Origin: Nocardia niigatensis NBRC 100131 | Lineage (GTDB): Bacteria; Actinomycetota; Actinomycetes; Mycobacteriales; Mycobacteriaceae | Length of the DNA stretch: 64,000 nt | Direction of reading: 5' to 3' | Assembly (NCBI RefSeq): GCF_000308655.1 | Contig: NZ_BAGC01000035.1 | Location: forward strand, 186,001-250,000 | Part shown: positions 1 through 64,000 of the stretch, piece by piece | How the letters are laid out: the number at the start of each line of letters is the position of its first letter | How positions within the stretch are numbered: position 1 is the stretch's first letter | Notes under the pieces: model-generated | What the model saw: only the letters and a program-made list of their open reading frames with translations | Told to the model about the DNA's origin: nothing | Databases searched by the model: none | Translations under genes and position numbers: made by a program

Positions 1-243
1 GTCATCTCGCGGTTCGATACCGCGACACTGACCGGGCTGGCGGCACTGGCGGCGACCGCGCATCTGTGGCCGCCGCTGCTGAAGGTGCTGGCCACCGCCG
101 AGCCCGACGCGCAGTCGCGGATCGGGGAGCTGTGGTCGCCGCTGCCGGCGTTGGAGCGCAACGAGATCGAACAGCGCATCGCCGACCTCGGGCTGAACGA
201 GCAGTTGGCGACACTGACCGCAACATTGCAGCTCACGCAATAA
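1..243 (+). CDS. C-terminal end of an unrecognised helical protein, paralogue of the gene at 5300-6517
   Basis: The first 80 codons of the window are open in frame 1 and end with TAA at 241-243; the start lies outside. The peptide aligns along its length with the last 80 residues of the protein at 5300-6517: both carry a LWPPLL block, then a IGELW or VGELW block, then RIAD and a LATLT ending. It is therefore the tail of a family member, and family function is unknown to me. No signal peptide or membrane segment is visible in this part. The two copies enclose two flavoproteins, a small membrane protein and a scramblase-like gene. Confidence 0.75.
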   Translation, partial: VISRFDTATLTGLAALAATAHLWPPLLKVLATAEPDAQSRIGELWSPLPALERNEIEQRIADLGLNEQLATLTATLQLTQ

Positions 244-443
244 CGTGGAAAACCCGCCGAACATGCCGAGGCAGGCGTCGTCCCGGTGTCCGTGCCGATT
301 TGCGGCGGTGATCGCAATTGGTGAAGACCTTCGCTCGAATTGATCGTTTCCGCAGGTCCGGTCTGCGGCTGTAGTGGAGGGCACCAGTTTCCACTGGAGG
401 AAGCCGACACCGAGCCGGGCGGACCCGCCCTCGGGAGAACACC

Positions 444-929
444 ATGCCCAGACTTTCCGAACTCAGCGCGACCGCGGTCGGCGCGACGATTCTGATGACC
501 TCGGTCGTTGTCGTCGCGGCTGCCGCCCCACTGTGGGACTACTTCTTCCACACGCGGGATGCCCCGCTCGCGGGCGGCGCCGGGGTGATAGCGGCGGCGA
601 CCTTCTTCGGGGTCTGGCTGATACAGCGCAAGCACGCACAGGGGCGAGCGAACCGGAACTCGATGCGTGATGCCATCGCCGCCGGATTCGTCGTGACCTA
701 TCTGGTGCTCGTCGCCTGGACGGCTTTCCTGACTCTCGTCGGCAGTAGAGGCGGGAACGCCATGGATCCGCTGACCGCGAACTTCACCGTGCTCACCGGC
801 GTTGTCGTCGGCGGGTACTTCACCGCGGATGCGGCCAAGCAGATCGCCCAGATCAAGGCGGGGGCCGGCGACACGCCAACCGACGACAAGACCGAAGTCC
901 ATCCCGCCGGACACGTGCGCAGCGCCTGA
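444..929 (+). CDS. Small integral membrane protein of unknown function
   Basis: A 161-residue protein with about four hydrophobic segments (roughly residues 12-32, 42-62, 78-100 and 112-130) and a polar tail of about 35 residues rich in Asp, Thr and Lys. The ATG at 444 follows a purine-rich CGGGAGAA stretch at a suitable distance. No motif was recognised and no enzymatic role can be proposed. It stands alone between the truncated helical-protein gene and the minus-strand flavoprotein genes, which end 25 bases downstream, so it is convergent with them. Confidence 0.7.
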   Translation: MPRLSELSATAVGATILMTSVVVVAAAAPLWDYFFHTRDAPLAGGAGVIAAATFFGVWLIQRKHAQGRANRNSMRDAIAAGFVVTYLVLVAWTAFLTLVGSRGGNAMDPLTANFTVLTGVVVGGYFTADAAKQIAQIKAGAGDTPTDDKTEVHPAGHVRSA

Positions 930-954
930 TGGACCGCGGTCCGGCCCTGCGGCG

Positions 955-2397
955 CTAGCGGCGTCCGGCTGCGCGCCTGCCCGCGACGCGGCCGAAGGCG
1001 AGAGCGTCGGCGATGTGGAATCCGCCGTCCTTGCACCAGGAGTAGGTGGAGCTGACATTGCCCGCGGCGTAGAGGCCGGGGATGACCGCGCCGAAAGGAT
1101 CGAGCACTTCGGCGTTCTCGTTGCGGCGGGGGCCGCCGTTGCTCCAGGCCAGGATGGGGGCCGCGGTGAAAGCGTAGTAGGGCGGCTCGGACAGGGGTGC
1201 GAGAGTCTGTGCGGGGCGGCCGAACTGGTCGTCCTTGCCGGCCTCGCAGGCGGCGTTGTAGCGGTCGATGGTCTGCTGCAGGACCTCCGGGTTCACGTGC
1301 AGGATGCCGGCGAGTTCGGTCAGGGTGCCGGCGCGGTGGATCCAGCCCTTGCCGATCTCGGCGCTGTTGTCGGCGCTCCAGTCGTAGCCTTCGATCAGGC
1401 TGGCCCAGCCGACGGCCAGGCGCTCGCGGCCGGGCACGATCGGGCCTGCGCGGCGGGCGGATTCGTCGAAGACGACGTGCATGGGGGTGGTCGGGAACAG
1501 CTGGTAGCTGCCGTTGATGCGGGCGTGGCCGTGACCGAGAGCCACCCGCTCGTTGCAGTAGCGGCGGCCGTCGAGGCCGAGGTAGACGAAGCTGTTGGTG
1601 TTGGGGAAGGCGGTGTAGAACCCGGCTTCGTAACCGGGAGCACGCAATCCGGGCAGGGTCATCATGTTGGACATGTGCCACAGGTCGGCGCCGGCCTTGA
1701 CCGCCATGCGCAGGCCGTCGCCGGTGGCGGCGGGGGTGCCCCAGACCACCGGGTCGGTCAGGCGCAGGTGGTCGCGCACCATCTCCTGGTTCGCCTCGAA
1801 GCCGCCGGTGGCCAGCACGACGCCACGTGCGGCGCGGATGCGCAGGGTGGTCCCGTCCGGTGCGGAGGCCAGGACGCCGAGCACCGTGCCGTCGCCGGTG
1901 ATCAATTCGCGCGCGGGCGTCTGCAATCGGATCTCGATGCCGCGGGCGCGGACCGCGTCGGACAGGGCCGCCCACAGCAGGCCGTCACCCATGCGGCCCT
2001 CGACGCCGACCCAGCCGCGCATGACATCGCTGCCCTCGAGGTCGGGGTACTCCGGCGGCGCGGGCACCGCCAGACCGATCGGGATGCCGAGGCTTTCCAT
2101 CCACTCGCTGTTGCGGGCGGTCTCCCGCGCCCACGTCTGCACCACCGGTTCCGGGATCGGCCGTCCGGCGCTGAGGCTGCGCAGGTAGACCGCGGCCCGG
2201 TCGGGATCCTGGTTGTCGAACCACACCGCACCCGAGACCCGGGTGCTGCCGCCGGCCCGCCCGCTGGATTCCTTGTCCAGCACCAGCACTCGCGCCCCGG
2301 CGTCGTGGGCGGCGACGGCGGCCGCGCAACCCGCCCCGCCGAATCCCACGACCACCACATCGGCCTCGGCATCCCACGCCACACCCGAGTCGACCAC
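955..2397 (-). CDS. FAD-dependent oxidoreductase of the fumarate reductase / 3-ketosteroid dehydrogenase type
   Basis: About 480 residues of the FAD_binding_2 fold. The dinucleotide motif GFGGAGCAAA followed by VLVLDKE lies near the N-terminus, then a GGSTRVSG segment. The C-terminus has GLYAAGNVSS and a GGFHIADALAFGR block, the usual second FAD contact. Members reduce or dehydrogenate a C-C bond, often in steroids, but the substrate cannot be read here. I chose the GTG at 2397 because AAGGA lies about ten bases upstream and the Rossmann motif then begins about 15 residues in, as is normal; the frame stays open to a GTG at 2472. It lies just downstream of a second flavoprotein gene on the same strand, so the two may be co-transcribed. 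Confidence 0.8.
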   Translation of the reverse strand: MVDSGVAWDAEADVVVVGFGGAGCAAAVAAHDAGARVLVLDKESSGRAGGSTRVSGAVWFDNQDPDRAAVYLRSLSAGRPIPEPVVQTWARETARNSEWMESLGIPIGLAVPAPPEYPDLEGSDVMRGWVGVEGRMGDGLLWAALSDAVRARGIEIRLQTPARELITGDGTVLGVLASAPDGTTLRIRAARGVVLATGGFEANQEMVRDHLRLTDPVVWGTPAATGDGLRMAVKAGADLWHMSNMMTLPGLRAPGYEAGFYTAFPNTNSFVYLGLDGRRYCNERVALGHGHARINGSYQLFPTTPMHVVFDESARRAGPIVPGRERLAVGWASLIEGYDWSADNSAEIGKGWIHRAGTLTELAGILHVNPEVLQQTIDRYNAACEAGKDDQFGRPAQTLAPLSEPPYYAFTAAPILAWSNGGPRRNENAEVLDPFGAVIPGLYAAGNVSSTYSWCKDGGFHIADALAFGRVAGRRAAGRR

Positions 2398-2493
2398 GAC
2401 CGCACCGTCCTTCCATCTCGTCCACCGCGAACGGTCCCAGTCTCTCGCGCCGACCGAAAACGCCTGTCTCACTCAGCGGACCGACGGGATGGG

Positions 2494-4011
2494 TCACACG
2501 GGACGGCCGAACCAGGTGGTCAGGGCGGGCTCGAGGCCGTGCGGCCCGGCGGAGGTCCAGGCGACGATGCCGTCGGGCCGGATGAGCAGCGACAGCGGCT
2601 CGCGCGGCTGAGCGGGCTTGGCGGTGACGATCCGGACGCGGTCCGCCCACGGCGCGAGCTGGGCGCGCAGGGCGGGCGCGTCGGTCGGATCGAGCAGGAC
2701 GCCGCGGCCGTCGGCGAAATGATCGGACACGTGGGTGCCGTCGGACAGCTCGAAATCGGGTGTGGCCGCACCGACCAGCGGGTCATCGCTGCCCAGGTCG
2801 TAGCGGTGCAGCACGCCGGAGAGCTTCTTCACGACCTGGGTGGCGGCTCCCGGGGTGTCGAGCAGTTCGGTGGTGACCGCTCGCAGGGCGCGGCTGCGCG
2901 GATCGGTGCGCATGAGCGCGATCTGCGCCCGCGTCCAGTCCAGCACCCAGGCGCCGATCGGGTGGCGTTCGCGAGTGTAGGTGTCCAGCAATGCTTCCAG
3001 GGACTGACCGCGGATCACCGCGGCCAGCTTCCAGCCCAGGTTGACCGCGTCGCCGACACCTAGATTCAAGCCCTGCCCGCCGAAGGGGGAGTGCACGTGG
3101 GCGGCATCGCCGGCCAGCAGGACCCGGCCCTTGCGATAGTCGGGTACCTGGCGGGTGTGGTCGGTGAAGCGGGTCGCCGAGATGACCTTGGAGATCGCCA
3201 CTTTCACGCCGGTGACCCGTTCGAAGGCGGCCTCGAGCTCCCGGGCGGTGATCGGGGCGGTGCGATCGGCGGGCGGGCCGTCGAGTTCCACGGTCAGGAT
3301 ACGGCCGGGCATCGGACCGTTGACGAAGATGCCGGTGGGGGTGGTGTGCCAGCCCGGGGGCACCGCTTCCGCGCCGGTCATCTCGACCAGTGCCTGCCTG
3401 CCGGTGATCTCGGGGTCCAGGCCGGGGAAGTCGAATCCGCCGAGCTTGCGCACGGTGCTGCGGCCTCCGTCGCAGCCGACCAGCCACCCGGCGCGCACGG
3501 TGTGCCCGCCGCAGTCGATGGTGACGGCGACGCCGTCGTCGTCGAATCCGGTCACCTCGACCCCGCGGCGCACCGGCACCCCGAGCTCGGCGGCGCGGCG
3601 GGCCAGCAGGGCCTCGATGCTCTGCTGGTCGAGGAAGCGGTACGCGGCCGCCGGGCCCAGATCGGCGAAGGCCGGATCCTCGTCGTCGACCCGGTCGGCG
3701 CACAGCATGATTCCGGCGAAGTGCGCGCCGGCCGGCTTGCGCGGCGGCGCGGCGGGAACCGCTGTGCCGGCGAAGATCTTGCCCATACCGGCCATCGCCG
3801 CCTCGTGGGCGGCACGCAGCTGCGGCACCAGGCCGCGCCGGCCCATCGCCTGGGCGGTGGGCACGTTGATCGCGCCCGCTTTGATCGTCAGATCGGGTTC
3901 GGCGAGCCGTTCGACCACGAGCACGTCCACACCGGCCAGCCGCAGTTCGCAGGCCAGCATCAGGCCGACCGGCCCGGCCCCGGCCACCACCACATCTCGC
4001 GTCTCGTTCAT
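2494..4011 (-). CDS. FAD-dependent aromatic monooxygenase (PHBH / PheA-TfdB type)
   Basis: A 505-residue class A flavoprotein hydroxylase. Seen motifs are the N-terminal GAGPVGLMLA with VLVVER, the mid-protein VGCDGGRSTVRK (DG motif), and RVLLAGDAAHVHSP followed by GGQGLN (GD motif). A thioredoxin-like C-terminal tail follows, as in phenol and polyketide hydroxylases. Such enzymes use NAD(P)H and O2 to hydroxylate aromatic substrates in the cytoplasm; the substrate here is unknown. ATG at 4011 is preferred over an in-frame GTG at 4020 because it places the FAD motif at the usual distance. The adjacent flavoprotein gene downstream suggests a two-gene catabolic or tailoring unit. Confidence 0.85.
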   Translation of the reverse strand: MNETRDVVVAGAGPVGLMLACELRLAGVDVLVVERLAEPDLTIKAGAINVPTAQAMGRRGLVPQLRAAHEAAMAGMGKIFAGTAVPAAPPRKPAGAHFAGIMLCADRVDDEDPAFADLGPAAAYRFLDQQSIEALLARRAAELGVPVRRGVEVTGFDDDGVAVTIDCGGHTVRAGWLVGCDGGRSTVRKLGGFDFPGLDPEITGRQALVEMTGAEAVPPGWHTTPTGIFVNGPMPGRILTVELDGPPADRTAPITARELEAAFERVTGVKVAISKVISATRFTDHTRQVPDYRKGRVLLAGDAAHVHSPFGGQGLNLGVGDAVNLGWKLAAVIRGQSLEALLDTYTRERHPIGAWVLDWTRAQIALMRTDPRSRALRAVTTELLDTPGAATQVVKKLSGVLHRYDLGSDDPLVGAATPDFELSDGTHVSDHFADGRGVLLDPTDAPALRAQLAPWADRVRIVTAKPAQPREPLSLLIRPDGIVAWTSAGPHGLEPALTTWFGRPV

Positions 4012-4075
4012 GAGAATCACTGTGGCGGTGGCCGATTACCGGGCGCTTGCGTCGGCTTGCGCACCGCTTGCGCGG

Positions 4076-5119
4076 TCAGTTCCAGCCGCGCTGATCCTGT
4101 TTCAGGGCGGTGTCGATGGCCAGACCGGAGGCCACCACCATCGACAGCAGCGGCTGGGGCAACTGGCGGTGGATCTGCACGACATAGTTGTCGGCGGTGG
4201 TGAACATGGTCTTGAGCAGGCCCTCCCACGTCTTGGTGATGCGGGCCACCTCCTGGCCGGTGTGGTCGTGGATGGCGAAGTTCCAGGCCCGCCAGTTCTC
4301 CGCGCGGATCCCGCCGATCTGCTGGCCGTTGACCACGAAGGCGAAGTTGATCTTGCCGATCATGTTCTCCTGGATGATCTCACCGATCGGCGCGCCATTG
4401 CCGTGCTCGAGCAGGAACTTCGACTTGAAGACCTTGGCGGGACGGGTGATTCGCATGAGGCACTGGCTGTGCGCGTCGCGGATCTCCAGCTTGTGGGTCA
4501 TGAACTGGTCGTAGCTGGACAGGAACCGCACGGCCTTCTTCAGCGCGCTCTGCCCGACCTCGGCGACCGCGCCGATCTGGCGGCCGTGTTGATCGAAGAC
4601 GCTGTACTCGTTGACCATTTCGATCAACTTGACCTTCTGGTTCACCACCAGCACCGGCTCGGTGAAGACGGTGCCGCCGCCGGCCTGCGCGGGGGCGATC
4701 CCGGCCTGCTGCTGCACCTGACGCTGGATGTCGGCCGGATTGGCGGGGCTGCCGACCTCGAGCTCCCAGGGGCCGGCCTCACTGCGCGGGCCGAAGTGCT
4801 GCTGCCCGTAGGGCTGCCCCTGCTGCGGGTGCTGACCGTAGGGCTGTTGGCCGTAGGCCTGCTGGGGCTGCTGCGGTGCGAACTGCTGCTGAACCTGGTG
4901 CGGCTGCGACTGCTGGGCGTAGGGCTGGCCACCGGTCCGCGGCTGCTGGGCGTACTGCTGCTGATTCGGTTGTTGAGCGTAGTGCTGCTGGTTCGGTTGC
5001 TGGGCGGATGGCGCCGGTTGCTGCTGGGGCTGAGTGTGATTCGTCCACTGTCCGCCGTCCCACCAGCGGAGCACAGGAGAACCGGGACGCTCGGGGTACC
5101 ACCCCGCGGGTTGACTCAT
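4076..5119 (-). CDS. DUF2510 / Gln-rich linker / scramblase-like (LURP-one related) protein
   Basis: 347 residues in three parts. Residues 1-30 carry the DUF2510 signature (GWYPERP, then RWWDGGQWTNHT). Residues about 31-130 are a low-complexity linker of Gln, Pro, Tyr and Ala in which a QQPNQQxYA unit repeats. Residues about 150-340 match the phospholipid scramblase / LURP-one beta-barrel family (QKVKLIEMVNEYSVFD, then LRITRPAKVFKSKF, a C-terminal NFAIHDHTG and a hydrophobic end). DUF2510 is an actinobacterial domain usually joined to membrane or envelope proteins. Membrane association through the C-terminal segment is likely, but lipid scrambling is not shown. A 17-bp palindrome at 5137-5153 sits just upstream of its start. 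Confidence 0.8.
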   Translation of the reverse strand: MSQPAGWYPERPGSPVLRWWDGGQWTNHTQPQQQPAPSAQQPNQQHYAQQPNQQQYAQQPRTGGQPYAQQSQPHQVQQQFAPQQPQQAYGQQPYGQHPQQGQPYGQQHFGPRSEAGPWELEVGSPANPADIQRQVQQQAGIAPAQAGGGTVFTEPVLVVNQKVKLIEMVNEYSVFDQHGRQIGAVAEVGQSALKKAVRFLSSYDQFMTHKLEIRDAHSQCLMRITRPAKVFKSKFLLEHGNGAPIGEIIQENMIGKINFAFVVNGQQIGGIRAENWRAWNFAIHDHTGQEVARITKTWEGLLKTMFTTADNYVVQIHRQLPQPLLSMVVASGLAIDTALKQDQRGWN

Positions 5120-5136
5120 GGCCGCATCCTAACGGT

Positions 5137-5153
5137 GTACAGGGACTCTGTAC
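5137..5153. promoter_or_regulatory. Palindrome GTACAG-N5-CTGTAC upstream of the scramblase-like gene
   Basis: A perfect 6+5+6 inverted repeat 17 bases upstream of the minus-strand start at 5119, followed on the plus strand by a T-rich stretch. Its position over the likely promoter of the scramblase-like gene makes it an operator candidate; the binding protein is unknown. Confidence 0.4.
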
Positions 5154-5299
5154 TTTTTGTTCTTTTTGCCCGGTGGTCACCTCTATGATGGGCGGTCGAC
5201 ATCGGGTGGCCGAGTCCGGGCCACTCGAGGAGACGGGGTAAGCATGTCCGCCACAGTCGAATTCGCGGTTAACCACGCGTGCACGGTGCGGCCGGTCTT

Positions 5300-6517
5300 A
5301 TGACCGAGCTGGTGACGCGAGCCCAGCTCGTCCTGCTGGCCCGGACGCTGCACGTGCCGGTGGAACGGCTCGCCCACCTCGAACGGCTCGGCCCGCATCG
5401 ACTGCACGAGCTGCAGCAGCGCGTGGCCGCCCACCTCTTCGACCAGCACGGACCGGTCTTCGAGCGCATCGCCCGGCTGGTCCCCATCATCCCGTTGAGC
5501 ATCTCGCTGCCCATCGTGCAGAAACTGGTGCCGCCCACCATGACCGGACGCGCGGCCGGCGCCGTCGGCGTGAAATATCCGGCCAAGGCGATCGAGGCGC
5601 TGCTGCGGCTCGATGTCGGCTACGCCGCGGACTGCGCGCCGTTCCTGGACCCGCGCACCGTCGGCCAGCTCGCCGACGACGCGCCACCCGCACCGGTGGT
5701 GGCCATCGTCAACGAGCTGCTCACCCGGCGCGACTACATCACCGCCGGGCCGTTCCTGGCCTATGCGACACCGGAATTGATCCGGGCTGTCGAGGAGGGG
5801 GTGCCCGACGACGAGGGGCTCATCCACTCGGCCGCCTTCGCGTATTCGGGCGAGTCGGTCAGCGCGGTGATGCGCCAGCTGCTGGCGGGCAGCAGTCAGC
5901 GGGTGCCGCGCATGCTGGGCACGGTCATCAACGGCTCCAAGGAGTTACGGCTCGCGGCGCTGTCGGTGTTCGCGCGGTGCACGCCCGATGTGATCGCGGC
6001 GGTCGGAGACATCCTGTTCGACGTGGCCCCGCCCTCGGCGGTGGCCGATCTGATCGCGACCTACATCGCGGCCGGCGCGACCGAGGACATGCTGCGCTTC
6101 GTCGGACGCCTGAGCCCCAACGCCCTGACGCGGCTGGCCCTGAACCCGGTGCTGTCGGAGATCGCCGAGGATCTGGTCGACGCCGTCGACGGCAGCAGTG
6201 ACCTGTCGGTGTGGCGCGGGGTCCTCGAACCGCTGGCACGCACTCCCGCCGGGGTGCGCCGGCAGGCGGGCGGGCATCTGGCCGAACTCGACACCGCCAC
6301 GCTCGTCATGTTGCCCGCCGTGGCCCAGGCGGCCCGCCTGTGGCCGCCGCTGCTGTGGGTGCTGGCCGCCACCGATGTCGACGTGCAGGCCCGCGTCGGT
6401 GAGCTGTGGGCCACCGCCACCCGCGTCGACCTCGAGGTCCTCGAACGCCGCATCGCCGACCAGCGCCTGGATCCGCTGCTGGCAACCCTCACCAACACCA
6501 TCCGCTTCCTGCGCTGA
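5300..6517 (+). CDS. Unrecognised alpha-helical protein, full-length paralogue of the fragment at 1-243
   Basis: 405 residues, predicted almost wholly helical, rich in Leu, Ala, Arg and Val, with no signal peptide and one moderately hydrophobic stretch near residues 55-85. A HEAT-like alternation of short helices is suggested by repeated LxxLxPxxL-type spacing, but no named domain was recognised. The ATG at 5300 (MTELVTRAQLV) is preferred over an in-frame GTG at 5279. The final 80 residues match the peptide ending at 243, so the window holds two members of one family about 5 kb apart. It is followed by the M20 peptidase gene on the same strand after 135 bases. Confidence 0.7.
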   Translation: MTELVTRAQLVLLARTLHVPVERLAHLERLGPHRLHELQQRVAAHLFDQHGPVFERIARLVPIIPLSISLPIVQKLVPPTMTGRAAGAVGVKYPAKAIEALLRLDVGYAADCAPFLDPRTVGQLADDAPPAPVVAIVNELLTRRDYITAGPFLAYATPELIRAVEEGVPDDEGLIHSAAFAYSGESVSAVMRQLLAGSSQRVPRMLGTVINGSKELRLAALSVFARCTPDVIAAVGDILFDVAPPSAVADLIATYIAAGATEDMLRFVGRLSPNALTRLALNPVLSEIAEDLVDAVDGSSDLSVWRGVLEPLARTPAGVRRQAGGHLAELDTATLVMLPAVAQAARLWPPLLWVLAATDVDVQARVGELWATATRVDLEVLERRIADQRLDPLLATLTNTIRFLR

Positions 6518-6652
6518 ACGCCGCCCGGCGGGCACGGGAACCCTTGCGCGACGGATGATTCCAACCCCGCGCCCGTGACCGACCTGCGGTGGGCGGGGCA
6601 GGTGCGGGCGGCGGTGGGCGACGGCGGGCCGGGGAGGTGGTAGGAAAGTGAC

Positions 6653-8002
6653 GTGTCCGAAACCGCCGAAACCCACACCTCTCGCGCCGTGTCGGAGGTG
6701 GTGGACCTGGTCAGCACGCTGATCCGGTTCGACACCTCCAATACCGGCGAACTGGAAACCACCAAGGGCGAGCGCGAATGCGCGCAGTGGGTCGCCGAAC
6801 AACTCGAGCAAGCCGGGTACACCACCGAATACGTCGAATCCGGCGCGCCGGGACGCGGCAATGTGTTCGCGCGGTTGCGGGGCGCGGACTCCTCGCGCGG
6901 GGCGCTGATGATCCACGGGCATCTGGACGTGGTGCCCGCCGAGGCCGCCGACTGGAGCGTGCACCCGTTCTCGGGCGCGGTGCGCGACGGCTACGTGTGG
7001 GGTCGCGGCGCGATCGACATGAAGGACATGTGCGGCATGATGCTGGCCGTCGCACGCCAGTTCAAGATCGAGGGCACGGTGCCGCCGCGCGACATCGTGT
7101 GGGCCTTCGTCGCCGATGAGGAGAACGGCGGGCGCTGGGGCTGCCAGTGGCTCGTCGAGAACCGGCCCGACCTGTTCGAGGGCGTCACCGAGGCGGTCGG
7201 GGAGGTCGGCGGCTTCTCGCTGACCGTGCCGCGGCCCGACGGCAGCGAGCGACGGCTGTATCTGGTCGAGACCGCCGAGAAGGGACTGGGCTGGATGCGG
7301 TTGCGCGCCAAGGCCCGCGCCGGGCACGGCTCGTTCCTGCACGAGGACAACGCGGTGACGATCCTGTCGCAGGCGGTGGCGCGGCTGGGTACCCACACCT
7401 TTCCGCTGGTGGTCTCCGATTCGGTCGCGGAGTTCCTGGCCGCGGTGGCCGAGGAGTCGGGGCTCCAATTCGATCCCGCCGCACCGGATATCGAGGGCCA
7501 GCTCGCCAAACTGGGCACCATCTCCCGCATCATCGGCGCGACCCTGCGCGACACCGCCAACCCGACCATGCTGCGGGCCGGCTACAAGGCCAATGTGATT
7601 CCGCAGACCGCCGAGGCCGTCGTCGACTGCCGGGTGGTGCCGGGGCGGCAGGCCGAATTCGAGCGCGAGGTCGACGCTTTGATCGGCCCGGATGTGGAGC
7701 GGGAGTGGATCACCAAGCTCGACTCCTACGAGACCACCTTCGACGGGCATCTCGTCGACGCCATGAACGACGCCATCCTCGCGCATGATCCCAACGGGCG
7801 CACCGTGCCCTACATGCTCTCCGGCGGCACCGACGCGAAAGCCTTCGCCAAGTTGGGGATTCGCTGCTTCGGCTTCGCGCCGCTGCGGCTGCCGCCCGAA
7901 CTGGACTTCTCCGCTCTGTTCCACGGGGTCGACGAGCGGGTTCCGGTGGAATCGCTCGAATTCGGCGCCCGCGTGCTGGAACACTTCCTGTTGCACAGCT
8001 GA
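6653..8002 (+). CDS. M20-family metallopeptidase (DapE/ArgE-like)
   Basis: 449 residues with the two-zinc M20 signature: HGHLDVVP (His88, Asp92), then [11 protein letters not shown] with the bridging Asp122, then DEENGG with the catalytic Glu, and a C-terminal GGTDAKAF. The central dimerisation lid lies between roughly residues 210 and 330. M20 enzymes hydrolyse amide bonds of dipeptides or N-acyl amino acids in the cytoplasm; this subfamily is often labelled DapE2 or dipeptidase and its true substrate is unsettled. GTG at 6653 has AGGAAA eight bases upstream. The PEBP gene starts 19 bases after its stop, a pairing I recall from mycobacteria (the dapE2-TB18.6 neighbourhood). Confidence 0.9.
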
Positions 8003-8021
8003 CGAACCGAAAGGACTACTC

Positions 8022-8558
8022 GTGCCCGACTACTCCTACAATCCCTACGCGCCGCTGCCGCAGCTGCCCGAGTTCACCCTGACCTCCACCGATATCAGCG
8101 ACGGCAAGCCCCTGCACCTGGATCAGGTCAGTGCGCTGGGCGGCGCGGGTGGACGGGACATCTCGCCGCAGCTGAGCTGGTCGGGCTTCCCGGCCGAGAC
8201 CAAGAGCTTCGCCATCACCATGTTCGACCCCGACGCCCCGACCGTCTCGGGCTTCTGGCACTGGGTCGTCGCCAACGTGCCCGTCACCACCACCAGTTTC
8301 GCGTCCGGGCAGGGCAGCAAGGGCGGCTCGCTACCCGCCGGCGCCATTCACCTGCGCAATGACGCGGGCCTGCACGAGTACACCGGCGCGTTCCCGCCCG
8401 CCGGGCACGGCGCCCACCGTTACTTCGTCGTCGTGCACGCCGTGGGTGTGGAGCGGCTCGAGGTCGACGAGAACGCCTCGCCCGCCTACCTGGGCTTCAA
8501 CCTGTTCATGAACGCCATCGGGCGCGCCACCATCATCGGCACACACGAGCAGAAATAG
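8022..8558 (+). CDS. YbhB/YbcL-type PEBP family protein (Raf kinase inhibitor-like)
   Basis: 178 residues starting at GTG 8022 with AAAGGA about eight bases upstream. The phosphatidylethanolamine-binding fold is shown by FDPDAPT, then HWVVANVP and a [11 protein letters not shown] segment that line the small anion pocket of bacterial PEBPs. No signal peptide is present, so a cytoplasmic protein is expected. It follows the M20 peptidase gene closely and is probably translated from the same transcript. Cellular role of bacterial PEBPs is poorly defined. The transcript appears to end at the hairpin at 8577-8611. Confidence 0.9.
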
Positions 8559-8576
8559 GCGCCTGCGCCGAAAATC

Positions 8577-8611
8577 ACTGTGGCCTCGAGCGACTCGCTC
8601 GGGGCCACAGT
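8577..8611. terminator. Hairpin between PEBP gene and convergent tetR
   Basis: Arms ACTGTGGCC (8577-8585) and GGCCACAGT (8603-8611) pair perfectly, and inner bases extend the stem. It lies between two convergent genes and is followed by TCGTTTCG. The outer arm resembles that of the terminator at 10693-10735. Confidence 0.75.
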
Positions 8612-8684
8612 CGTTTCGACGTGCACTGTCGTACGACATCGCCGTGGTTGTCCGAATCGGTTGCGGCGCAGCGGTCTTTCCGAG

Positions 8685-9254
8685 TCAGTCGCGGGACGAG
8701 AGGGCGGCCAGGCCCCGCAGGCCCGCGGCCAGGTCCTCGGCGGTCGGGGCATGGTGGGGGTCGATCAGGAATTGGACCAGCAGGCCGCCGATGAGGGTTT
8801 GCAGGACCGCGCCGACGGCGGGGTCGTCCTCGCCGAGGTCGTGGGAGAGGCCGGCCCGGGCTTGTTCCTGGGCGGCACCGATTTCGGCGCGCAGGGCGGG
8901 GGAGTGCAGGGCCTGGGCCATGGATTCGACATTGGCGACCCAGAGGGCTCGGTCGCTCGTGAACGAGTCGATCAGCTTGTGCCAGAAAGTGTTCAGGCGC
9001 GCGGCGGGGTCGGCGGACTCGTCGCCGGGCAGGGCATCGAGCATGCGGGTGACCGCGGCGGCGGTCGACTCCAGCATGGCCTGGTTCATCAGTGTGTCGC
9101 GGGTGCCGAAGTGGTAGTTGATGGCGGCCAGATTCGCGCCGGAGGCGGCCACGATGTCGCGCACGGTGGTGCGGGCGTAGCCGCGTTCGGCCAGGCACTG
9201 CTTGGCCGCGGCGAGCAGGTCTTCTCGGGTTCCCACGGCAGTAGAGCCTAGCAT
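8685..9254 (-). CDS. TetR-family transcriptional regulator, divergent from papA
   Basis: 189 residues. The N-terminal helix-turn-helix is recognisable (TREDLLAAAKQCLAERGYA, then TVRDIVAASGANLAAINYHF). The C-terminal region resembles TetR_C of lipid- and stress-responsive members. ATG at 9254 is chosen because it places the DNA-binding domain at residues 8-55; the frame extends upstream without coding character. The gene is transcribed away from the acyltransferase gene at 9370, and two palindromes in the shared intergenic region suggest that it controls itself and papA. Confidence 0.85.
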   Translation of the reverse strand: MLGSTAVGTREDLLAAAKQCLAERGYARTTVRDIVAASGANLAAINYHFGTRDTLMNQAMLESTAAAVTRMLDALPGDESADPAARLNTFWHKLIDSFTSDRALWVANVESMAQALHSPALRAEIGAAQEQARAGLSHDLGEDDPAVGAVLQTLIGGLLVQFLIDPHHAPTAEDLAAGLRGLAALSSRD

Positions 9255-9259
9255 CGGGT

Positions 9260-9299
9260 CAAACAGTCGTTTGCAACAAATGCTTAAAACAAATGTTTT
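9260..9299. promoter_or_regulatory. Two palindromes in the tetR-papA divergent promoter region
   Basis: CAAAC-AGTC-GTTTG at 9260-9273 and AAAACA-AA-TGTTTT at 9286-9299 are both perfect inverted repeats, in an AT-rich stretch unlike the surroundings. Their centres lie about 26 bp apart. They sit immediately upstream of the tetR start and are natural operators for it; this is inference from position and symmetry. Confidence 0.5.
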
Positions 9300-9369
9300 G
9301 CACGTATGTATGAAACGCGTGTATGGTCGAGTTCGGCACGATCCATCACACGGAAGTACGAGCCCAGAC

Positions 9370-10677
9370 ATGACTCAGCAGCGACTGTTGTCCCCCTTCG
9401 AAACCAGCTACTTCGCCACCGACACGCGTCTCGGCAGCGTGCCGATCGGCGGGATGCCACTGTTCATCGGCAGCACCGTGCGCGGGGCCGTCGACACCGT
9501 CGTGCTCCGGCAGGTGCTGCGCGAGCTCGCGGCCGGGCATGTGCTGCTGCGCAGCCGGGTCGTCACCGTCGACGCGGTGTCACGGTTCCAGGTCGACGAG
9601 GGTTTTACGCCGCCGTTGGAGGTACGAGACGGGCAGGTCGACGACTACTGGGAGCTGGTCAACACCCGCCCGGACTGGAGTGCGGGGTTGTTCCGGGCGG
9701 TGCTGCTGCGTGGGAGCGTCGAGAGCCGGATCGTGCTGGTCATCCATCACGGGATCAGCGATGGGCGTTCGGCTTTCGCTCTGCTGGACGAGATGTGGCG
9801 GCGCTACAGCGCCCATGTCGCGGGAACGGCACTGCCGCTGGAGGAATCGGATCGGGAGCTGCACGCCGGGGTCGACGAGCTGCTGGCGCGGGTGACGATC
9901 GAGGCCGAGGTGGACGGGTTCCTGACGCAGGTGGGGGAGATGGCGGCGGACTTCGGGCCCGAGACCGCGCCGCACACGCTGCCGCACGACGGCGACGGGA
10001 CCGGGGATCCGGGTGGGCGGCTGGCGTTGCGGCGTATCGAATTGCCGCCCCGACAGACCGCCGAGCTGGTGGATGTGGCGCGCGGGCAGGGGATCTCGGT
10101 CAACAGTCTGCTGGCCGGTGCGGCGCTGGCGGCGGTGCGCGCGCAGATCGCGGGGGACGGGCCGATGCCGTTGATGTGCGGGCACGCCGCTGATCTGCGG
10201 CCGGAACTGTCGCCGCGAGTGCCGGTTTCGACGATGCTCAATTGCGCCTCCGGGGCGGGGACCCCGGCGGTGGTGGATCGGGATTCTGATCCGCGGGCGT
10301 TGGGTGCGGTGGTCGACGCGGCCATGCGGCAGATGCTGGACATACGGTTCCCGGCGCTGTTCATGCGGGCCTCGCAGCGGGCGCTGGCGCCGGAGGTGGC
10401 GGCGATGTTGTCGGGTGCGCCTGCGATCGCGCTGTCGAATATGGGCCGGCTGCCCGCACATCCGATGCCGGCGGGCCTGACGTTCGTGCGGGACGAGGTG
10501 TTCGCGATGGCGGCGGGCATGCCGCCGAAGATGACCATCTTCACTGTCGGGGATCGGCTGACGATCCAGGTCGAGTACGACACCGCCGAGCACAGCCACA
10601 GCCAGATGGGGCGGGTCGCCGAGGGGATGAGCGATCAGCTCACGCGAGTGGTTCGGGCGGCGGCGCTGCGCGGCTGA
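9370..10677 (+). CDS. PapA-type acyltransferase (condensation-like fold)
   Basis: 435 residues of the CoA-dependent acyltransferase superfamily. The catalytic HHxxxDG motif is present as HHGISDG at residues 126-132, with ISVNSLLAGAAL and a late SNMGRLP segment as in PapA5-like enzymes. Family members transfer long acyl chains onto hydroxyls of phthiocerol, trehalose or related cell-envelope lipids at the cytoplasmic side of the membrane. No polyketide synthase gene is nearby, so the acceptor is unknown. ATG at 9370 is adopted. A convergent fadD (10781-12610) could supply acyl-CoA or acyl-adenylate, and the divergent TetR is the likely regulator. Confidence 0.85.
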   Translation: MTQQRLLSPFETSYFATDTRLGSVPIGGMPLFIGSTVRGAVDTVVLRQVLRELAAGHVLLRSRVVTVDAVSRFQVDEGFTPPLEVRDGQVDDYWELVNTRPDWSAGLFRAVLLRGSVESRIVLVIHHGISDGRSAFALLDEMWRRYSAHVAGTALPLEESDRELHAGVDELLARVTIEAEVDGFLTQVGEMAADFGPETAPHTLPHDGDGTGDPGGRLALRRIELPPRQTAELVDVARGQGISVNSLLAGAALAAVRAQIAGDGPMPLMCGHAADLRPELSPRVPVSTMLNCASGAGTPAVVDRDSDPRALGAVVDAAMRQMLDIRFPALFMRASQRALAPEVAAMLSGAPAIALSNMGRLPAHPMPAGLTFVRDEVFAMAAGMPPKMTIFTVGDRLTIQVEYDTAEHSHSQMGRVAEGMSDQLTRVVRAAALRG

Positions 10678-10692
10678 GCCCCCGCACAGCGA

Positions 10693-10735
10693 GAGACGAC
10701 TGTGGGCCCGGATGATCCGGGCCCACAGTCGTCTC
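10693..10735. terminator. Strong bidirectional hairpin between papA and fadD
   Basis: Perfect 20-bp stem (10693-10712 with 10716-10735) and a 3-base loop TGA, lying between the convergent papA and fadD stops. The right arm contains CCCACAGTCGTCTC, similar to the end of the hairpin at 8577-8611. Confidence 0.9.
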
Positions 10736-10780
10736 GGTGTCGCGCTGCCCGGCGTATGGTGAGCACGCCTGGGCGGCGGG

Positions 10781-12610
10781 CTATTTCATGTCGACCACGC
10801 CGTCGGGGGCCGGGGTCAGGTACAGCGAGGCGATCTCGGTGGCGTACTTGGCCGCGATCGGGTTGCGCTTGAGCTTGAGGGTCGGGGTGAGTTCGTCACC
10901 GCCGGGCTCCCAGCCCAGATCCAGGATGGTGAACCGCTTGATCTGCTCCACGCGTGAGAGCTTGGCATTGGCCTCGGCGACCGCGGCCTTGATCTCGGCG
11001 ACGATCTCCGGGTGCGCCGCCAGGGTCTTCAGCTCGGCGTCCGGGGTGCCCAGCGCCTTGGCCCGCACCACCGCGGTGTCGGGGTCGAGCACGATGAGCG
11101 CGGAGATGAACGGCTTGGCGTCGCCGATCGCCACCACCTGACCGACCAGCGAGGAGACCGCCTTGACGGTGTTCTCGATATTGGTGGGAGACAGGTTCTT
11201 ACCCGCCTCGTTGATGATCAGTTCCTTCTTGCGGTCCACGATGCTGACGTAGCCGTCGCCGTCGATGGTGGCGACGTCGCCGGTGTGCAGCCAGCCGTCG
11301 CCGTCGATGGCCTCGGCGGTCTTGTCGGGCATCTTGCGATAGCCGTGGGTGACGATGCCGCCGCGGATGAGCAACTCCCCGTCCTCGCCCAGGCGAATCT
11401 CCACTCCGCGCAACGGAACACCGACGGTGCCCGGCTTCGGCTTGGCCAGCGGCGTGTAGGTGCCGACGCCGGAGGTCTCCGACATGCCCCACACCTCGGT
11501 CACCGTGAAGCCCAGGCCCAGCAGGTATTCCAGGGTCTCCGGCGGGATCGCGGCCGCACCGGAGGCGGCGACCCGCAACTCGTCGAAGCCCAGGGCAAGG
11601 CGCAGCTTCGACAGCACCAGCGCATCGGCCAGCTTGTGCTGCACATCCAGCAGCGGGCCACGTCCGGTGCCGGCCAGATCCGCGCGGGCGGCCTGCGCGC
11701 CGACGCCGAGCGCCCAGTTGGCGAGCGCCTTCTTCACCGGGCTGGCCTCGGTGGCGAGCTTGGCGTCGATACCGGCCTTGATCTTCTGCCACACGCGCGG
11801 CACACCGAAGAACGCGGTCGGGCGGGCATCGGGCAGGGCGGCGGCGATCTCCCGCGGATCCGGCACGCAGGTCATCTGGACGCCGGTGAACAGGTTGGCG
11901 CAGTGACCCGAAATACGGTCGGCCACATGGGCGGCGGGCAGGTAGGACACCGAGCGGTCGTCGAGGCCGACGGTCAGCGGGCCCTCGACCAGACCCACGA
12001 TCTGGGCCACCACATTGGCGTGGGTGAGCTCGACACCCTTCGACGGGCCGGTGGTGCCCGAGGTGTAGATCAGCGTCGCGATGTCCTGCGGCTGCACCGC
12101 CTGCCAGGCGGCGTCGAAGTCGAAGTCCGCCTTCGGGGCGGCCTCCACCTCGGCCAGCGTCAGCGTGCCCGCCGCCGAACCCTCCACCAGCACAATGTGT
12201 TCCAGCTCGACGCCCGCGCCGCGCACCACGTCCAGGAATGCGGGCTCGGTGATCACGACCTTGTTCTCGGCATTGGTGAACAGATGCGCGATCTGCTCCG
12301 GAGAACTGGTGTTGTAGATCGAGAACGGTGTCGCGCCCACGTGCAACGCCGCCGTATCGACCAGATTGAACTCCGGCCGGTTGGTCAGCATGATCCCCAC
12401 GGTGTCCCCGCGCCCCACCCCCAACCCGGCCAACCCCGCCGCGATCGAGCGCACCCGCTCCCCGTACTCACGCCACGTGATCTGCTGCGTCCCCCCGACC
12501 GTCCGCAACGCCACCTGCCCCGGCCGCAACGTCAACGTCTCCTGAAACGCCTGCGGAATCGTGTGAACGGTCTTCCCAGATGCGTGCGCATAACCGATAT
12601 CAGTCGTCAT
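10781..12610 (-). CDS. Long-chain fatty acid-CoA ligase / acyl-AMP synthetase (FadD15-like)
   Basis: 609 residues of the ANL adenylating superfamily. Seen are the P-loop YTSGTTGPSKGVELTH, the A5 motif VWGMSETSG, WLHTGDVATIDGDGY with the ribose-binding Asp, IVDRKKELII at the hinge and a C-terminal lysine block near the end. The two-step reaction makes acyl-AMP and then acyl-CoA. The length and the FDFDAAWQAVQPQDIATL segment point to the FadD11/FadD15 branch rather than the FAAL branch. ATG at 12610 has AAAAGGG just upstream. It is convergent with papA and shares many blocks with the second copy at 37126-38952. Confidence 0.9.
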   Translation of the reverse strand: MTTDIGYAHASGKTVHTIPQAFQETLTLRPGQVALRTVGGTQQITWREYGERVRSIAAGLAGLGVGRGDTVGIMLTNRPEFNLVDTAALHVGATPFSIYNTSSPEQIAHLFTNAENKVVITEPAFLDVVRGAGVELEHIVLVEGSAAGTLTLAEVEAAPKADFDFDAAWQAVQPQDIATLIYTSGTTGPSKGVELTHANVVAQIVGLVEGPLTVGLDDRSVSYLPAAHVADRISGHCANLFTGVQMTCVPDPREIAAALPDARPTAFFGVPRVWQKIKAGIDAKLATEASPVKKALANWALGVGAQAARADLAGTGRGPLLDVQHKLADALVLSKLRLALGFDELRVAASGAAAIPPETLEYLLGLGFTVTEVWGMSETSGVGTYTPLAKPKPGTVGVPLRGVEIRLGEDGELLIRGGIVTHGYRKMPDKTAEAIDGDGWLHTGDVATIDGDGYVSIVDRKKELIINEAGKNLSPTNIENTVKAVSSLVGQVVAIGDAKPFISALIVLDPDTAVVRAKALGTPDAELKTLAAHPEIVAEIKAAVAEANAKLSRVEQIKRFTILDLGWEPGGDELTPTLKLKRNPIAAKYATEIASLYLTPAPDGVVDMK

Positions 12611-12974
12611 AACCCTTTTCCCGATTGCCTCTCGCTTCGCCGTCCACGCGCGCACCCATCTGCGCGAACCCCGACGTCCGAGAGAACGACCAACCCGATC
12701 ACGCGATGGCCACGCGCCTGCTGTGGCGCGGCTCACTCATCGTAACCAGATCTTCACCGATGTGTCGCGTGCTACACCGGCCACGCCGGTGGCCGGAATG
12801 ATCAATCGGGGCGATCGGAGAAGCCGGCTCGGACGGCTGGACCGGGCACCTGGCTCCGATTCGACTCGCGACAGCAATGATCGCCGGCATCGGCCGGGCC
12901 ATCGCCGCGCCGGTACACCCTGCCGCAACCTCCGGACGACGCGGAACCGCCACCACCACGATCTGAGCCCGGGG

Positions 12975-13268
12975 TATGCGTTCCGGATCATCGGACGCGG
13001 GGAGCGAGAGTGGCGCTTGACCTGGCTGCCGCAGCGGCGGCTGTCTCGGGAAGAACCACGGGCGGGGATGGAATTGGATGAGCTGCTCTCGGATCCGGCG
13101 GTGGTGTACGGCGACCGGGCGCATGCGGCCGCGGCACAACCTGCCGAGCGGTTGGGGATCGGGGTGGATCGGGCGGTAATACTGTTGGCGCAACGTCTGG
13201 CCGAGCGGCTTCATCTCGATGCGGATGAGGACACCGCCCGCCGCGATGAACAGCCACCGTTTCCGATC
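12975..13268 (+). pseudogene. Orphan coding-like fragment without a start codon
   Basis: The 813-base gap between fadD and pyrD holds one stretch with protein-like character: RIIGRGEREWRLTWLPQRRL, then a MELDELLSDP helix, AAQPAERLGIGVDRAVILLA and a basic/acidic tail. It reads like a compact small actinobacterial protein. The frame has no ATG, GTG or TTG at the right place; an ATG at 12976 is one frame off. The frame also runs on past the natural end into the antisense of pyrD. I read it as a small gene that has lost its start by a frameshift. The rest of 12611-13423 shows nothing else that I can support. Confidence 0.35.
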
Positions 13269-13423
13269 GACCGGGACAGCCGGCCGCGCCCGAGTGCCCA
13301 CGCCGGCGCGCTCACGTCATCTGCGGGGCTGAACGAAAGTCCTTGCCCCGGAAGGGACCGCACCTCACCGACAGGGGGCCCACCGGTGAGGCCGAGCGCG
13401 AGCGCCGCAGGTCGGCTCCCGAG

Positions 13424-14515
13424 TCAGGCGCGGGCTTTGTGTTCGGCGCCTACGGCTTCGGAGAGGCTGGTGTAGCCGTGGGCGCGGAGTTTGGTGGCGA
13501 GGCCGCGGTGGATGTGTTTGGGCCACAAGGGGCCGCCGTAGATGAAGCCGGTGTAGCCCTGGAGGAGGGAGGCGCCGGCGAGGATGCGTTCCCAGGCCTG
13601 GTCGGCGGTTTCGATGCCGCCTACCGAGATGAGGGCGAGTTTGTCGCCCACTCGGGTGTAGAGGCGGCGCAGAACCTCGAGGGAGCGGTCGGCGACGGGG
13701 GCGCCCGAGAGGCCGCCTGCGCCAATGGGTTCCACTTCGGCGGCGGGAGTGGCCAGGCCGTCGCGGCGGATGGTGGTGTTGGTGGCGACGATGCCGGCCA
13801 GGCCGAGTTCGACGGCGAGGTCGGCGACGGCGTCGATGTCCTCGTCGGACAGGTCGGGGGCGATCTTGACCAGGACGGGGACCGAGACGGTGTCGAGGAC
13901 GGCCTGCAGGATCGGGCGCAGCGAGGTCACCGCTTGCAGGTCGCGCAGGCCGGGGGTGTTGGGAGAGCTGACGTTGACCACCATGAAGTCGGCCAGCGGG
14001 CCCAGCAGTTTCGCCGAGATGGCGTAATCGCAGGCGGCGTCCTCGGGTTCGACGACCTTGGTCTTGCCGATGTTGGCGCCGATCGGGACACCGCCGGGCA
14101 GGCGGTGGGCGAGATGTTCGGCGGCGGCGGCCGCGCCGAAGTTGTTGAAACCCATGCGGTTGATGAGCGCCCGGTCCGCGGGCAGGCGGAACAGCCGGGG
14201 AGCGGGGTTGCCTGGCTGGGCCTGGGCGGTGACGGTGCCGATCTCGGCGTAGCCGAAACCGAGCGGGCCCCACGCGTCGACGCCGTCGGCGTTCTTGTCG
14301 AAGCCGGCGGCCAGACCCAGCGGCGCGGGGAAGTCCACGCCGAACACGCGAGTGCGCAGGATCGGATCGTCGGCCACCAGCAGCTTGGCGGTCAGCGCGC
14401 GCCCCGGGGCGAACCGGGTCGCCAGGCGCATGGCGGCGAAGGCCAGGTGGTGGATGCGTTCCGGCGGCAGCAGGAACATCACCTTCAGCAACAGGCTGTA
14501 CAGGCGCTCGTACAT
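13424..14515 (-). CDS. pyrD: Dihydroorotate dehydrogenase (quinone), class 2
   Basis: 363 residues. An N-terminal hydrophobic helix pair ([19 protein letters not shown]) is typical of class 2 enzymes, which dock on the membrane and pass electrons from dihydroorotate to quinone through FMN. Catalytic-core motifs include [36 protein letters not shown] with the base Ser, a [10 protein letters not shown] Lys and a C-terminal YTGFIYGGP. This is the fourth step of UMP synthesis. It is the last gene of a minus-strand run with the DUF5703 gene (6 bases upstream) and the lppL-like lipoprotein gene. Confidence 0.95.
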
Positions 14516-14521
14516 AGGGGG

Positions 14522-14788
14522 TTACATCACCGCCTCGGGTGTCGGGGATAGCAGGGGAGTCGTCTTGCGGCGGCGCAGTAACACGCGACGGCTGCCGTCG
14601 GTGTAGGCCCGCACCCGCGACAACTCCCAGCCGCCGTATTCGGCGTGAATGGACAGTCGCATGGAGGCGGTCACCCTGCTGATGCCGGGCGGCAATCGCA
14701 GGGGCACGTATTCCCACTCGTCGCTGGATTCCTCCCAGCCCTCCGGTAAGGTGCGCGATTGGTGCGCCGATCGTGAGGCCCGAGCCAT
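14522..14788 (-). CDS. DUF5703-family small protein
   Basis: 88 residues with the features of this actinobacterial family: EWEYVPLRLPPGISR, then AEYGGWELSRVRAYTDGSRR and VLLRRRK. No membrane segment or catalytic motif is visible. ATG at 14788 overlaps the stop of the lipoprotein gene (ATGA arrangement), so translation is probably coupled; a GTG three bases further upstream is also in frame. pyrD follows 6 bases after its stop. Function is unknown. Confidence 0.7.
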   Translation of the reverse strand: MARASRSAHQSRTLPEGWEESSDEWEYVPLRLPPGISRVTASMRLSIHAEYGGWELSRVRAYTDGSRRVLLRRRKTTPLLSPTPEAVM

Positions 14789-15810
14789 CACTGCCCTCTC
14801 TTCCGCTGGTCCGCGCCGATCCGTTGCAGACCGTCACCGGTCGCGGATCCCACGAACATGTCACCGGTGCGGCCGTCGATGGTCACCGCATTGGGCTGGC
14901 GCACCGTCGGGTAGCGCCCCACCTCTACCGGTATACCCGTCGACAGGTCGTAGCCGACGACTTCGTTGCTACCTGTCAGCGTCACCCACACGGTCTCGGA
15001 CCGCTGATCGTAGGCGAGTGCGTAGGGCGAAGAGCCTACCGGGAAACGCTGGTGCAGGACCAAAGGATCGGCTGTGTAGACCAGCAGTTCCTGCCCGGCG
15101 GTGTCGGCGACTATGCGGCGGCCGAAGTGGTCGCCGATCATGTTCGACGCCCCGTCGCCGGCGCGCAGCGACAGCCCGAGCTTGCTGGTGCCGTCGAGCT
15201 GGACCACGGCGGTCTGGCGGCGGTCGAGCACGACCACCGCACCGTCACCGGCTTCCACGGCGTCGGCGGAGGACAGACCCGAAATGGTATGGCGCACAGT
15301 GCCGTCCGCGTCGAGCAGCAGGACCTTGCCGTCGGCCAGGCCCGCCACCAGCGAGCCGTCGGGGCGCAGGGCGACCGCGTGCACGTCGCCATCGACGGCG
15401 ATCTCGGTGACCTTGGCCGAGGCGGCGTCGACGCGCAGGATCTTGCCGGGCACCGCGACCAGGATCTCCCCGGGCTTGCCGAGAGCGAGGGAGGCGGCCT
15501 TGCCGGGCAGGGTCACATCGGTGGACTTGTGATCGGGCGTGGCATTGCCGGTCAGGCGCAGCACGGGTTTGTCGCCGACGGTGGTCACGGCGGCCAGGCT
15601 TCCGGTGGCCGGTTCGGAGACCAGCAGCGAGATCGGGGTGCTCGGGGTCACCTCCCCGGCGGGGGCCGCGGTGGCCGCGGGCGCGGAGGCGGGGGTGGCG
15701 GGGTCACGAGTGGCGTTGTCGGCGTTGTTCGCCTGAGAAGAACAGCCCGCCAGCAGAGTCACCGCGGTCACACCCGCGAGGACTGAACCCATCCAGCCGC
15801 GACGGCGCAT
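14788..15810 (-). CDS. lppL: LppL-like secreted lipoprotein with beta-propeller repeats
   Basis: 340 residues. The signal peptide ends in the lipobox LLAGC (Cys near residue 23), followed by an Ala/Thr/Pro-rich linker to about residue 50. The remainder shows repeating beta units (ALRPDGSLVAGLADGKVLLL, then NAVTIDGRTGDMFVGS), as in YVTN/NHL-type propellers. It should be anchored in the outer leaflet of the plasma membrane. Position next to pyrD matches lppL in mycobacteria as I recall; the symbol is given on that basis. It leads a three-gene run with DUF5703 and pyrD. Confidence 0.75.
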   Translation of the reverse strand: MRRRGWMGSVLAGVTAVTLLAGCSSQANNADNATRDPATPASAPAATAAPAGEVTPSTPISLLVSEPATGSLAAVTTVGDKPVLRLTGNATPDHKSTDVTLPGKAASLALGKPGEILVAVPGKILRVDAASAKVTEIAVDGDVHAVALRPDGSLVAGLADGKVLLLDADGTVRHTISGLSSADAVEAGDGAVVVLDRRQTAVVQLDGTSKLGLSLRAGDGASNMIGDHFGRRIVADTAGQELLVYTADPLVLHQRFPVGSSPYALAYDQRSETVWVTLTGSNEVVGYDLSTGIPVEVGRYPTVRQPNAVTIDGRTGDMFVGSATGDGLQRIGADQRKRGQ

Positions 15811-16024
15811 GCAGCGAACTCCTTACTGACCGAACTGACCGACGAAATCATGCGTGCTCTCCAATCTGACCATGATCCCCGACCACGGCGTGTTACCGGG
15901 GTCTGCGCGGTGGCGTGGCGCGGGCCCCGCACCCCGACTTGCATGATGTGACATGGGCTTTCGGGACGCCGTCGGCCGGTGCGGTTACCGTGGAAGCAAA
16001 AGCGTGCTGTATCAGGGAGATCTG

Positions 16025-16381
16025 TTGGTAACCGACCGCACTTCGGGCTTCACCGTCGAGGACGTCACCGTGGGTCGTTACGCGCACGGGTTCGGGGTCA
16101 CCGCCGACGGACGCTCCTTCGCCTTCCGTACCCACCGCGCGACCCTGACCCTCGAGATCTACCGGCCCGAGGTGGAGGCTGCCGTGCCCGCCCCCGAGGA
16201 CATCGAGGCGGTGGCGGTGGCGCCGGTTACCGATATCGATCTCGACGACGAGCGCAGCGTGGTCGCGCTGGTGCGCGATCTGATTCCGCAGGCCACGCCG
16301 GTGCCGGCCGCGCAGCCCCGCCAGTCGATCACGGTACGGGCGCTGCTGGGCCGGCTGTCCGCGGTCCTCGAGGGCATGTGA
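16025..16381 (+). CDS. Small uncharacterised protein
   Basis: About 118 residues, acidic in the middle (DIDLDDERS) with a leucine-rich C-terminal helix. The N-terminal half alternates beta-type residues (GFTVEDVTVGRYAHGFGV, then FAFRTHRATLTLEIYRP). The TTG at 16025 is chosen because AGGGAGA ends five bases upstream; the frame also has a GTG at 16004 and an ATG at 15953 without comparable ribosome-binding sites. It is divergent from the lppL-like gene and about 100 bases upstream of the lipoprotein-MmpL operon. No domain was recognised. Confidence 0.55.
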   Translation: MVTDRTSGFTVEDVTVGRYAHGFGVTADGRSFAFRTHRATLTLEIYRPEVEAAVPAPEDIEAVAVAPVTDIDLDDERSVVALVRDLIPQATPVPAAQPRQSITVRALLGRLSAVLEGM

Positions 16382-16479
16382 GCCGACCGTGCGGATCCGC
16401 TGTCTGTGACACAGGAATCACCCTCGGGCGCAGCGCATGACAAACTAGCGGCACACAACCGCAGTTCGAGCTGACGAGG

Positions 16480-17022
16480 ATGTTGATGCGATTTCGACGA
16501 CCGGCCGCCGCCGCGCTCCTGTTGACCGTGCTCGGGGCGTCGATCGCCGCGTGCGGCGGCTCCGACGACGAGTCCAAGGTGGCCCAGGCACGGTCCTCGG
16601 CCTACGCGGCACTGAGCTCGTCCTCGCAGGCCGCGGCCGCGCAGAGCAGCGCGAACAAGCCGTCGATCCCGACCGCGGCGGAGCTGGACGCGCAGATCAA
16701 GAGCGCGCTGGATCCGACTCTGCCCGACAGTGACCGGACCGCGCTGATCGAGGACGGTCAGGCGTTCAAGGACGCCATCCCGGACATGTACAAGGCCCTC
16801 GCCGATCATCCGCACGCGGTGTACGGGGTCAAGGATCCGGTGTTCGACAATCACGACGGCACCCTGACCGCGACGCTGAGCCTGGACAAGGACGGCACCG
16901 GGAGCGACGTGCGCACGACGGTGGTGCATTTCGTGTACAAGGACGGGCGCTGGAAGATCTCGCGCACCGACCTGTGCGGCATTCTGCGCTCGGCCGACTA
17001 CAAGACCGCGGCCTGCGGCTGA
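16480..17022 (+). CDS. Small lipoprotein resembling the Mtb12 (low-molecular-weight antigen) family
   Basis: 180 residues with a basic N-terminus, a hydrophobic core and a lipobox-like IAAC (Cys near residue 25), then GGSDDES. The mature part has an Ala/Ser-rich spacer and a C-terminal domain with ALIEDGQAF, DPVFDNHDGTLTATLSL and VVHFVYKDGRWKISRTDLC, which resembles the Mtb12 C-terminal domain (nuclear-transport-factor-2-like fold). A final Cys pair may form a disulphide. ATG at 16480 follows ACGAGG; a second ATG lies six bases on. Its stop overlaps the MmpL start by one base, so a joint role in envelope lipid export is plausible. Confidence 0.7.
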   Translation: MLMRFRRPAAAALLLTVLGASIAACGGSDDESKVAQARSSAYAALSSSSQAAAAQSSANKPSIPTAAELDAQIKSALDPTLPDSDRTALIEDGQAFKDAIPDMYKALADHPHAVYGVKDPVFDNHDGTLTATLSLDKDGTGSDVRTTVVHFVYKDGRWKISRTDLCGILRSADYKTAACG

Positions 17023-19124
17023 TGCTCGAGGCCGGATCCCTGCGGTGGGGGCGTCTGATCCACCGCTTCCGGTATGCGGTGTTCGCCGTGTTCGGTCTGA
17101 TAGTGCTGGTGTCCGGGTTCTACGGGCGCGACCTGGGCGATCACCTCACGCAGGAGGGCTGGTTCGACGAGTCCAGTCAGTCGGTGGCGGCCTCGAAGCT
17201 GGCCGACGCCACCTTCGGGCGCGACACCGACGCGGACCTGATCGCCATCTATACCGCCCCGCCCGGGCTGACCGTCGACGACGAGCCGGTGCGCTCGGCG
17301 GTGACCGCGGAGCTGACGCGGCTGCGCACCGAGCATCCCGACCGGATCCTCAAGATCGACTCCTACTGGGACGGCGCGCTGATGGGACAGTTCGCCGGCG
17401 CCTCGCGCACCCACGCCTTCGCCAGCATCGGATTGCGCGGTGACGGCGGCACCGACACGGTGAACAACTATCTGGCCATCAAGAGCGAATTCCACGCGGG
17501 CACAACCGGTTCCGGGCCGGGCGGCACGACGGTGCAGCTGGCCGGGATGCAGCCGGTGGTGGAGGGCATCAATACCGGGATGCAGGACGACATCCACCGG
17601 GCGGAGCTGATCGCGCTGCCGCTGGTGGCGATCCTGCTGTACTTCGTGTTCGGCGGGGTGGTGGGGGCGCTGCTGCCGGTGCTGATCGGCGGCATGACGA
17701 TCCTGGGCAGTCAGGGCATCATGCGGCTGCTGACCAACTATCTGCAGGTCAATGTGTTCGCCTCGGCAGTGGTCACCCTGGTGAGCCTGGGGCTGGCCAT
17801 CGACTACGGGCTGTTCGCGGTGACCCGGTTCCGGGAGGAGCTGGCCGCGGGCCACAGCGTGGAGGAGGCGACCGCGCGCACGGTCGCCACGGCCGGACGC
17901 ACAGTGTTGTTCTCGGCGGCGATCATCGCGGTGAGCCTGGGCGCGCTGTTCATCTACCCCAACGGGGTGCTGCGGTCGGTGCCGCTGGGCGGTATCTCTT
18001 CGGTGCTGCTGGCGGCGGTGCTGTCGGTGACGGCGTTGCCGGCGGTGTTGTCGATCGTGGGGCCGCGCATCGATCTGTGGGGCTGGCATCGGCTGGCCAG
18101 CATCCGCACCGCCGAGCAGATCGACGCCGGATTCTTCTCGCGGCTGGCGCTTTTCGCCATGCGCAAGCCGTGGCTGGTGATCGTGCCGGTGGTGCTGATG
18201 CTGCTGATGCTGATCCTGCCGTTCCGCAGTATCGAGTTCGGCGGACTGAGCGAACGGTATCTGTCATCGGACAATCCGGCGCGAGTGGCGCAGCAGGACT
18301 TCGACCGGATGTTCCCGCAGTTCCGCACCGAGCCGCTGAAACTGGTGGTGGTGGGCGCGAATCCGCAGCAGCTCTCCGATATCCGGTACGCGGCCGATCA
18401 GATGGTCGGCCCGCGGATGACAGGGCCGTTCGATCCGGCGGCGCCGACCAAGGATCAGGTGACGGTGCTGGCCAGCGGGCTGGCCGACAAGCGCGACGCC
18501 GACACCGTGATCGCGGCGCTGCGCTCGATCCCGGAACCCGACGGTGTGCACGTGATGGTGGCGGGTGTGCCCGCGCTGGAACGGGATTCGATCCAGGGTC
18601 TGATCAAGGGGCTGCCGCTGCTGGCGGCGATCCTCGTCGTGGCGGCGATCGCGTTGATGTACGCGGCCTTCCGGTCGCTGGTGCTGGCGATCAAGGCGGT
18701 GGTGATGAGCGCGCTGAGTCTCGGCGCCACCCTGGGCGTGCTGACATGGATCTTCGTGGAGGGTCACGGGTCGGGCCTGTTCGACTTCACGCCGGGTCCG
18801 CTGATGTTCGCGGTGCTGGTGCTGATCGTGACGGTGCTGTTCGGTCTGTCCACCGATTACGAGGTGTTCCTGCAGTCGCGGATGGCCGAGGCGCGTGCGG
18901 CGGGCGCCGAGGCGCCCGAGGCGATCCGCTACGGCATCGCCCACACCGGCGGCGTGATCACCTCGGCGGCGGCGATTCTGATCGTGGTGACCGGGGCGTT
19001 CGGGTTCTCGGATCTGGTGCTGATGAAATACATTGCCTACGGCATGATCGCGGCACTGGTGTTGGACGCCACCGTGATCCGCATGCTGTTGACTCCTGCG
19101 GTGTTGAAGTTGGTCTGGCGATGA
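17022..19124 (+). CDS. MmpL-family RND transporter
   Basis: 700 residues with two MMPL halves. One transmembrane segment lies at 18-35, then a large external loop, a bundle at about 195-350, a second external loop from 400 to about 530, and a second bundle from about 530 to the end. The Asp-Tyr pairs that relay protons in MmpL3 are present in both halves (LAIDYGLF, D261/Y262; LSTDYEVF, D612/Y613). Members export lipids or siderophores by the proton gradient. It is shorter than MmpL3 and lacks its long cytoplasmic tail. The start overlaps the lipoprotein gene stop and its own stop overlaps the YrdB-like gene, giving a three-gene translationally coupled operon. Confidence 0.92.
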   Translation: MLEAGSLRWGRLIHRFRYAVFAVFGLIVLVSGFYGRDLGDHLTQEGWFDESSQSVAASKLADATFGRDTDADLIAIYTAPPGLTVDDEPVRSAVTAELTRLRTEHPDRILKIDSYWDGALMGQFAGASRTHAFASIGLRGDGGTDTVNNYLAIKSEFHAGTTGSGPGGTTVQLAGMQPVVEGINTGMQDDIHRAELIALPLVAILLYFVFGGVVGALLPVLIGGMTILGSQGIMRLLTNYLQVNVFASAVVTLVSLGLAIDYGLFAVTRFREELAAGHSVEEATARTVATAGRTVLFSAAIIAVSLGALFIYPNGVLRSVPLGGISSVLLAAVLSVTALPAVLSIVGPRIDLWGWHRLASIRTAEQIDAGFFSRLALFAMRKPWLVIVPVVLMLLMLILPFRSIEFGGLSERYLSSDNPARVAQQDFDRMFPQFRTEPLKLVVVGANPQQLSDIRYAADQMVGPRMTGPFDPAAPTKDQVTVLASGLADKRDADTVIAALRSIPEPDGVHVMVAGVPALERDSIQGLIKGLPLLAAILVVAAIALMYAAFRSLVLAIKAVVMSALSLGATLGVLTWIFVEGHGSGLFDFTPGPLMFAVLVLIVTVLFGLSTDYEVFLQSRMAEARAAGAEAPEAIRYGIAHTGGVITSAAAILIVVTGAFGFSDLVLMKYIAYGMIAALVLDATVIRMLLTPAVLKLVWR

Positions 19125-19471
19125 GCGTGCTCAAGGGCGCGAACCTGTTGGTCATGTTCCTGCTGGAACTGTGTGTGCTGGGCGCGGCGGCGTGGTGGGG
19201 TTTCACCGTGCCGGCCCCGCTCGTGGTGCGCGTCGTGCTGGGGCTGGGCGCCCCGGCGGTGTTCATCGTGGTGTGGGCACTGTTCGGGGCGGCCAACGAG
19301 CCGCGGTTTCCGCAAACCGGTTGGCGGCGGGTGGCTTTGGAGGTGGTGTGGTTCGGCGCGGCGGCGGTGCTGCTGGGCCTGGCCTGGACCCCGGTCGCGG
19401 GTGTGGCCATGTTCGCGGTGTGGTTCGTCAATGGCGTGCTGCGGCTGGTGTGGGGTCAGCAGCAGCTCTGA
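19121..19471 (+). CDS. YrdB-like (DUF2568) membrane protein
   Basis: 116 residues with four hydrophobic segments and short loops, including GANLLVMFLLELCVLGAAAW at the N-terminus, a central ALFGAANEPRFP loop and WFVNGVLRLVWGQ at the end. This matches the YrdB/DUF2568 family of unknown function. ATG at 19121 overlaps the MmpL stop by four bases, so it belongs to the lipoprotein-MmpL operon. It may be an accessory membrane subunit; this is inference from position only. A strong hairpin follows at once. Confidence 0.75.
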   Translation: MSVLKGANLLVMFLLELCVLGAAAWWGFTVPAPLVVRVVLGLGAPAVFIVVWALFGAANEPRFPQTGWRRVALEVVWFGAAAVLLGLAWTPVAGVAMFAVWFVNGVLRLVWGQQQL

Positions 19472-19475
19472 GCCG

Positions 19476-19512
19476 CCGTGCGGGCCGGGGCGAATGCGCC
19501 GGGCCCGCACGG
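19476..19512. terminator. Hairpin between the MmpL operon and convergent hmuV
   Basis: Arms CCGTGCGGGCC (19476-19486) and GGCCCGCACGG (19502-19512) are fully complementary, with a further GGCG/CGCC pairing inside the loop. Placed between two convergent transcription units. Confidence 0.85.
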
Positions 19513-19525
19513 ACATACGGCAGGC

Positions 19526-20368
19526 TCAGCCGCGCACCGGGAGCACCAGTTGTGCGCCGGTCACCGGGTGGTCGAACACGTCGACCGGGTGCCGGTAGAC
19601 GCGGGTGAGCAACTCGGGGGTGAGGATCTCGCGGGGCGGGCCGTCGGCGGCGATGCGTCCGGCTTCCAGGACGGCGACGCGGTCGGCGTAGGCGGCGGCG
19701 ACACCGAGATCGTGCAGCACGACCACGACGGCCGCCCCGGCGGCGGCACGTGCGCGTGCCAGGCGCAGGACCTGCTCCTGGTGGCCGAGATCGAGTGCGG
19801 CGGTGGGCTCGTCGAGCAGCAGTGTCGCGGTGTCCTGTGCCAGCACCCGCGCGAGGGCGACGCGGGCGCGTTCACCGCCGGACAGGGCCGGGAACGGGCG
19901 GGCGGCGAAGCGTTCGACGTCGGTGGCGGCCATGGCGGCGGCGATCGCCTCGTCATCGTGGTCCTGGCGGACGGTGCGCGCCCACGGGGCGCGTCCCATG
20001 GCCACGACTTCGCGTGCGCGGAACGGGAATCCGACGGTGTGCGATTGCGGCAGCACCGCGCGGCGGCGCGCCATGTCCAGGTGGGTCCAGTGGGTCAGGG
20101 CGTGCCCGTCGAGTTCGACGCTGCCGCCGGCCAGTTCGAGTTCCCCCGCGAGCGCGGCCAGCAGTGTGGACTTGCCGGCGCCGTTGGGTCCGACCAGCGC
20201 CACGATCTGCCCGGCGATCACGGGGAAATCGATGCCCTCGAGGACCGTGCGGTCACCGCGTTTGGCGCTGACGTTGCGGGCGCGCAGGGTGACCGCGCCC
20301 GGTTCGGGCGTCTCGGGCAGGGCCGGGGGGCGCCCGAACACCGCTGCCAGCCCACGCAGACCGCTCAT
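19526..20368 (-). CDS. hmuV: Heme ABC transporter ATP-binding protein
   Basis: 280 residues. Walker A (VGPNGAGKST), a Q-loop region near LPQSHTV, the signature LSGGERARVALARVLA, Walker B LLLDEPTAAL and the switch His (VLHDLG) are all intact. It is a cytoplasmic ATPase subunit of a FecCD-type importer. The FPFRAREVVAMGRAPW segment is characteristic of HmuV, the heme branch, rather than siderophore ATPases. It overlaps the permease gene by four bases and is the last gene of hmuTUV. Confidence 0.9.
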   Translation of the reverse strand: MSGLRGLAAVFGRPPALPETPEPGAVTLRARNVSAKRGDRTVLEGIDFPVIAGQIVALVGPNGAGKSTLLAALAGELELAGGSVELDGHALTHWTHLDMARRRAVLPQSHTVGFPFRAREVVAMGRAPWARTVRQDHDDEAIAAAMAATDVERFAARPFPALSGGERARVALARVLAQDTATLLLDEPTAALDLGHQEQVLRLARARAAAGAAVVVVLHDLGVAAAYADRVAVLEAGRIAADGPPREILTPELLTRVYRHPVDVFDHPVTGAQLVLPVRG

Positions 20369-21549
20369 GCCCAGCCTCCCGATCGTGCGCGGGTGCGGCG
20401 CAGCAGCCAGAAGAAGAACGGCCCGCCGACCAGCGAGGTGATCATGCCCAGCGGCAGGTCCGCGTTGTGGACCAGGGCGCGGGCCCCGATGTCGGCGGCC
20501 ACGAGCACCGCCGCGCCGAGGATCGCCGACAGCGGAATCAGCACCCGGTGTCCGGGCCCGACGAGCATGCGCACCAGGTGCGGCACGATCAACCCGACGA
20601 ACAAGATGATGCCGGTGAACGCGACACCGGCGGTGGCGAGCACCGCCACGACCACGATGATGTTGCGCCGCAACCGTTCCACGTCGACACCGAGGTGGCG
20701 GGCCGCGGATTCACCGAGGGCGAGCAGGTCCAGGCGCGGGGCCATCCAGATCGCGGCCGCGATACCGAGCAGGGTCAGCGGCCACACCACGCTGACCGCC
20801 TGCCAGGTGGCGCCGTTGAGGCTGCCCATCTGCCAGAACACCAGCTGATCGCGTGCCGCCGGGGATGCTTTGAACAGCAGGAACGAGATCACGCCACCGG
20901 CGAAGGCATTGATGGCGACGCCGGTGAGGATCAAGGTCACCACTTCGGTGCGGCCGCCCGAGCGCGAGAGCAGATACACCAGCAGTGTGGTGCCCAGCCC
21001 GGCGACGAACGCGCCCGCTGCCACCGACCAGGCCGCGGTGAATGCGCCACCGACCACGATGACCGCACCCGCCCCGACCGCCGCGCCCGCGGACACGCCG
21101 ATGACGCCGGGTTCGGCGAGCGGGTTGGCGAACACACCCTGCAACAGCGCGCCCGCGGTGGCCAGGGCCGCGCCCACGAGCACCGCGAGCACGACGCGCG
21201 GGAACCGCACCTGCCACAACGTCACGTCTCCGGCGGGATGGTGCGGCAGCGGCCCCCAATCCAGCCCGATGCGGTGGAACACGCTGCCCGCGACCTCGGC
21301 GGGGCTGGTCGGCACCTGCCCGATGGCCGCGGAGATCAGGGCCAGCACCACCAGCCCGGCCAGGGCCGCGGCGAAGATCAGCGTGGTGCGCGAGCGGCTG
21401 CGCCCACCGGCCGGAGCCCGGTCGACGCCGGCCGGAAACCGCTGCGCGGCAACCGATTCCCGCTCGGCCGGGTCGGCCACGCCGGCATTCGGTGCATCAG
21501 CGGCCGGTGTGGTGGCCGAATCGGGTCGCGGGGCGTTCGGGTCGGTCAT
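20365..21549 (-). CDS. hmuU: Heme ABC transporter permease (FecCD family)
   Basis: 394 residues. About 55 polar N-terminal residues rich in Pro, Ala and Arg precede a membrane domain of roughly nine or ten segments. FecCD hallmarks are RFPRVVLAVLVGAALATAGA, then NPLAEPGVIGVSAGAAVGA, a GVDVERLRR coupling loop and LIVPHLVRM. The long disordered N-terminus is unusual for E. coli-type permeases but common in actinobacteria. It forms the channel through which heme delivered by HmuT enters. Four-base overlaps with both neighbours indicate coupled translation. Confidence 0.9.
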   Translation of the reverse strand: MTDPNAPRPDSATTPAADAPNAGVADPAERESVAAQRFPAGVDRAPAGGRSRSRTTLIFAAALAGLVVLALISAAIGQVPTSPAEVAGSVFHRIGLDWGPLPHHPAGDVTLWQVRFPRVVLAVLVGAALATAGALLQGVFANPLAEPGVIGVSAGAAVGAGAVIVVGGAFTAAWSVAAGAFVAGLGTTLLVYLLSRSGGRTEVVTLILTGVAINAFAGGVISFLLFKASPAARDQLVFWQMGSLNGATWQAVSVVWPLTLLGIAAAIWMAPRLDLLALGESAARHLGVDVERLRRNIIVVVAVLATAGVAFTGIILFVGLIVPHLVRMLVGPGHRVLIPLSAILGAAVLVAADIGARALVHNADLPLGMITSLVGGPFFFWLLRRTRARSGGWA

Positions 21550-22571
21550 GTGTTGCTGGTGCCGTACACGGCTTTGACGAGCGCGGTGAGAACGCGGCCG
21601 GTGTTGGGGCCGAAGGACAGCAGCACGGTGTCGGACATGTCGACCACCCGGCGGTCGCGCCCGGCGGGGGTCTGGGCGACGCCGGGGATCTTCTCGAGCC
21701 CGTCGACGCCGCCGACCGAGGCCAGGCCGTCGGTCATGAGCAGGAAGATGTCGGGAGCCGCGGCGATCATGGCTTCGCTGGTGATGGGCAGGAAGTCCTG
21801 GGTGATGCCCGAGGCCGTGCCGGCGTCGATGCCGCCGATGGCGGTGATGAGCGAGTCGGCGCCGGAGCCGGGGCCCGCGATCATGGCGATGGCGGTGCTG
21901 CGCAGGTACAGGAACGCGATCTTGGGCTTGGAGTCCTGGTGCGGCACCGAGGCGGTGGCCGCGGAGATCTCGTTCTGGGTGCGCTGGGCCAGGGCCTTGC
22001 CGGCGTCGGGCACCCCGAGGGCGGCGGCGACAGCCTGGATCTGGGGGACGACGCCGTCGAGGGTGCGCTGCGGGTCGAAGTAGACCACCGTGATGCCCAG
22101 CGCCTTCAGCTGGTCACGCAGGGCGGGGGTGACCGCGGTGGTGTCGGTCAGGAAGACCGTGGGCCGCAGTGCCGCAACCGATTCCACGCTCAGGGTGCCC
22201 GCGCCGCTGGAGACGGTGGGCAGGTCCTCGACGGCGGGGAACGCCGCAGAGTTGGAGCGGCCGACCAGCTTCGACTTCAGCCCGAGCGCGACGACGGTCT
22301 GGGCGAGGGTGCCGTAGCGGTCGGCGGCGATGATGCGGCTGGTGTCGGTGACGGTGACCTGGCTGCCGTCGAAGGACTTCACGGTCACCGGCAGCACCGG
22401 GGCGGGTTCGGTGCCGATCGGCACCGGGTCCAGATCGCCGACGGTGGCGGTCACCGGGCCGTGCCCGCCGCTCGGGCCGGAGGTGCCGCTGCCGCAGGCG
22501 GTGACGCCCGCGACCAGGCCGATGCCGAGCACCATGATCAGCAGCGTGCGGGCGGCCGAGCGGGCATTCAC
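21546..22571 (-). CDS. hmuT: Heme-binding substrate-binding lipoprotein
   Basis: 341 residues. The signal peptide ends in VAGVTAC with the lipidated Cys near residue 25. Two lobes typical of class III binding proteins follow: IIAADRYGTLAQTVVALGLKS; SVESVAALRPTVFL; GITVVYFDP; a C-terminal MIAAAPDIFLLMTDG. The GTG at 22571 is preferred because GAGG lies six bases upstream; an ATG at 22583 is in frame but has no Shine-Dalgarno. The protein should capture heme outside the membrane for HmuUV. An iron box lies directly upstream, so induction in low iron is expected. Confidence 0.88.
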   Translation of the reverse strand: MNARSAARTLLIMVLGIGLVAGVTACGSGTSGPSGGHGPVTATVGDLDPVPIGTEPAPVLPVTVKSFDGSQVTVTDTSRIIAADRYGTLAQTVVALGLKSKLVGRSNSAAFPAVEDLPTVSSGAGTLSVESVAALRPTVFLTDTTAVTPALRDQLKALGITVVYFDPQRTLDGVVPQIQAVAAALGVPDAGKALAQRTQNEISAATASVPHQDSKPKIAFLYLRSTAIAMIAGPGSGADSLITAIGGIDAGTASGITQDFLPITSEAMIAAAPDIFLLMTDGLASVGGVDGLEKIPGVAQTPAGRDRRVVDMSDTVLLSFGPNTGRVLTALVKAVYGTSNT

Positions 22572-22588
22572 GAGACACCTCATGCAGG

Positions 22589-22607
22589 TAAGGTTAGCCT
22601 TGCTCAT
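22589..22607. promoter_or_regulatory. Iron box (IdeR/DtxR-type) upstream of hmuT
   Basis: The 19 bases TAAGGTTAGCCTTGCTCAT match the IdeR consensus TTAGGTTAGSCTAACCTAA at 13 of 19 positions, with a strong left half and a weak right half. It lies 17-35 bases upstream of the hmuT start and partly inside the end of the preceding gene. Repression of hmuTUV by iron-loaded IdeR is inferred. Confidence 0.6.
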
Positions 22608-23563
22608 TCTGTGCGTGCGCTCACGTCTCCCAGTGCGGCGGTGATGGCGCGCGGCAGCTCGAGGGTTTCGGCGGCCAGAATCCCGGTGAGCTGCCCGATA
22701 TCGCGCGCGCCCACCAGCATCGACGCCACCGCGGGCTGATCGCGGATCCAGGCCAGCGCCACCGCCAGCGGCGAGGTGCCCAGCCCGTCGGCGGCGGTGA
22801 CCACCGCGTCGACCACCCGCACCGCGCGATCGTCGAGGTGGGCGGTGATCTCGGCGGCGGTGGCCTCGTCCGCGCCCCGGGAGTCCGCGGGCACACCGTC
22901 GCGGTATTTGCCGGTGAGGATGCCCCCGGCCAGCGGCGCGGTGGCGATCAGGCCGATGCCGTGATGCTGTGCGGCGGGCACGAATTCGTGTTCGACCCCG
23001 CGTGCGAGCAGCGAGTACTGGGTGGTGGCCGAGGTGATGGGGGCGGCGGCGGCCAGGGTGGCCAGCTGCCAGCCGTCGTAGCCGCGGGCCCCGGCATAGC
23101 GCACCCGGCCCGAGCGCACCGCCCACGACAGGGTGTCGGCGATCTCCTCGAGCGGGGTGTGCGGGTCCCAGGCGGCCACCGTCCACAGATCGAGGTGGTC
23201 GGTGCCGAGCTGGCGCAGGGTGTGATCGAGCTGGCGCATCATGGTGCGCCGGGACGCGTCGACGGTCCAGCGCACCGCGGCGGGCGCCTCGGCGGCGGCA
23301 TCGCTGAGAATCGGTGTGTATCCGGCACTTCCGGACAGCACGAGGTCCTCGCGCCCGACCTCGGAGAGCAGTTCGCCGAGCATGTGTTGCGCGACGCCGT
23401 CCCCGTAGGCGGGCGAGGTGTCGACCAGGGTGCCGCCGGCTTCGACGAACGCCATCAGCTGGGCGGCCGCGTCCTCGGCGTCGGTTTCCCTGCCCCAGGT
23501 GTGGGTGGCCAGCCCGAGCCTCGAGACCCGCAGTCCGCTGCGGCCGACCGTCCGTTGTTCCAT
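22604..23563 (-). CDS. Aldo/keto reductase-fold protein with altered catalytic residues
   Basis: 319 residues with an (alpha/beta)8 AKR pattern: [18 protein letters not shown] at the N-terminus, [11 protein letters not shown] giving the catalytic Asp and Tyr, [10 protein letters not shown], and [16 protein letters not shown] with MLVGARDI as the NADPH phosphate-binding end. The usual catalytic Lys (normally in a ATKVG-like strand) is replaced in LVLSGSAGY. The usual His (normally Q-x-H) is replaced in LWTVAAWD. So two of the four tetrad positions look lost, and reductase activity is doubtful. ATG at 23563 is chosen; a GTG just before is in frame. Its 3' end abuts the hmuT control region. Confidence 0.8.
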
Positions 23564-23824
23564 CACCGCGCTTGCACTTTCGTCACACGCGTCAGCCTAG
23601 GCGCACCTGTCGCATCTGCTGGGCTACGGCCCGCGGCGAGCTCGGCGGGTCGGCGCGCCCACCGCGACCACCCCCGATTTCACCCGTGCATGTCCGAATT
23701 CGGACACCCGCCCGGTAGGGTCGCTGCGGTGTTGCGGCGCGCATGCGCCGGGACGGTGACGGTGCCGGGCGCGGTGTGCGCCGAAATCCGCACCGGGAAG
23801 CGACGATTCGGGACTGGAGGGTGT

Positions 23825-24787
23825 GTGGGCGAGTCGATGACGTGGGTGCAGGCGCTGATACTGGGCCTGGTGCAGGGTCTGACGGAATTTCTGCCGATCT
23901 CCTCCTCGGCGCACCTGCGCATCACCTCGGCGGTGTTCTTCGGCGATGACGCCGGCGCCTCGTTCACCGCGGTCACCCAGCTGGGCACCGAGGCGGCGGT
24001 GCTGGTCTACTTCGCCAAGGACATCTGGCGCATCCTGGTGGCCTGGTGCACCACCATGTGGTCGAAGGTGGCCGCGCCGCAACGGGATTCGGTGCCGGTC
24101 GCCGAGCGCGCCACCACCCGGCTGCCGGTGCTGACCGAGGACGGGCGCTTCTCCTACGGTCCCGACCCCGACGTACAGCGTGAGCTGGACTATCGGATTG
24201 GCTGGTATGTGATCATCGCCACCGTCCCGATCGGGGTGCTGGGTCTGCTGCTCAAGGACCAGATCCGTACCGGCGCACGGAATCTGTGGCTGGTGTCGAT
24301 CATGCTGATCGTGTTCGCGCTGGTGATCGCCGCGGCCGAGTACTACTCGGGCACGGTCCACGGTCGCCGGCGCCGCCCGATCGAACTGCTGACCACCCGC
24401 GACGGCCTGATCATGGGCATGGCACAGTGCCTGGCGCTCATCCCGGGCGTGTCGCGTTCGGGCGCAACCTCGTCGGCGGGGTTGTTCTGCGGGCTGACCC
24501 GCGAGGCGTCGGTGCGGTTCTCGTTCCTGCTAGCGATCCCGGCGGTGCTGGCCTCGGGCCTGTTCAGCCTCCCCGATGCGTTCGAACCCGCTGGTGAGGG
24601 CCTCAATGCGTCGGGTCCGCAGCTGCTGGTGGCGACGATCGTGTCCTTCACGGTGGGGTATGCGTCGGTGGCGTGGCTGCTGAAGTTCGTGGCGAAGCAT
24701 TCGCTGGACTGGTTCGTCGGTTACCGGATCGTGCTGGGTTTGACGGTGATGGCGCTGCTGGCGACCGGCGTCGTGTCGGCGACCTAG
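23825..24787 (+). CDS. uppP: Undecaprenyl-diphosphatase (BacA/UppP)
   Basis: 320 residues, polytopic, with both family motifs: [18 protein letters not shown] near the N-terminus (catalytic Glu and the PISSS loop) and [11 protein letters not shown] in the second half. It dephosphorylates undecaprenyl pyrophosphate at the plasma membrane, recycling the lipid carrier of peptidoglycan synthesis and giving bacitracin resistance. GTG at 23825 has GGAGG four bases upstream; the ATG at 23837 is too far from it. A polar insert around residues 80-115 separates the second and third segments. It opens a plus-strand run of five genes ending with mshC. Confidence 0.95.
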
Positions 24788-24803
24788 CCAGTAGGCTGTT
24801 GCG

Positions 24804-25538
24804 GTGACGGTGATCCTGTTGCGGCACGGCGTGTCCACGTCGAATACCGCTCGCACCCTGGCCGGCCGTAGCGCGGGCGTCGATCTGACCGACCACGGAC
24901 GTGAACAAGCACACAGCCTGGTGGAACGGCTGGGATCGCTGCCCGTCGAACACATCGTGTGCTCGCCGCTGCTGCGCTGCCAGCGCACCGTCGCCCCCCT
25001 GGCCGACAAGCTCGGACTCGAACCCGAACCCGACGAACGCCTGCTCGAGGTCGACTACGGCGACTGGACCGGCAAGGCGCTGGTGGACCTGGTGACCGAA
25101 CCACTGTGGAAGGTCGTGCAGCGGCACGCCTCGGCCGCGACGTTCCCCTCCGGAGAGTCCTTGGCGCAGGTGCAGTTTCGGGCCGTGTCCGCTGTGCGCG
25201 AACGGGATCGGCAGTTCGCGGCCCGGCATGGTAGCGATGTGTTGTGGATTGCGTGCACGCACGGCGACGTCATCAAATCGGTGCTGGCCGACGCGTTCGG
25301 CATCCACCTCGACGGGTTTCAGCGCATCGTGGTGGAGCCGGCGTCGATCAGCGTCATCCGCTACACCCCGACCGCCCCGTACGTGTGGCGGGTCAATGAC
25401 ACCGGGCCGGATCTGTCCGGGTTGGCGGCGATTTCACCGCGAACCGGCGGCGAATCGCGCTCGGGGCCGGTTCCCGGCGGGGAAACGGGTACCACCGGCA
25501 GTACGGATAATGGGGTTGCGGAACGCCCCGATTCATAA
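24804..25538 (+). CDS. Histidine phosphatase-family protein (phosphoglycerate mutase-like)
   Basis: 244 residues. The catalytic LLRHG with phospho-acceptor His at residue 8, the second Arg in SPLLRCQRT, the acid in RLLEVDYGDWTG and the second His in ACTHGDVIKSVL are present. The C-terminal 40 residues are Gly/Thr-rich and probably disordered. Members are acid or metabolite phosphatases; the mycobacterial counterpart in the same neighbourhood (Rv2135c, as I recall) has reported phosphatase activity. GTG at 24804 lies 16 bases after uppP, so the genes are likely co-transcribed. Confidence 0.88.
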   Translation: MTVILLRHGVSTSNTARTLAGRSAGVDLTDHGREQAHSLVERLGSLPVEHIVCSPLLRCQRTVAPLADKLGLEPEPDERLLEVDYGDWTGKALVDLVTEPLWKVVQRHASAATFPSGESLAQVQFRAVSAVRERDRQFAARHGSDVLWIACTHGDVIKSVLADAFGIHLDGFQRIVVEPASISVIRYTPTAPYVWRVNDTGPDLSGLAAISPRTGGESRSGPVPGGETGTTGSTDNGVAERPDS

Positions 25539-25564
25539 ATGTGAGTGAACCGAATGGAGGTGCA

Positions 25565-26149
25565 ATGGGCCGAGCAATCCATATCTTCCGCACCCCCGAT
25601 CGTTTCGTCGCCGGCACCGTCGGCGAGCCGGGCGACCGCGCGTTCTACCTGCAGGCCGTGCAGGAGCCGCGGGTGATCAGCGTGCTGCTGGAGAAGCAGC
25701 AGGTGAAGGTGCTGGCCGATCGGATGGGTCTGCTGCTGGATGAGGTACAACGACGCTTCGGCACCGCGGTGCCGCCGCAGGCCGCCGACGTGGCCGACAC
25801 CGCGCCGTTGGTCACCCCGATCGATGCCGAATTCCGGGTCGGCACCATGGGTTTGGGCTGGGACGCCGACGCGGGCGCGGTGGTGGTGGAGTTGCTGGCG
25901 ATCACCGAGACCGAGGTGGACGAATCGGTGGTGCTCGACGATACCGAGGAGGGCCCCGACGCGGTGCGGGTGTTCCTGACCCCGGTGCAGGCGCGCGAGT
26001 TCGCGCTGCGTTCGGCGCGGGTGATCGCCGCGGGGCGCCCGCCGTGCCCGCTGTGCGGGGAACCGCTGTCCTCGGCGGGGCACATGTGCGTACGCACCAA
26101 CGGCTACAAGCGCGGCGACATCTTCGGCGCCACCGATGACGAGGAATGA
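25565..26149 (+). CDS. DUF3090 family protein with a C-terminal Cys cluster
   Basis: 194 residues. The family signature is seen in AIHIFRTPDRFVAGTVGEPG, FYLQAVQ and EFALRSARVIAAGRPPCP. The end has CPLCGEPLSSAGHMC, a likely zinc-binding cluster. Start at ATG 25565 has GGAGG seven bases upstream. Function is unknown in all actinobacteria. It overlaps the next gene (SCO1664-like) by 14 bases, a pairing conserved in Streptomyces and mycobacteria as I recall, so the two proteins probably work together. Confidence 0.88.
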   Translation: MGRAIHIFRTPDRFVAGTVGEPGDRAFYLQAVQEPRVISVLLEKQQVKVLADRMGLLLDEVQRRFGTAVPPQAADVADTAPLVTPIDAEFRVGTMGLGWDADAGAVVVELLAITETEVDESVVLDDTEEGPDAVRVFLTPVQAREFALRSARVIAAGRPPCPLCGEPLSSAGHMCVRTNGYKRGDIFGATDDEE

Positions 26150-26930
26150 GGCGGTGAGCGAGGACGGGCTGCGCACCGTCGAGCTGACGGTGATCGGCCA
26201 GGTCACCACCGCCAGCAATGTCACGCTGGTCTGCGAGGCCGCCGGTGAGGGGCTGCGGGTGGTGTACAAGCCGGTGCGCGGGGAGCGGCCGCTGTGGGAT
26301 TTCCCCGACGGCACCCTGGCCGGGCGGGAGGTGGCCTCGTATCTGGTGTCGGAGGCGATCGGCTGGGGCGTGATCCCGGAAACGGTGTTGCGGGAGGGAC
26401 CTTTCGGGCCGGGCATGGTGCAGCGCTGGATCGACACCGCCGAGGAGCCCACGGGACCGGATCTGGTGGATCTGTGCCCGGTGGACGAGGTGCCCGAGGG
26501 GTATCGGGAGGTGTTGCGGGCGCTGGATCCGGGCGGGCATCCGGTGTCGCTGGTGCACGCCGACGATCCGCGGCTGCATCGGATGGCGGTGCTGGACGTG
26601 CTGCTCAACAATGCCGACCGCAAGGGCGGTCACGCCCTCGAGGGGCTCGACGGGCGGGTCTACGGGGTCGATCACGGCATCTGCCTGCACACCGAGCCGA
26701 AGCTGCGCACGGTGTTGTGGGGCTGGGCCGGTGAGCCGATCGGCGACGAATTGCTCACCGACATCACGGTTTTCGTCAAGGCGCTGCCCGGGGAGCTGGG
26801 TGAGCGGCTGGCCGAGCATCTCACCGACGCCGAGATCGAGGCGCTCGAGGCGCGCGGGCGGGCACTGCTGGAGGAGCCGGTGATGCCGATGCCGGTGAGT
26901 CAGCGCCCGATTCCCTGGCCCGCTTTCTGA
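26136..26930 (+). CDS. SCO1664-family protein (PI3/4-kinase-like fold)
   Basis: 264 residues. A kinase-like pattern is visible: RVVYKPVRGERPLWDF with a nucleotide-contacting Lys, VASYLVSEAIGWGVIPETVL, a catalytic-loop-like VLDVLLNNADRKGGH, and a metal-binding YGVDHGICLHTE. This resembles the HipA/PI-kinase-like group in which SCO1664 is placed. A substrate is not known. ATG at 26136 overlaps the DUF3090 gene; a GTG at 26154 is an alternative with the same frame. It precedes mshC by 186 bases in the same direction. Confidence 0.85.
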   Translation: MTRNEAVSEDGLRTVELTVIGQVTTASNVTLVCEAAGEGLRVVYKPVRGERPLWDFPDGTLAGREVASYLVSEAIGWGVIPETVLREGPFGPGMVQRWIDTAEEPTGPDLVDLCPVDEVPEGYREVLRALDPGGHPVSLVHADDPRLHRMAVLDVLLNNADRKGGHALEGLDGRVYGVDHGICLHTEPKLRTVLWGWAGEPIGDELLTDITVFVKALPGELGERLAEHLTDAEIEALEARGRALLEEPVMPMPVSQRPIPWPAF

Positions 26931-27116
26931 TTTCCGACCCGGGCCCGGGTCGCGACCGGCGCGGGTGGCGCGACGTTCGCGTCCTCGTGATTGCAACCGT
27001 TGACACCGTCTCGTTGAGGACTAGGGTGCTGGTCGGCGGTGGCGGGCGGGTGTCGCGCGGCACACCGGTGCGGGGGCGGCGGGTGTCCGGCGCGATCACA
27101 GCGATAACCTCGATTC

Positions 27117-28355
27117 ATGCAGTCCTGGTCCGATATCGCTGTCCCGACCGTCCCCGGATCCGGACCGGCGTTGCGGTTGTTCGACACCGCCGACAAGCAG
27201 GTGCGCCCGGTGACCCCCGGCGCCACCGCGACGATGTACGTGTGCGGCATCACCCCCTATGACGCGACCCATCTCGGGCATGCGGCCACCTACCTGGCCT
27301 TCGATCTGGTCAACCGGTTGTGGCGTGACGGCGGGCACGAGGTGCACTACGTGCAGAACACCACCGATGTCGATGATCCGCTGTTCGAGCGTGCGCAGCG
27401 CGACGGCATCGACTGGCGTGAGCTGGGTACCCGCGAGATCAACCTGTTCCGTGAGGACATGGCGGCGTTGCGGGTGATCCCGCCGCGCGACTACATCGGC
27501 GCGATCGAGTCGGTGCAGGAGGTGGTGGAGCTGGTCGACAAGCTGCTCGCCTGCGGCGCCGCGTATGTGGTCGACGATCCGGAGTTCCCGGACATCTACT
27601 TCCGTCACGACGCGACCGAGCAGTTCGGCTACGAGTCCGGCTACGACCGGGCGACCATGGAGCGACTGTTCGCCGAGCGCGGCGGGGATCCGCAGCGGCC
27701 GGGCAAGCGGGATCCGATCGACGCGCTGCTGTGGCGGGCGGAGCGGCCGGGTGAGCCGTCGTGGCCGGCGCCCTTCGGGGCGGGCCGGCCGGGCTGGCAC
27801 ATCGAGTGCGCGGCGATCGCGCTCAACCGCGTGGGCACCGAGTTCGATGTGCAGGGCGGCGGCAGCGATCTGATCTATCCGCATCACGAGTATTCGGCCG
27901 CGCACGCCGAGGCGCTGGTGAAGGAGCGCCGCTTCGCCCGCCATTACGTGCACGCGGGGCTGATCGGGCTCGACGGCGAGAAGATGTCGAAATCGCGCGG
28001 CAATCTGGTGTTCGTGTCGACGCTGCGCCGCGCGGGCACCGACCCGGGCGCGATCCGGCTGGGGTTGTTCGCCGGCCACTATCGCGCCGACCGGGAATGG
28101 TCGGATGCGGTGCTGGCCGAGGCGGTTTCGCGGCTGCAGCGGTGGCGGTCGGCGGTGGCGCTGGAGTCGGGTCCCGAGGCCGGGGACACGGTGGCGCGGG
28201 TGCGCCGGCATCTGGCCGACGATCTGGACACCCCGAAGGCGATCGCGGCGCTGGACGCGTGGGCGCAGCAGGCGCTGGCCTACGGTGGGCCCGATACGTC
28301 CGCGCCGGGGCTGATCAAGGACACCGTCGACGCCCTGCTGGGCGTCGCGCTCTGA
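27117..28355 (+). CDS. mshC: Mycothiol ligase: cysteine--GlcN-inositol ligase
   Basis: 412 residues beginning with MQSW as in known MshC proteins. It derives from cysteinyl-tRNA synthetase. The zinc ligands Cys43 ([16 protein letters not shown]), Cys231 (WHIECAA) and His256 (YPHHEYS) and the KMSKS loop at 289-293 are all present, while the anticodon-binding tail of CysRS is missing. It joins cysteine to glucosaminyl-inositol using ATP, the third step of mycothiol synthesis in the cytoplasm. Its presence shows a mycothiol-based redox buffer, hence an actinobacterium. A strong terminator follows. Confidence 0.96.
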
Positions 28356-28374
28356 GCCGCACGACAGCGTGAAT

Positions 28375-28410
28375 CGAACGCGCGAGCCCGAGTCCGGGCT
28401 CGCGCGTTCG
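28375..28410. terminator. Terminator after mshC
   Basis: Perfect 16-bp stem (28375-28390 with 28395-28410) with loop AGTC, followed by TGTTTC. It closes the uppP-mshC run. Confidence 0.9.
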
Positions 28411-28526
28411 TGTTTCGGCCTGTGGTGGGGTGCGAAGTCGGCGGGATCGGCAAGAAATGGGTCGACCGGCCCGGGAGGGCCGCGCATGCTGGGGACGGGT
28501 GTCGTTGTCTGTGAGGAGGATTGCCT

Positions 28527-29411
28527 GTGGGTGTCTCGGAGTCCGGTCGCGGCGAGTGGTCGCTGAGCGCGGCGCGTTTCGCGCGCGGAACCGATCGGCT
28601 GGTGGAGTGTGCGGCGTTCTATCGGGAGATCGTGGGCCTGACGCAGCTGGTCGCGTTCGAGGATCACGACGGTTACAGCGGGTTCGTCTTCGGGCTGCCG
28701 GACGGCTCGGCGCAGCTGGAGTTGGTGCGCAGCGAGGGCGCGCCGCCGCCGGCACCGCCCGATCCGGAGCATGCGGTGGTGCTGTATCTGCGGTCGGGGT
28801 TCGCGGAGTTGCGCGCGCGGCTGGCCGATCACGGTGTGGCCGAGGTGATTCCGGACAATCCGTATTGGGTGGCGGCGGGGGCGTTCGCGGTGCTGGATCC
28901 GGAGGGGTGGATGCTGATCGTGGTGCCGCCGCCGGCGGCGGGCGCGGTGCGGATCGAGGAGTTCCTCGGTGATCGTGACGAGATCGCGTGGTCGTTCCGG
29001 CTGGCCGAGGATTCCGAGCAGTTGCTGGCCGGGTATCTCGGCCGGGGGCGGGTGTGGGTGGCGCGCGACGACTGCGGTGCGGTGGTCGGGCATATTCAGG
29101 CCGCGCCGGCGGCCGGCGCAGCGACGTGGGAGATCGTCAATACCGCTGTGGTGGAACCGTTGCGGGGCACCGGGGTGGGCCGGCGGTTGATCGAGCGGGT
29201 GGCGGCGGAGGCGGCCGAGGCCGGGGTGTGCCGGTTGGAGGTGGCCACCGCCACCGCCGATGTGGGGAATCTGCGGTTCTATCAGCGCTGTGGTTTCCGG
29301 ATGACGCGGGTGGTGCCCGATGTCTTCACTCCGGCGGCCGGGTATACCGACCCGATCGTGGTCGACGGGATCCGGTTGCTGGATCAGGTGTGGTTCACCC
29401 GCCTGCTGTGA
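28527..29411 (+). CDS. VOC (glyoxalase-like) domain fused to a GNAT acetyltransferase
   Basis: 294 residues. The first half (about 1-135) is a VOC domain: ARGTDRLVECAAFYREIVGL, HDGYSGFVFGLPDG and AGAFAVLDPEGWMLIVV. The second half (about 150-255) is a GNAT domain with WEIVNTAVVEPLRGTGVGRR as the acetyl-CoA pyrophosphate loop, then NLRFYQRCGFRM. The last 30 residues, with GYTDPIVVDGIRLLDQVW, are also GNAT-like. GTG at 28527 has GAGGAGGA six bases upstream. VOC proteins bind metals or bind drugs, so a resistance or detoxification role is possible but unproven. It is convergent with the AHSA1 gene, only 10 bases apart. Confidence 0.85.
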   Translation: MGVSESGRGEWSLSAARFARGTDRLVECAAFYREIVGLTQLVAFEDHDGYSGFVFGLPDGSAQLELVRSEGAPPPAPPDPEHAVVLYLRSGFAELRARLADHGVAEVIPDNPYWVAAGAFAVLDPEGWMLIVVPPPAAGAVRIEEFLGDRDEIAWSFRLAEDSEQLLAGYLGRGRVWVARDDCGAVVGHIQAAPAAGAATWEIVNTAVVEPLRGTGVGRRLIERVAAEAAEAGVCRLEVATATADVGNLRFYQRCGFRMTRVVPDVFTPAAGYTDPIVVDGIRLLDQVWFTRLL

Positions 29412-29421
29412 GCAGGCTGGT

Positions 29422-29901
29422 TCAGGCGGCGACGACCGTGGCGTAGTTGTCGCGCAGGGCGGGCCAGCCGCCCGGGGAGCCGACGGCCTCGCGCATGGAT
29501 TCCCATCCGGGGCCGTGGTTTTCGAAGCCGGAGTGCACGAGGGTGACGGTGGTGTGGCCGGCGTCGAGGGCGGTGAAGGTGACATCGACGCGGCTGGTGC
29601 GGGCCGGGTCGGATTCGGGTTTCCAGCTCAGGTCGATGTCCCAGGAGAAGGCGAAGTGGGTGTCGGGGTTCCACACCAGCACCCGGCCCCAGGGGCATTC
29701 GGTGCCGTCGGCTTCGCGGCCGTAGAGCCGGCCGCCGAGGTGGGGTTCGACGACGGCTTCGGCCAGCGGGCCCGAGCCGATGTGGTGTTCGCGCGGCCAC
29801 CAGCTGTCCATGCCGGTGGTGAAGACGCGGTAGGCGTGGTCGATGGGGGCGTCGACGGTGAATTCGACGGTGACCGCATGGGGGTCGGGCTGCGGGGTCA
29901 T
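29422..29901 (-). CDS. AHSA1/SRPBCC-domain protein
   Basis: 159 residues of the START-like AHSA1 group: VTVEFTVDAPIDHAYRVFTT, then WWPREHHIG, GGRLYGREADGTE, WGRVLVWNPDTHFAFSW and a C-terminal GGWPALRDNYA helix. These proteins have a deep hydrophobic ligand pocket and are very often encoded after an ArsR-type regulator, as here. ATG at 29901 overlaps the arsR stop by four bases. The ligand is unknown. It is cytoplasmic, with no signal sequence. Confidence 0.88.
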   Translation of the reverse strand: MTPQPDPHAVTVEFTVDAPIDHAYRVFTTGMDSWWPREHHIGSGPLAEAVVEPHLGGRLYGREADGTECPWGRVLVWNPDTHFAFSWDIDLSWKPESDPARTSRVDVTFTALDAGHTTVTLVHSGFENHGPGWESMREAVGSPGGWPALRDNYATVVAA

Positions 29902-30233
29902 GGCTGCTCCTGGGTGTCGTTGAGCTGGGCTTGGCGGTTGACTTCGTCGCGGAAGGCCGACAGCGCTGTCGACCAGAAGTGGGTGAAGTACGCGCGTAGC
30001 GCGTCGATGCCACGGGGGTCGAGCCGGTAGACGCGCCGGGTGCCGATGGCTTCGTCGCGGACCAGTCCCGCCTGTTTGAGCACTTTGAGGTGCTGGGAGA
30101 CGGCGGGGCGGGAGACGGGAAGCTCCTGGGCGAGTTCGCCGACCGCGCACGGGCCCCGGCCGAGGCGTTCGAAGATGGCTCGCCGGGTCGGGTCACCGAG
30201 GGCGTCGAGAGCGGCGCTTTGGTAAGTACCCAC
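29898..30233 (-). CDS. ArsR-family winged-helix regulator
   Basis: 111 residues. The winged helix is clear: LDALGDPTRRAIFERLGRGP, then VGELAQELPVSRPAVSQHLK, LKQAGLVRDE and RRVYRLDP. The Cys pairs of metal sensors are absent, so this belongs to the non-metal SdpR/AHSA1-linked group. It is followed by its AHSA1 partner with a four-base overlap. A palindrome a few bases upstream of the ATG fits autoregulation. Confidence 0.9.
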   Translation of the reverse strand: MGTYQSAALDALGDPTRRAIFERLGRGPCAVGELAQELPVSRPAVSQHLKVLKQAGLVRDEAIGTRRVYRLDPRGIDALRAYFTHFWSTALSAFRDEVNRQAQLNDTQEQP

Positions 30234-30237
30234 GAAC

Positions 30238-30255
30238 CGTAAGTTTACGCTTACG
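30238..30255. promoter_or_regulatory. Inverted repeat CGTAAG-N6-CTTACG upstream of arsR
   Basis: A perfect 6+6+6 inverted repeat begins 5 bases upstream of the arsR start codon, in a short AT-richer patch. The placement suggests an ArsR operator overlapping a leaderless or short-leader promoter. Confidence 0.5.
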
Positions 30256-30388
30256 CAATGGTGGGTGGAAGGGGTCGCGGCGAATGCGTTGGTGGGGGTG
30301 CGAAGTCGGCATCGCCCTTCCCGTGGCCGGTCGGCGGCCGATACCGTGAGGGCCGGATGGAATGGACCCTCAGCGAGGAGGTGGGGCC

Positions 30389-33300
30389 GTGAGCGCGGTG
30401 CCGGGTTTCGAACGTTTGCGCGCGGTGGTCGGGCGGGGACTCGAGCGGGGTGCGTCGGTGCGCAAACAGTTGCGGGCGGGTGGGCGGCTGGTCGACAGCG
30501 TGCGCCGGGATCCGCGCATCGCCCGGGAGCTGATCGCCGGGTTGACCGGTCACGGCGCGACCGCCTCCGAGGCGACGGCGGTCCCGGTCGAGCACGCGGT
30601 GCCGGCGGGGCTGGCCGACTACACGCGCACCGCGCACGCTCATCAGGATCTCGGGACCGGCCCGGCGGCGACGCTGGCGTATCTGGCGCAGCTGCAACGA
30701 CTTCCGGAGTGGGTGGTGTTCCATGCGGGCTGGCTCGGGGAGGCGCCGGGGGCCGCGGCGGTGGGTGTGGAGTACACGCAGGTGGCCAAGTTCATGGGGA
30801 TCCCGGCGGATGTGGCGTGGACGGTGAGCGAGGTCGGCGACAGCGGGCTGGCGATGCGCGGGCACGGGCCGCAGGGTTTGGGTCTGGGGTTGTGGATCAC
30901 GGTGGCGCCCAACGGGTCCGGGTCGAGGGTGTACATCGATGCCGGTCTGTCGGGGCAGCCGATCGACGGGCCTCTGGGCGCCACGGTGGCGCGGGCGCTC
31001 GGGGACGCGCTGCGTGATTCCCTGGCGGCGCTGCCCGCGGCGGTGGCGGCGGCCAAGTCGGACTCGACGGGGCGGGCCGCGCACAAGGCGGTGCGGCACC
31101 GGGCGTCGGGGACGCTGCTGGCGCCGGGGACGCCGGTACTGGTGGGTGTCGGGCAGGTGGTGCAGCGCACCCCGGACCCGTCCTTCGGCGATCCCGCGCA
31201 ACTGGCGGTGCGGGCATTGCGTGCGGCGGCCGCCGACACGGGTGCGGGGGAAGCGTTGCTGGCGCGGGCGGATGCGGTGTTCGCGGTGGCGCCGACGTCG
31301 TGGCAGTACCGGGATCTGGGTGCGCTGGTGGCGCGCGCGGTAGGGGCGGGCGCGGCACAGACGGTGCAGTCGAGCCCGTTCGGCGGTGACGGCGGGCAGC
31401 TGCTGCTCAACGAGGCGGCCGCGGCGATCGCGGCCGGCGACTACGACGTGGTGCTGGTGACCGGCGCGGAGGCCGGGGCCACGCAGGCCGCGGCGCAGCG
31501 CGCCGGGGTCGAATTGGATTGGCCGGTGCAGGATCCGGCGGTGGCGCCGACGCGGACGGTGGGGATCGACAAGGCGGCCAACAATGCGGCCGAGTCGGCG
31601 GCCGGGCTGCAGGCGCCGATCAATATGTACGCGCTGCTGGAGTCGGCCAACCGGGGCCGGCTGGGTCGCACCCCGGCCGAGCACGCGGCGGCGGTGGCCG
31701 AGTTGTGGTCGCGGTTCTCGGCGGTGGCGGCGGCCAATCCGAATGCCTGGCAGCCGCAGGAGTTCCCGGCCACGGAGATCGCGGCGGTGACCGAGTCCAA
31801 CCGCATGATCTCGGCGCCCTACACCAAGCTCGAGTGCGCGAATCTGACCGTGGACATGGCCTCGGGCATCATCGTGACCAGTGCGGCGGCCGCGGAGGCG
31901 GCGGGCATCCCGCAGGAGAAGTGGGTGTTCCTGCACGCGGGCGCCTCGGGCACCGACGAGTGGTTCGTCAGTGAGCGCACCGAATTGGCGGCCTCGCCCG
32001 CGATCCGCGCGCTGGGTGCGGCGGTGTTCGAGCATGCGGGTATCACCGCCGACGCGCTGACCCATGTCGATCTGTACGCGTGCTTCCCGGTGGCGGTGCA
32101 GATCGCGGCCCGTGAGCTGGGTCTGCCGACCGAGGATCCGAAGCGGCCGTTGTCGGTGACCGGTGGCCTGACCTTCGGTGGCGGGCCGGGCAACAACTAT
32201 GGCGGTCACGCGGTGGCGACCCTGGTGCAGCGGTTGCGCGCCGAACCGGAATCCTTCGGTCTGGCAACGTCTCTGGGCTGGTATCTGACCAAGCACGCTC
32301 TCGGGGTGTACTCGGCGACCCCGCCCCGGCAGCCCTACCGGCATCTGACCCCGGTCATCGAGCATCCTCCGGCCCGCCCGGCCCGCACCGGATACAGCGG
32401 GGAGGCGGTGGTGGAGGCCTACACGCTGCCCTACGGTCGCGACGGCCGGCCGGAGGCGGCGATCATGAGCGTGCTGACTCCCCAGGGCGAGCGAGTGCTG
32501 GTGCGCTCCACCGATTCCGCGCTGCTGCGCGCCCTCACCGAGGACGACTGGCTGCACCTGCCGGTCACCGTGGACGGCGACACGATCCGCCCGGTACGCG
32601 CACAGGTCACCGAATCCGACTCCGGTACAGGCGAATCCGGTACCGACCCGGCGACCGCCGAGGCCGGCGCGGCGCAATCGGAGGCGGCCGACACCGGTGC
32701 GCCCGCTGCGGCTGCTGCGGCGTCGCCGGTGGCTGCGGGGCTGAGCACGGCGGGTCTGGCCCGGGTCGAGCTGCCGCCTCCGCCGCCCGCGCCGGTGCTC
32801 ATCGAGCGCCGCGGCCACGTCATGATCATCACGATCAATCGGCCTCATGCCCGCAATGCGATCAATCTGGCCGCCGCGCTGGGCCTGGAGCGGGCGATCG
32901 ACGCCTACGAGGCCGACGCCAACGCGCGCATCGCCATTCTCACCGGCGCGGGTGGGTATTTCAGTGCCGGTATGGATCTCAAGGCGGCCTCGCGCGGCGA
33001 GATGCCCATCACCGAGAAGCGCGGCATCCTCGGCATCGTCTCCGAGCCGCCGCGCAAGCCGCTCATCGCGGCCGTGGAGGGCCCGGCGCTGGCCGGTGGC
33101 TGCGAGCTGGCGCTGACCGCGGATCTGATTGTCGCGGCCAGTGATTCGATCTTCGGCATCCCGGAGGTCAAGCGCGGCCTGGTCGCCGTCGGCGGTGGCG
33201 TGCTGCGCCTATCCCAGCGCATCCCGCGCGCTCTCGCCATGGAGCTGGCGCTGACCGGTGACCCGATCACCGCGGCCCGGGCCGCCGAGATCGGCCTGAT

Positions 33301-33547
33301 CAATGCGGTCGCCGAGCCTGGCCAGGCGCTGGAGGCGGCGCTGGCGCTGGCCGAGCGGATCGCGGTGAACGCCCCGTTGAGCATCGATGCCAGCAAGCAG
33401 ATCATCGAGCAGGCCCCGGACTGGTCGGTGGGCGAGGCGTTCGCCAAACAGGGTCAGGTCGCCGCCGCGGCGCTCTCGTCGCAGGACGCGGGCGAGGGCA
33501 TGCGCGCGTTCGTCGAGAAGCGTCCGCCGGTGTGGCAGGGCCGCTGA
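30389..33547 (+). CDS. Three-module fusion: SRPBCC-like domain, thiolase-like domain, crotonase
   Basis: 1052 residues. Residues about 1-230 contain a SRPBCC-like segment (FMGIPADVAWTVSEVGDSGL, GLWITVAP, a DGPLGATVARALGDALRDSL helix). Residues about 245-655 are thiolase-like (GTPVLVGVGQVVQRTP, ESNRMISAPYTKLECANLTV, DLYACFPVAVQIAARELGL, GGLTFGGGPGNNYGGHA). The usual N-terminal nucleophile Cys is not seen: the position reads SSPFGGDGGQ. Residues about 665-740 look like the small beta domain that follows such thiolases. After an Ala/Thr/Ser/Pro linker, residues about 800-1052 are a crotonase (FSAGMDLKAASRG, GPALAGGCELALTADL, FGIPEVKRGL). GTG at 30389 follows GGAGG by seven bases. A multi-step acyl-CoA role is inferred; in relatives I know, these modules are separate proteins. 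Confidence 0.88.
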   Translation: MSAVPGFERLRAVVGRGLERGASVRKQLRAGGRLVDSVRRDPRIARELIAGLTGHGATASEATAVPVEHAVPAGLADYTRTAHAHQDLGTGPAATLAYLAQLQRLPEWVVFHAGWLGEAPGAAAVGVEYTQVAKFMGIPADVAWTVSEVGDSGLAMRGHGPQGLGLGLWITVAPNGSGSRVYIDAGLSGQPIDGPLGATVARALGDALRDSLAALPAAVAAAKSDSTGRAAHKAVRHRASGTLLAPGTPVLVGVGQVVQRTPDPSFGDPAQLAVRALRAAAADTGAGEALLARADAVFAVAPTSWQYRDLGALVARAVGAGAAQTVQSSPFGGDGGQLLLNEAAAAIAAGDYDVVLVTGAEAGATQAAAQRAGVELDWPVQDPAVAPTRTVGIDKAANNAAESAAGLQAPINMYALLESANRGRLGRTPAEHAAAVAELWSRFSAVAAANPNAWQPQEFPATEIAAVTESNRMISAPYTKLECANLTVDMASGIIVTSAAAAEAAGIPQEKWVFLHAGASGTDEWFVSERTELAASPAIRALGAAVFEHAGITADALTHVDLYACFPVAVQIAARELGLPTEDPKRPLSVTGGLTFGGGPGNNYGGHAVATLVQRLRAEPESFGLATSLGWYLTKHALGVYSATPPRQPYRHLTPVIEHPPARPARTGYSGEAVVEAYTLPYGRDGRPEAAIMSVLTPQGERVLVRSTDSALLRALTEDDWLHLPVTVDGDTIRPVRAQVTESDSGTGESGTDPATAEAGAAQSEAADTGAPAAAAAASPVAAGLSTAGLARVELPPPPPAPVLIERRGHVMIITINRPHARNAINLAAALGLERAIDAYEADANARIAILTGAGGYFSAGMDLKAASRGEMPITEKRGILGIVSEPPRKPLIAAVEGPALAGGCELALTADLIVAASDSIFGIPEVKRGLVAVGGGVLRLSQRIPRALAMELALTGDPITAARAAEIGLINAVAEPGQALEAALALAERIAVNAPLSIDASKQIIEQAPDWSVGEAFAKQGQVAAAALSSQDAGEGMRAFVEKRPPVWQGR

Positions 33548-33559
33548 GCGCGGTCGGCC

Positions 33560-33586
33560 GGGTTCGGTGGTGTGACCGCCGAACCC
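33560..33586. terminator. Hairpin after the fusion gene
   Basis: GGGTTCGGTGG (33560-33570) pairs with CCGCCGAACCC (33576-33586) with one G-T pair and loop TGTGA, 13 bases after the stop. Confidence 0.7.
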
Positions 33587-33703
33587 GCCTGCTCGGTGCC
33601 GTGAGCGGGCCGGTGCGGTGAATGCGGTTCATGGGTAGAGAAATTCGACAGTCACGTCCGGTCGTATGCGAGTGCGCGGCCGGTTCTGCGAGGGAGTATG
33701 GGC

Positions 33704-34612
33704 ATGCCGATCGATGGTCCTGATACGCGGACGCTGACGTTGTGCCGCGACGGTCTGGAGTTGTCGGCCCGTCGTGTCGGTCCGGAGGACGCGCCGCTGG
33801 TGGTGTTGTTGCACGGGTTTCCGGATACGCCGCATACGTGGGACGGGCTGATCCCGCGTCTGGTGGAGGCCGGGTATCAGGTGCTGGCGCCGTGGTTGCG
33901 CGGGTACACGCCGGGATCGGCGTCACGGGCGGCGCGCTACGACCTGATGGCGGTGAGTGCGGATGTGGCGGCCTGGCATGCGGAGCTGGGTGCGCCGCGG
34001 GCGCATCTGGTGGGGCACGACTGGGGTGCGTTCGTGGCGATGGTTCTGGCCAAGCAGGATCCGGGGCGGTGGGAGTCGCTGACGCTGCTGGCGATCCCGC
34101 CGTTCGGGGGCGGGGTGGCGGCGGGGATGTGGCGATACCTGCCGCGGCAGATGGTGTTGTCGTCGTATATCCCGGTGATGCAGTCGAGGTTGTCGCCGCG
34201 GCTGCTGACGCGGCGGGATGCGGGGTTCGTGCGGGCGTTGTGGCGGCGCTGGTCGCCGGGGTGGGAGTTCAGCGAGGACGAGTTCGCGCCCACCGCGGCC
34301 GTTTTCACCGATCCGACGATGGCGTGGGCGACCACACGGTATTACCGGTCGTTGTTCACGGTGCAGCGCAGGGCGACTCGTGAGTTCAGCGAGATCCTGA
34401 TGGCCGAGCCCGCGCCGCTGCCGACGCTGGCGCTGGCGGGGCGACGCGATGGCTGCATGTCGCCGGATTTGCAGCGCGTCCTGGCAGAGCATGCACAAGT
34501 GCGGCACGCGCAGCTGCCCGATTGTGGGCATTTCCTGCAGGCGGAACGCCCGGACGCCGTGGCGGAGTTGCTGTTACCGCATCTGCGGGCGGCAGGCACG
34601 AACGCCGGCTGA
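33704..34612 (+). CDS. Alpha/beta hydrolase, epoxide hydrolase-like
   Basis: 302 residues. Seen are VVLLHGFPDTPHTWDG with the HGxP oxyanion motif, VGHDWGAFVAM with a nucleophilic Asp as in epoxide hydrolases (not Ser), RYYRS in the cap region with a possible ring-opening Tyr, GRRDGCM with the acid, and CGHFLQAERP with the His. These favour an epoxide hydrolase or haloalkane dehalogenase-type reaction. The ATG at 33704 is preferred over 33698 because AGGGAG then has a seven-base spacing. It stands alone after a terminator. The substrate is unknown. Confidence 0.85.
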   Translation: MPIDGPDTRTLTLCRDGLELSARRVGPEDAPLVVLLHGFPDTPHTWDGLIPRLVEAGYQVLAPWLRGYTPGSASRAARYDLMAVSADVAAWHAELGAPRAHLVGHDWGAFVAMVLAKQDPGRWESLTLLAIPPFGGGVAAGMWRYLPRQMVLSSYIPVMQSRLSPRLLTRRDAGFVRALWRRWSPGWEFSEDEFAPTAAVFTDPTMAWATTRYYRSLFTVQRRATREFSEILMAEPAPLPTLALAGRRDGCMSPDLQRVLAEHAQVRHAQLPDCGHFLQAERPDAVAELLLPHLRAAGTNAG

Positions 34613-34615
34613 CGA

Positions 34616-35158
34616 CGCCGCGACCGCTGCCAGGATGGGGTGGCGGCGGTGCGGGTGGCGGCGGAGGTGTCGCCGGATCTGGTGCCGATGGATCTGCGGA
34701 TGCCGGGCATGGACGGGGTGGAGGCGACGCGGCAGATCCTGGCGGGCCGGTCCGCGCCGAAGATACTGGTGCTGACCACCTTCGATGATGACAAGCATCT
34801 GTGTCCGGCGTTGGCGGGCGCGAGCGGATATCTGATCGAGGACATCCGGACCGGTTGCTGGAGGCGATCCGGCGGGCGGTGGACGGCCAGTTGTTGTTCT
34901 GCCCGCCGCCGCTGCGCCGCCTGATTCGCCGCGCCGTCGCCACCCCCACCGAAAACGGTTCTCCCGCAGACGATCTCACACCCCAGGAGGTGGATGTTCC
35001 GGCACTGGTGGGTGAGGTTTCACTAACGCCGAGATCGCCGCGCGCCTGCATCCGGGTTGACGACGGCGAGGAAGCACCTGATGCTTCTGATGGACAAGAC
35101 CGGGTACGGCAACCGGGTGCGGTGGGCGGTGTTCGCGGCCGGCCGCGCTCGGTGAGCC
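34616..35158 (+). pseudogene. Decayed NarL/LuxR-type response regulator
   Basis: Pieces of one response regulator occur in three frames in order. First comes VRVAAEVSPDLVPMDLRMPG and then TRQILAG with LVLTTFDDDK (receiver domain; the first 50 or so residues are gone). Then LLEAIRRAVDGQLLF and DLTPQEVDVPALVG (linker and start of the LuxR HTH) follow in a second frame. Then TNAEIAARLHPG and DKTGYGNRVRWAVFAAGRA (HTH end) appear after more shifts and stops. No intact sensor kinase is adjacent. I infer a dead gene with at least three frameshifts and a 5' deletion. Confidence 0.75.
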
Positions 35159-35161
35159 GGT

Positions 35162-35815
35162 TCAGGCATTGTGCAGGGCGGCGACGGCGTCGGAGAACAT
35201 GGTGGCCTTGATGGCGCCGAGGGTGGCTTGATCCTTGACCCCGAGCGGGGTGAGCATGCCGATCGCGGTGGCGGTGACCGCGTCGGCGTCGGCGGTGGCG
35301 TCGACGAGGTCGCGGGCCAGGGCGTCGGTGCCGCCGAAGCGGGTGCCGGTGGTCATGGACGCGATGGCGGTCTTGGGGGTGAGTTTGGCTTGGATGAGTG
35401 CGGCCATGCCGCGGGTGAAGGGGATGCGGATGTCGGCTTCGGGGAAGCAGAAATAGCCGCGGTCGGCGCGCATGACCCGGTAGTCGTGGGCGATGGCGAG
35501 CATGGCGCCGGCGCCGAAGGCGTGTCCGGGCAGGGCGGCGGCGGTGGGCAGCGGGAAGGTGAGCATGCGTGCCAGTAGTGCTTGTACCTGTGCCACATAC
35601 CATTCGGCGCGGTCGCCGTGGTTCGAGAGCCAGTCCAGGTCCAGGCCGTTGGAGTAGAACTTGCCGGAGGCGGTGGTGACCAGGGCGTGGGCGCCGTCGG
35701 CGAGGACGGTGTCGAGGTGCCGGCCGGTCTGGTCGAGGAATTCGGGTGAGAAGCGGTTCTCGTCGTCGCCGAGGTCGAGGACGGCGATCTTGTCGTGGTA
35801 GGTGAGTGTGGGCAT
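35162..35815 (-). CDS. Enoyl-CoA hydratase/isomerase family protein
   Basis: 217 residues, short for a crotonase. Seen are ALVTTASGKFYSNGLDLDWL as the first oxyanion strand, PLPTAAALPGHAFGAGAMLA as the second, and CFPEADIRIPFTRGM after it. One catalytic Glu of hydratases is not at its usual place, so an isomerase or a related thioester reaction is equally possible. The N-terminus MPTLTYHDKIAVLDLG is typical of plant and actinobacterial delta3-delta2 enoyl-CoA isomerase-like members. ATG at 35815 has GAGGAAGGA upstream. It lies 29 bases after the tetR gene on the same strand, so it is probably under the palindromic operator at 36451. Confidence 0.85.
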   Translation of the reverse strand: MPTLTYHDKIAVLDLGDDENRFSPEFLDQTGRHLDTVLADGAHALVTTASGKFYSNGLDLDWLSNHGDRAEWYVAQVQALLARMLTFPLPTAAALPGHAFGAGAMLAIAHDYRVMRADRGYFCFPEADIRIPFTRGMAALIQAKLTPKTAIASMTTGTRFGGTDALARDLVDATADADAVTATAIGMLTPLGVKDQATLGAIKATMFSDAVAALHNA

Positions 35816-35844
35816 GGGGTGTCCTTCCTCAGGAGGTTGCCGGT

Positions 35845-36441
35845 TCAGGCGGGCGCGGGCCCGATATCGAGTACCGCGCGCACGGCGGCCCGCAGTTGTT
35901 GCCGGGCAGTGGGATTGGCGAGGCGGTCGCGTTCGAGCAGGATCGCTGTCGGCAGGTCGACCAGGCAGATGGTGAGGGTGTCCACGGCGTGGGTGTCGGC
36001 GCGGTCCCACAGTCGGCGGGCGAGGGTTTTCATCAGTTCGACGAGGGTTCGCTGGGTGGCGGCGAGTTCGGCGCGCACCGGTTCGGGCAGGTCGTCGCCG
36101 AGCAGGTCGGTGCGCCGCACTTTGAAGAACAGCTGCGTCGACAGGGGGTGGCGGGCAGCGAATTCGGCGGGTGCTTCGGCGGCGGCGATGACGGCTTCGA
36201 CCCCGTCTCCGGCGTCGGCGACGAGTGCGGCCTGAAGTGCGAGGAATCGGTGGGCGGCCCGGATCCAGGTGCGCCCCACCAGTTCTGCCCGTGACCCGAA
36301 GGTGTGGTAGAGCGCCCCGTTGGAGACCCCGGTGGCGGCGGCGACCGCGCGGATGGTGACCGCGGCGGGCCCGGATCGCACGGCCAGCGCCTCGGCGGCG
36401 TCGAGCACGAGATCGGGGTCGTGGGTGCGGGGGCGGGGCAT
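35845..36441 (-). CDS. TetR-family regulator preceding the crotonase gene
   Basis: 198 residues. DNA-binding domain: LVLDAAEALAVRSGPAAVTI, then VAAATGVSNGALYHTFGSRA. The C-terminal domain has AARHPLSTQLFFKVRRTDLL and LAATQRTLVELMKTLARRLW. ATG at 36441 places the helix-turn-helix at residues 10-55. A perfect 24-bp palindrome begins 10 bases upstream of the start. The regulator gene and the crotonase gene form a likely autoregulated two-gene unit. Confidence 0.88.
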   Translation of the reverse strand: MPRPRTHDPDLVLDAAEALAVRSGPAAVTIRAVAAATGVSNGALYHTFGSRAELVGRTWIRAAHRFLALQAALVADAGDGVEAVIAAAEAPAEFAARHPLSTQLFFKVRRTDLLGDDLPEPVRAELAATQRTLVELMKTLARRLWDRADTHAVDTLTICLVDLPTAILLERDRLANPTARQQLRAAVRAVLDIGPAPA

Positions 36442-36450
36442 GCACCGACC

Positions 36451-36474
36451 ATAACAGAGCAGATGCTCTGTTAT
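36451..36474. promoter_or_regulatory. Perfect 24-bp palindrome, operator of the tetR-crotonase unit
   Basis: Arms ATAACAGAGCA (36451-36461) and TGCTCTGTTAT (36464-36474) are exact reverse complements around a two-base centre GA. The site lies 10 bases upstream of the tetR start, where a repressor would block transcription. Confidence 0.8.
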
Positions 36475-36479
36475 GAAGG

Positions 36480-37125
36480 GGCGGTTCCCCGCCCGCCCGT
36501 CGAGCAGCGCGACCAGCACGGCCCACGATCCGCCGGCCGAGGCTGCCCTCGCGGCCGGGGATCACGCAGGCCACGATCCCGGCGATCACGACCACGCTGG
36601 CCACGGTGGCCTGTCCGGCGAGCACGCCGAGCCCGATCAGCGCGCACGCGAATCCGAAGCTCATGCCCACGAGCGCGACCACGCTGACCGTGGTCTGCCA
36701 GGTCCGGGAGGCATGCTGCGGGTGCGGGGTCTCGGTTCGGGCAGGCGCGGTGGGGTCGGCCTGTTGTCGCGCAAAGGGTTTCGTGGGGCAACCGGTATCG
36801 GGGTGGGGGCCGGAGTGGTGCGGCCCGGTGGTCGGCGGCTTCGGCTGTCGTGCGTGGGAGTTGCTCTTTCTCCGGCTGGGCCGGGGCGTGGTGGATCGCG
36901 CCCCCGAGGGTGGGACGACGGGTTTGGGTGTGCCGCTGGGCGGGTCCGTCGAATCGCTCGGCGAGCAGCAGCGTGCACAGTTCCGCGTCGGCGGCGGCAC
37001 GCGCGGCCGATTCGGCGGCGAGCTCGAGCGGGTCGCCGGCGCCGGGCCGGGTTCGCCGGTGGCGTCGGGGATGTCGTCGGCCGCATCGAATGCCGGTGCG
37101 GGACCGGCGAATCCGGTGGCGCGGG
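36480..37125 (-). pseudogene. Degraded membrane-protein fragment between tetR and fadD
   Basis: No intact gene is present in these 646 bases. On the minus strand one frame encodes ALVGMSFGFACALIGLGVLA followed by TVASVVVIAGIVACVIPG, which reads as two membrane helices. Upstream a different frame has DPLELAAESARAAADAEL and TLLLAERFDG, which reads as a coding helix. Neither frame has a start and a stop bounding it; the hydrophobic frame runs on through the tetR gene antisense. I infer a frameshifted and truncated small membrane protein gene. Confidence 0.35.
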
Positions 37126-38952
37126 TCAGGCGGTGGTGTCGGGTTCGTGGACGCGGTCGGCGAGGTCGGGCTGGTACATGCGCTCGATGTCGGCGGCGTA
37201 TTTCTCGGCGATGGGTTTGCGGCGCAGTTTCATGGTGAGGGTGATCTCGTCGCCGCCGGGTTCCCAGAAGGTGGGCAGGATGGTGAAGCGTTTGATCTGT
37301 TCGACGCGTGAGAGTTTCGCGTTGCCGGCCGCGACGCCGCGCGCGATCTCGGCGATGACGCCCTTGTCGGTGGCGAGGGCGGCAGCGGAGGCGTCGGGCA
37401 GGGCGTGCTGGGCGGCGTAGGGTGCGGCGGATTCGGCGTCGAGGACGATGAGGGCGGTGTTGTAGGGGCGGTTGTCGCCGATGGTGGCCAGGGCGCCGAT
37501 GAGCGGGGTGGCGGCTTTGACGGTGTTCTCGATATTGGCCGGGGACATGTTCTTTCCGGCGGAGTTGATGATGAGTTCTTTCTTGCGGTCGACGACGCGC
37601 AGGTAGCCGTCGGCGTCGCAGGTGATGATGTCGCCGGTGGCCAGCCAGCCGTCCGCGTCGAGGGCGTCGGCGGTTTTCTGTGGCTCCTTGCGGTATTCGC
37701 GCATGACCAGCGGCCCGCGCACGAGGAATTCGCCGTCGTCGGCGATCTTGGATTCGAGGCCGGGCAGCAGCCGCCCGACTGTGCCCAGGCGGGCTTCGCC
37801 GGGTGGGGAGACGCTGACGATGCAGGTCAGTTCCGACATGCCCCACACTTCGGAGATGGGGATGCCCAGGCCGAAGAAGAATCCGAGGGTTTCCGGCGGG
37901 ATCGGCGCGGCTCCTGACAGAGCCCATTTGAGTTGGTCCAGGCCAAGTTTCGCGCGCAGCGCCGACAACACCGCGGCGTCGGCTCTATCCCATTCGGCGG
38001 CGAGGGCGTCGTCGAGGGGCACTCCGGCCAGCTGGGCGGCGGCCTTGCGGGCGGCGACCTCGAGCGCCCAGCCGAGGGCGGCCCTGCGGGCGGGGTCGGT
38101 TTCGGCGCCGGCCGAATATTCCACGGCCGCTTTGAGTTTCTCCCACACCCGTGGCACCGCACCCCAGATGGTGGGGTGCACGTCGGCGAGCGCGGCGGGC
38201 AGCTGGGTGCGGTCGGGGACCACGGTGATCTGGGTGCCGAAGTATTGGTGCAGGTAGAGGTTGGTGACGCGGTCGGCCATGTGCGCGGTCGGCAGGAACG
38301 AGGTGATGCGGTCACCGAATTCGACGGGCATGACCGAGGCGTAGGCGCGGCATTCGAAGCTGAGGTTGGCGTGGGAGATCTCCACGCCCTTGGGGTTTCC
38401 GGTGGTGCCGGAGGTGTAGCAGAGGGTGACGATGTCGTCGGGGCCGATGGCCTGCCAGGTGGCGTCGAAGTCGAAGTCGCTGCGGCCCAGCTGGATGAGC
38501 TGCGCGACGGTGAGCGTGCCGGGGGTTGGCGCGTCGACGCACACGATGGTCTCGATGGGCACTCCGCAGGCGCGGATGCGGTCCACGTATTGGGCTTCGC
38601 ACAGCACGATCCGGTTGCCGGCGTTGCTGAACACGTAGTGCAGTTGTTCGGCCGAGAGCGTGTTGTACACCGAGAACGAGGTGGCGCCGGTGTGCTGGGC
38701 GCCGACCTCGAGGGGGTAGAACTCGACGCGGTTGGCCATCATGAACGCCACGGTGTCCCCGCGCCCGATTCCCAGTGCGGCCAGGCCCGCCGCGACCTCC
38801 CGCACCTGGGTGGCGTAGTCACGCCAGGTCAGTGTCCGGGTGCCGCCGATCGAGCGGACCGCGATCGCGTCGGGGTCGATCGCGGCGGTCGCCTGGAACG
38901 CGGCGGGGGACGTATTCGGTTCGCTCATCACTGTTCTCGATCCACTCACCAT
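37126..38952 (-). CDS. Long-chain fatty acid-CoA ligase (second FadD15-like copy)
   Basis: 608 residues. P-loop YTSGTTGNPKGVEISHANLS, A5 motif VWGMSELTC, WLATGDIITCDADGY, VVDRKKELIINSAGKNMSPA and a C-terminal KLRRKPIAEKYA with the catalytic Lys are intact. It shares block order and length with the enzyme at 10781-12610, including FDFDATWQAIGPDDIVTL, so the two are paralogues. It activates fatty or related carboxylic acids as CoA thioesters. ATG at 38952 has GAGAAGG five bases upstream; ATG 38928 is an alternative. It lies downstream of a tetR gene and a TetR-like remnant on the same strand. Confidence 0.9.
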   Translation of the reverse strand: MVSGSRTVMSEPNTSPAAFQATAAIDPDAIAVRSIGGTRTLTWRDYATQVREVAAGLAALGIGRGDTVAFMMANRVEFYPLEVGAQHTGATSFSVYNTLSAEQLHYVFSNAGNRIVLCEAQYVDRIRACGVPIETIVCVDAPTPGTLTVAQLIQLGRSDFDFDATWQAIGPDDIVTLCYTSGTTGNPKGVEISHANLSFECRAYASVMPVEFGDRITSFLPTAHMADRVTNLYLHQYFGTQITVVPDRTQLPAALADVHPTIWGAVPRVWEKLKAAVEYSAGAETDPARRAALGWALEVAARKAAAQLAGVPLDDALAAEWDRADAAVLSALRAKLGLDQLKWALSGAAPIPPETLGFFFGLGIPISEVWGMSELTCIVSVSPPGEARLGTVGRLLPGLESKIADDGEFLVRGPLVMREYRKEPQKTADALDADGWLATGDIITCDADGYLRVVDRKKELIINSAGKNMSPANIENTVKAATPLIGALATIGDNRPYNTALIVLDAESAAPYAAQHALPDASAAALATDKGVIAEIARGVAAGNAKLSRVEQIKRFTILPTFWEPGGDEITLTMKLRRKPIAEKYAADIERMYQPDLADRVHEPDTTA

Positions 38953-39017
38953 CGAAGCCTTCTCAGACGGTAAGGCGCGAGGTGGGTGTCGCGGGCCCGA
39001 ATGCGGGAAGGCCGTTC

Positions 39018-39080
39018 GCACGGTGTTCGGGTCCAGGCCGGGGTGGGTCGTCGTCGCCGGGCAGGCAGTCGGCGAGTTCG
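39018..39080 (-). repeat. Partial copy of the neighbouring tetR gene
   Basis: Bases 39018-39043 are identical to 39278-39303 inside the tetR gene at 39147-39728, and similarity continues with small gaps to about 39080 (matching about 39339). On the minus strand both encode PGLDPNTV. The segment lies between fadD and tetR and appears to be what is left of a second TetR gene or a local duplication. Confidence 0.65.
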
Positions 39081-39146
39081 CTGCTGTTCGACTCGCCGGC
39101 GCTGATGCTCGGGGTCGGGCTCGCCGCAATGTGAAGCGGCGCAGGC

Positions 39147-39728
39147 TTATTCGGCGGGCGGGCGGGTGCCGAGGATGCCGTAGAGCAGCAGGTCTTCGAG
39201 GGAGGCGGCGAAGCCGTCGAGGTCGTCGATATCGCGGATGCACATGGCGAACAGGGCCGCGCCGGCGATGGTGTCGAGCACGGTGTTCGGGTCCAGGCCG
39301 GGGCGGTCGCCGGTGCCGGGCAGGTAGCCGGCGAGTTCGTCGCGGGTGGGGGTGTCCAGGCGGGCGGACAGTTTCTCGTACAGGCCGGAGTCCTCGCGCA
39401 TCTCGGCCATCAATCCGGGCATGGCCGTGCGGGTTTCGGCGGACCCGAACAGCTGGATGGTGCCGCGGATGACCTTGCGCACCTCGGCCGGGAGATCGGG
39501 TGCGACGACCGCGGAGCCGACGTCGGGGAACACGGCCTGGGCGATGAGGTGGGCCTTGGAGGGCCAGCGCCGGTAGATGGCGGGGCGGCTGACGCCGGCG
39601 CGGGCGGCGATGGCGTCGATGGAGGTGGCGGCGTAGCCCTGTTCGACGAGCAGCGCGCGGGCGGCGTCGAGGACCGCGGCGTCCACCGCGGGGTCGCGGT
39701 GCGGGCCCAGCCGGTGGCGTGTGGTCAC
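39147..39728 (-). CDS. TetR-family regulator, divergent from the SDR operon
   Basis: 193 residues. HTH: AVLDAARALLVEQGYAATSI, then IAARAGVSRPAIYRRWPSKA. The C-terminal domain resembles the TetR_C_33/AcrR groups (VRKVIRGTIQLFGSAETRTA, a late ALFAMCIRDIDDLDG). The promoter region shared with the SDR gene holds two copies of a 15-bp GTTACA-N3-TGTAAC site, so this protein probably represses both directions. fadD follows on the same strand about 200 bases downstream, and an acyl-CoA or steroid ligand would fit the neighbours. Confidence 0.88.
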   Translation of the reverse strand: MTTRHRLGPHRDPAVDAAVLDAARALLVEQGYAATSIDAIAARAGVSRPAIYRRWPSKAHLIAQAVFPDVGSAVVAPDLPAEVRKVIRGTIQLFGSAETRTAMPGLMAEMREDSGLYEKLSARLDTPTRDELAGYLPGTGDRPGLDPNTVLDTIAGAALFAMCIRDIDDLDGFAASLEDLLLYGILGTRPPAE

Positions 39729-39760
39729 GAAATCCGTCCTTGTCGCTGCGAACAGGAGTC

Positions 39761-39799
39761 GTTACAGTCTGTCACATCAAAGTCGTTACATTCTGTAAC
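39761..39799. promoter_or_regulatory. Two copies of a 15-bp operator between tetR and the SDR gene
   Basis: GTTACAGTCTGTCAC (39761-39775, one mismatch from symmetry) and GTTACATTCTGTAAC (39785-39799, perfect). Both are preceded by AGTC and their centres are 24 bp apart. They lie 24-62 bases upstream of the SDR start and just upstream of tetR. Confidence 0.75.
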
Positions 39800-39822
39800 C
39801 GCTGAGGACTCGAGGAGGAGTC

Positions 39823-40647
39823 GTGTCAGCTGCCCCGCAACTCACCCCCGCCGACACCTATGCGCCGGTGCCGCTGCTGGCCGGCAAGGTCATCGTGGTC
39901 TCCGGTGTCGGACCGGGTCTGGGTCATTCGCTCACCATCGAAGCCGCCCGTATGGGCGCGGATCTGGTACTGGCCGGACGCACCGAGAAACGCCTGAACG
40001 AATACGCCGACGAGGTCCGCGCCCTGGGCCGCACCGCCGTCGTCGCGAAGACCGACATCACCGACGAATCCCAGCGCGCGGCGCTCGTGCAGACCACCCT
40101 CGCAGAGCTGGGCCGGGTGGACTGCGTGATCAACAACGCCTTCGCCATCCCGCCGATGTACCCGATCACCCAGATCGAGGTGGAGGCGCTGCGCACCGTC
40201 AACGAGACCAATGTGTTCGCGCCGCTGCGACTTTCGGCCCTGTTCGCCGACGCGCTCGAACGCACGCGCGGGTCGATCATCATGTTGAACTCGTGCGTGT
40301 CCTACAGTTCGCAGCCGGAGTACTCCGGGTACAAGCTGTCCAAGGGCGCACTGGCGCATCTGGCGTCGTCGCTGGCCACCGAACTCGGGCCGCGCGGGAT
40401 CCGCGTCAACTCGGTGGCGCCGTCGTATGTGTACGAGGACATCAACAAGGCCTATTTCGACTGGCTGGCGAGCCAGGCCGGGGTCACTCACGAGGAGATC
40501 TACCGGCAGAAGGCCGAACCCACCGATCTGGGCCGGCTGGCCGGGCCCGAGGAGGTCGCCCGCGCGGCCCTGTTCCTGGCCAGTGATCTCGCCACCGCGG
40601 TCACCGGCCAGATGCTCACCGTCGACTGTGGGGAGTTCCACCGATGA
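39823..40647 (+). CDS. Short-chain dehydrogenase/reductase
   Basis: 274 residues of the classical SDR fold: VVSGVGPGLG in place of the common TGxxxGxG, INNAF in place of NNAG, catalytic Ser in IIMLNSCVSYSS, YSGYKLSKGALAHLASSLA with the Tyr-x3-Lys pair, and a C-terminal SDLATAVTGQMLTVDCGEF. It oxidises or reduces a hydroxyl/ketone with NAD(P). GTG at 39823 has GAGGAGGAG directly upstream. The stop overlaps the start of the next reductase gene by four bases. The substrate is not known; neighbours suggest a lipid, steroid or terpenoid route. Confidence 0.9.
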   Translation: MSAAPQLTPADTYAPVPLLAGKVIVVSGVGPGLGHSLTIEAARMGADLVLAGRTEKRLNEYADEVRALGRTAVVAKTDITDESQRAALVQTTLAELGRVDCVINNAFAIPPMYPITQIEVEALRTVNETNVFAPLRLSALFADALERTRGSIIMLNSCVSYSSQPEYSGYKLSKGALAHLASSLATELGPRGIRVNSVAPSYVYEDINKAYFDWLASQAGVTHEEIYRQKAEPTDLGRLAGPEEVARAALFLASDLATAVTGQMLTVDCGEFHR

Positions 40648-41732
40648 GCACAGCAGAAGCCGTGAGCAAACGCATCGTGCTGTGGGGTACCGGCGTGGTC
40701 GGGTCCATGGTGCTGGCCGAGATCCTGCGCCACCCGCGTTTCGAGCTGGTCGGGGTGGGGGTCAGCAATCCGGACAAGGTCGGCAAGGACGCCGGCGATC
40801 TGTGCGGGGCCGCGAAAACCGGTGTACTGGCGACCGATTCGGTCGAGGAGCTGATCGCGCTGCGCCCCGACGCGGTGGTGCACTACGGGCCGACGGCGGC
40901 GTTCGCCGAGGAGAACATGCGCGTGATCGGGTCGTTCCTGCGGGCGGGCATCGACGTGTGCTCGACCGCGATGACCCCGTGGGTGTGGCCGCACATGGAC
41001 AAGGTGCCCGCGTTGTGGCGCGACCCGATCACCGAGGCGTGCCGGGCCGGTGGCGCGTCGTGCTTCACCACCGGCATCGACCCGGGTTTCGCCAACGACC
41101 TGTTCCCCCTGACGTTGATGGGGTTGTGCGGTGAGGTCGAATCGGTACGGGCCTCGGAGCTGCTCGACTACACCGACTACGAGGGTGACTACGAGTTCGA
41201 GATGGGCATCGGGCATCCGCCGGAGTTCACCGCCCTGCTCGAACACCCCGACATGCTCGTGATGGCTTGGGGCGCAACGGTTCCCATGATCGCCACCGCG
41301 GCCGGGATCGAACTCGACGCCATCACCACCACCTGGGACAAGTGGGTGACGCCCGAGGACCGGCCCTCGGCCAAGGGCATCCTGAAGGCGGGCACGGTCG
41401 CCGCGATCCGCTTCACCATCAACGGCGTGTACCGCGGGCGTGAGGTCATCACCCTCGAGCACGTCAACCGCATCGGCCTCGACGCCGCCCCCGACTGGCC
41501 CGCGGGCACCAAGGACGACGTCTATCGCGTCGATATCGTCGGCAGCCCCTCGATCTCGCAGGAAACCTCGTTCCGTTTCACCGACGGCTCCGGCCGCACC
41601 CCCGCGGTCGCGGGCTGCCTGGCCACCGGCATGCGCGCTCTCAACGCCGTGCCCGCGGTCAACGCCCTGCCGCCGGGCTGGGTCACGGCACTGGATCTGC
41701 CGTTGATCCCGGGTGTCGGCACCATCCGCTGA
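40644..41732 (+). CDS. NAD(P)-binding dehydrogenase of the DapB-like / diaminopentanoate dehydrogenase type
   Basis: 362 residues. The Rossmann start is RIVLWGTGVVGSMVLAEIL, then FELVGVGVSNPDKVGKDAG, with VHYGPTAAFAEENM and TTGIDPGFANDLFPL in the middle. This arrangement is found in proteins annotated as dihydrodipicolinate reductase-like or NAD(P)H-dependent amine dehydrogenase, which are common in actinobacterial catabolic clusters. True DapB is much shorter, so lysine synthesis is unlikely. It overlaps the SDR gene (ATGA) and ends in a clear terminator. Confidence 0.85.
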   Translation: MSTAEAVSKRIVLWGTGVVGSMVLAEILRHPRFELVGVGVSNPDKVGKDAGDLCGAAKTGVLATDSVEELIALRPDAVVHYGPTAAFAEENMRVIGSFLRAGIDVCSTAMTPWVWPHMDKVPALWRDPITEACRAGGASCFTTGIDPGFANDLFPLTLMGLCGEVESVRASELLDYTDYEGDYEFEMGIGHPPEFTALLEHPDMLVMAWGATVPMIATAAGIELDAITTTWDKWVTPEDRPSAKGILKAGTVAAIRFTINGVYRGREVITLEHVNRIGLDAAPDWPAGTKDDVYRVDIVGSPSISQETSFRFTDGSGRTPAVAGCLATGMRALNAVPAVNALPPGWVTALDLPLIPGVGTIR

Positions 41733-41743
41733 CCCGATCCTGC

Positions 41744-41779
41744 GCGAGCCCCCTCGGAATTCCTCCGCAGGGGGCTCGC
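41744..41779. terminator. Terminator of the SDR-reductase operon
   Basis: GCGAGCCCCCT (41744-41754) pairs with AGGGGGCTCGC (41769-41779); an inner CGGA/TCCG pair lies in the loop. It begins 12 bases after the reductase stop. Confidence 0.85.
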
Positions 41780-42126
41780 TCATGCCCGGGCCGCACGAGT
41801 GGGACCGCAGTGCCGCCTCGTCCGGCGCCCGTTCCGGATGTGCGCACGACCACCCGATCCTGCGGCGCGGCAACAGTTTCCATCCTTGCGCATCCGGCCC
41901 GGACCCTCTCGGACCGGGGACCTGACGCGCAACCTCGACCGGGCCGAACTGCGCGCCCGCAACGAGGCCGCCGCCTCGGCCGCGAATCCGCCGAACGCCT
42001 GCGCCGCATCGCCCGCGAACACGACGTCGAGGTGGTGCGATTCCGGCGCGTGCGGACGGTGCCCGGGTGGTGGTCGCCGGTTGGGTAGGTTTGCTGGTGA
42101 CAGGGCCGGTGAGCGAGGACGGTGGA
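41780..42126. other. Gene-poor stretch with a frameshifted coding-like trace
   Basis: No intact gene. On the plus strand near 41930-42085 one frame reads LDRAELRARNEAAAS and a second frame continues ESAERLRRIAREHDVEVVRF up to a TAG, which looks like one small helical protein split by a frameshift. No start or ribosome-binding site is evident. The promoter of the following tetR gene should lie in the last 100 bases. Confidence 0.4.
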
Positions 42127-42717
42127 ATGAGTACGGCGGGAACCAAGGGTGTGCCGCGCGCAGAGCGCGAGAACCAGATCTTGGAGATCGCCGCCGAACG
42201 CATCGCCGCGGTCGGGTACGCGGGGTTGAATCCCGGTGAGGTCGCCGAGCGGGCCGGGGTGTCGAAACCGTTGGTGTACACCTACTTCGGCACCAAGGAT
42301 CAGCTGTATGCGGCGTGTGTGGAGCGGGCCGCCGCGGCGATCGGCGACGCGGTCGATGCCGTCATCGCCGGTCCGGCCGAGCTGGAGATGGCGGCGAACA
42401 CCCTCGCGGCGATCTTCGGGGTCCTCGAGCAGCGCCCGTACTACTGGAGTGTGGTGTTCGACCGCAGTCATCCCGCCGAGGGTCCCGCCGCCGACGCCGC
42501 GCGGGCGGCGCGACGGCGGATCGCCGCGCAGGCCTCATACGGGGCGAGCGCGGTGATGCGGGCGCGCGGGGTGGACGATCCGCAGGATCTGGCGGTGTTC
42601 ACCGACATCTGGATGGGGGCGGTCACGGCGCTGGTGTCGTGGTGGATCCGCCACCCCGAGCAATCGGCCGAGGCGATGATCGCGCGCAGCCGCCGCTTCA
42701 TCACGGCACTGTCGTGA
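42127..42717 (+). CDS. TetR-family regulator, first of a tandem pair
   Basis: 196 residues. HTH: ILEIAAERIAAVGYAGLNPG, then VAERAGVSKPLVYTYFGTKD. The C-terminal half has AANTLAAIFGVLEQRPYYWS and VVFDRSHPAEGPAADAARAA. ATG at 42127 follows GGTGGA. It is closely related to the next gene over its whole length, sharing VPRAERE, IFGVLEQRP and DRSHPAEGPAA, so the pair arose by tandem duplication. Ligand and targets are unknown. Confidence 0.88.
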   Translation: MSTAGTKGVPRAERENQILEIAAERIAAVGYAGLNPGEVAERAGVSKPLVYTYFGTKDQLYAACVERAAAAIGDAVDAVIAGPAELEMAANTLAAIFGVLEQRPYYWSVVFDRSHPAEGPAADAARAARRRIAAQASYGASAVMRARGVDDPQDLAVFTDIWMGAVTALVSWWIRHPEQSAEAMIARSRRFITALS

Positions 42718-42741
42718 CCGTCGCATCCGGGAAGGGCTGAC

Positions 42742-43335
42742 ATGGCACGCACCGCGGGCAGCAGGAATGTGCCGCGCGCCGAACGCGAGGAGCAGATCCT
42801 CGATGCCGCGGCCGCACAGATCGCGCGCGCGGGTTACGCGGGCCTGTCGATGGCGGCCGTCGCCAAACAGGCGGGAGTGTCGAAGTCGTTGGTGCACACA
42901 TGTTTCGACACCAAGGACGGGCTCTATGTGGCGTGTGTGGACCGGGCCGCGCGGGCGGTGGCCGGGGCGATCGAGCCGGTGTTGTCGGGGTCCGCGGATG
43001 TGGGCATGGCCGAGCGGACGCTGCTGGCGATCTTCGGTGTGCTCGAGCAGCGTCCGCACGACTGGAATGTGCTGCAGGATCGCAGTCATCCCGCCGAGGG
43101 CCCTGCCGCTCGGGCCGCGAATGCCGCCCGGGCGCGGCTCGAGGGGCAGGCCGCGCGGGGCATGTCGGCGTTCATGGCGGCGCGGGAGATCACCGATCCG
43201 GTGGATCTGGCGGCGTTCACCGAGGTGTGGATCGGTGCGGTCTCGGCGGTGATCCGCTGGTGGCAGCGTCATCCGCGGGTGCCGGCGGCGGAGATGGCGG
43301 CGCGTACCCGCCGGTTGGCCGCCGCGTTCGCCTGA
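42742..43335 (+). CDS. TetR-family regulator, second of a tandem pair
   Basis: 197 residues. HTH: ILDAAAAQIARAGYAGLSMA, then VAKQAGVSKSLVHTCFDTKD. The recognition-helix end reads SLVHTCFD where the first copy has PLVYTYFG, so DNA or dimer properties may differ. C-terminal parts IFGVLEQRPHDW and DRSHPAEGPAA match the first copy. It starts 24 bases after it and lies 114 bases upstream of the AGPS-like FAD oxidase, in the same direction, so it is the nearest candidate regulator of that gene. Confidence 0.88.
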   Translation: MARTAGSRNVPRAEREEQILDAAAAQIARAGYAGLSMAAVAKQAGVSKSLVHTCFDTKDGLYVACVDRAARAVAGAIEPVLSGSADVGMAERTLLAIFGVLEQRPHDWNVLQDRSHPAEGPAARAANAARARLEGQAARGMSAFMAAREITDPVDLAAFTEVWIGAVSAVIRWWQRHPRVPAAEMAARTRRLAAAFA

Positions 43336-43449
43336 CTCGAATCGGGTCCGCGCGCAGCGATGCCGGTGCTGTTGACCCTTGCCGCCCCATTATTGACGGA
43401 GTAGTAATTTACCTATCAGTCATTAACTGGGCGAGTGGAGGATAGGGCC

Positions 43450-45045
43450 ATGGCAACCAGATCGTGGTGGGGCTGGGGAACCGTCGAGGACGCCGTCACC
43501 GGCGCCGAACGCACCGCACTCACCCAGCGGATTGCGGCCCTGATGCCCGAGGCCGACCTCAGCATCCATCGGCCGCCAGAGCTCGACACGCTCGCAATCC
43601 CGCAGCCCCGCGTTCGCGCCCCGCACGCGCTGGACGGCCTCGCCTCCTACGACACCGCCGACCGGGTGCTGCACGGGCACGGCCAGGCCTTCCGCGATAT
43701 CGTGCGCAACCTGCTGGGCCGCATCGGCGAGGTCCCCGACGTCGTCGTGCGGCCGCGCACCGAACAGGATGTCGTCGACGTCCTGGACTGGTGTACCGGC
43801 GCGGGGTTCGCGGTGATCCCCTTCGGTGGCGGCACGTCGGTGGTCGGCGGTGTCGAGCCCCGCGACTGCGCCGACTATCCCGGCACGGTCGCCCTCGACC
43901 TGACCGGTCTCGACCAGGTCCTCGAGATCGACCGGACCAGCCGTGCGGCGCGCATCCAGGCCGGAATCCTCGGGCCCGCACTCGAATCCGCGCTGCGCCC
44001 GCACGACCTGACCCTGCGGCACTTCCCGCAGTCGTTCGAGTTCTCCACTCTCGGTGGCTGGCTGGCCACGCGCGCCGGCGGACACTACGCGACCCTCTAC
44101 ACCCACATCGACGACTTGCTCGAGTCGATGCGCGTCGTCACCCCGGTCGGGGTCGGCGAATCGCGGCGGCTGCCCGGTTCCGGCGCGGGCCCCTCGCCCG
44201 ACCGCCTGTTCCTCGGCTCGGAGGGGACCCTGGGTGTCATCACCGAAGCGTGGATGCGGCTGCAGGATCGGCCCCGGTGGCGGGCCAAGGCGTCGGTGCT
44301 GTTCGACGACTACCGGGCCGCCGTGGACGCCACCCGCACCCTGGCCCAGTCCGGGCTCCATCCCGCGAACTGCCGGCTGCTCGATCCCGCCGAGGCATTC
44401 CTCAACGCCGGGGTGGCGACCGCCGGTGGCGTACTGGTCCTCGGCTTCGAATCGGCCGACCATCCCGTCGAGGACCCCCTGCGCCGCGCTCTCGAGATCT
44501 GCGCCGGGTTCGGTGGCCGCACCCGTGAGGACGAGCGCGCCGCCGCGCAGGACGACCCCTCCGAGACGTGGCGGTCGTCGTTCCTGCGCATGCCCTACCA
44601 GCGTGACGCGCTCGCCGCCCAGTCGATGATCACCGAAACCTTCGAAACCGCCTGCACCTGGGACCGATTCGAGCAGCTGCGCGCCGCCGTCGAGACCGCG
44701 GCCACCGACGCGTTCGGCTCGACCGGCGTCACCGGGGTACTGACCTGCCGGTTCACCCACGTCTATCCCGACGGGCCCGCACCCTACTTCGGGGTGTATG
44801 CCGCCGGCCGGTGGGGGAGCACCGTCGAACAGTGGGATGACATCAAAGCCGCTGTCTCCGAAGCCATTTCCGCCAACGCCGGCACCATCACCCACCATCA
44901 CGCCGTCGGGCGCGACCACCGGCCCTGGTACGACCGGCAACGACCCGGCCCGTTCGCCACCGCCCTGCGCGCCACCAAACACGCCCTCGACCCGGCATGG
45001 ATCCTCAACCCCGGCGTCCTGCTCGACCGTCACGAGCTGTCGTGA
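43450..45045 (+). CDS. FAD-binding oxidase, alkyl-dihydroxyacetonephosphate synthase-like
   Basis: 531 residues. The FAD PCMH domain has VVVRPRTEQDVVDVLDWC and PFGGGTSVVGG (pyrophosphate loop), then the substrate-domain blocks HFPQSFEFSTLGGWLATRAG and SEGTLGVITEAWMRL. Near the C-terminus ITHHHAVGRDH reproduces the HHH segment of alkyl-DHAP synthases, and DPAWILNPGVL closes the fold. True AGPS swaps an acyl for an alkyl chain in ether-lipid synthesis; actinobacterial AgpS-like proteins are largely untested. ATG at 43450 has GGAGG eight bases upstream. A TTGACG box lies near 43393. Confidence 0.88.
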   Translation: MATRSWWGWGTVEDAVTGAERTALTQRIAALMPEADLSIHRPPELDTLAIPQPRVRAPHALDGLASYDTADRVLHGHGQAFRDIVRNLLGRIGEVPDVVVRPRTEQDVVDVLDWCTGAGFAVIPFGGGTSVVGGVEPRDCADYPGTVALDLTGLDQVLEIDRTSRAARIQAGILGPALESALRPHDLTLRHFPQSFEFSTLGGWLATRAGGHYATLYTHIDDLLESMRVVTPVGVGESRRLPGSGAGPSPDRLFLGSEGTLGVITEAWMRLQDRPRWRAKASVLFDDYRAAVDATRTLAQSGLHPANCRLLDPAEAFLNAGVATAGGVLVLGFESADHPVEDPLRRALEICAGFGGRTREDERAAAQDDPSETWRSSFLRMPYQRDALAAQSMITETFETACTWDRFEQLRAAVETAATDAFGSTGVTGVLTCRFTHVYPDGPAPYFGVYAAGRWGSTVEQWDDIKAAVSEAISANAGTITHHHAVGRDHRPWYDRQRPGPFATALRATKHALDPAWILNPGVLLDRHELS

Positions 45046-45424
45046 ACAACCCGCTGCAGCGTTCTCGCCATCCGGGTCGATGCGTCGAGTTCGTCAGCGC
45101 TGCACCGGCGATCGGTCAGCGCAGGGAGTAGACGTAGCGGCTGGTCGGGATGACCCCACAGCAGATACGTCAGTTTCACTGCCACACTTACTCGAAAGTG
45201 ATCTGGACCATCGAGCTAGCTGGACAGTAGCCCCGACCAACGGACGATTAGCGGCCGCCGTCGCGCTCAGTGGGACCCACAGCGCGTCGCGCAGTCCGAG
45301 CGATCACCGCAGAGGCGCCGCCGATCCCGGCGACCGCCGGCGGCCCACGCCACCCCAGCCCGAAATCGCCCAATTCGCCCTGGAGGCAAGGAATTCCACC
45401 ATCCAGCCAGCTCACCCCTATACG
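45046..45424. other. Intergenic region between convergent genes, nothing coding seen
   Basis: 379 bases with no convincing frame on either strand. It ends with TATACGTCACCGTGAC at 45419-45434, whose core CGTCAC-C-GTGACG (45423-45435) is a perfect palindrome overlapping the tetR stop. A near-identical element lies at 58552-58567. Confidence 0.5.
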
Positions 45425-46126
45425 TCACCGTGACGCATCAGGGTGAGCGAGGGGGAGGGCCGGGGGAGCGGAGATGATGTCGATGACCGTCGCGACGATT
45501 TCACCTTCGGGATCGCGCAGGCGCGGCAACGACGCCTTGTTCTCCAACAGCGATCCGAGCGTGAGATCCACCAGTTCCGAACCGACCTGCTCGGCGGAGC
45601 TGCGGCCGCCCGGCTCGAACCACGTCCACGCCCATTGCGCGGCACCGAAAATCAGCAGACTGCGGATGCTGGTATCGACGGGATGGAAGTCACCGGAGGC
45701 GATGCCCGCCTCGAGCACGCCGCGCAGGATTCCGATGTAATACCGGCGCAGCTTGCGCCCCTCGGAATCCTCCTGCTCCTGCCCGAGTCGTGCGACCTCC
45801 CGCTGGAATGCGACGGTCCGATTCCGGTCGTGCACCTGATACAGCATGGCCGCGTGCAACAGCCCGGCCAGCTGCTCCGGCGGAGTGGCGAAGGTCGACA
45901 CAATTCGCTCCGCCTCATCGACACGGCGCCGCATATAGGAAACATGCAGAGCTTCCAGCAGGCGCGCCTTCGTGCCGTAATGGTGCACGATCAAGCCCTG
46001 CGAGATACCGAGCTCGCGTGCCACATCGCTGAAACTCGTTCCGTCATAGCCTTTCTCGGCGACGTGGCGCGTGAAAATATCGAGAATCGCGCCCGACTTG
46101 CCCGGTCCCTCCGCACGTCCATTCAT
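45425..46126 (-). CDS. TetR-family regulator, divergent from the DUF4254 gene
   Basis: 233 residues, long for the family. HTH: ILDIFTRHVAEKGYDGTSFS, then VARELGISQGLIVHHYGTKA. The C-terminal domain contains FQREVARLGQEQEDSEGRK and SLLIFGAAQWAWTWFEPGG, the latter common in FadR/KstR2-like acyl-CoA sensors of actinobacteria. ATG at 46126 has GGAGGGG eight bases upstream; a GTG at 46135 is in frame. An 18-bp palindrome lies about 70 bases upstream over the divergent promoter. Confidence 0.85.
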   Translation of the reverse strand: MNGRAEGPGKSGAILDIFTRHVAEKGYDGTSFSDVARELGISQGLIVHHYGTKARLLEALHVSYMRRRVDEAERIVSTFATPPEQLAGLLHAAMLYQVHDRNRTVAFQREVARLGQEQEDSEGRKLRRYYIGILRGVLEAGIASGDFHPVDTSIRSLLIFGAAQWAWTWFEPGGRSSAEQVGSELVDLTLGSLLENKASLPRLRDPEGEIVATVIDIISAPPALPLAHPDASR

Positions 46127-46194
46127 TGATCCCACCCCTCCTCGTCCAAATTATCGGACACCCCTGAGCTCCCGATCGACTGCTCGACCCGTCG

Positions 46195-46223
46195 TTGACT
46201 GAGTACGCAGTCAGTATTAGCAT
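46195..46223 (+). promoter_or_regulatory. Promoter with embedded palindromic operator
   Basis: TTGACT (46195-46200) and TAGCAT (46218-46223) are spaced by 17 bases, a good sigma70-type promoter reading toward the DUF4254 gene. TGACTG-AGTACG-CAGTCA at 46196-46213 is a perfect 6+6+6 inverted repeat covering the -35 box and spacer, so the divergent TetR could block it. Confidence 0.6.
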
Positions 46224-46390
46224 ATGCCGCGAGTCGCAGCGGCGCGTTCTCTACATCAACCATTCATCGCGAAAAGTTGACTTACCGCCCATGTATCAGT
46301 ACGCCTATTCCGCCGAGGCCGTCATTGAGCGACGAGCCCCCGAACACATCGCATGACCGGCGTCTCCGGCAGCCCCACGTGTGGCCACCC

Positions 46391-46909
46391 ATGAATGCGG
46401 GTGTAGCGGCCTACGGGGATGAGGCGACGGATGCGGCGTCCCTGTTGTCGCCGGATCAACTCCTGGCAGCGATCGCCGGGCGGCTCACCGAGCCGTTTCC
46501 GCTGATCGCCTGGGCCAGAGAACTCGGCGACCTGCATGCCGCGCTGATTTCGGCCGTTCTGAATCCCCGGCGGAACGCGCCGGAGGTCACCGAAGCGGCG
46601 CTGTGCGCCGATATCGCGAAGGTCATCGACAAGATCAACTCTTGGGCCGCGTCCACCGTGCGCCACAGCCGGTGCGCCCGCCGCCACACCCACACCTTCG
46701 GCGAAGTGATCAGCCACGTGGCGAAAACCTACGCCGAAGCATGGTGGACGGTCCTGCACAGCGACTGCGAAGAGCTTCGGCACTCGGCGTGGGTCCACCT
46801 CGGTGAAGTCCGCGACGGCTACGCACACCTCATCGGTGATATCCGCGCAGGCCGCGTCCAACTCCCACTGGGCTGGCGAGGCATCGGGCACACCCAGCCC
46901 GCGGAGTAA
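46391..46909 (+). CDS. DUF4254-family protein
   Basis: 172 residues, helical. The family pattern is visible: LLSPDQLLAAIAGRLTEPFP, then WARELGDLHAALISAVLNPR, ADIAKVIDKINSWAAS, HTHTFGEVISHVAKTYAEAW and the C-terminal HLGEVRDGYAHLIGDIRAGR. Nocardia and Rhodococcus carry many such proteins; their function is unknown. The usual IDRRR motif is replaced by a sequence with a Lys-Asp-Lys core. ATG 46391 is chosen by comparison with family N-termini; in-frame TTG codons at 46277 and 46325 are possible. Confidence 0.7.
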   Translation: MNAGVAAYGDEATDAASLLSPDQLLAAIAGRLTEPFPLIAWARELGDLHAALISAVLNPRRNAPEVTEAALCADIAKVIDKINSWAASTVRHSRCARRHTHTFGEVISHVAKTYAEAWWTVLHSDCEELRHSAWVHLGEVRDGYAHLIGDIRAGRVQLPLGWRGIGHTQPAE

Positions 46910-47096
46910 GGCCCGCCGCCGCGCATCACGCCCCGGCCTGGCGATGGTCCTGTAGCGATAGCTGATGAGCTCCGCGCCGACCCGCCTCCGCGCTGAGGAC
47001 AGCATCCGTACATGACCACGTTCCACGCTCACGGCACTGGCCCTCACGGGGTCGAACTGTCCTCCGGGTCCATCGCGACCCGGCCACCGGAACCGG

Positions 47097-47534
47097 TCAG
47101 GATTCGACCCTCTGCCGCAAACCGGTCAGCGTGCTGTCCACCAATCCCTTGATGACCCTGCTGCGGATGAAGCCGGGCAGCGGCAGGTTGTGATGAATGG
47201 TCAGCTGATAGGTGACGGAGGTGGTGTCCGGAGTGATTTCGTCGAGCTGATAGCGGCCTTCCTGACCGGTCTGCAACCGCCCCTGCACCATCGACCAACT
47301 CATGCCGTCATCACGGTGGCGGAACTTGAGGGTATAGCTGTCGGTGCCGACCGGCGCGGATGCCGTGAACCGGGCGGTCACCGGCAATCCGGTCCCCTCG
47401 TCGACCTCCAGTACCTCTGCCTGGCGGATCTCGGGGATCCATTCCGGCTGGCTGTTCAGGTCGCGGATCGTCGCGAGCACGGTCGCCAGCGGGGCCTGGA
47501 CCCGCACGGTCCTGGTGGCGCTATCGGTCGGCAT
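47097..47534 (-). CDS. SRPBCC-family protein coupled to adhE
   Basis: 145 residues of the START/polyketide cyclase-like fold: VRVQAPLATVLATIRDLNSQ, then PEWIPEIRQAEVLE, VTYQLTIHHNLPLPGF and a C-terminal helix ending in LRQRVES. Such proteins bind hydrophobic ligands. ATG at 47534 lies inside the last codons of adhE (14-base overlap), so translation is coupled and the product probably acts with AdhE, for example by binding a lipid or aldehyde. This link is inferred from gene arrangement. Confidence 0.82.
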   Translation of the reverse strand: MPTDSATRTVRVQAPLATVLATIRDLNSQPEWIPEIRQAEVLEVDEGTGLPVTARFTASAPVGTDSYTLKFRHRDDGMSWSMVQGRLQTGQEGRYQLDEITPDTTSVTYQLTIHHNLPLPGFIRSRVIKGLVDSTLTGLRQRVES

Positions 47535-50181
47535 GGTCACCGTCCCCGTAGTAACCGAGTCGAAGCAGAGTGGTGATCTCGCTGATCAGCGGCATCCGCG
47601 GATTGGTGCGATTACTCAGGTCCTGGAATGCGGTCATCGCCAATTCCGGTAGGGCCGTAAGGAATTCGTCCTCAGGAATCCCGATCTCGCGAAGTGTGCG
47701 CGGCATCTCGAGCCGGTCGAGCAGATCTTGCACACCCTGGAAGAGCCGGCGGCGGCTCTCTCCGGGTTCGTGCCCGCCGAAGACGATCCGCCCGAGTTCG
47801 GCGTACTTCTCGGGGGCCACATAGGCCGAGTAGCCGGGAGCGGGCATGAACTTCGTCGGCAGTGCGGCGTTGTAGCGCAGGGTGTGCGGCAGGAAGACAC
47901 CGTTCGCACGGCCGTGGGCGATGCCGAACCGGGCGCCGACAGCGTGGGCCAGAGCATGGTTGGTGCCGACGAAGGCATTGGAAAAGGCCAGGCCGGCCAG
48001 CGTGGCGGCATTGGCCATATCGGTGCGGGCGGGCAGATCCCGGGGATCGTCGCAGGCTCGGGGAAGCGCCTCGAAGATCAGCCGCGCCGCCTGCACACAG
48101 AAGGCATCGGTATAGGGCGAGGCGAAGACCGAGGCCAGGGCCTCGAGGGCGTGGGTGAGGGCGTCGATACCGGTGTCGGCGGTCAGGGTCCGCGGCATGG
48201 AGACGGTGAGCAGCGGGTCCACGATCGCCATATCGGGCGCCAGCGAATAGTCGACCAATGTTTCCTTACGGTCTTCCAAGGTCAGCACCGCCGCGGGCGA
48301 GACCTCCGATCCGGTGCCCGCGGTGGTCGGCACCGCCACCAGCCGCACCCTGTGCGGATCCTGGGGGTAGTCGGCCATGCGCTTGCGCGGATCGAGGAAC
48401 GGCAAAGTGAGTTCCGACAGATCCTTCTCGGGGTGCTCGTAGAACAGGCGGATCGCCTTGGCCGCGTCGATCACCGATCCGCCGCCTACGGCGATGAGCA
48501 GGTCGGGCTGGTATGTCTCGAGCAATTCGACGCCGCGCCGGATGGTGGCCTCGCCCGGCTCCGGCTCGACCTCGCTGAAAACCTTGATGTGCCGGGCGCG
48601 CAGTTTGCCGCGGAATTCATCCACCACGCCGCGCTCGTCGCTCAGCGCGTCGGTGATGATGACGACGCTGTCGCAGTCGAGATCCCGCAGGTTCTCGAGC
48701 GCCCCCGCATTGAAGAACGTGTTCGACGGAACCCGGAACCACTGGGGCGGGCTGCGCCGATGCGAGACCGTCTTGATGTTGAGCAACTGTACGTAGTTGA
48801 CGTTCTCGGTGGTGCTCGAACCGCCCCACGTACCACAGCCGAGGGAGAAGGTCGGGGTGAGGTTGTTGTAGATCCCGCCGAGTGCCCCGACCGCGGTGGG
48901 CGCGTTGACCAGGATCCGCCCGGTGCGCACGGCCAGGCTGTAGGCGTCGACGACAGCCTTGTCGTTGGCGTAGATCGCCGAGGTGTGCCCGAGGCCGCCG
49001 TGTTCGGTGACGAGGACCGCGGCATCGATGGCGTGCTGGACGTCGCGGGCACGCACGAGCCCGAGAACCGGCATCAGCTTCTCGCGCACCAGCGGATGTG
49101 CGTCAAGTTGGTCGAGGTCGGCCGGCAGCGGCGCGAGGAGAATCTTGACCGACGGGTCCACGCCGAATCCGGCGCGGGCGGCCAGGTCGGGCGCCTGGCG
49201 GCCGAGAGCCTCGAGGTTGGCCGTGTCGCCGCAGCCGAACGCGAATTCCGCGATGGCATCGGACTGTTCCTCGGTGAGCAGGTGCGCGCCCATCCGCTCG
49301 AATTCGGCGACGGTGGCGTCGTAGATCGCGTCGTCGATGATGCAGGTCTGCTCGGCGGGGCAGATCACCGATGCGTCGAAGGTCTTCGAGATCAAAATGT
49401 CGACGACGGCGGCCCTGATGTCGGCCGTTCGATGCAGGTAGATGGGTGCGTTGCCGGGACCGACACCCAGCACGGGCTTTCCGGCCGCGTTGGCCAGGGC
49501 GACGATCTTCTGGCCACCGGTCACCCAGATGAAGTCGACCCCCGGATGCTTGAACAGATAGTGGGTCACCTCGTGGGCGGCGTCGGGAATCACCTGCAGC
49601 GCACCTGCGGGTAAACCCACCGCTTCGCCGGCTCGCCGAAGGATCTCGACAGTGCGTTCACACGACCGCACGGCGACGGGCGAGGGCCGGAAGAGGATCG
49701 CGTTGCGCGTCTTGGCGGCGACGATCGCCTTGTATAGCACGGTGGATGTCGGATTGGTAACCGGGGTGACGGCCAACACCACTCCGATCGGATCGGCGAT
49801 GCGAACGATGCTGCGCTCGACGTCCTCCTCGATCACGCCCACGGACTTCTTGTCGCGCAGATAGTCGTAGAGGAACTCGGTGGCGACATAGTTCTTGACG
49901 ACCTTGTCCTCGAACACGCCGAAACCGGTCTCCTCGATGGCCACCTGCGCCAGCTCGGCCGCCGCCCTGATCCCGGCGCGGGCCATCGCCTCGACGATCG
50001 CATCGACCTGCTGCTGATCGAGTTCGCGAAACGCCTTGGCCGCGGCACTCGCCGTGTCGACCATTGCGTCCACCTCGGCGAACCGGGCCGGGCCGCGATC
50101 GGCCACAGCGGCGTCGGCGGTGGCTGCGTCACTGCTGCGATCGACGGCCTGAGCTTCGGTACCGATCCGGATGTCGGTCAT
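47521..50181 (-). CDS. adhE: Bifunctional acetaldehyde-CoA / alcohol dehydrogenase (AdhE type)
   Basis: 886 residues, close to the 891 of E. coli AdhE. The N-terminal aldehyde dehydrogenase half (about 35-450) has AVTPVTNPTST, IWVTGGQKIV and the catalytic Cys274 in VICPAEQT. The C-terminal iron-dependent alcohol dehydrogenase half (about 460-870) has IAVGGGSVIDAAKAI, PTTAGTGSEVSP and NHALAHAVGARFGIAHGRAN with iron-binding His residues. It interconverts acyl-CoA, aldehyde and alcohol with NAD(H). ATG at 50181 is preceded by GAGAAG. AdhE is a fermentation enzyme, so its presence in a mainly aerobic lineage is notable; a role with longer aldehydes or under low oxygen is possible. Confidence 0.93.
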   Translation of the reverse strand: MTDIRIGTEAQAVDRSSDAATADAAVADRGPARFAEVDAMVDTASAAAKAFRELDQQQVDAIVEAMARAGIRAAAELAQVAIEETGFGVFEDKVVKNYVATEFLYDYLRDKKSVGVIEEDVERSIVRIADPIGVVLAVTPVTNPTSTVLYKAIVAAKTRNAILFRPSPVAVRSCERTVEILRRAGEAVGLPAGALQVIPDAAHEVTHYLFKHPGVDFIWVTGGQKIVALANAAGKPVLGVGPGNAPIYLHRTADIRAAVVDILISKTFDASVICPAEQTCIIDDAIYDATVAEFERMGAHLLTEEQSDAIAEFAFGCGDTANLEALGRQAPDLAARAGFGVDPSVKILLAPLPADLDQLDAHPLVREKLMPVLGLVRARDVQHAIDAAVLVTEHGGLGHTSAIYANDKAVVDAYSLAVRTGRILVNAPTAVGALGGIYNNLTPTFSLGCGTWGGSSTTENVNYVQLLNIKTVSHRRSPPQWFRVPSNTFFNAGALENLRDLDCDSVVIITDALSDERGVVDEFRGKLRARHIKVFSEVEPEPGEATIRRGVELLETYQPDLLIAVGGGSVIDAAKAIRLFYEHPEKDLSELTLPFLDPRKRMADYPQDPHRVRLVAVPTTAGTGSEVSPAAVLTLEDRKETLVDYSLAPDMAIVDPLLTVSMPRTLTADTGIDALTHALEALASVFASPYTDAFCVQAARLIFEALPRACDDPRDLPARTDMANAATLAGLAFSNAFVGTNHALAHAVGARFGIAHGRANGVFLPHTLRYNAALPTKFMPAPGYSAYVAPEKYAELGRIVFGGHEPGESRRRLFQGVQDLLDRLEMPRTLREIGIPEDEFLTALPELAMTAFQDLSNRTNPRMPLISEITTLLRLGYYGDGDHADR

Positions 50182-50445
50182 GAGATCTTCTCGAATCGGA
50201 GATTCTCGGTTTGAAGGCACTTATCGGTGACAGTACTCGCGCTCTCCGGCGTTGACTGCGGTCTTTGGGCCCCATGATTCACACAAACTGCCGAAACCCG
50301 CCCAACCGGAAGCGGGGGACACCCCGACCCAACACCTGGACTCACGCAACCACAGCCATGAACCACTCGAAGACCAAGAGCCACAGGGCCACACACCCGG
50401 GGGAAGCCTTGCCAGCACCCCAGCTTGCGTTCCCTATTACTCAGT

Positions 50446-50841
50446 TTAGTTGGTGCGCAGGTGCCCGAATGTCAGTATCGGCCGAAGGCGCAGAGTCCAG
50501 CTGCCGCCTGTGCGCACCGGGGTCGGCTGGCACAGCAATGCCCGGCGAAACGCCACCGGCAGCGGGGCGCCCTGGGCGTAGCGGTCATACATCGCGGCCA
50601 GCACCGTGCCGCAGTGCTCATCGCTCAAATCCCAGAGTCCGCCCAGCACGAACGACGCGCCCGCGAGCAGGCATGCCAGTGACGCGACCAGGGACCGCGA
50701 GGATTCCGGTGAGCGCGCCGACCAGCAACATCCGAGGCTGACCGCGCGAGGCAGTGGCAGTTCGAGCAACTCGAGCATCGCGGTACGCTCGGTGCCGAAG
50801 TCGATCTCGAATTCGAATCCTTCCGAGCGGGATCCATGCAC
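50446..50841 (-). pseudogene. Remnant of a CHAT-domain protein (C-terminal end)
   Basis: Within this frame AGASFVLGGLWDLSDEHCGT followed by MYDRYAQGAPLPVAFRRALL is the typical C-terminal core of CHAT domains (caspase-like proteases of the clan CD group). The upstream Cys block that should precede it is replaced by unrelated sequence (CCWSARSPESSRSL), and no start or longer intact frame exists. I infer the decayed 3' end of a CHAT-domain gene. Such genes occur in signalling and phage-defence systems, but this copy cannot be functional. Confidence 0.65.
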
Positions 50842-52191
50842 GACCGCATCTCAGTATCGCCGTCGCGCCCGCGACACTCGAGCGAATTGCCGAAGCCGAC
50901 CCAGCGGCACGCATTTCCACTGTTCTCGACACCTGCGCGGTGAGGCCCGCACCGGGAAGTGCAGCGGCGTGCCGATGCAGTGCCGAACCCGGCTGATGCC
51001 GGCCGCCTTGCCGGGATGCGATTGCCTTGGTGTCTCGGTTCGGTGCCCGGTCGCTGCTCCCCATTGGTCCTCAAACGCTGGAACAGCGATCTGCCCAAAT
51101 CGGGTCGACCGGTGAGCAGCACAGCGGGCATGCCGGATCCGCAGAGCGGTGGTCCTGCTCGAGATCGGTGTTTGTGCGGCGCAACGACTTCCGGTCCTCG
51201 TGATTTGCCGGTGCCGAAGATCCCCACAGCCCGGCGCTGGGAGGGTTGGCCTGGGTCAAGGCATCCATCGACGCGGTTGGTGGTGTCAATGTGGCCGGAG
51301 CCGGGGACTTTTGACAACGTGGCGCTTCCACCGCTGAGTGCAATCGGCCGGCACGGGTCTGCCCGTCGACGATCTGCTCTGATGTCAGCCGAGGTCCGAT
51401 CCGAGGCCGAAGTCGCTGCCGCACTCACGATCCCGACCCCGGTCGCCCACCCTTCTTGAACGCACAGGGAACGGTACCTTCTCCACAGCACAAAACGTCC
51501 CACGAACTCACACTGCCGATCACACAGTGCACGCCGGAGACTTCGCCCACGCGATCTCCGCAGCCGACTGCCCTTTCGTCGTCGAGAGCTACGTGCGCAG
51601 ATCGTTGCGGCTGCGGCGGAGGCGTCTGTTGAACTCGACGGACCGGATGTCTGCTGTCGCTGATTGGGCGGTGGGCGTCGCAATCCCCACTGGCCCGATG
51701 CGTCAGTCGTCTTGATCAGGATGCCTGCGGCGTGCCCGATCTGCGCGTCGGTGATTGCCGGGGTGCTGGTTTCGTTGAGGATTTCCGGTGATCCCTGCCA
51801 GGGGCCGACTTCGGTGGCCAGGTTCACGACGCCTTGGTTGTGTCCGGTTCGCCCTCATCACGCACAGCCGCACATGAAACCACCAGCGCCACAACAACGC
51901 CCACGATTCACCAAACAGTCGGGCGGTCTCGAGTCCCGGCCGGGCGTAAGCGCCGGATTCCGGCCGGTTGCGCCTTTCGAGCGACGCCGAATCGCCTGAT
52001 AGATCAGCGGCACGGCACCACCCCCAGACCCACGCAAGCGCGGCCTCGTGGGTGGCCGGCACAGTGATGACCATGACAGGTAGCCGTTACGAAGTCACGG
52101 CTGTCGTCATGATCATCACGACGTCAGATGCCGAGATTCACCAGCCGAACGCGTGGCGCGACTGTTCGCGCCGCCAGTCTCGCACCCCGAA
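50842..52191. other. Long degenerate region, no intact gene
   Basis: About 1.35 kb with many short frames on both strands and no good ribosome-binding site. On the minus strand isolated protein-like pieces occur, for example MNLATEVGPWQGSPEILNE near 51770-51827 and VITVPATHEAALAWVWGWCR near 52010-52074, in different frames. They may be upstream parts of the decayed CHAT gene or other lost genes. I see no repeat, tRNA or mobile-element end here. The 264 bases from 50182 to 50445, upstream of adhE, hold nothing recognisable. Confidence 0.4.
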
Positions 52192-52470
52192 TCAGGAGGC
52201 GGGCTTGGGCTGGCCCAGTTTGCCGACGCCGGTGACCAGATCGAGGATGTTGACCATGGCGTGGGTGCCGCCGTCGAGCGCCGAGCTGCCGGAGTCGAGC
52301 ATGGCGGAACCGGAGGACGAACCAGCCGAACCCGAGGACGAGCCGGCGTCAGCCGAACCCGCGCTCAGCCCGGTGGCGGGGGAGCCGGCAGCGGAGGCCG
52401 CCGCGACCGGGCCGAGGAACAGGGCGGCGGCAGAGAGGGTGGCGGCGGCAATGAGCTTGCGAGAGAACAT
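52192..52470 (-). CDS. Small secreted Ser/Gly/Ala-rich protein
   Basis: 92 residues. MFSRKLIAAATLSAAALFL followed by GPVAAASAAG is a standard Sec signal peptide with an AxA cleavage site near residue 29. The mature part is mostly Ser, Gly and Ala with repeats of GSS and GSA, ending in a more ordered ALDGGTHAMVNILDLVTGVG. The ATG at 52470 has AAGGA about 11 bases upstream. No domain was recognised. AT-rich sequence upstream may contain its promoter. Confidence 0.6.
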   Translation of the reverse strand: MFSRKLIAAATLSAAALFLGPVAAASAAGSPATGLSAGSADAGSSSGSAGSSSGSAMLDSGSSALDGGTHAMVNILDLVTGVGKLGQPKPAS

Positions 52471-52524
52471 GTATGAAGTCTTCCTTTCACAGACAGATAA
52501 CGACGCCATCACGGCGCACACCAA

Positions 52525-53609
52525 AATGTTATGAAGAAGAGATCTGCAAGTCCACTCATGTTGTTGTGCGAATAATCACCGTTAATAATGAGCTAACAGC
52601 ATATTTTGCCGACGTGACGCTATTTGATCTTCATTCCTCCCGCGAATTCGATGATCAAATTCAATTGCTTTTCTACGGCGCCGCGTATCGGCCTGCGGCG
52701 GAGGAGATCTCGTAGCGGACCTCCGATCCGGGCACGGCGCGACCCCGAGTTGAACGACACCCTCGGGGACCCGCTGGTACGACGGCGAGCCGGCATTCCG
52801 AGCGAGGTGTCGCGTACACCACGAGCGGGACACGCTCCGAACGCGATGCCGTCCTGGACAACTCTCCCACACTGTGCTAGTTGGGCCAGCGACTCGTCCC
52901 GACCCCACTGCAGCGCGTACAGCATGCCGCCGCACCCCTGGATGGTCTCGTCGGTGCCCGTCGCCACGGCGTCTGGCTGCAACGGTAAGGAGGAAATCGT
53001 CCTCGGTGAGACCCACTGTGCGGACCTGTTCAGCGAGTTTCCGTGGGCAAGCTCGGTGCGGTCGCGCCGGACTCGCCACCGCCGTCGTCGCGAAGACACA
53101 CAGCCGGCGTCAACTCCTTCGGCGCTCTGACGCAGCTGCGGGGCAATCCCGGCAGCTACTACTTCGGAATGGGCACCCTCGACAGAATGGACGATCGCGG
53201 CAAGTTGCGGCGGCCGTTGCTCTCAGCGGTTTTCGCGCTCACCCAGCAGACGAATTCAGACCACCTGAATACGAGCCCTCACCAGCCGCTACCCCCGGTT
53301 CGTTCTCGCCGTTGGTGCCGGCAGCGGGCGCGTGCAGCTGCTCGGTGTGGACACCGGTCGGTAACGGTCATATGGGGTTTCATGCCCGACACCGAGCTCA
53401 GTGCCGAAGTGCCCGAAGGATTTACAGTCCTGGCCTGCGGAAGCTGGCTGCGGCTGTTGGATTTCGAGCTCCGCTTCAGTGGCTTCCGACGTCGTGTTCA
53501 GCATTCGCTGCGGCCCCGACATCTCTGCCCGCGCGGGCTCGATGTCGCTGCCCGAGTCGGCCGGGGCCGACGAGCTGTCCGCAGGGTGGCCGTCTCGTAG
53601 TCTTGGAGT
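52525..53609. other. Gene-poor region with an AT-rich patch
   Basis: No intact gene is supported over about 1.1 kb. Bases about 52500-52690 are clearly AT-richer than the rest of the window and carry ATAATCACCGTTAATAATG, which may be promoter DNA or imported sequence. On the minus strand near 52960-53040 the pieces LAEQVRTVGLTEDDFLLTVA and GCGGMLYALQWGRDESLAQL lie in two frames and look like a small broken gene. The plus-strand piece MPDTELSAEVPEGFTVLACG near 53382 is also isolated. Confidence 0.4.
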
Positions 53610-54245
53610 GTGGCTCAAACACGTGTTCGCCGACCGGATCGACGAACCGCCGCGACGACGGCGGCGATTTTGACTGCCGCGGAGCAGTTGTTCACCGAGA
53701 ACGGGTTTCACACGGTGAGCATGGATGCCATCGCCGCGGCGGCGGGGATCGCGGTCGGGTCGATCTATCACCATTTCGGGAACAAGGAGCGGCTGTATCT
53801 GGCGCTGGTCGAGCGGGCTCTGGAGGTGAACGAGCGGGCGATGGCCGCCGCGTACGGGGACGGGCGCACGCCGGTCGAGGAGTTGGTGGCGGCCGGTGAT
53901 GCCTATTGCCGTTTCCACGCCGAGAATCCCGGCTACTTCCGCATGATCGCGCTTCGAGTGTTGGACGTGCCGCCCGGGGATCTGGCCAGCGCGGTCGAGC
54001 AGCGGATTGCCGACAAGGTGGAGACGCTGGTCGGGCAGCTGGAAGACACCCTGCGCCGCGCGGACGCGGTGGGCCAGGTTCGTTGCCCGGATCCGCGGCG
54101 CACCGCCCTTTTCCTGTGGGGCTGCTGGAACGGGGTGCTCTCGCTGCGACTGCGGCCGGACCGGCTCGCCCTCGATGACACGGAATTGCGCGAGGTGCTG
54201 GCCATCGGCCGCTCGATCGTCGAGCAAGGACTGCTTGCCCGCTGA
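53610..54245 (+). CDS. TetR-family regulator upstream of the nitrilase-family gene
   Basis: 211 residues. HTH: ILTAAEQLFTENGFHTVSMD, then IAAAAGIAVGSIYHHFGNKE. The C-terminal domain begins YCRFHAENPGYFRMIALRVL, which fits the TetR_C_13/WHG-type group, and has ALFLWGCWNGVLSLRLRPD near the end. GTG at 53610 is close to a GGAG. It lies 42 bases upstream of the nitrilase-family gene in the same direction, and the gap is filled by two 18-bp direct repeats that could bind this regulator. Confidence 0.87.
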   Translation: MAQTRVRRPDRRTAATTAAILTAAEQLFTENGFHTVSMDAIAAAAGIAVGSIYHHFGNKERLYLALVERALEVNERAMAAAYGDGRTPVEELVAAGDAYCRFHAENPGYFRMIALRVLDVPPGDLASAVEQRIADKVETLVGQLEDTLRRADAVGQVRCPDPRRTALFLWGCWNGVLSLRLRPDRLALDDTELREVLAIGRSIVEQGLLAR

Positions 54246-54246
54246 A

Positions 54247-54282
54247 AGTTTTGTAGAGACGTTCAGTTTTGTAGTACCGTTC
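54247..54282. promoter_or_regulatory. Two abutting 18-bp direct repeats before the nitrilase-family gene
   Basis: AGTTTTGTAGAGACGTTC (54247-54264) is followed without a gap by AGTTTTGTAGTACCGTTC (54265-54282); 15 of 18 positions agree. The second copy plus the next bases also form GTTTTG-N10-CAAAAC. The repeats end five bases before the ATG at 54288 and start just after the tetR stop. Confidence 0.7.
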
Positions 54283-54287
54283 AAAAC

Positions 54288-55208
54288 ATGGTGAAAGCAG
54301 CCGCTGTCCAGCTGTCCGCGGTCCCTGGCGATATCGCGGCGAATCTCGCGACCTGCGAACGCCTCGCCGACGAGGCGGGCCGTGCGGGTGCCGAGATCAT
54401 CGCTCTGCCGGAGTTCTTCACGACCGGTATCGGTTTCCTGGATCGGCTCGCCGAGGCGGCCCTTCCACCTGACGGCGAGGCCACCGAGCTACTGAGTCGG
54501 CTCGCGCGCCGCTATGGCGCGCTGGTCGGCGGTTCGTTCTTGTGTCGCGACCATGACGGTCACGTCCGCAACGCATACCTACTGGCCGGCCCCGACGGCA
54601 CTATAGGCCGTCACGACAAGGATCTGCCCACCATGTGGGAGAACGCCTTCTATGTCGGCGGCCACGACGACGGCGTTCTCGACGTAGGCGGGCACCGGGT
54701 GGGGGCGGCGGTCTGCTGGGAGCTCATGCGGACCCGGACCGTGCACCGTTTGCGCGGTCGAGTCGATCTGGTGATGGCCGGATCGGGCTGGTGGTCGGTG
54801 CCCGCGTGGAAGCCGCGTCCGCTGTTCGACCGCCTCGAAGTCCGCAACGCGGTCACCGCCCGCCGTGCCGCCGCCCGGTTCTCCCGCTACATCGGCGCAC
54901 CCATGGTGCACGCGGGTCACGTGGGTCAGCTGACGTGCCCGATGCCGTGGCTGCCGGTGAGATACCGGGGCTGGTTCGAAGCGTCGACCATGATCACCGA
55001 TGGCGACGGCGTCGTGCTCGCCGAGCGGGGTCGTGACGAGGGACAGGGCGTGGTGATCGCCGACATCACACTCGGTGCCCGTCCTCCGGCATCCGAAGTG
55101 CCCCAAGGATTCTGGCTGCACCAACGTGGGGCGCTTCCGACGGCGGCCTGGCATTATCAACGCTGGCACGGGCGGCGCTGGTACCGGCGGAACGTGGCGG
55201 GCCGATGA
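54288..55208 (+). CDS. Carbon-nitrogen hydrolase (nitrilase superfamily amidase)
   Basis: 306 residues with the Glu-Lys-Cys triad at usual spacing: Glu42 in ALPEFFTTG, Lys111 in RHDKDLPT and Cys143 in AAVCWELMR. The C-terminal extension from about residue 265 (PQGFWLHQRGALPTAAWHYQ, then RRWYRRN) is not part of the catalytic fold. The superfamily hydrolyses amides, carbamoyl groups or nitriles in the cytoplasm; the branch cannot be decided here. ATG at 54288 comes directly after the direct repeats, so the mRNA leader must be very short or absent. The stop overlaps the next gene by four bases. Confidence 0.88.
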   Translation: MVKAAAVQLSAVPGDIAANLATCERLADEAGRAGAEIIALPEFFTTGIGFLDRLAEAALPPDGEATELLSRLARRYGALVGGSFLCRDHDGHVRNAYLLAGPDGTIGRHDKDLPTMWENAFYVGGHDDGVLDVGGHRVGAAVCWELMRTRTVHRLRGRVDLVMAGSGWWSVPAWKPRPLFDRLEVRNAVTARRAAARFSRYIGAPMVHAGHVGQLTCPMPWLPVRYRGWFEASTMITDGDGVVLAERGRDEGQGVVIADITLGARPPASEVPQGFWLHQRGALPTAAWHYQRWHGRRWYRRNVAGR

Positions 55209-55582
55209 GCATGCTGGTCCGCATCGGCCTGCTGGAACTGGCCGCGGGCGCGTTACTGGGTTGGGTGGTCGCCGCTGAACACGCTGCGCCACAACGGCTT
55301 CGACGCATCGGCCTGGTTCATCCGCGCCGCATCCTGCAGGCGCACCTCGACTACGTGATCATGGGTTTGATTCTCGTCACGGTCGGCGTCGCGGCGCCCG
55401 GACTACCGGGATGGGCCGCCGCGCTTGTCGTCACCGGAACCCTGCTCAACCCGACGCTGTTCCTGCCCTTGGCTTTTCACGACAGGCTGCGAGAGACACT
55501 GCCTTATCGCGTCGTCAGCGCCTTCTCCTTCCTGGCCACCAGCCTGGGACTGGTCACCGCAGCGCTGTATCCCTCGTACTGA
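55205..55582 (+). CDS. Four-helix membrane protein
   Basis: 125 residues with four hydrophobic segments at about 5-25, 48-65, 70-90 and 100-120. Conserved-looking polar elements are HPRRILQAHLDYVIMGLILV and HDRLRETLPYR. The pattern resembles the hydroxylaminobenzene-mutase-like membrane family, but I am not confident of this. ATG at 55205 overlaps the amidase stop (ATGA), so the two are translationally coupled. It is convergent with the XRE-cupin regulator. Confidence 0.7.
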   Translation: MSMLVRIGLLELAAGALLGWVVAAEHAAPQRLRRIGLVHPRRILQAHLDYVIMGLILVTVGVAAPGLPGWAAALVVTGTLLNPTLFLPLAFHDRLRETLPYRVVSAFSFLATSLGLVTAALYPSY

Positions 55583-55720
55583 GGCCCGGTCGGTTCGCCG
55601 ATTCGGCGGCACGGCAAATCCCTCGGGGGCTGAAGACGGTCGGTCTCGGCTGTCGCCCGAATCGTTCGCCGAGGTGCTGACCCTCCCGAGCCCGGGCCGA
55701 TAGACCGCCCTCGCCGACGC

Positions 55721-56251
55721 TCACCGCTCGTTGCCGGCGACGACCACGACCTGTGCGGGGGTCGCGCCCACGCTCCGTATGCGGTGCGCGATCGTGGCAT
55801 CCAGGTACGCACAGTCCCCTTCGTACAAGGTGGTCGTGCGCCCGTCATATTCCAGTTCGACCGTCCCGGTGTGCACGAAGAGGAACTCCTGACCGGTGTG
55901 GTCGCGGTGCGGCTCCTCGGTGAACGTGGCCGTCGGACGAACCAGGAACGGCGACATCGATCTGCCCAGCATCGACGTCGCAATCGACCGATAGCGCTCA
56001 CCGTCTACCGCGTCGGCGGCGCGATCGACGACGATCTTCGTCTCGCTCGCCTCCTCCGAGAACAGCCGGCCTACATCGACATCGAGCGCTTGCGCGATCT
56101 TCATCGCCACCGCGATGGACGGCATGCTCAGTTGCCGTTCGACTTTGGACAAGTAGCTCTTCGTCAGGCCCGTTCGCTCGGCGAGCGCTTCCAGGGTCAT
56201 TCCGTGCTGCTTGCGAACGGCGCGCAACAGCGTCACCGCGACCTCCTTCAT
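55721..56251 (-). CDS. XRE-family regulator with C-terminal cupin domain
   Basis: About 176 residues. The HTH_3 domain covers residues 8-62 (LLRAVRKQHGMTLEALAERT, then GLTKSYLSKVERQLSMPSIA). The cupin_2 domain covers about 105-170 (EPHRDHTGQEFLFVHTGTVE, then GDCAYLDATIAHRIRS). Such proteins sense small metabolites and often control an adjacent catabolic gene. ATG 56251 is used; an in-frame GTG at 56275 is possible. It is divergent from the aldolase-lyase unit, and an 11-bp inverted repeat in the shared region is its probable site. Confidence 0.88.
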   Translation of the reverse strand: MKEVAVTLLRAVRKQHGMTLEALAERTGLTKSYLSKVERQLSMPSIAVAMKIAQALDVDVGRLFSEEASETKIVVDRAADAVDGERYRSIATSMLGRSMSPFLVRPTATFTEEPHRDHTGQEFLFVHTGTVELEYDGRTTTLYEGDCAYLDATIAHRIRSVGATPAQVVVVAGNER

Positions 56252-56275
56252 GTCCAAGCGGCCTTCAGGATACAC

Positions 56276-56334
56276 AGTGTCACATGAGACTCAGTCAGCC
56301 GTTGTTGACCATATGACACTTTGTGTCCTACAGT
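56276..56334 (+). promoter_or_regulatory. Divergent control region: spaced inverted repeat and promoter
   Basis: AGTGTCACATG (56276-56286) and CATATGACACT (56310-56320) are inverted copies matching at 10 of 11 positions, 23 bp apart. TTGACC (56305-56310) and TACAGT (56329-56334) with an 18-base spacer form a good promoter toward the aldolase gene; one repeat arm covers its spacer. Confidence 0.65.
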
Positions 56335-56364
56335 GCACAACGTGTTCCGATAGAGGAGGTCACC

Positions 56365-57150
56365 GTGGGAAACACACTCAACGACTCCAAACCCGTTCTC
56401 ATGCACCGCGCCCAAGCCGCAATGGCCGCCGAGTTCGGCGGATCGCCGTGGACGACCCGACAGAAACTCGCCTTGACCTGCCGAGCCCTGTACGACGCCG
56501 GTCACGATTCCGGATTGGCCGGCCAGATCACCGCCCGCGCGGAGTAGCCCGGCACCTACTACACCCAGCGGCTCGGTCTCGGGTTCGACGAGATCACCGA
56601 GGACAATCTGCTGCTGGTCGACGAAGACCTCGAGGTGCTCGAGGGCAGCGGAATGGCCAACCCCGCCAACCGCTTCCACAGTTGGATCTACCGCGCCCGC
56701 CCCGACGTTCAGTGCATCGTGCACACACATCCGTTCCACGTCGCGGCCCTGTCCATGCTCGAGGTTCCGCTGATCGTGTCGCAGATGGATATCGCTCCGC
56801 TCTACGACGACTGCGCGTTCCTGCCCGAATGGCCCGGAGTGCCGGTCGGCAACGAGGAAGGGGAAATCATCACCGCCGCACTCGGCGACAAGAAGGCCGT
56901 CCTGCTCGCCCACCATGGACACGTGGTCGCGGGCGCGAGCATCGAAGAGGCGTGCTCGTTGGCGGTCCTGATCGAACGAGGCGCGAAACTCCAGTTGGCA
57001 GCCATGGCCGCCGGCACGATCGCCCCGCTGCCGGATCGGCTCGCCCGCGAAGCGCACGACTGGACCCTCACACCCAAACGCAGCCAAGCGAACTTCGCCT
57101 ACTACGCCCGGCGTGCCCTCACTCGCCACCCTGACGCCATCAACCAGTGA
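56365..57150 (+). pseudogene. Class II aldolase/adducin-family gene with an in-frame amber codon
   Basis: GTG at 56365 has GAGGAGGT just upstream and opens a frame of about 261 codons, but codon 61 is TAG (56545-56547). Before it lies ALYDAGHDSGLAGQITARAE; after it the same frame resumes PGTYYTQRLGLGFDEI, where family members usually have an Asp at the stop position. Metal-binding HTHPFHVAAL and AHHGHVV are intact, as is the rest of the fold to the end. So the gene is whole except for one codon. It may be a recent nonsense mutation, a sequencing error or a readthrough site. Intact relatives cleave or epimerise sugar phosphates or decarboxylate related acids with Zn. The lyase gene follows 20 bases downstream. 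Confidence 0.8.
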
Positions 57151-57170
57151 CCCCCTCGGAGGAATCCCCC

Positions 57171-58055
57171 ATGTCCCATTTCGAAGGCATCATCGCCTAC
57201 CCCATCACCCCGTTCGCCACCAACGAGCACGCCACGATCGACACCGCCGCACTCACCGCACTGATCGAGCGGCTGGTCACCGCAGGCGTACACGCCATCG
57301 CGCCGCTGGGCAGCACCGGCGAATCGGCATACCTGAACGAGACCGAGTTCGACACCGTCGTCGACACCACTGTCACCGCCGTCGCGGGCCGCGTGCCGGT
57401 GATCGTCGGTGCCTCGGATCTGACCACCGCCAACACGATCCGCCGCGCCCGCTACGCCGCACGCGCCGGCGCCGACGCCGTCATGATCCTGCCGGTGTCG
57501 TACTGGAAACTGTCCGACCGGGAGATCACCCGCCACTACGCCAGCGTCGCCGCCGCGATCGACATCCCGATCATGGCCTACAACAATCCGGCCACCAGCG
57601 GTATCGATATGCGCCCGCAGCTGCTGGTCGAGATGTTCGAGGCGATCGACAACCTCACCATGGTCAAGGAATCGACGGGCGATCTGTCCCGGATGCGCGC
57701 CATCGCCGAACTCAGTGACGGTCGCCTGCCCTTCTACAACGGCAGCAACCCTCTGGTCTTCGACGCCTTCGAGGCCGGTGCGGCCGGGTGGTGCACCGCC
57801 GCACCATGTTTGGCCTCGCAACCGTGCCTCGACCTGTACACCGCCATACGCGCAGGTGACCTCGCCACCGGCCACGCCCGCTACGAACAGCTCAAACCGC
57901 TGCTCGAGTTCATCGTCGCCGGTGGCTTGCCCACCACGATCAAGGCCGGACTCGACATCCTCGGCACGCCGGCGGGCGATCCCCGCCCACCGCTGCTGCC
58001 ACTGGACGACACCGGCCAAGCAGCCCTGCGAGCCATCCTCGCCACCACCGCCTGA
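57171..58055 (+). CDS. Dihydrodipicolinate synthase-family lyase
   Basis: 294 residues of the class I aldolase TIM barrel: LGSTGESAYLNETEF (residues 46-60), Tyr137 in IMAYNNPATSG and the Schiff-base Lys166 in MVKESTGD. The Arg that binds the second carboxylate in true DapA is not at its standard place, so it is probably another pyruvate or 2-oxo-acid lyase or hydratase. ATG at 57171 has GGAGG eight bases upstream. It lies next to the broken class II aldolase gene, under the XRE-cupin controlled promoter, suggesting a sugar-acid or hydroxy-acid catabolic unit. Confidence 0.9.
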   Translation: MSHFEGIIAYPITPFATNEHATIDTAALTALIERLVTAGVHAIAPLGSTGESAYLNETEFDTVVDTTVTAVAGRVPVIVGASDLTTANTIRRARYAARAGADAVMILPVSYWKLSDREITRHYASVAAAIDIPIMAYNNPATSGIDMRPQLLVEMFEAIDNLTMVKESTGDLSRMRAIAELSDGRLPFYNGSNPLVFDAFEAGAAGWCTAAPCLASQPCLDLYTAIRAGDLATGHARYEQLKPLLEFIVAGGLPTTIKAGLDILGTPAGDPRPPLLPLDDTGQAALRAILATTA

Positions 58056-58061
58056 TGCGCA

Positions 58062-58091
58062 CCCGGCGGGCGCCGCACCGCACCCGCCGGG
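58062..58091. terminator. Terminator after the DHDPS-family gene
   Basis: CCCGGCGGG (58062-58070) pairs with CCCGCCGGG (58083-58091), loop of 12 bases, seven bases after the stop. Confidence 0.8.
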
Positions 58092-58847
58092 CACAGCGAA
58101 ATCAAATGTCACGGTCAGGCCCATCGGAGTTGGGCCCCAACACCATTTACCCGCGACCGGCCGGGAAGACCTGCGACTCGCAGGGATAAGTGGCGGTGTT
58201 CTCGCACCTTCGGGCAGCGTCGAGAGCCCAGTTCGGATGGGGCTCATACCCGGACACCGTCGACTTCGACCGCGAGGGGAGCGGCATCGGGGGCCGACAC
58301 TTCAACTTGACATAATTACCTATTTTTGGCGAAAAATGTTGCAACACAACACAACCCAGGGGAGAGGCCCCAAACCCGCCAATCCGACAAAACATGCGAG
58401 CCCCGAACTCCACCCAAGACCCACAACCGAGCGCCGTCCGGAAAAACCCGCACGCGCCGGAGAACCAAAACCCAGGACACCACCCGACACCGACGAGCGG
58501 GGACCGAAATCCGGAAAAACCTGCACATCACGGACGAGTTCACAACAGTCATATACGTCACAGTGACAGAAACAGGTGACGCATAACTATGCAGACCATC
58601 GTGAATAATCGGCCAAACACGCAGGCTTTCCCGGATCTATCCACCAGATTCGGAGCACGCGCACCCTCCGCGGACCACACGCAACTCTTTCCGGATCGCA
58701 CAGAACCGCAGCCGCACAGCGGCTTTCAAGATCAACGCCCATGTCGTAACTGCGCCGATAATCAACATTATGTCAAGTTGGATCCTCGCCCTCTGCCTGA
58801 AGGCGGCCACATTGCGCGTGCACGTTGATGCGACGGGCCCCGTCGCT
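58092..58847. other. Intergenic region, no gene seen
   Basis: About 750 bases without a supportable gene. It contains an AT-rich patch near 58310-58360 and TATACGTCACAGTGAC at 58552-58567, nearly identical to a site at 45419-45434. The next recognisable item is a recombinase remnant. Confidence 0.5.
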
Positions 58848-59003
58848 GCCCGCCCGTCGCTGCTCGTTGAGGCTGCTCTCGGAAGGGCCGGCAACCGCGA
58901 GATCATCCGGCAGGGCCGCTGGTCCAATCCCCGGACCGCGCGTGGGTACATTCGGACCGCAAATCCACTGGAAGACAATGCCGTGACCAAACTTGGTTTG
59001 TGA
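58848..59003 (+). pseudogene. C-terminal remnant of a tyrosine recombinase (integrase)
   Basis: The last 50 codons of a frame ending in TGA at 59001 read GRAGNREIIRQGRWSNPRTA, then RGYIRTANPLEDNAVTKLGL. This is the C-terminus of actinobacterial phage-type integrases: the GRW block with a nearby basic residue and the catalytic Tyr in RGYIR. The catalytic domain and the first Arg box are missing upstream. It marks a former integrated element; no att repeat could be identified by eye. Confidence 0.7.
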
Positions 59004-59167
59004 TAAGTATTCAGGAATAGGCTGCGCCACGATTTTGGTCGACAGTCCAGGATATGAGAAGTCTCCGCATCGAATCGAGTAGTGCACTACGCAGGTAGCC
59101 GAGGCGGTTGGCGCATAGGCTGATGACATCACTCTTCAGGGCGTCTCCAAAAAAAGGGGGGACCTCG

Positions 59168-61660
59168 ATGTCTCGGGATGCTGAACCTGCCGAAATGCGC
59201 ATAGCGCTCGTCTGCTACGGCGGCGTATCGCTTGCTATTTACATGCATGGCATAACTAAAGAACTGCACAAGCTCGTCCGCGCATCTCGTGCTCTGGATC
59301 AAATTCTGGAAAGCGACTCGCAGGTCGCGAATCCGTTCGTGGGAGCCGATGGTCAACCATCGGATACGGAAAGCGTTTACTTCGACGTCCTTTCGCAGAT
59401 GCGGGCGAATGGGCAGCCGCTGTCGGTCGGGATCGACATCATCGCCGGAACCTCCGCCGGCGGCATCAACGGCGTGGTTCTCGGCAAGGCCATCGCGCAG
59501 AACGCCGATCAGGGACCGCTGAAGCGGCTCTGGATCGACGAGGCCGACCTGGGAACATTGGCACGCGGTTTGCGTATGGGCGGCCCGAAGCTGCGCACGG
59601 CGCTGGCGTTCATCGGCAAGTTGGCGACCTTCTGGACCGATCACGCGGTATTGAACGGCGAAGTCATGTCGCGGCTCCTGTATCAGGCGCTGGCCGGGAT
59701 GGATGCGAAACGACCGGTGCCTTGGTCGGCCAATTCGCGCGGGCCCGTGCCCGAAACGCTGATTTCGCCAACCGGTGAGTTGTCGCTCTACGTGACCACG
59801 ACCGATCTGAACGGATTCGACGTAGCGGTGGCGTCGAGCGATGGCGGTGTGGGTCAGCGGGACCGGGAGCATGCGCAGGTGCTCGAGTTCCTCCGGGACG
59901 ACAACAATAAAGAGGCATTCGGTCCGCAGGCGACACCGACCCTGTCCTTCGCGGCGCGGGCGACCTCCGCCTTTCCCGGTGCGTTCGAACCGGTCAATCC
60001 CGGAATTTTCCCGGCCCAGGCTCAGTTTCCTCCGGACGCGCGCGTGAATACCGATCTCTTCCACTACAGCTATCAAGAAGACGGCCGTGACGCGGACACC
60101 GCCTGGTTCGTGGACGGTGGTGTGCTCGACAATGCGCCGTTCGACCTCGTCGTCGACGCTATCAGCCGCAGGCGGTCGTCCACCGAGGTACATCGCCGCC
60201 TCGTCTACATCGAGCCGGATCCGGGATGCGCTCTCTCGGCTCCGCCTGCCGACACCAACAGTGGCAAGGCCGCGAAACGCAGTTGGGCAGCGGATGTTCA
60301 GAAAGTGCTCGTCGGAATCAGGGGCAGCCGATCACTGATCAGAGATCTGATCCGACTGCGTGACATGAACGAGAGGATCATCGAGATGGGCGCCATCGCC
60401 ATGCGCCAGGAGGTCGAGGTTCTCGACCGGATCAGCGCTGCCGTCGCATCGATACCCGGTTGCGAACAGGCTGTGCCGCAGGTCGATTCGCAAGATCTCG
60501 GTACGGCCATCGATGCCATGCCGTCGCTCGGGTTCCTGCGGGACCAGAAGAAATTCCAGGCGGTTTCGGACAACATGCACGCCGAAGCCGTAACCGCACT
60601 CGGTTCGACCTGGAATACCTATCAACGGTTGAAGGTCGAGGCAGCCGCCCGAGGCATCGCGGACGCGATCGTGCAATATTTCGCGTTGCCTGGCGAATCG
60701 GGGACCGCGGTGTTCATCCGAAGCGCCATGGCCGCGTGGCTGCGCCGGCAACCATGCTGGACCGCGGACGACTCCACAGAGCTGTCCACGCTCCTGCGAG
60801 CCATCGATACCCCGTACCGGCATCGCCGGATCATGTTCATCCTCGCCGGGCTCAACAAGCTCTACGCGGTCGAGGGCGGGCCACCGCGTGCGGATATCAA
60901 CGATCTCAAGGGCCAGGCATGGTCGCAACTGGATGAGATAACGACTGCACCCGTTGCCGCGATTCGGGCCCTGGCCGACAAGGGGCTGCTCGACTTTCTG
61001 CGCCCACAACGGTTGCAAGCCAACTTGTTCGAGGGCGAGAGGTTCCAGACGCCGGAGGACTTCGTCCTGCGCGAGGAGAATGCGAAGAGTTTCACCGACC
61101 TCGAAACCGCTTACGCAGAACAGATTCGGCAAAGACTCGGAAACGGTGGACAGGCGCTCTGGGATGCGTTCGCGGCGACAACTCAGATGTGGAACAAGCG
61201 CGATCGCATCCTCCTGGTCAGCCGGTACCTGGGCTTCCCGCTCTGGGACGGGCTGTTGTTCCCGACGATCTCGTTGTCGTATCTACCGCAATTCACTCCC
61301 ATTCCGATGACTCAGTTCAGTCCCCTTCGCGCGACCGCGCTCCGGCCGCTCGGCGCGGGCAAGCTCGAGGGTGTCGAGCTGCACCACTTCGGCGCCTTCG
61401 CCCACGCACCCGACCGGGAGAACGACTACCTGTGGGGCCGGCTCGACGCCGCCGAGCTGATACTGCGCACCCTCGACGAAACATTCCCGGACGAAACACC
61501 ACTGGGCCGAACCCTGCTCCCGCAAGCGCTGTCCGCGGTGCTGGCGACCGAAAATGATCTCCGGCGGATCCCGACGCAATTGATCGAGTCCCTCCGTACA
61601 CAGATTCCGGCGCTCAGAGCCAAGATCGCCGAAGGCGGTGACGCCGCACGCTGGCCATAG
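59168..61660 (+). CDS. Patatin-like phospholipase with C-terminal DUF3376
   Basis: 830 residues. Near the N-terminus RIALVCYGGVSLAIYMHGIT gives the oxyanion glycines, IIAGTSAGGING holds the nucleophile Ser96, and WFVDGGVLDNAPFDLVV holds the dyad Asp316. The remaining 450 residues are the large helical part of the TIGR03607 patatin-related family, ending with DUF3376 (LHHFGAFAHAP, then DYLWGRLDAAELILRTL). The reaction would be acyl-ester hydrolysis of lipids; no signal peptide is present. ATG at 59168 follows an A-run and GGGGGGA. It stands alone, directly beside the integrase remnant, which suggests arrival with a mobile element. Confidence 0.88.
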   Translation: MSRDAEPAEMRIALVCYGGVSLAIYMHGITKELHKLVRASRALDQILESDSQVANPFVGADGQPSDTESVYFDVLSQMRANGQPLSVGIDIIAGTSAGGINGVVLGKAIAQNADQGPLKRLWIDEADLGTLARGLRMGGPKLRTALAFIGKLATFWTDHAVLNGEVMSRLLYQALAGMDAKRPVPWSANSRGPVPETLISPTGELSLYVTTTDLNGFDVAVASSDGGVGQRDREHAQVLEFLRDDNNKEAFGPQATPTLSFAARATSAFPGAFEPVNPGIFPAQAQFPPDARVNTDLFHYSYQEDGRDADTAWFVDGGVLDNAPFDLVVDAISRRRSSTEVHRRLVYIEPDPGCALSAPPADTNSGKAAKRSWAADVQKVLVGIRGSRSLIRDLIRLRDMNERIIEMGAIAMRQEVEVLDRISAAVASIPGCEQAVPQVDSQDLGTAIDAMPSLGFLRDQKKFQAVSDNMHAEAVTALGSTWNTYQRLKVEAAARGIADAIVQYFALPGESGTAVFIRSAMAAWLRRQPCWTADDSTELSTLLRAIDTPYRHRRIMFILAGLNKLYAVEGGPPRADINDLKGQAWSQLDEITTAPVAAIRALADKGLLDFLRPQRLQANLFEGERFQTPEDFVLREENAKSFTDLETAYAEQIRQRLGNGGQALWDAFAATTQMWNKRDRILLVSRYLGFPLWDGLLFPTISLSYLPQFTPIPMTQFSPLRATALRPLGAGKLEGVELHHFGAFAHAPDRENDYLWGRLDAAELILRTLDETFPDETPLGRTLLPQALSAVLATENDLRRIPTQLIESLRTQIPALRAKIAEGGDAARWP

Positions 61661-61746
61661 CGAAAACAGCTGGCGGACTGCGAAACCTACGAAAAGCGCC
61701 TACCTGCCGGTCTGACCCGAGCCATCACTGCGGTCGGCACCGACAC

Positions 61747-62191
61747 CGCCGGTCCCTGCCTGTGTCGCCGGCGGACTGGCGTCCGGGTCTGGGGGTGTGC
61801 GGGTATTGGTGGCCGCCGCGGCCGCTGGGCTGGGCGCCGCCTGCGGAGTTGGTGGAGCTTGTCGTGGCTGTTTCCGCAGATCGCGGCGGCTGTCCACCAT
61901 GCCGGTGCGGGAACGACTTCGGCCAGTCCGCGCGCGGGCGTTCCGTTCGCCGCGGTGCCCGGGCAGGCCGATCAGGGTTTCCGGGCGCGGCGTACGCGGG
62001 GGCTCGGTGTCGGTCCGGCGACCATCCCGTTGCCGAAGCTGTCGGTGGACGGCGTGGCAGCCGCTCTGCGGGCGCTGACCACGAAGGACTCCTACCGGGA
62101 CAATGCTGTTCGGGTGTCGGCGCGTATCGCGCACGAGGACGGCGCGGGTGTGGCGGTCGAGGCTGTCGAAGCTCGTGTGGGCACACGGTGA
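61747..62191 (+). pseudogene. Remnant of a GT1-family glycosyltransferase
   Basis: One frame near 61762-61860 reads SPADWRPGLGVCGYWWPPRP, then GWAPPAELVELV. After a shift another frame (about 61859-62191) reads WLFPQIAAAVHHAGAGTTSA, then RAGVPFAAVPGQADQGFRAR and LGVGPATIPLPKLSVDGVAA. These are neighbouring blocks of the acceptor/donor domain of UGT-type enzymes (sterol or macrolide glucosyltransferases). The strand that should lie between them is deleted and the N-terminal domain is absent. The gene is dead. Confidence 0.75.
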
Positions 62192-62227
62192 TCCGCGTCG
62201 CCTGCTGTTCGCGGTCCGAGAGGCCGG

Positions 62228-63061
62228 TCAGCGTTTGAAGCCGATGCCGGCGGCGATGCAGTGGCGGACGTCGGTGAGGGGGCTGAGGTGGGGGCCGTCG
62301 GGCCACCAGTCGTCGGCGAGGACGAGGCCGGGGTCGATCATGGTGAGGTCGCCGAAGAGGGCTTGGATCTGGGCGCGGGTGCGGAAGCGGCCGGAGCTCA
62401 TGGGGCTGTGGATGAACTTTTCTTCCATGCGACGGGCGAGGTCGCTGTAGGGGTCGGCTTCGGGGTCGTAGAAGTGGGCGATGGCGACGTAGGAACCGCG
62501 TGGGAGTGCGTCGATGTAGGTGCGCATGATGGCGTCGGCGTCGTCAGCGGAGTAGTGGTGCAGGGTGCCGACGTGCAGCAGGGCGAGGGGGCGGGTGAAG
62601 TCGATTTCCTCGCGGACGTCGGCGCTTTTCAGGACTTCCAGGGGGCGGAAGATGTCGGATTCGACGATGGTGGTGTGGGGGTTGCCGGCGAGCAGGGCGC
62701 GGGCGTGGGTGAGGACCATGGGGTCGTTGTCGACGTAGACGACCGTGGAGGCGGGGTTGACGCGTTGGACGACCTGGTGGGTGTTCTCGGCGGTGGGCAG
62801 GCCGGAGCCGAGATCGAGGTATTGGTCGATGCCTGCTTCCTTGGCGAGGAATCGGCAGGCCCGGATGAGGAAGTCGCGGTTGGCCCAGGCGAGTTCGGCG
62901 ACGCCGGGGGCGACGGTGCGGACCTGGTCGAGGACGAGGCGGTCGACTTCGAAGTTGTCTTTGCCGTTGAGGGCGGCGTCGTAGACGCGGGCGATGCTGG
63001 CGCGGGTGGTGTCCACCCCCACCGGGATCGCGCTCGGATAGGCGTGTGTGGACTCGGGCAT
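62228..63061 (-). CDS. SAM-dependent methyltransferase of the PF04672 (DUF574) type
   Basis: 277 residues. Family blocks in order are PVGVDTTRASIARVYDAALN with GKDNFEVDR, then ANRDFLIRACRFLAKEAGID, QYLDLGSGLPTAENTHQV (SAM-binding loop), VVYVDNDPMVLTHARALLAG, LLHVGTLHHYSADDA and VAIAHFYDPEADPYSDL. Genes of this family are numerous in Streptomyces and Nocardia and almost none has a known substrate. ATG at 63061 has AGGGGAG six bases upstream; a GTG three bases earlier is in frame. It stands between a GT1 remnant and a MarR remnant. Confidence 0.9.
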   Translation of the reverse strand: MPESTHAYPSAIPVGVDTTRASIARVYDAALNGKDNFEVDRLVLDQVRTVAPGVAELAWANRDFLIRACRFLAKEAGIDQYLDLGSGLPTAENTHQVVQRVNPASTVVYVDNDPMVLTHARALLAGNPHTTIVESDIFRPLEVLKSADVREEIDFTRPLALLHVGTLHHYSADDADAIMRTYIDALPRGSYVAIAHFYDPEADPYSDLARRMEEKFIHSPMSSGRFRTRAQIQALFGDLTMIDPGLVLADDWWPDGPHLSPLTDVRHCIAAGIGFKR

Positions 63062-63268
63062 CACGGACTCCCCTTGGCGTGTGCGGTTTCTGGAATCGAC
63101 CATTGCGAGTTTCCCGCATTGCGCGGGTTTTCGCCGGGGATCGCTGAAGGGATGCCGCAATACGTTGGGGTGGAGGCGTTTTCCCGGGCCCCCCGACGAC
63201 CCCGAGGACGTAGCCGGTGGCGAGCAGTCCGGCGGTGGGATGGTGACGCCGTAGGCGAAGGCACTCCC

Positions 63269-63535
63269 CTACGGCTGGGACGTGCTGAGTTCGTCCACGG
63301 CCTGGACCAGCGCGGCCGGTTCTGGATTCTTCGCGGCCTCATCGAGCACCTCCCGCAGTACGTGATCGTTGGTGGGCCTCGGCCGGCAGTGGCGGTCCGG
63401 CCTCGCTGACATCGGTGTAGATGCCGCGGCGGCCGGTCGGGCACAGATAGCGGGCCGGCAGTCCGCGATCCTCGAGCCGGGTGACCAGGCGGGTGGTGGC
63501 GCTCTGAGAAATCTTCGCGATCTTCCGCGCGCCAA
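63269..63535 (-). pseudogene. 5'-truncated, frameshifted MarR-family regulator
   Basis: On the minus strand KISQSATTRLVTRLEDRGLP followed by ARYLCPTGRRGIYTDVSEAG is the recognition helix and wing of a MarR regulator. A frameshift follows, and the second frame continues LREVLDEAAKNPEPAALVQA up to TAG at 63269-63271. The N-terminal dimerisation helix and start are missing, cut off close to the furA control region. It is divergent from furA and cannot make a normal protein. Confidence 0.7.
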
Positions 63536-63560
63536 TACTTGATTGATTCCAGAAAAAGGG
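63536..63560 (+). promoter_or_regulatory. Conserved control element upstream of furA
   Basis: CTTGATTGATTCCAGAAAAA followed by GGGG (63538-63561 region) closely resembles the AT-rich element I recall in front of furA-katG of mycobacteria, where FurA binds its own promoter. It lies 15-40 bases before the GTG start. Autoregulation by FurA is inferred. Confidence 0.6.
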
Positions 63561-63574
63561 GCAGACTTCGGGAC

Positions 63575-64000
63575 GTGCCCACGCCTACGGATTTCGAGCG
63601 CATGTTGCGCGGGGCCGCTTTGCGTGTGACCGCACCACGGATGGCAGTGCTGACCGCGGTGCACACCCATCCGCACTCGGACACGGACTCGATCCTCGGG
63701 TTCGTACGCCAGACGCTGGGCGGGGTCTCGCATCAGGCGGTGTACGACGTACTGAAAGCCCTGACCGGCGCGGGGCTGGTTCGCCGAATTCAACCGATGG
63801 GGTCCGTGGCGCGCTACGAGACGCGCGTCGGGGACAACCATCACCACGTGGTGTGCAGGTCGTGCGGCGTGATCGCCGACGTCGACTGCGCTGTCGGTGA
63901 CGCGCCCTGCCTGACCGCCTCCGACGACAACGGCTTCGCGCTCGACGAGGCCGAGGTCATCTACTGGGGCCTGTGCCCTGAATGCTCGAAAACCGCTGCG
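63575..64000 (+). CDS. furA: FurA-type ferric uptake / peroxide regulator (3' end outside the window)
   Basis: 142 codons open to the window edge. LRVTAPRMAVLTAVHTHPHS and VSHQAVYDVLKALTGAGLVR form the winged helix; SVARYETRVGDNHHHVVCRS is the metal-site core. CRSCG and CPEC are the two CxxC pairs of the structural zinc site, and SDDNGFALDEAEVIYWGLCP matches FurA of mycobacteria almost block for block. FurA represses katG and itself and responds to peroxide. GTG at 63575 is used; ATG 63602 is an alternative. Only the last few residues should be missing, and katG is expected just downstream. Confidence 0.92.
   Translation, partial: MPTPTDFERMLRGAALRVTAPRMAVLTAVHTHPHSDTDSILGFVRQTLGGVSHQAVYDVLKALTGAGLVRRIQPMGSVARYETRVGDNHHHVVCRSCGVIADVDCAVGDAPCLTASDDNGFALDEAEVIYWGLCPECSKTAA

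What the first reader, a model, noticed from the sequence alone, without database searches (positions are those of the whole stretch)
30389..33547. Natural fusion of SRPBCC-like, thiolase-like and crotonase modules in one 1052-residue protein
The frame is open throughout, the ribosome-binding site is good and each module keeps its family blocks. Joined this way they suggest channelling of an acyl-CoA intermediate. The thiolase-like part lacks the usual N-terminal Cys (SSPFGGDGGQ), so it may not be a classical thiolase. I know of no described pathway that uses this architecture.
Basis: partly seen in the sequence, partly recalled or inferred. Interest (0 to 1): 0.72.

Follow-up and report, generated by a model that had tools for sequence, protein, structure and literature searches.

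The report
Fused lipid-binder, thiolase-like and hydratase protein
A Nocardia bacterium joins a lipid-binding domain, a thiolase-like domain of unknown function and a hydratase into one protein; some relatives keep the last two as neighbouring, mostly overlapping genes, which suggests a self-contained water-adding and carbon-carbon-splitting enzyme and gives a testable role for an orphan enzyme family.

Summary
The fusion is real. A 1052-residue frame (30389-33547) encodes an SRPBCC domain (Rv0910/MSMEG_5634 family), a thiolase-like protein type 1 (TLP1) with its extra C-terminal domain, and an EchA1-type crotonase. The same three-module frame recurs in independent assemblies of Nocardia, Antrihabitans, Thermocrispum, Pseudonocardia, Nocardioides, Aeromicrobium and Actinoplanes. 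In other Nocardia TLP and crotonase are adjacent, mostly overlapping genes (22 of 22 loci of that TLP type checked, 21 distinct), seldom together with the fused form in one genome. TLP1 has had a crystal structure but no function since 2012; the protein studied lacked thiolase activity. Its Y-x-C-F motif, invariant in 98 of 98 sequences here, aligns with the catalytic Tyr of the aldolase Ltp2 (YDHF) and matches the Tyr/Cys dyad of the aldolase Sal (YDCY). The extra domain models as an OB-like barrel whose weak matches include the DUF35 partners of those aldolases. The crotonase keeps both catalytic glutamates. Best explanation (inferred, not assayed): a single-chain hydratase plus retro-aldolase for acyl thioesters, SRPBCC holding the acyl chain. 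Substrate unknown; no link to steroid-ring degradation was found. New variant of a known kind; confidence about 0.5.

The parts
30389..33547 (+). three-module fusion gene, 1052 residues, GTG start
   Evidence: same architecture in 44 of the 100 loci classified (loci were chosen for likeness, so not a frequency)
30375..30381 (+). ribosome-binding site GAGGAGG, 7 nt before the GTG
   Evidence: read directly
30635..31036 (+). SRPBCC module (residues 83-216), Rv0910/MSMEG_5634 family
   Evidence: NF047960 102.4 bits; profile match to 7wa9 and 8h0h; Trp108 in 44 of 45
31121..32323 (+). thiolase-fold core of the TLP1 module (residues 245-645)
   Evidence: 4egv E 8.1e-63; VIA Z 41.4 to 4egv over residues 243-736
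31382..31387 (+). Gly332-Gly333 in SSPFGGDGGQ, the stretch that holds the nucleophilic Cys in classical thiolases
   Evidence: MsTLP1 has Gly102 there (PMC3406046 section 12)
32075..32083 (+). Tyr563-x-Cys565, proposed aldolase dyad (YACF motif)
   Evidence: both invariant in 98 of 98 loci that reach the column, of 100; Tyr563 aligns with Tyr294 and Cys565 with His296 of YDHF in 6ok1
32324..32602 (+). TLP1_add_C domain (residues 646-738), OB-like barrel
   Evidence: PF18313; model pLDDT 92.8; weak structure matches
32603..32788 (+). linker (residues 739-800), low model confidence at 740-782, much longer than in nearly all relatives
32795..33544 (+). EchA1-type crotonase module (residues 803-1052) with Glu906 and Glu926
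   Evidence: NF006100 355 bits; 59% to 5kjp; Glu columns
33698..34612 (+). alpha/beta hydrolase gene next downstream, present in the window and 2 other Nocardia loci; belonging to the system is uncertain

Best explanation
A single-chain hydratase and retro-aldolase acting on acyl thioesters. Proposed steps: the SRPBCC domain holds the hydrophobic acyl chain; the crotonase adds water across a 2,3-double bond (Glu906, Glu926); the TLP1 module then splits the 3-hydroxyacyl thioester between C2 and C3, Tyr563 as base and Cys565 as acid, giving a shortened aldehyde or ketone and acetyl- or propionyl-CoA. The TLP1_add_C barrel is the covalent counterpart of the separate DUF35 domain that steroid aldolases use. 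Shown: the modules, conservation of the fusion, the TLP-crotonase gene pair in fused and split form, absence of the thiolase nucleophile, invariance of Tyr/Cys and conservation of both Glu, thiolase fold and OB-like domain in models. Inferred: the reaction, its direction, order, channelling and the SRPBCC role.
For: Invariant Y-x-C-F in 98 of 98 TLPs. Tyr563 aligns with Tyr294 of YDHF in Ltp2 6ok1, reported there as catalytic base; in Sal the Tyr/Cys pair of YDCY is reported catalytic by mutants (PMC12329534 passages). Gly at the nucleophile position. OB-like C-terminal domain with weak matches to chains of the DUF35-containing complexes 6esq, 9myr and 6ok1. Hydratase partner: fused in 44 of 100 classified loci; overlapping or within 15 nt in 23 of 23 split loci, 22 distinct, with both Glu in 23 of 23; crotonase just upstream of a distant TLP in G328. 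Fused and split forms overlap in 1 of 52 Nocardia genomes, 8.0 expected (kinship not controlled).
Against: No assay. YxCF also resembles the HDCF of SCP2-thiolases, so its Cys may be inherited without this role. The middle residue is Ala or Ser, not Asp. Ltp2's second catalytic Tyr344 aligns with Leu612, and Sal's Gln347/Gln352 were not mapped. Sal itself was not aligned by sequence. Fold alone does not single out aldolases: SCP2-thiolases reach VIA Z 35.6, above Ltp2 35.0 and Sal 34.7. MsTLP1 is a monomer while Sal and Ltp2 are dimers, and its C-terminal domain lies mostly away from the active site (PMC3406046). OB folds are common and the DUF35 matches have E 0.18-0.6. Three of 12 Nocardia genomes without a fused or split-type TLP keep a 64-66% crotonase. 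44 of 100 loci have TLP with no such crotonase in the flank, and L069 is SRPBCC-TLP without it.
Confidence: 0.5

Rival explanations
1. The TLP1 module is a non-catalytic acyl-CoA or acyl-ACP holder; with SRPBCC it feeds a lone crotonase hydratase, so the protein is a substrate-delivering hydratase.
For: MsTLP1 shows no thiolase activity and binds CoA with Kd 0.6 mM (PMC3406046 section 6); MSMEG_5634 carries acyl-AcpM (PMC9014085, abstract and passages).
Against: Strict invariance of Tyr563, Cys565 and His607 in 98 of 98 looks catalytic. One fusion (L069) has SRPBCC-TLP without the crotonase.
Confidence: 0.22
2. The TLP1 module works in the synthetic direction (aldol or Claisen-type condensation, or acyl transfer as in PhlC/MucC), and the crotonase dehydrates the product.
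For: VIA neighbours include PhlABC, MucABC and archaeal thiolase/HMG-CoA synthase complexes; aldol reactions are reversible (established chemistry).
Against: The acylated cysteine that Claisen chemistry needs is absent; the neighbours scanned show no synthase cluster (only part of the genes in the 21 neighbourhoods were scanned).
Confidence: 0.15
3. A beta-oxidation-type protein: hydratase plus ordinary thiolase, as the annotation 'acetyl-CoA acetyltransferase' would imply.
For: The PRK08257 models carry that name.
Against: No nucleophilic Cys and no GHP motif, and a relative is inactive as thiolase; the Pfam scan shows no 3-hydroxyacyl-CoA dehydrogenase module.
Confidence: 0.05
4. Assembly or frameshift artefact joining neighbouring genes.
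For: Adjacent split genes exist in relatives, so an artefact could look like this.
Against: Same fusion in many independent assemblies and several genera, with conserved linker edges, and a second fused copy in the same genome.
Confidence: 0.01

Closest known systems
MsTLP1 (4egv), thiolase-like protein type 1
   Same: thiolase fold plus extra C-terminal barrel, Gly at the nucleophile position, Y-x-C-F motif
   Different: not fused; the fused/split group is a separate branch in the TLP tree (MsTLP1 itself was not in it), with Trp631 where 28 of 42 ungapped stand-alone TLPs, like MsTLP1, have Gly
Sal-Shy and Ltp2-ChsH1-ChsH2 steroid hydratase-aldolase complexes
   Same: thiolase-superfamily aldolase working with a hydratase and a DUF35 (OB-fold) domain; Tyr (and in Sal Cys) in the corresponding motif
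   Different: their hydratases are MaoC type (Shy from the abstract start of PMC11321319 in the listing; ChsH1-ChsH2 recalled) and hydratase and aldolase are separate chains; here a crotonase, a different OB-like domain and one chain, plus SRPBCC
EchA1 / Rv0222 crotonases (5kjp, 6ldz, 3qxi)
   Same: 58-59% identity and the same fold; the fused module is within NF006100
   Different: solved as stand-alone proteins; Rv0222 was not in my tree, but stand-alone crotonases of two genomes of another genus of the family (L172, L173, 58-59%) fall outside the fused/split group
MSMEG_5634 / Rv0910 SRPBCC acyl-AcpM binders (7wa9)
   Same: same family by NF047960; Trp108 aligned with the functionally needed Trp30
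   Different: not fused; acyl-AcpM binding of the fused domain is untested, and the fusion also occurs in taxa without mycolic acids (recalled)

Membership tests
TLP1 (thiolase-like protein type 1) | additional C-terminal domain PF18313 | tested here: met
   47.1 bits against cut-off 26.1
TLP1 (thiolase-like protein type 1) | thiolase fold with nucleophilic Cys replaced by Gly and NEAF replaced by Y[SA]CF | tested here: met
TLP1 (thiolase-like protein type 1) | PRK08257 equivalog score (name given to these proteins by NCBIfam) | tested here: not met
   446 bits against 757 for the best model; related but below the curated cut-off
TLP1 (thiolase-like protein type 1) | monomer, no thiolase activity | not testable with these tools
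   needs purified protein
Classical thiolase | nucleophilic Cys, NEAF or HDCF, GHP and CxG motifs | tested here: not met
   SSPFGGDGG, YACF, GGP and LGW in their places, mapped through the alignment to MsTLP1 (motif roles from PMC3406046)
Sal-type aldolase | catalytic Tyr and Cys of the YDCY motif | tested here: met
   Tyr563 and Cys565 invariant; correspondence inferred through the 6ok1 and 6esq alignments, not through Sal itself
Sal-type aldolase | Asp in the middle of the motif | tested here: not met
   Ala or Ser at residue 564 in 98 of 98
Sal-type aldolase | DUF35 OB-fold partner | tested here: inconclusive
   OB-like covalent domain; weak Foldseek matches to DUF35 chains
Sal-type aldolase | Gln residues activating the Cys; retro-aldol activity | not tested
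   no residue-level superposition available; no assay
Enoyl-CoA hydratase (crotonase), EchA1-like subfamily | NF006100 subfamily score | tested here: met
   355.4 bits against 282
Enoyl-CoA hydratase (crotonase), EchA1-like subfamily | two catalytic glutamates (rat Glu144/Glu164, recalled) | tested here: met
   three-module loci: Glu906 in 43 of 44 (one gap), Glu926 in 44 of 44; split genes 23 of 23 for both; the damaged L097 has Gly at the second position
SRPBCC, Rv0910/MSMEG_5634 family | NF047960 score | tested here: met
   102.4 bits against 100 when residues 1-235 are scanned alone
SRPBCC, Rv0910/MSMEG_5634 family | acyl-AcpM binding | not testable with these tools
   Trp equivalent to Trp30 kept in 44 of 45; binding needs an experiment

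The most novel reading that the evidence does not exclude
TLP1 proteins as a whole are an unrecognised class of acyl-thioester aldolases with a built-in OB domain, and this protein is a complete hydratase-aldolase with its own acyl-chain holder in one chain: a crotonase-based counterpart of the MaoC-based steroid side-chain hydratase-aldolase complexes, serving a non-steroid substrate.
Probability: 0.38. Interest if true: 0.72.

Novelty: new variant of a known kind. Interest (0 to 1): 0.55.

Why it matters
TLP1 proteins have had a structure but no function since 2012, and NCBIfam names their relatives acetyl-CoA acetyltransferase. The fusion and the adjacent gene pairs name a partner enzyme, and the Tyr/Cys motif names a reaction, so the question becomes one assay and two point mutants. 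If right, TLP1 genes, which occur in many actinobacteria and some proteobacteria, are misnamed, and cleaving acyl chains by hydration and retro-aldol instead of thiolysis would be more widespread than the steroid pathways show.

Tried and rejected
Steroid link: HsaD (NF045632) exceeds its cut-off in 13 of 22 genomes that carry the fusion (21; G079 judged by frame length only) or SRPBCC-TLP (1), and in 11 of 11 Nocardia with no TLP match at E 1e-40. So no positive link with steroid-ring degradation; side-chain genes were not tested.

Conserved operon around the fusion: among 21 neighbourhoods (window plus 20 loci) most shared neighbours look like synteny of close kin. One gene family lies divergently beside the fusion in 4 loci (three scanned, all TetR type). 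A family with FAD monooxygenase-like members occurs somewhere in 8 loci (two members scanned). My gene caller missed the fusion in L071-L074. Nothing decisive.

Toxin reading of the SRPBCC domain (NF047960 is named a toxin): not followed, since a section heading of PMC9014085 says that MSMEG_5634 does not function as a toxin. Mycolate-only role: set aside because the fusion occurs in genera without mycolic acids (recalled).

The model came without inter-domain error or coordinates, so inter-module contacts could not be judged. VIA rows cover mainly residues 245-645, so absence of a family there means nothing.
Full report
WHAT IS THERE. The frame 30389-33547 (+) is open for 1052 residues, with a GAGGAGG box 7 nt before the GTG and a start that close relatives share. 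Domain scans give SRPBCC (NF047960 102.4 bits at residues 83-216 when residues 1-235 are scanned alone; PF10604), a TLP1 thiolase-like region (PRK08257 models 245-731, below their cut-offs; PF18313 655-728) and an EchA1-type crotonase (NF006100, 803-1052). By sequence the solved relatives are MsTLP1 4egv for the middle, EchA1-type entries 5kjp/6ldz/3qxi for the end, and Rv1546 8h2d/8h0h and MSMEG_5634 7wa9 for the SRPBCC part. The window lies in an 8.2 Mb genome. Its genus is Nocardia, inferred because contig G018:C100 (852451 bases, same genus) has the length and match position of a named Nocardia cyriacigeorgica contig. A second fused copy, 62-69% identical, lies on another contig of the same genome.

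NOT AN ARTEFACT. Module searches gave 44 SRPBCC-TLP-crotonase in one frame, 1 SRPBCC-TLP (L069), 1 TLP-crotonase (L097, N-terminal part disrupted), 10 split TLP/crotonase neighbours and 44 TLP with no same-strand crotonase above 45% identity in the flank (up to 5 kb, less at contig ends). Two pairs are the same locus twice (L063/L090, L065/L091). Because of how loci were chosen these are not frequencies. Named fused genera: Nocardia, Antrihabitans, Thermocrispum, Pseudonocardia, Nocardioides, Aeromicrobium, Actinoplanes and Amorphoplanes.

SPLIT FORM. In L107-L114, L116 and L117 (nine Nocardia and one Conexibacter), and in 13 of 13 further Nocardia loci (L048-L060), a stand-alone TLP gene is followed on the same strand by a separate crotonase, 62-66% identical to the fused module (51% in Conexibacter). 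In 23 of 23 the crotonase is in another frame; its likely start overlaps the TLP stop in 20 (14 as ATGA, 5 as TGATG, 1 by 8 nt) and follows within 15 nt in 3 (my choice among the printed starts). No SRPBCC hit at E 1e-4 lies in these flanks. G328 has a 55-56% crotonase just upstream of a distant TLP. A distant-type Nocardia TLP, L124, has no such neighbour. So the TLP-crotonase pairing is seen in three arrangements.

EXCLUSION. Reading the rows for its 52 Nocardia genomes (window's included; the list puts the genus first, so I take it as complete): 19 have the fused type, 22 the split type (by 51-54% identity; adjacency verified only in the loci above), one has both (G431), one only a distant TLP (G328), 11 none at E 1e-40. 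Expected overlap under independence is 8.0; hypergeometric P for 1 or fewer is 2.6e-5, without control for kinship. Of 12 genomes without a fused or split-type TLP, 3 keep a 64-66% crotonase (G201, G384, G389), which is against an obligate pair (for G201 and G384 a direct TLP search found only weak matches elsewhere).

TREES. TLP tree, 97 rows, quick search, SH-aLRT only: 43 fused, 9 Nocardia split, L069, L097 and one solo row form one 55-row group (99), apart from 42 rows (41 solo plus the Conexibacter split). The order of the subgroups is unresolved, so whether fusion or split came first is open. Two short rows (L106, L123) and two duplicates were left out. Crotonase tree, 69 rows: fused and split crotonases form one 48-row group (98/94), fused 38 (89/89) against split-type 10 (100/100; it holds the TLP-less L166); two stand-alone crotonases of another genus (L172, L173) and the window genome's paralogue (L185) lie outside. 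The Conexibacter gene is again outside.

THE TLP MODULE. MsTLP1 shows no thiolase activity and binds CoA weakly; it has Gly for the nucleophilic Cys, YSCF for NEAF, GGL for GHP and NGG for CxG (PMC3406046; abstract, passages and sections 6, 12 and 14 seen). In my alignment Tyr563, Cys565, Phe566, Pro567 and His607 are invariant in 98 of 98 loci that reach the columns (2 of 100 are gapped there); Gly333 is invariant in 100 of 100. phmmer aligns YACF with YDHF of Ltp2 6ok1 and with HDCF of an archaeal thiolase 6esq; Ltp2's Tyr344 falls on Leu612. In PMC12329534 (passages) Tyr294 of YDHF is Ltp2's base and Tyr344 its acid, and Tyr302 and Cys304 of YDCY are Sal's base and acid, with mutants reported; that text does not mention TLP1, 4egv or crotonase. 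The paper itself proposes that SLPs may be aldolases. I extend this to TLP1: inference.

STRUCTURE. The full model has pLDDT 81.3 and pTM 0.71. Foldseek ranks 4egv first, then EchA1-type crotonases. VIA gives 4egv Z 41.4 (439 aligned, 2.0 A), 6ok1 Z 35.0 (343, 2.7 A), 9myr Sal-Shy Z 34.7 (350, 3.2 A); archaeal thiolases reach 39.2, SCP2-thiolases 35.6, other thiolases shown 32.7, so the fold does not single out the aldolases. The TLP1_add_C domain alone models at pLDDT 92.8. Its matches are weak (none at E 0.001 or better): 4egv first, then by my reading mostly OB-fold proteins, with chains 6esq_E/F/G, 9myr_B and 6ok1_B/D (DUF35 subunits, by titles and recall) at E 0.18-0.6; VIA best Z 7.8 to 4egv and 6.0-7.4 below it, largely OB folds. 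I read it as OB-like.

THE OTHER MODULES. The crotonase keeps Glu906 (43 of 44, one gap) and Glu926 (44 of 44) in three-module loci and both in 23 of 23 split genes; their roles are recalled from rat crotonase. L097 has Gly at the second position. The SRPBCC Trp108 is kept in 44 of 45 and aligns with the Trp of YHEW in MSMEG_5634, whose W30A mutant is reported unable to form the acyl-AcpM complex (PMC9014085 passages). The stretch between residues 728 and 803 is 75 residues in the window protein against 22-37 in 44 other fused loci; L032 (G001) also has a long one.

MECHANISM AND LIMITS. Best reading: hydration by the crotonase, then retro-aldol cleavage by the TLP module, acyl chain held by SRPBCC. 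The nearest counterparts are the Sal-Shy and Ltp2-ChsH1-ChsH2 complexes. Substrate, direction and channelling are unknown. No steroid-ring link was found. My paper searches (listings only) found no description of this architecture; they cover only the open library.

Noticed in passing
G000:C1:158554-161484 (minus; loci L002, L003): A second full three-module fusion in the window's genome, 62-69% identical; its crotonase groups with those of Nocardia aurantiaca, nova, paucivorans and cyriacigeorgica.
   Followed up: partly
L069 (G084): SRPBCC-TLP fusion of 769 codons with no crotonase hit in the frame or flank.
   Followed up: no
L033 (G025) and L097 (Nocardia crassostreae): Apparently damaged fused genes: one in-frame TAG before the crotonase in L033; in L097 the N-terminal part is disrupted and the second catalytic Glu is Gly.
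   Followed up: partly
window 29898-30233 (-) and 30239-30254: A divergent ArsR-type regulator beside a short inverted repeat GTAAG-N6-CTTAC seen by eye; the gene had no homologue among the genes called in 20 other fused neighbourhoods, and the repeat may be chance.
   Followed up: no
window 32603-32788: The linker before the crotonase is long: 75 residues (728 to 803) against 22-37 in 44 other fused loci; L032 also has a long one. It is rich in Ala, Ser, Thr and acidic residues.
   Followed up: no
window 37126-39243 (-) and 33698-34612 (+): FadD11-type fatty acid-CoA ligase (1045 bits, cut-off 950) and an alpha/beta hydrolase near the fusion, in the same order in L077 and L078.
   Followed up: no
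L048-L060, L107-L117: 13 of 23 split loci also show a second, divergently transcribed crotonase about 30-35% identical just upstream of the TLP gene (flanks differ in length).
   Followed up: no
L166 (G201), L193 (G389), L194 (G384): Split-type crotonases at 64-66% in genomes with no TLP match at E 1e-40: orphaned partners or a second role.
   Followed up: partly
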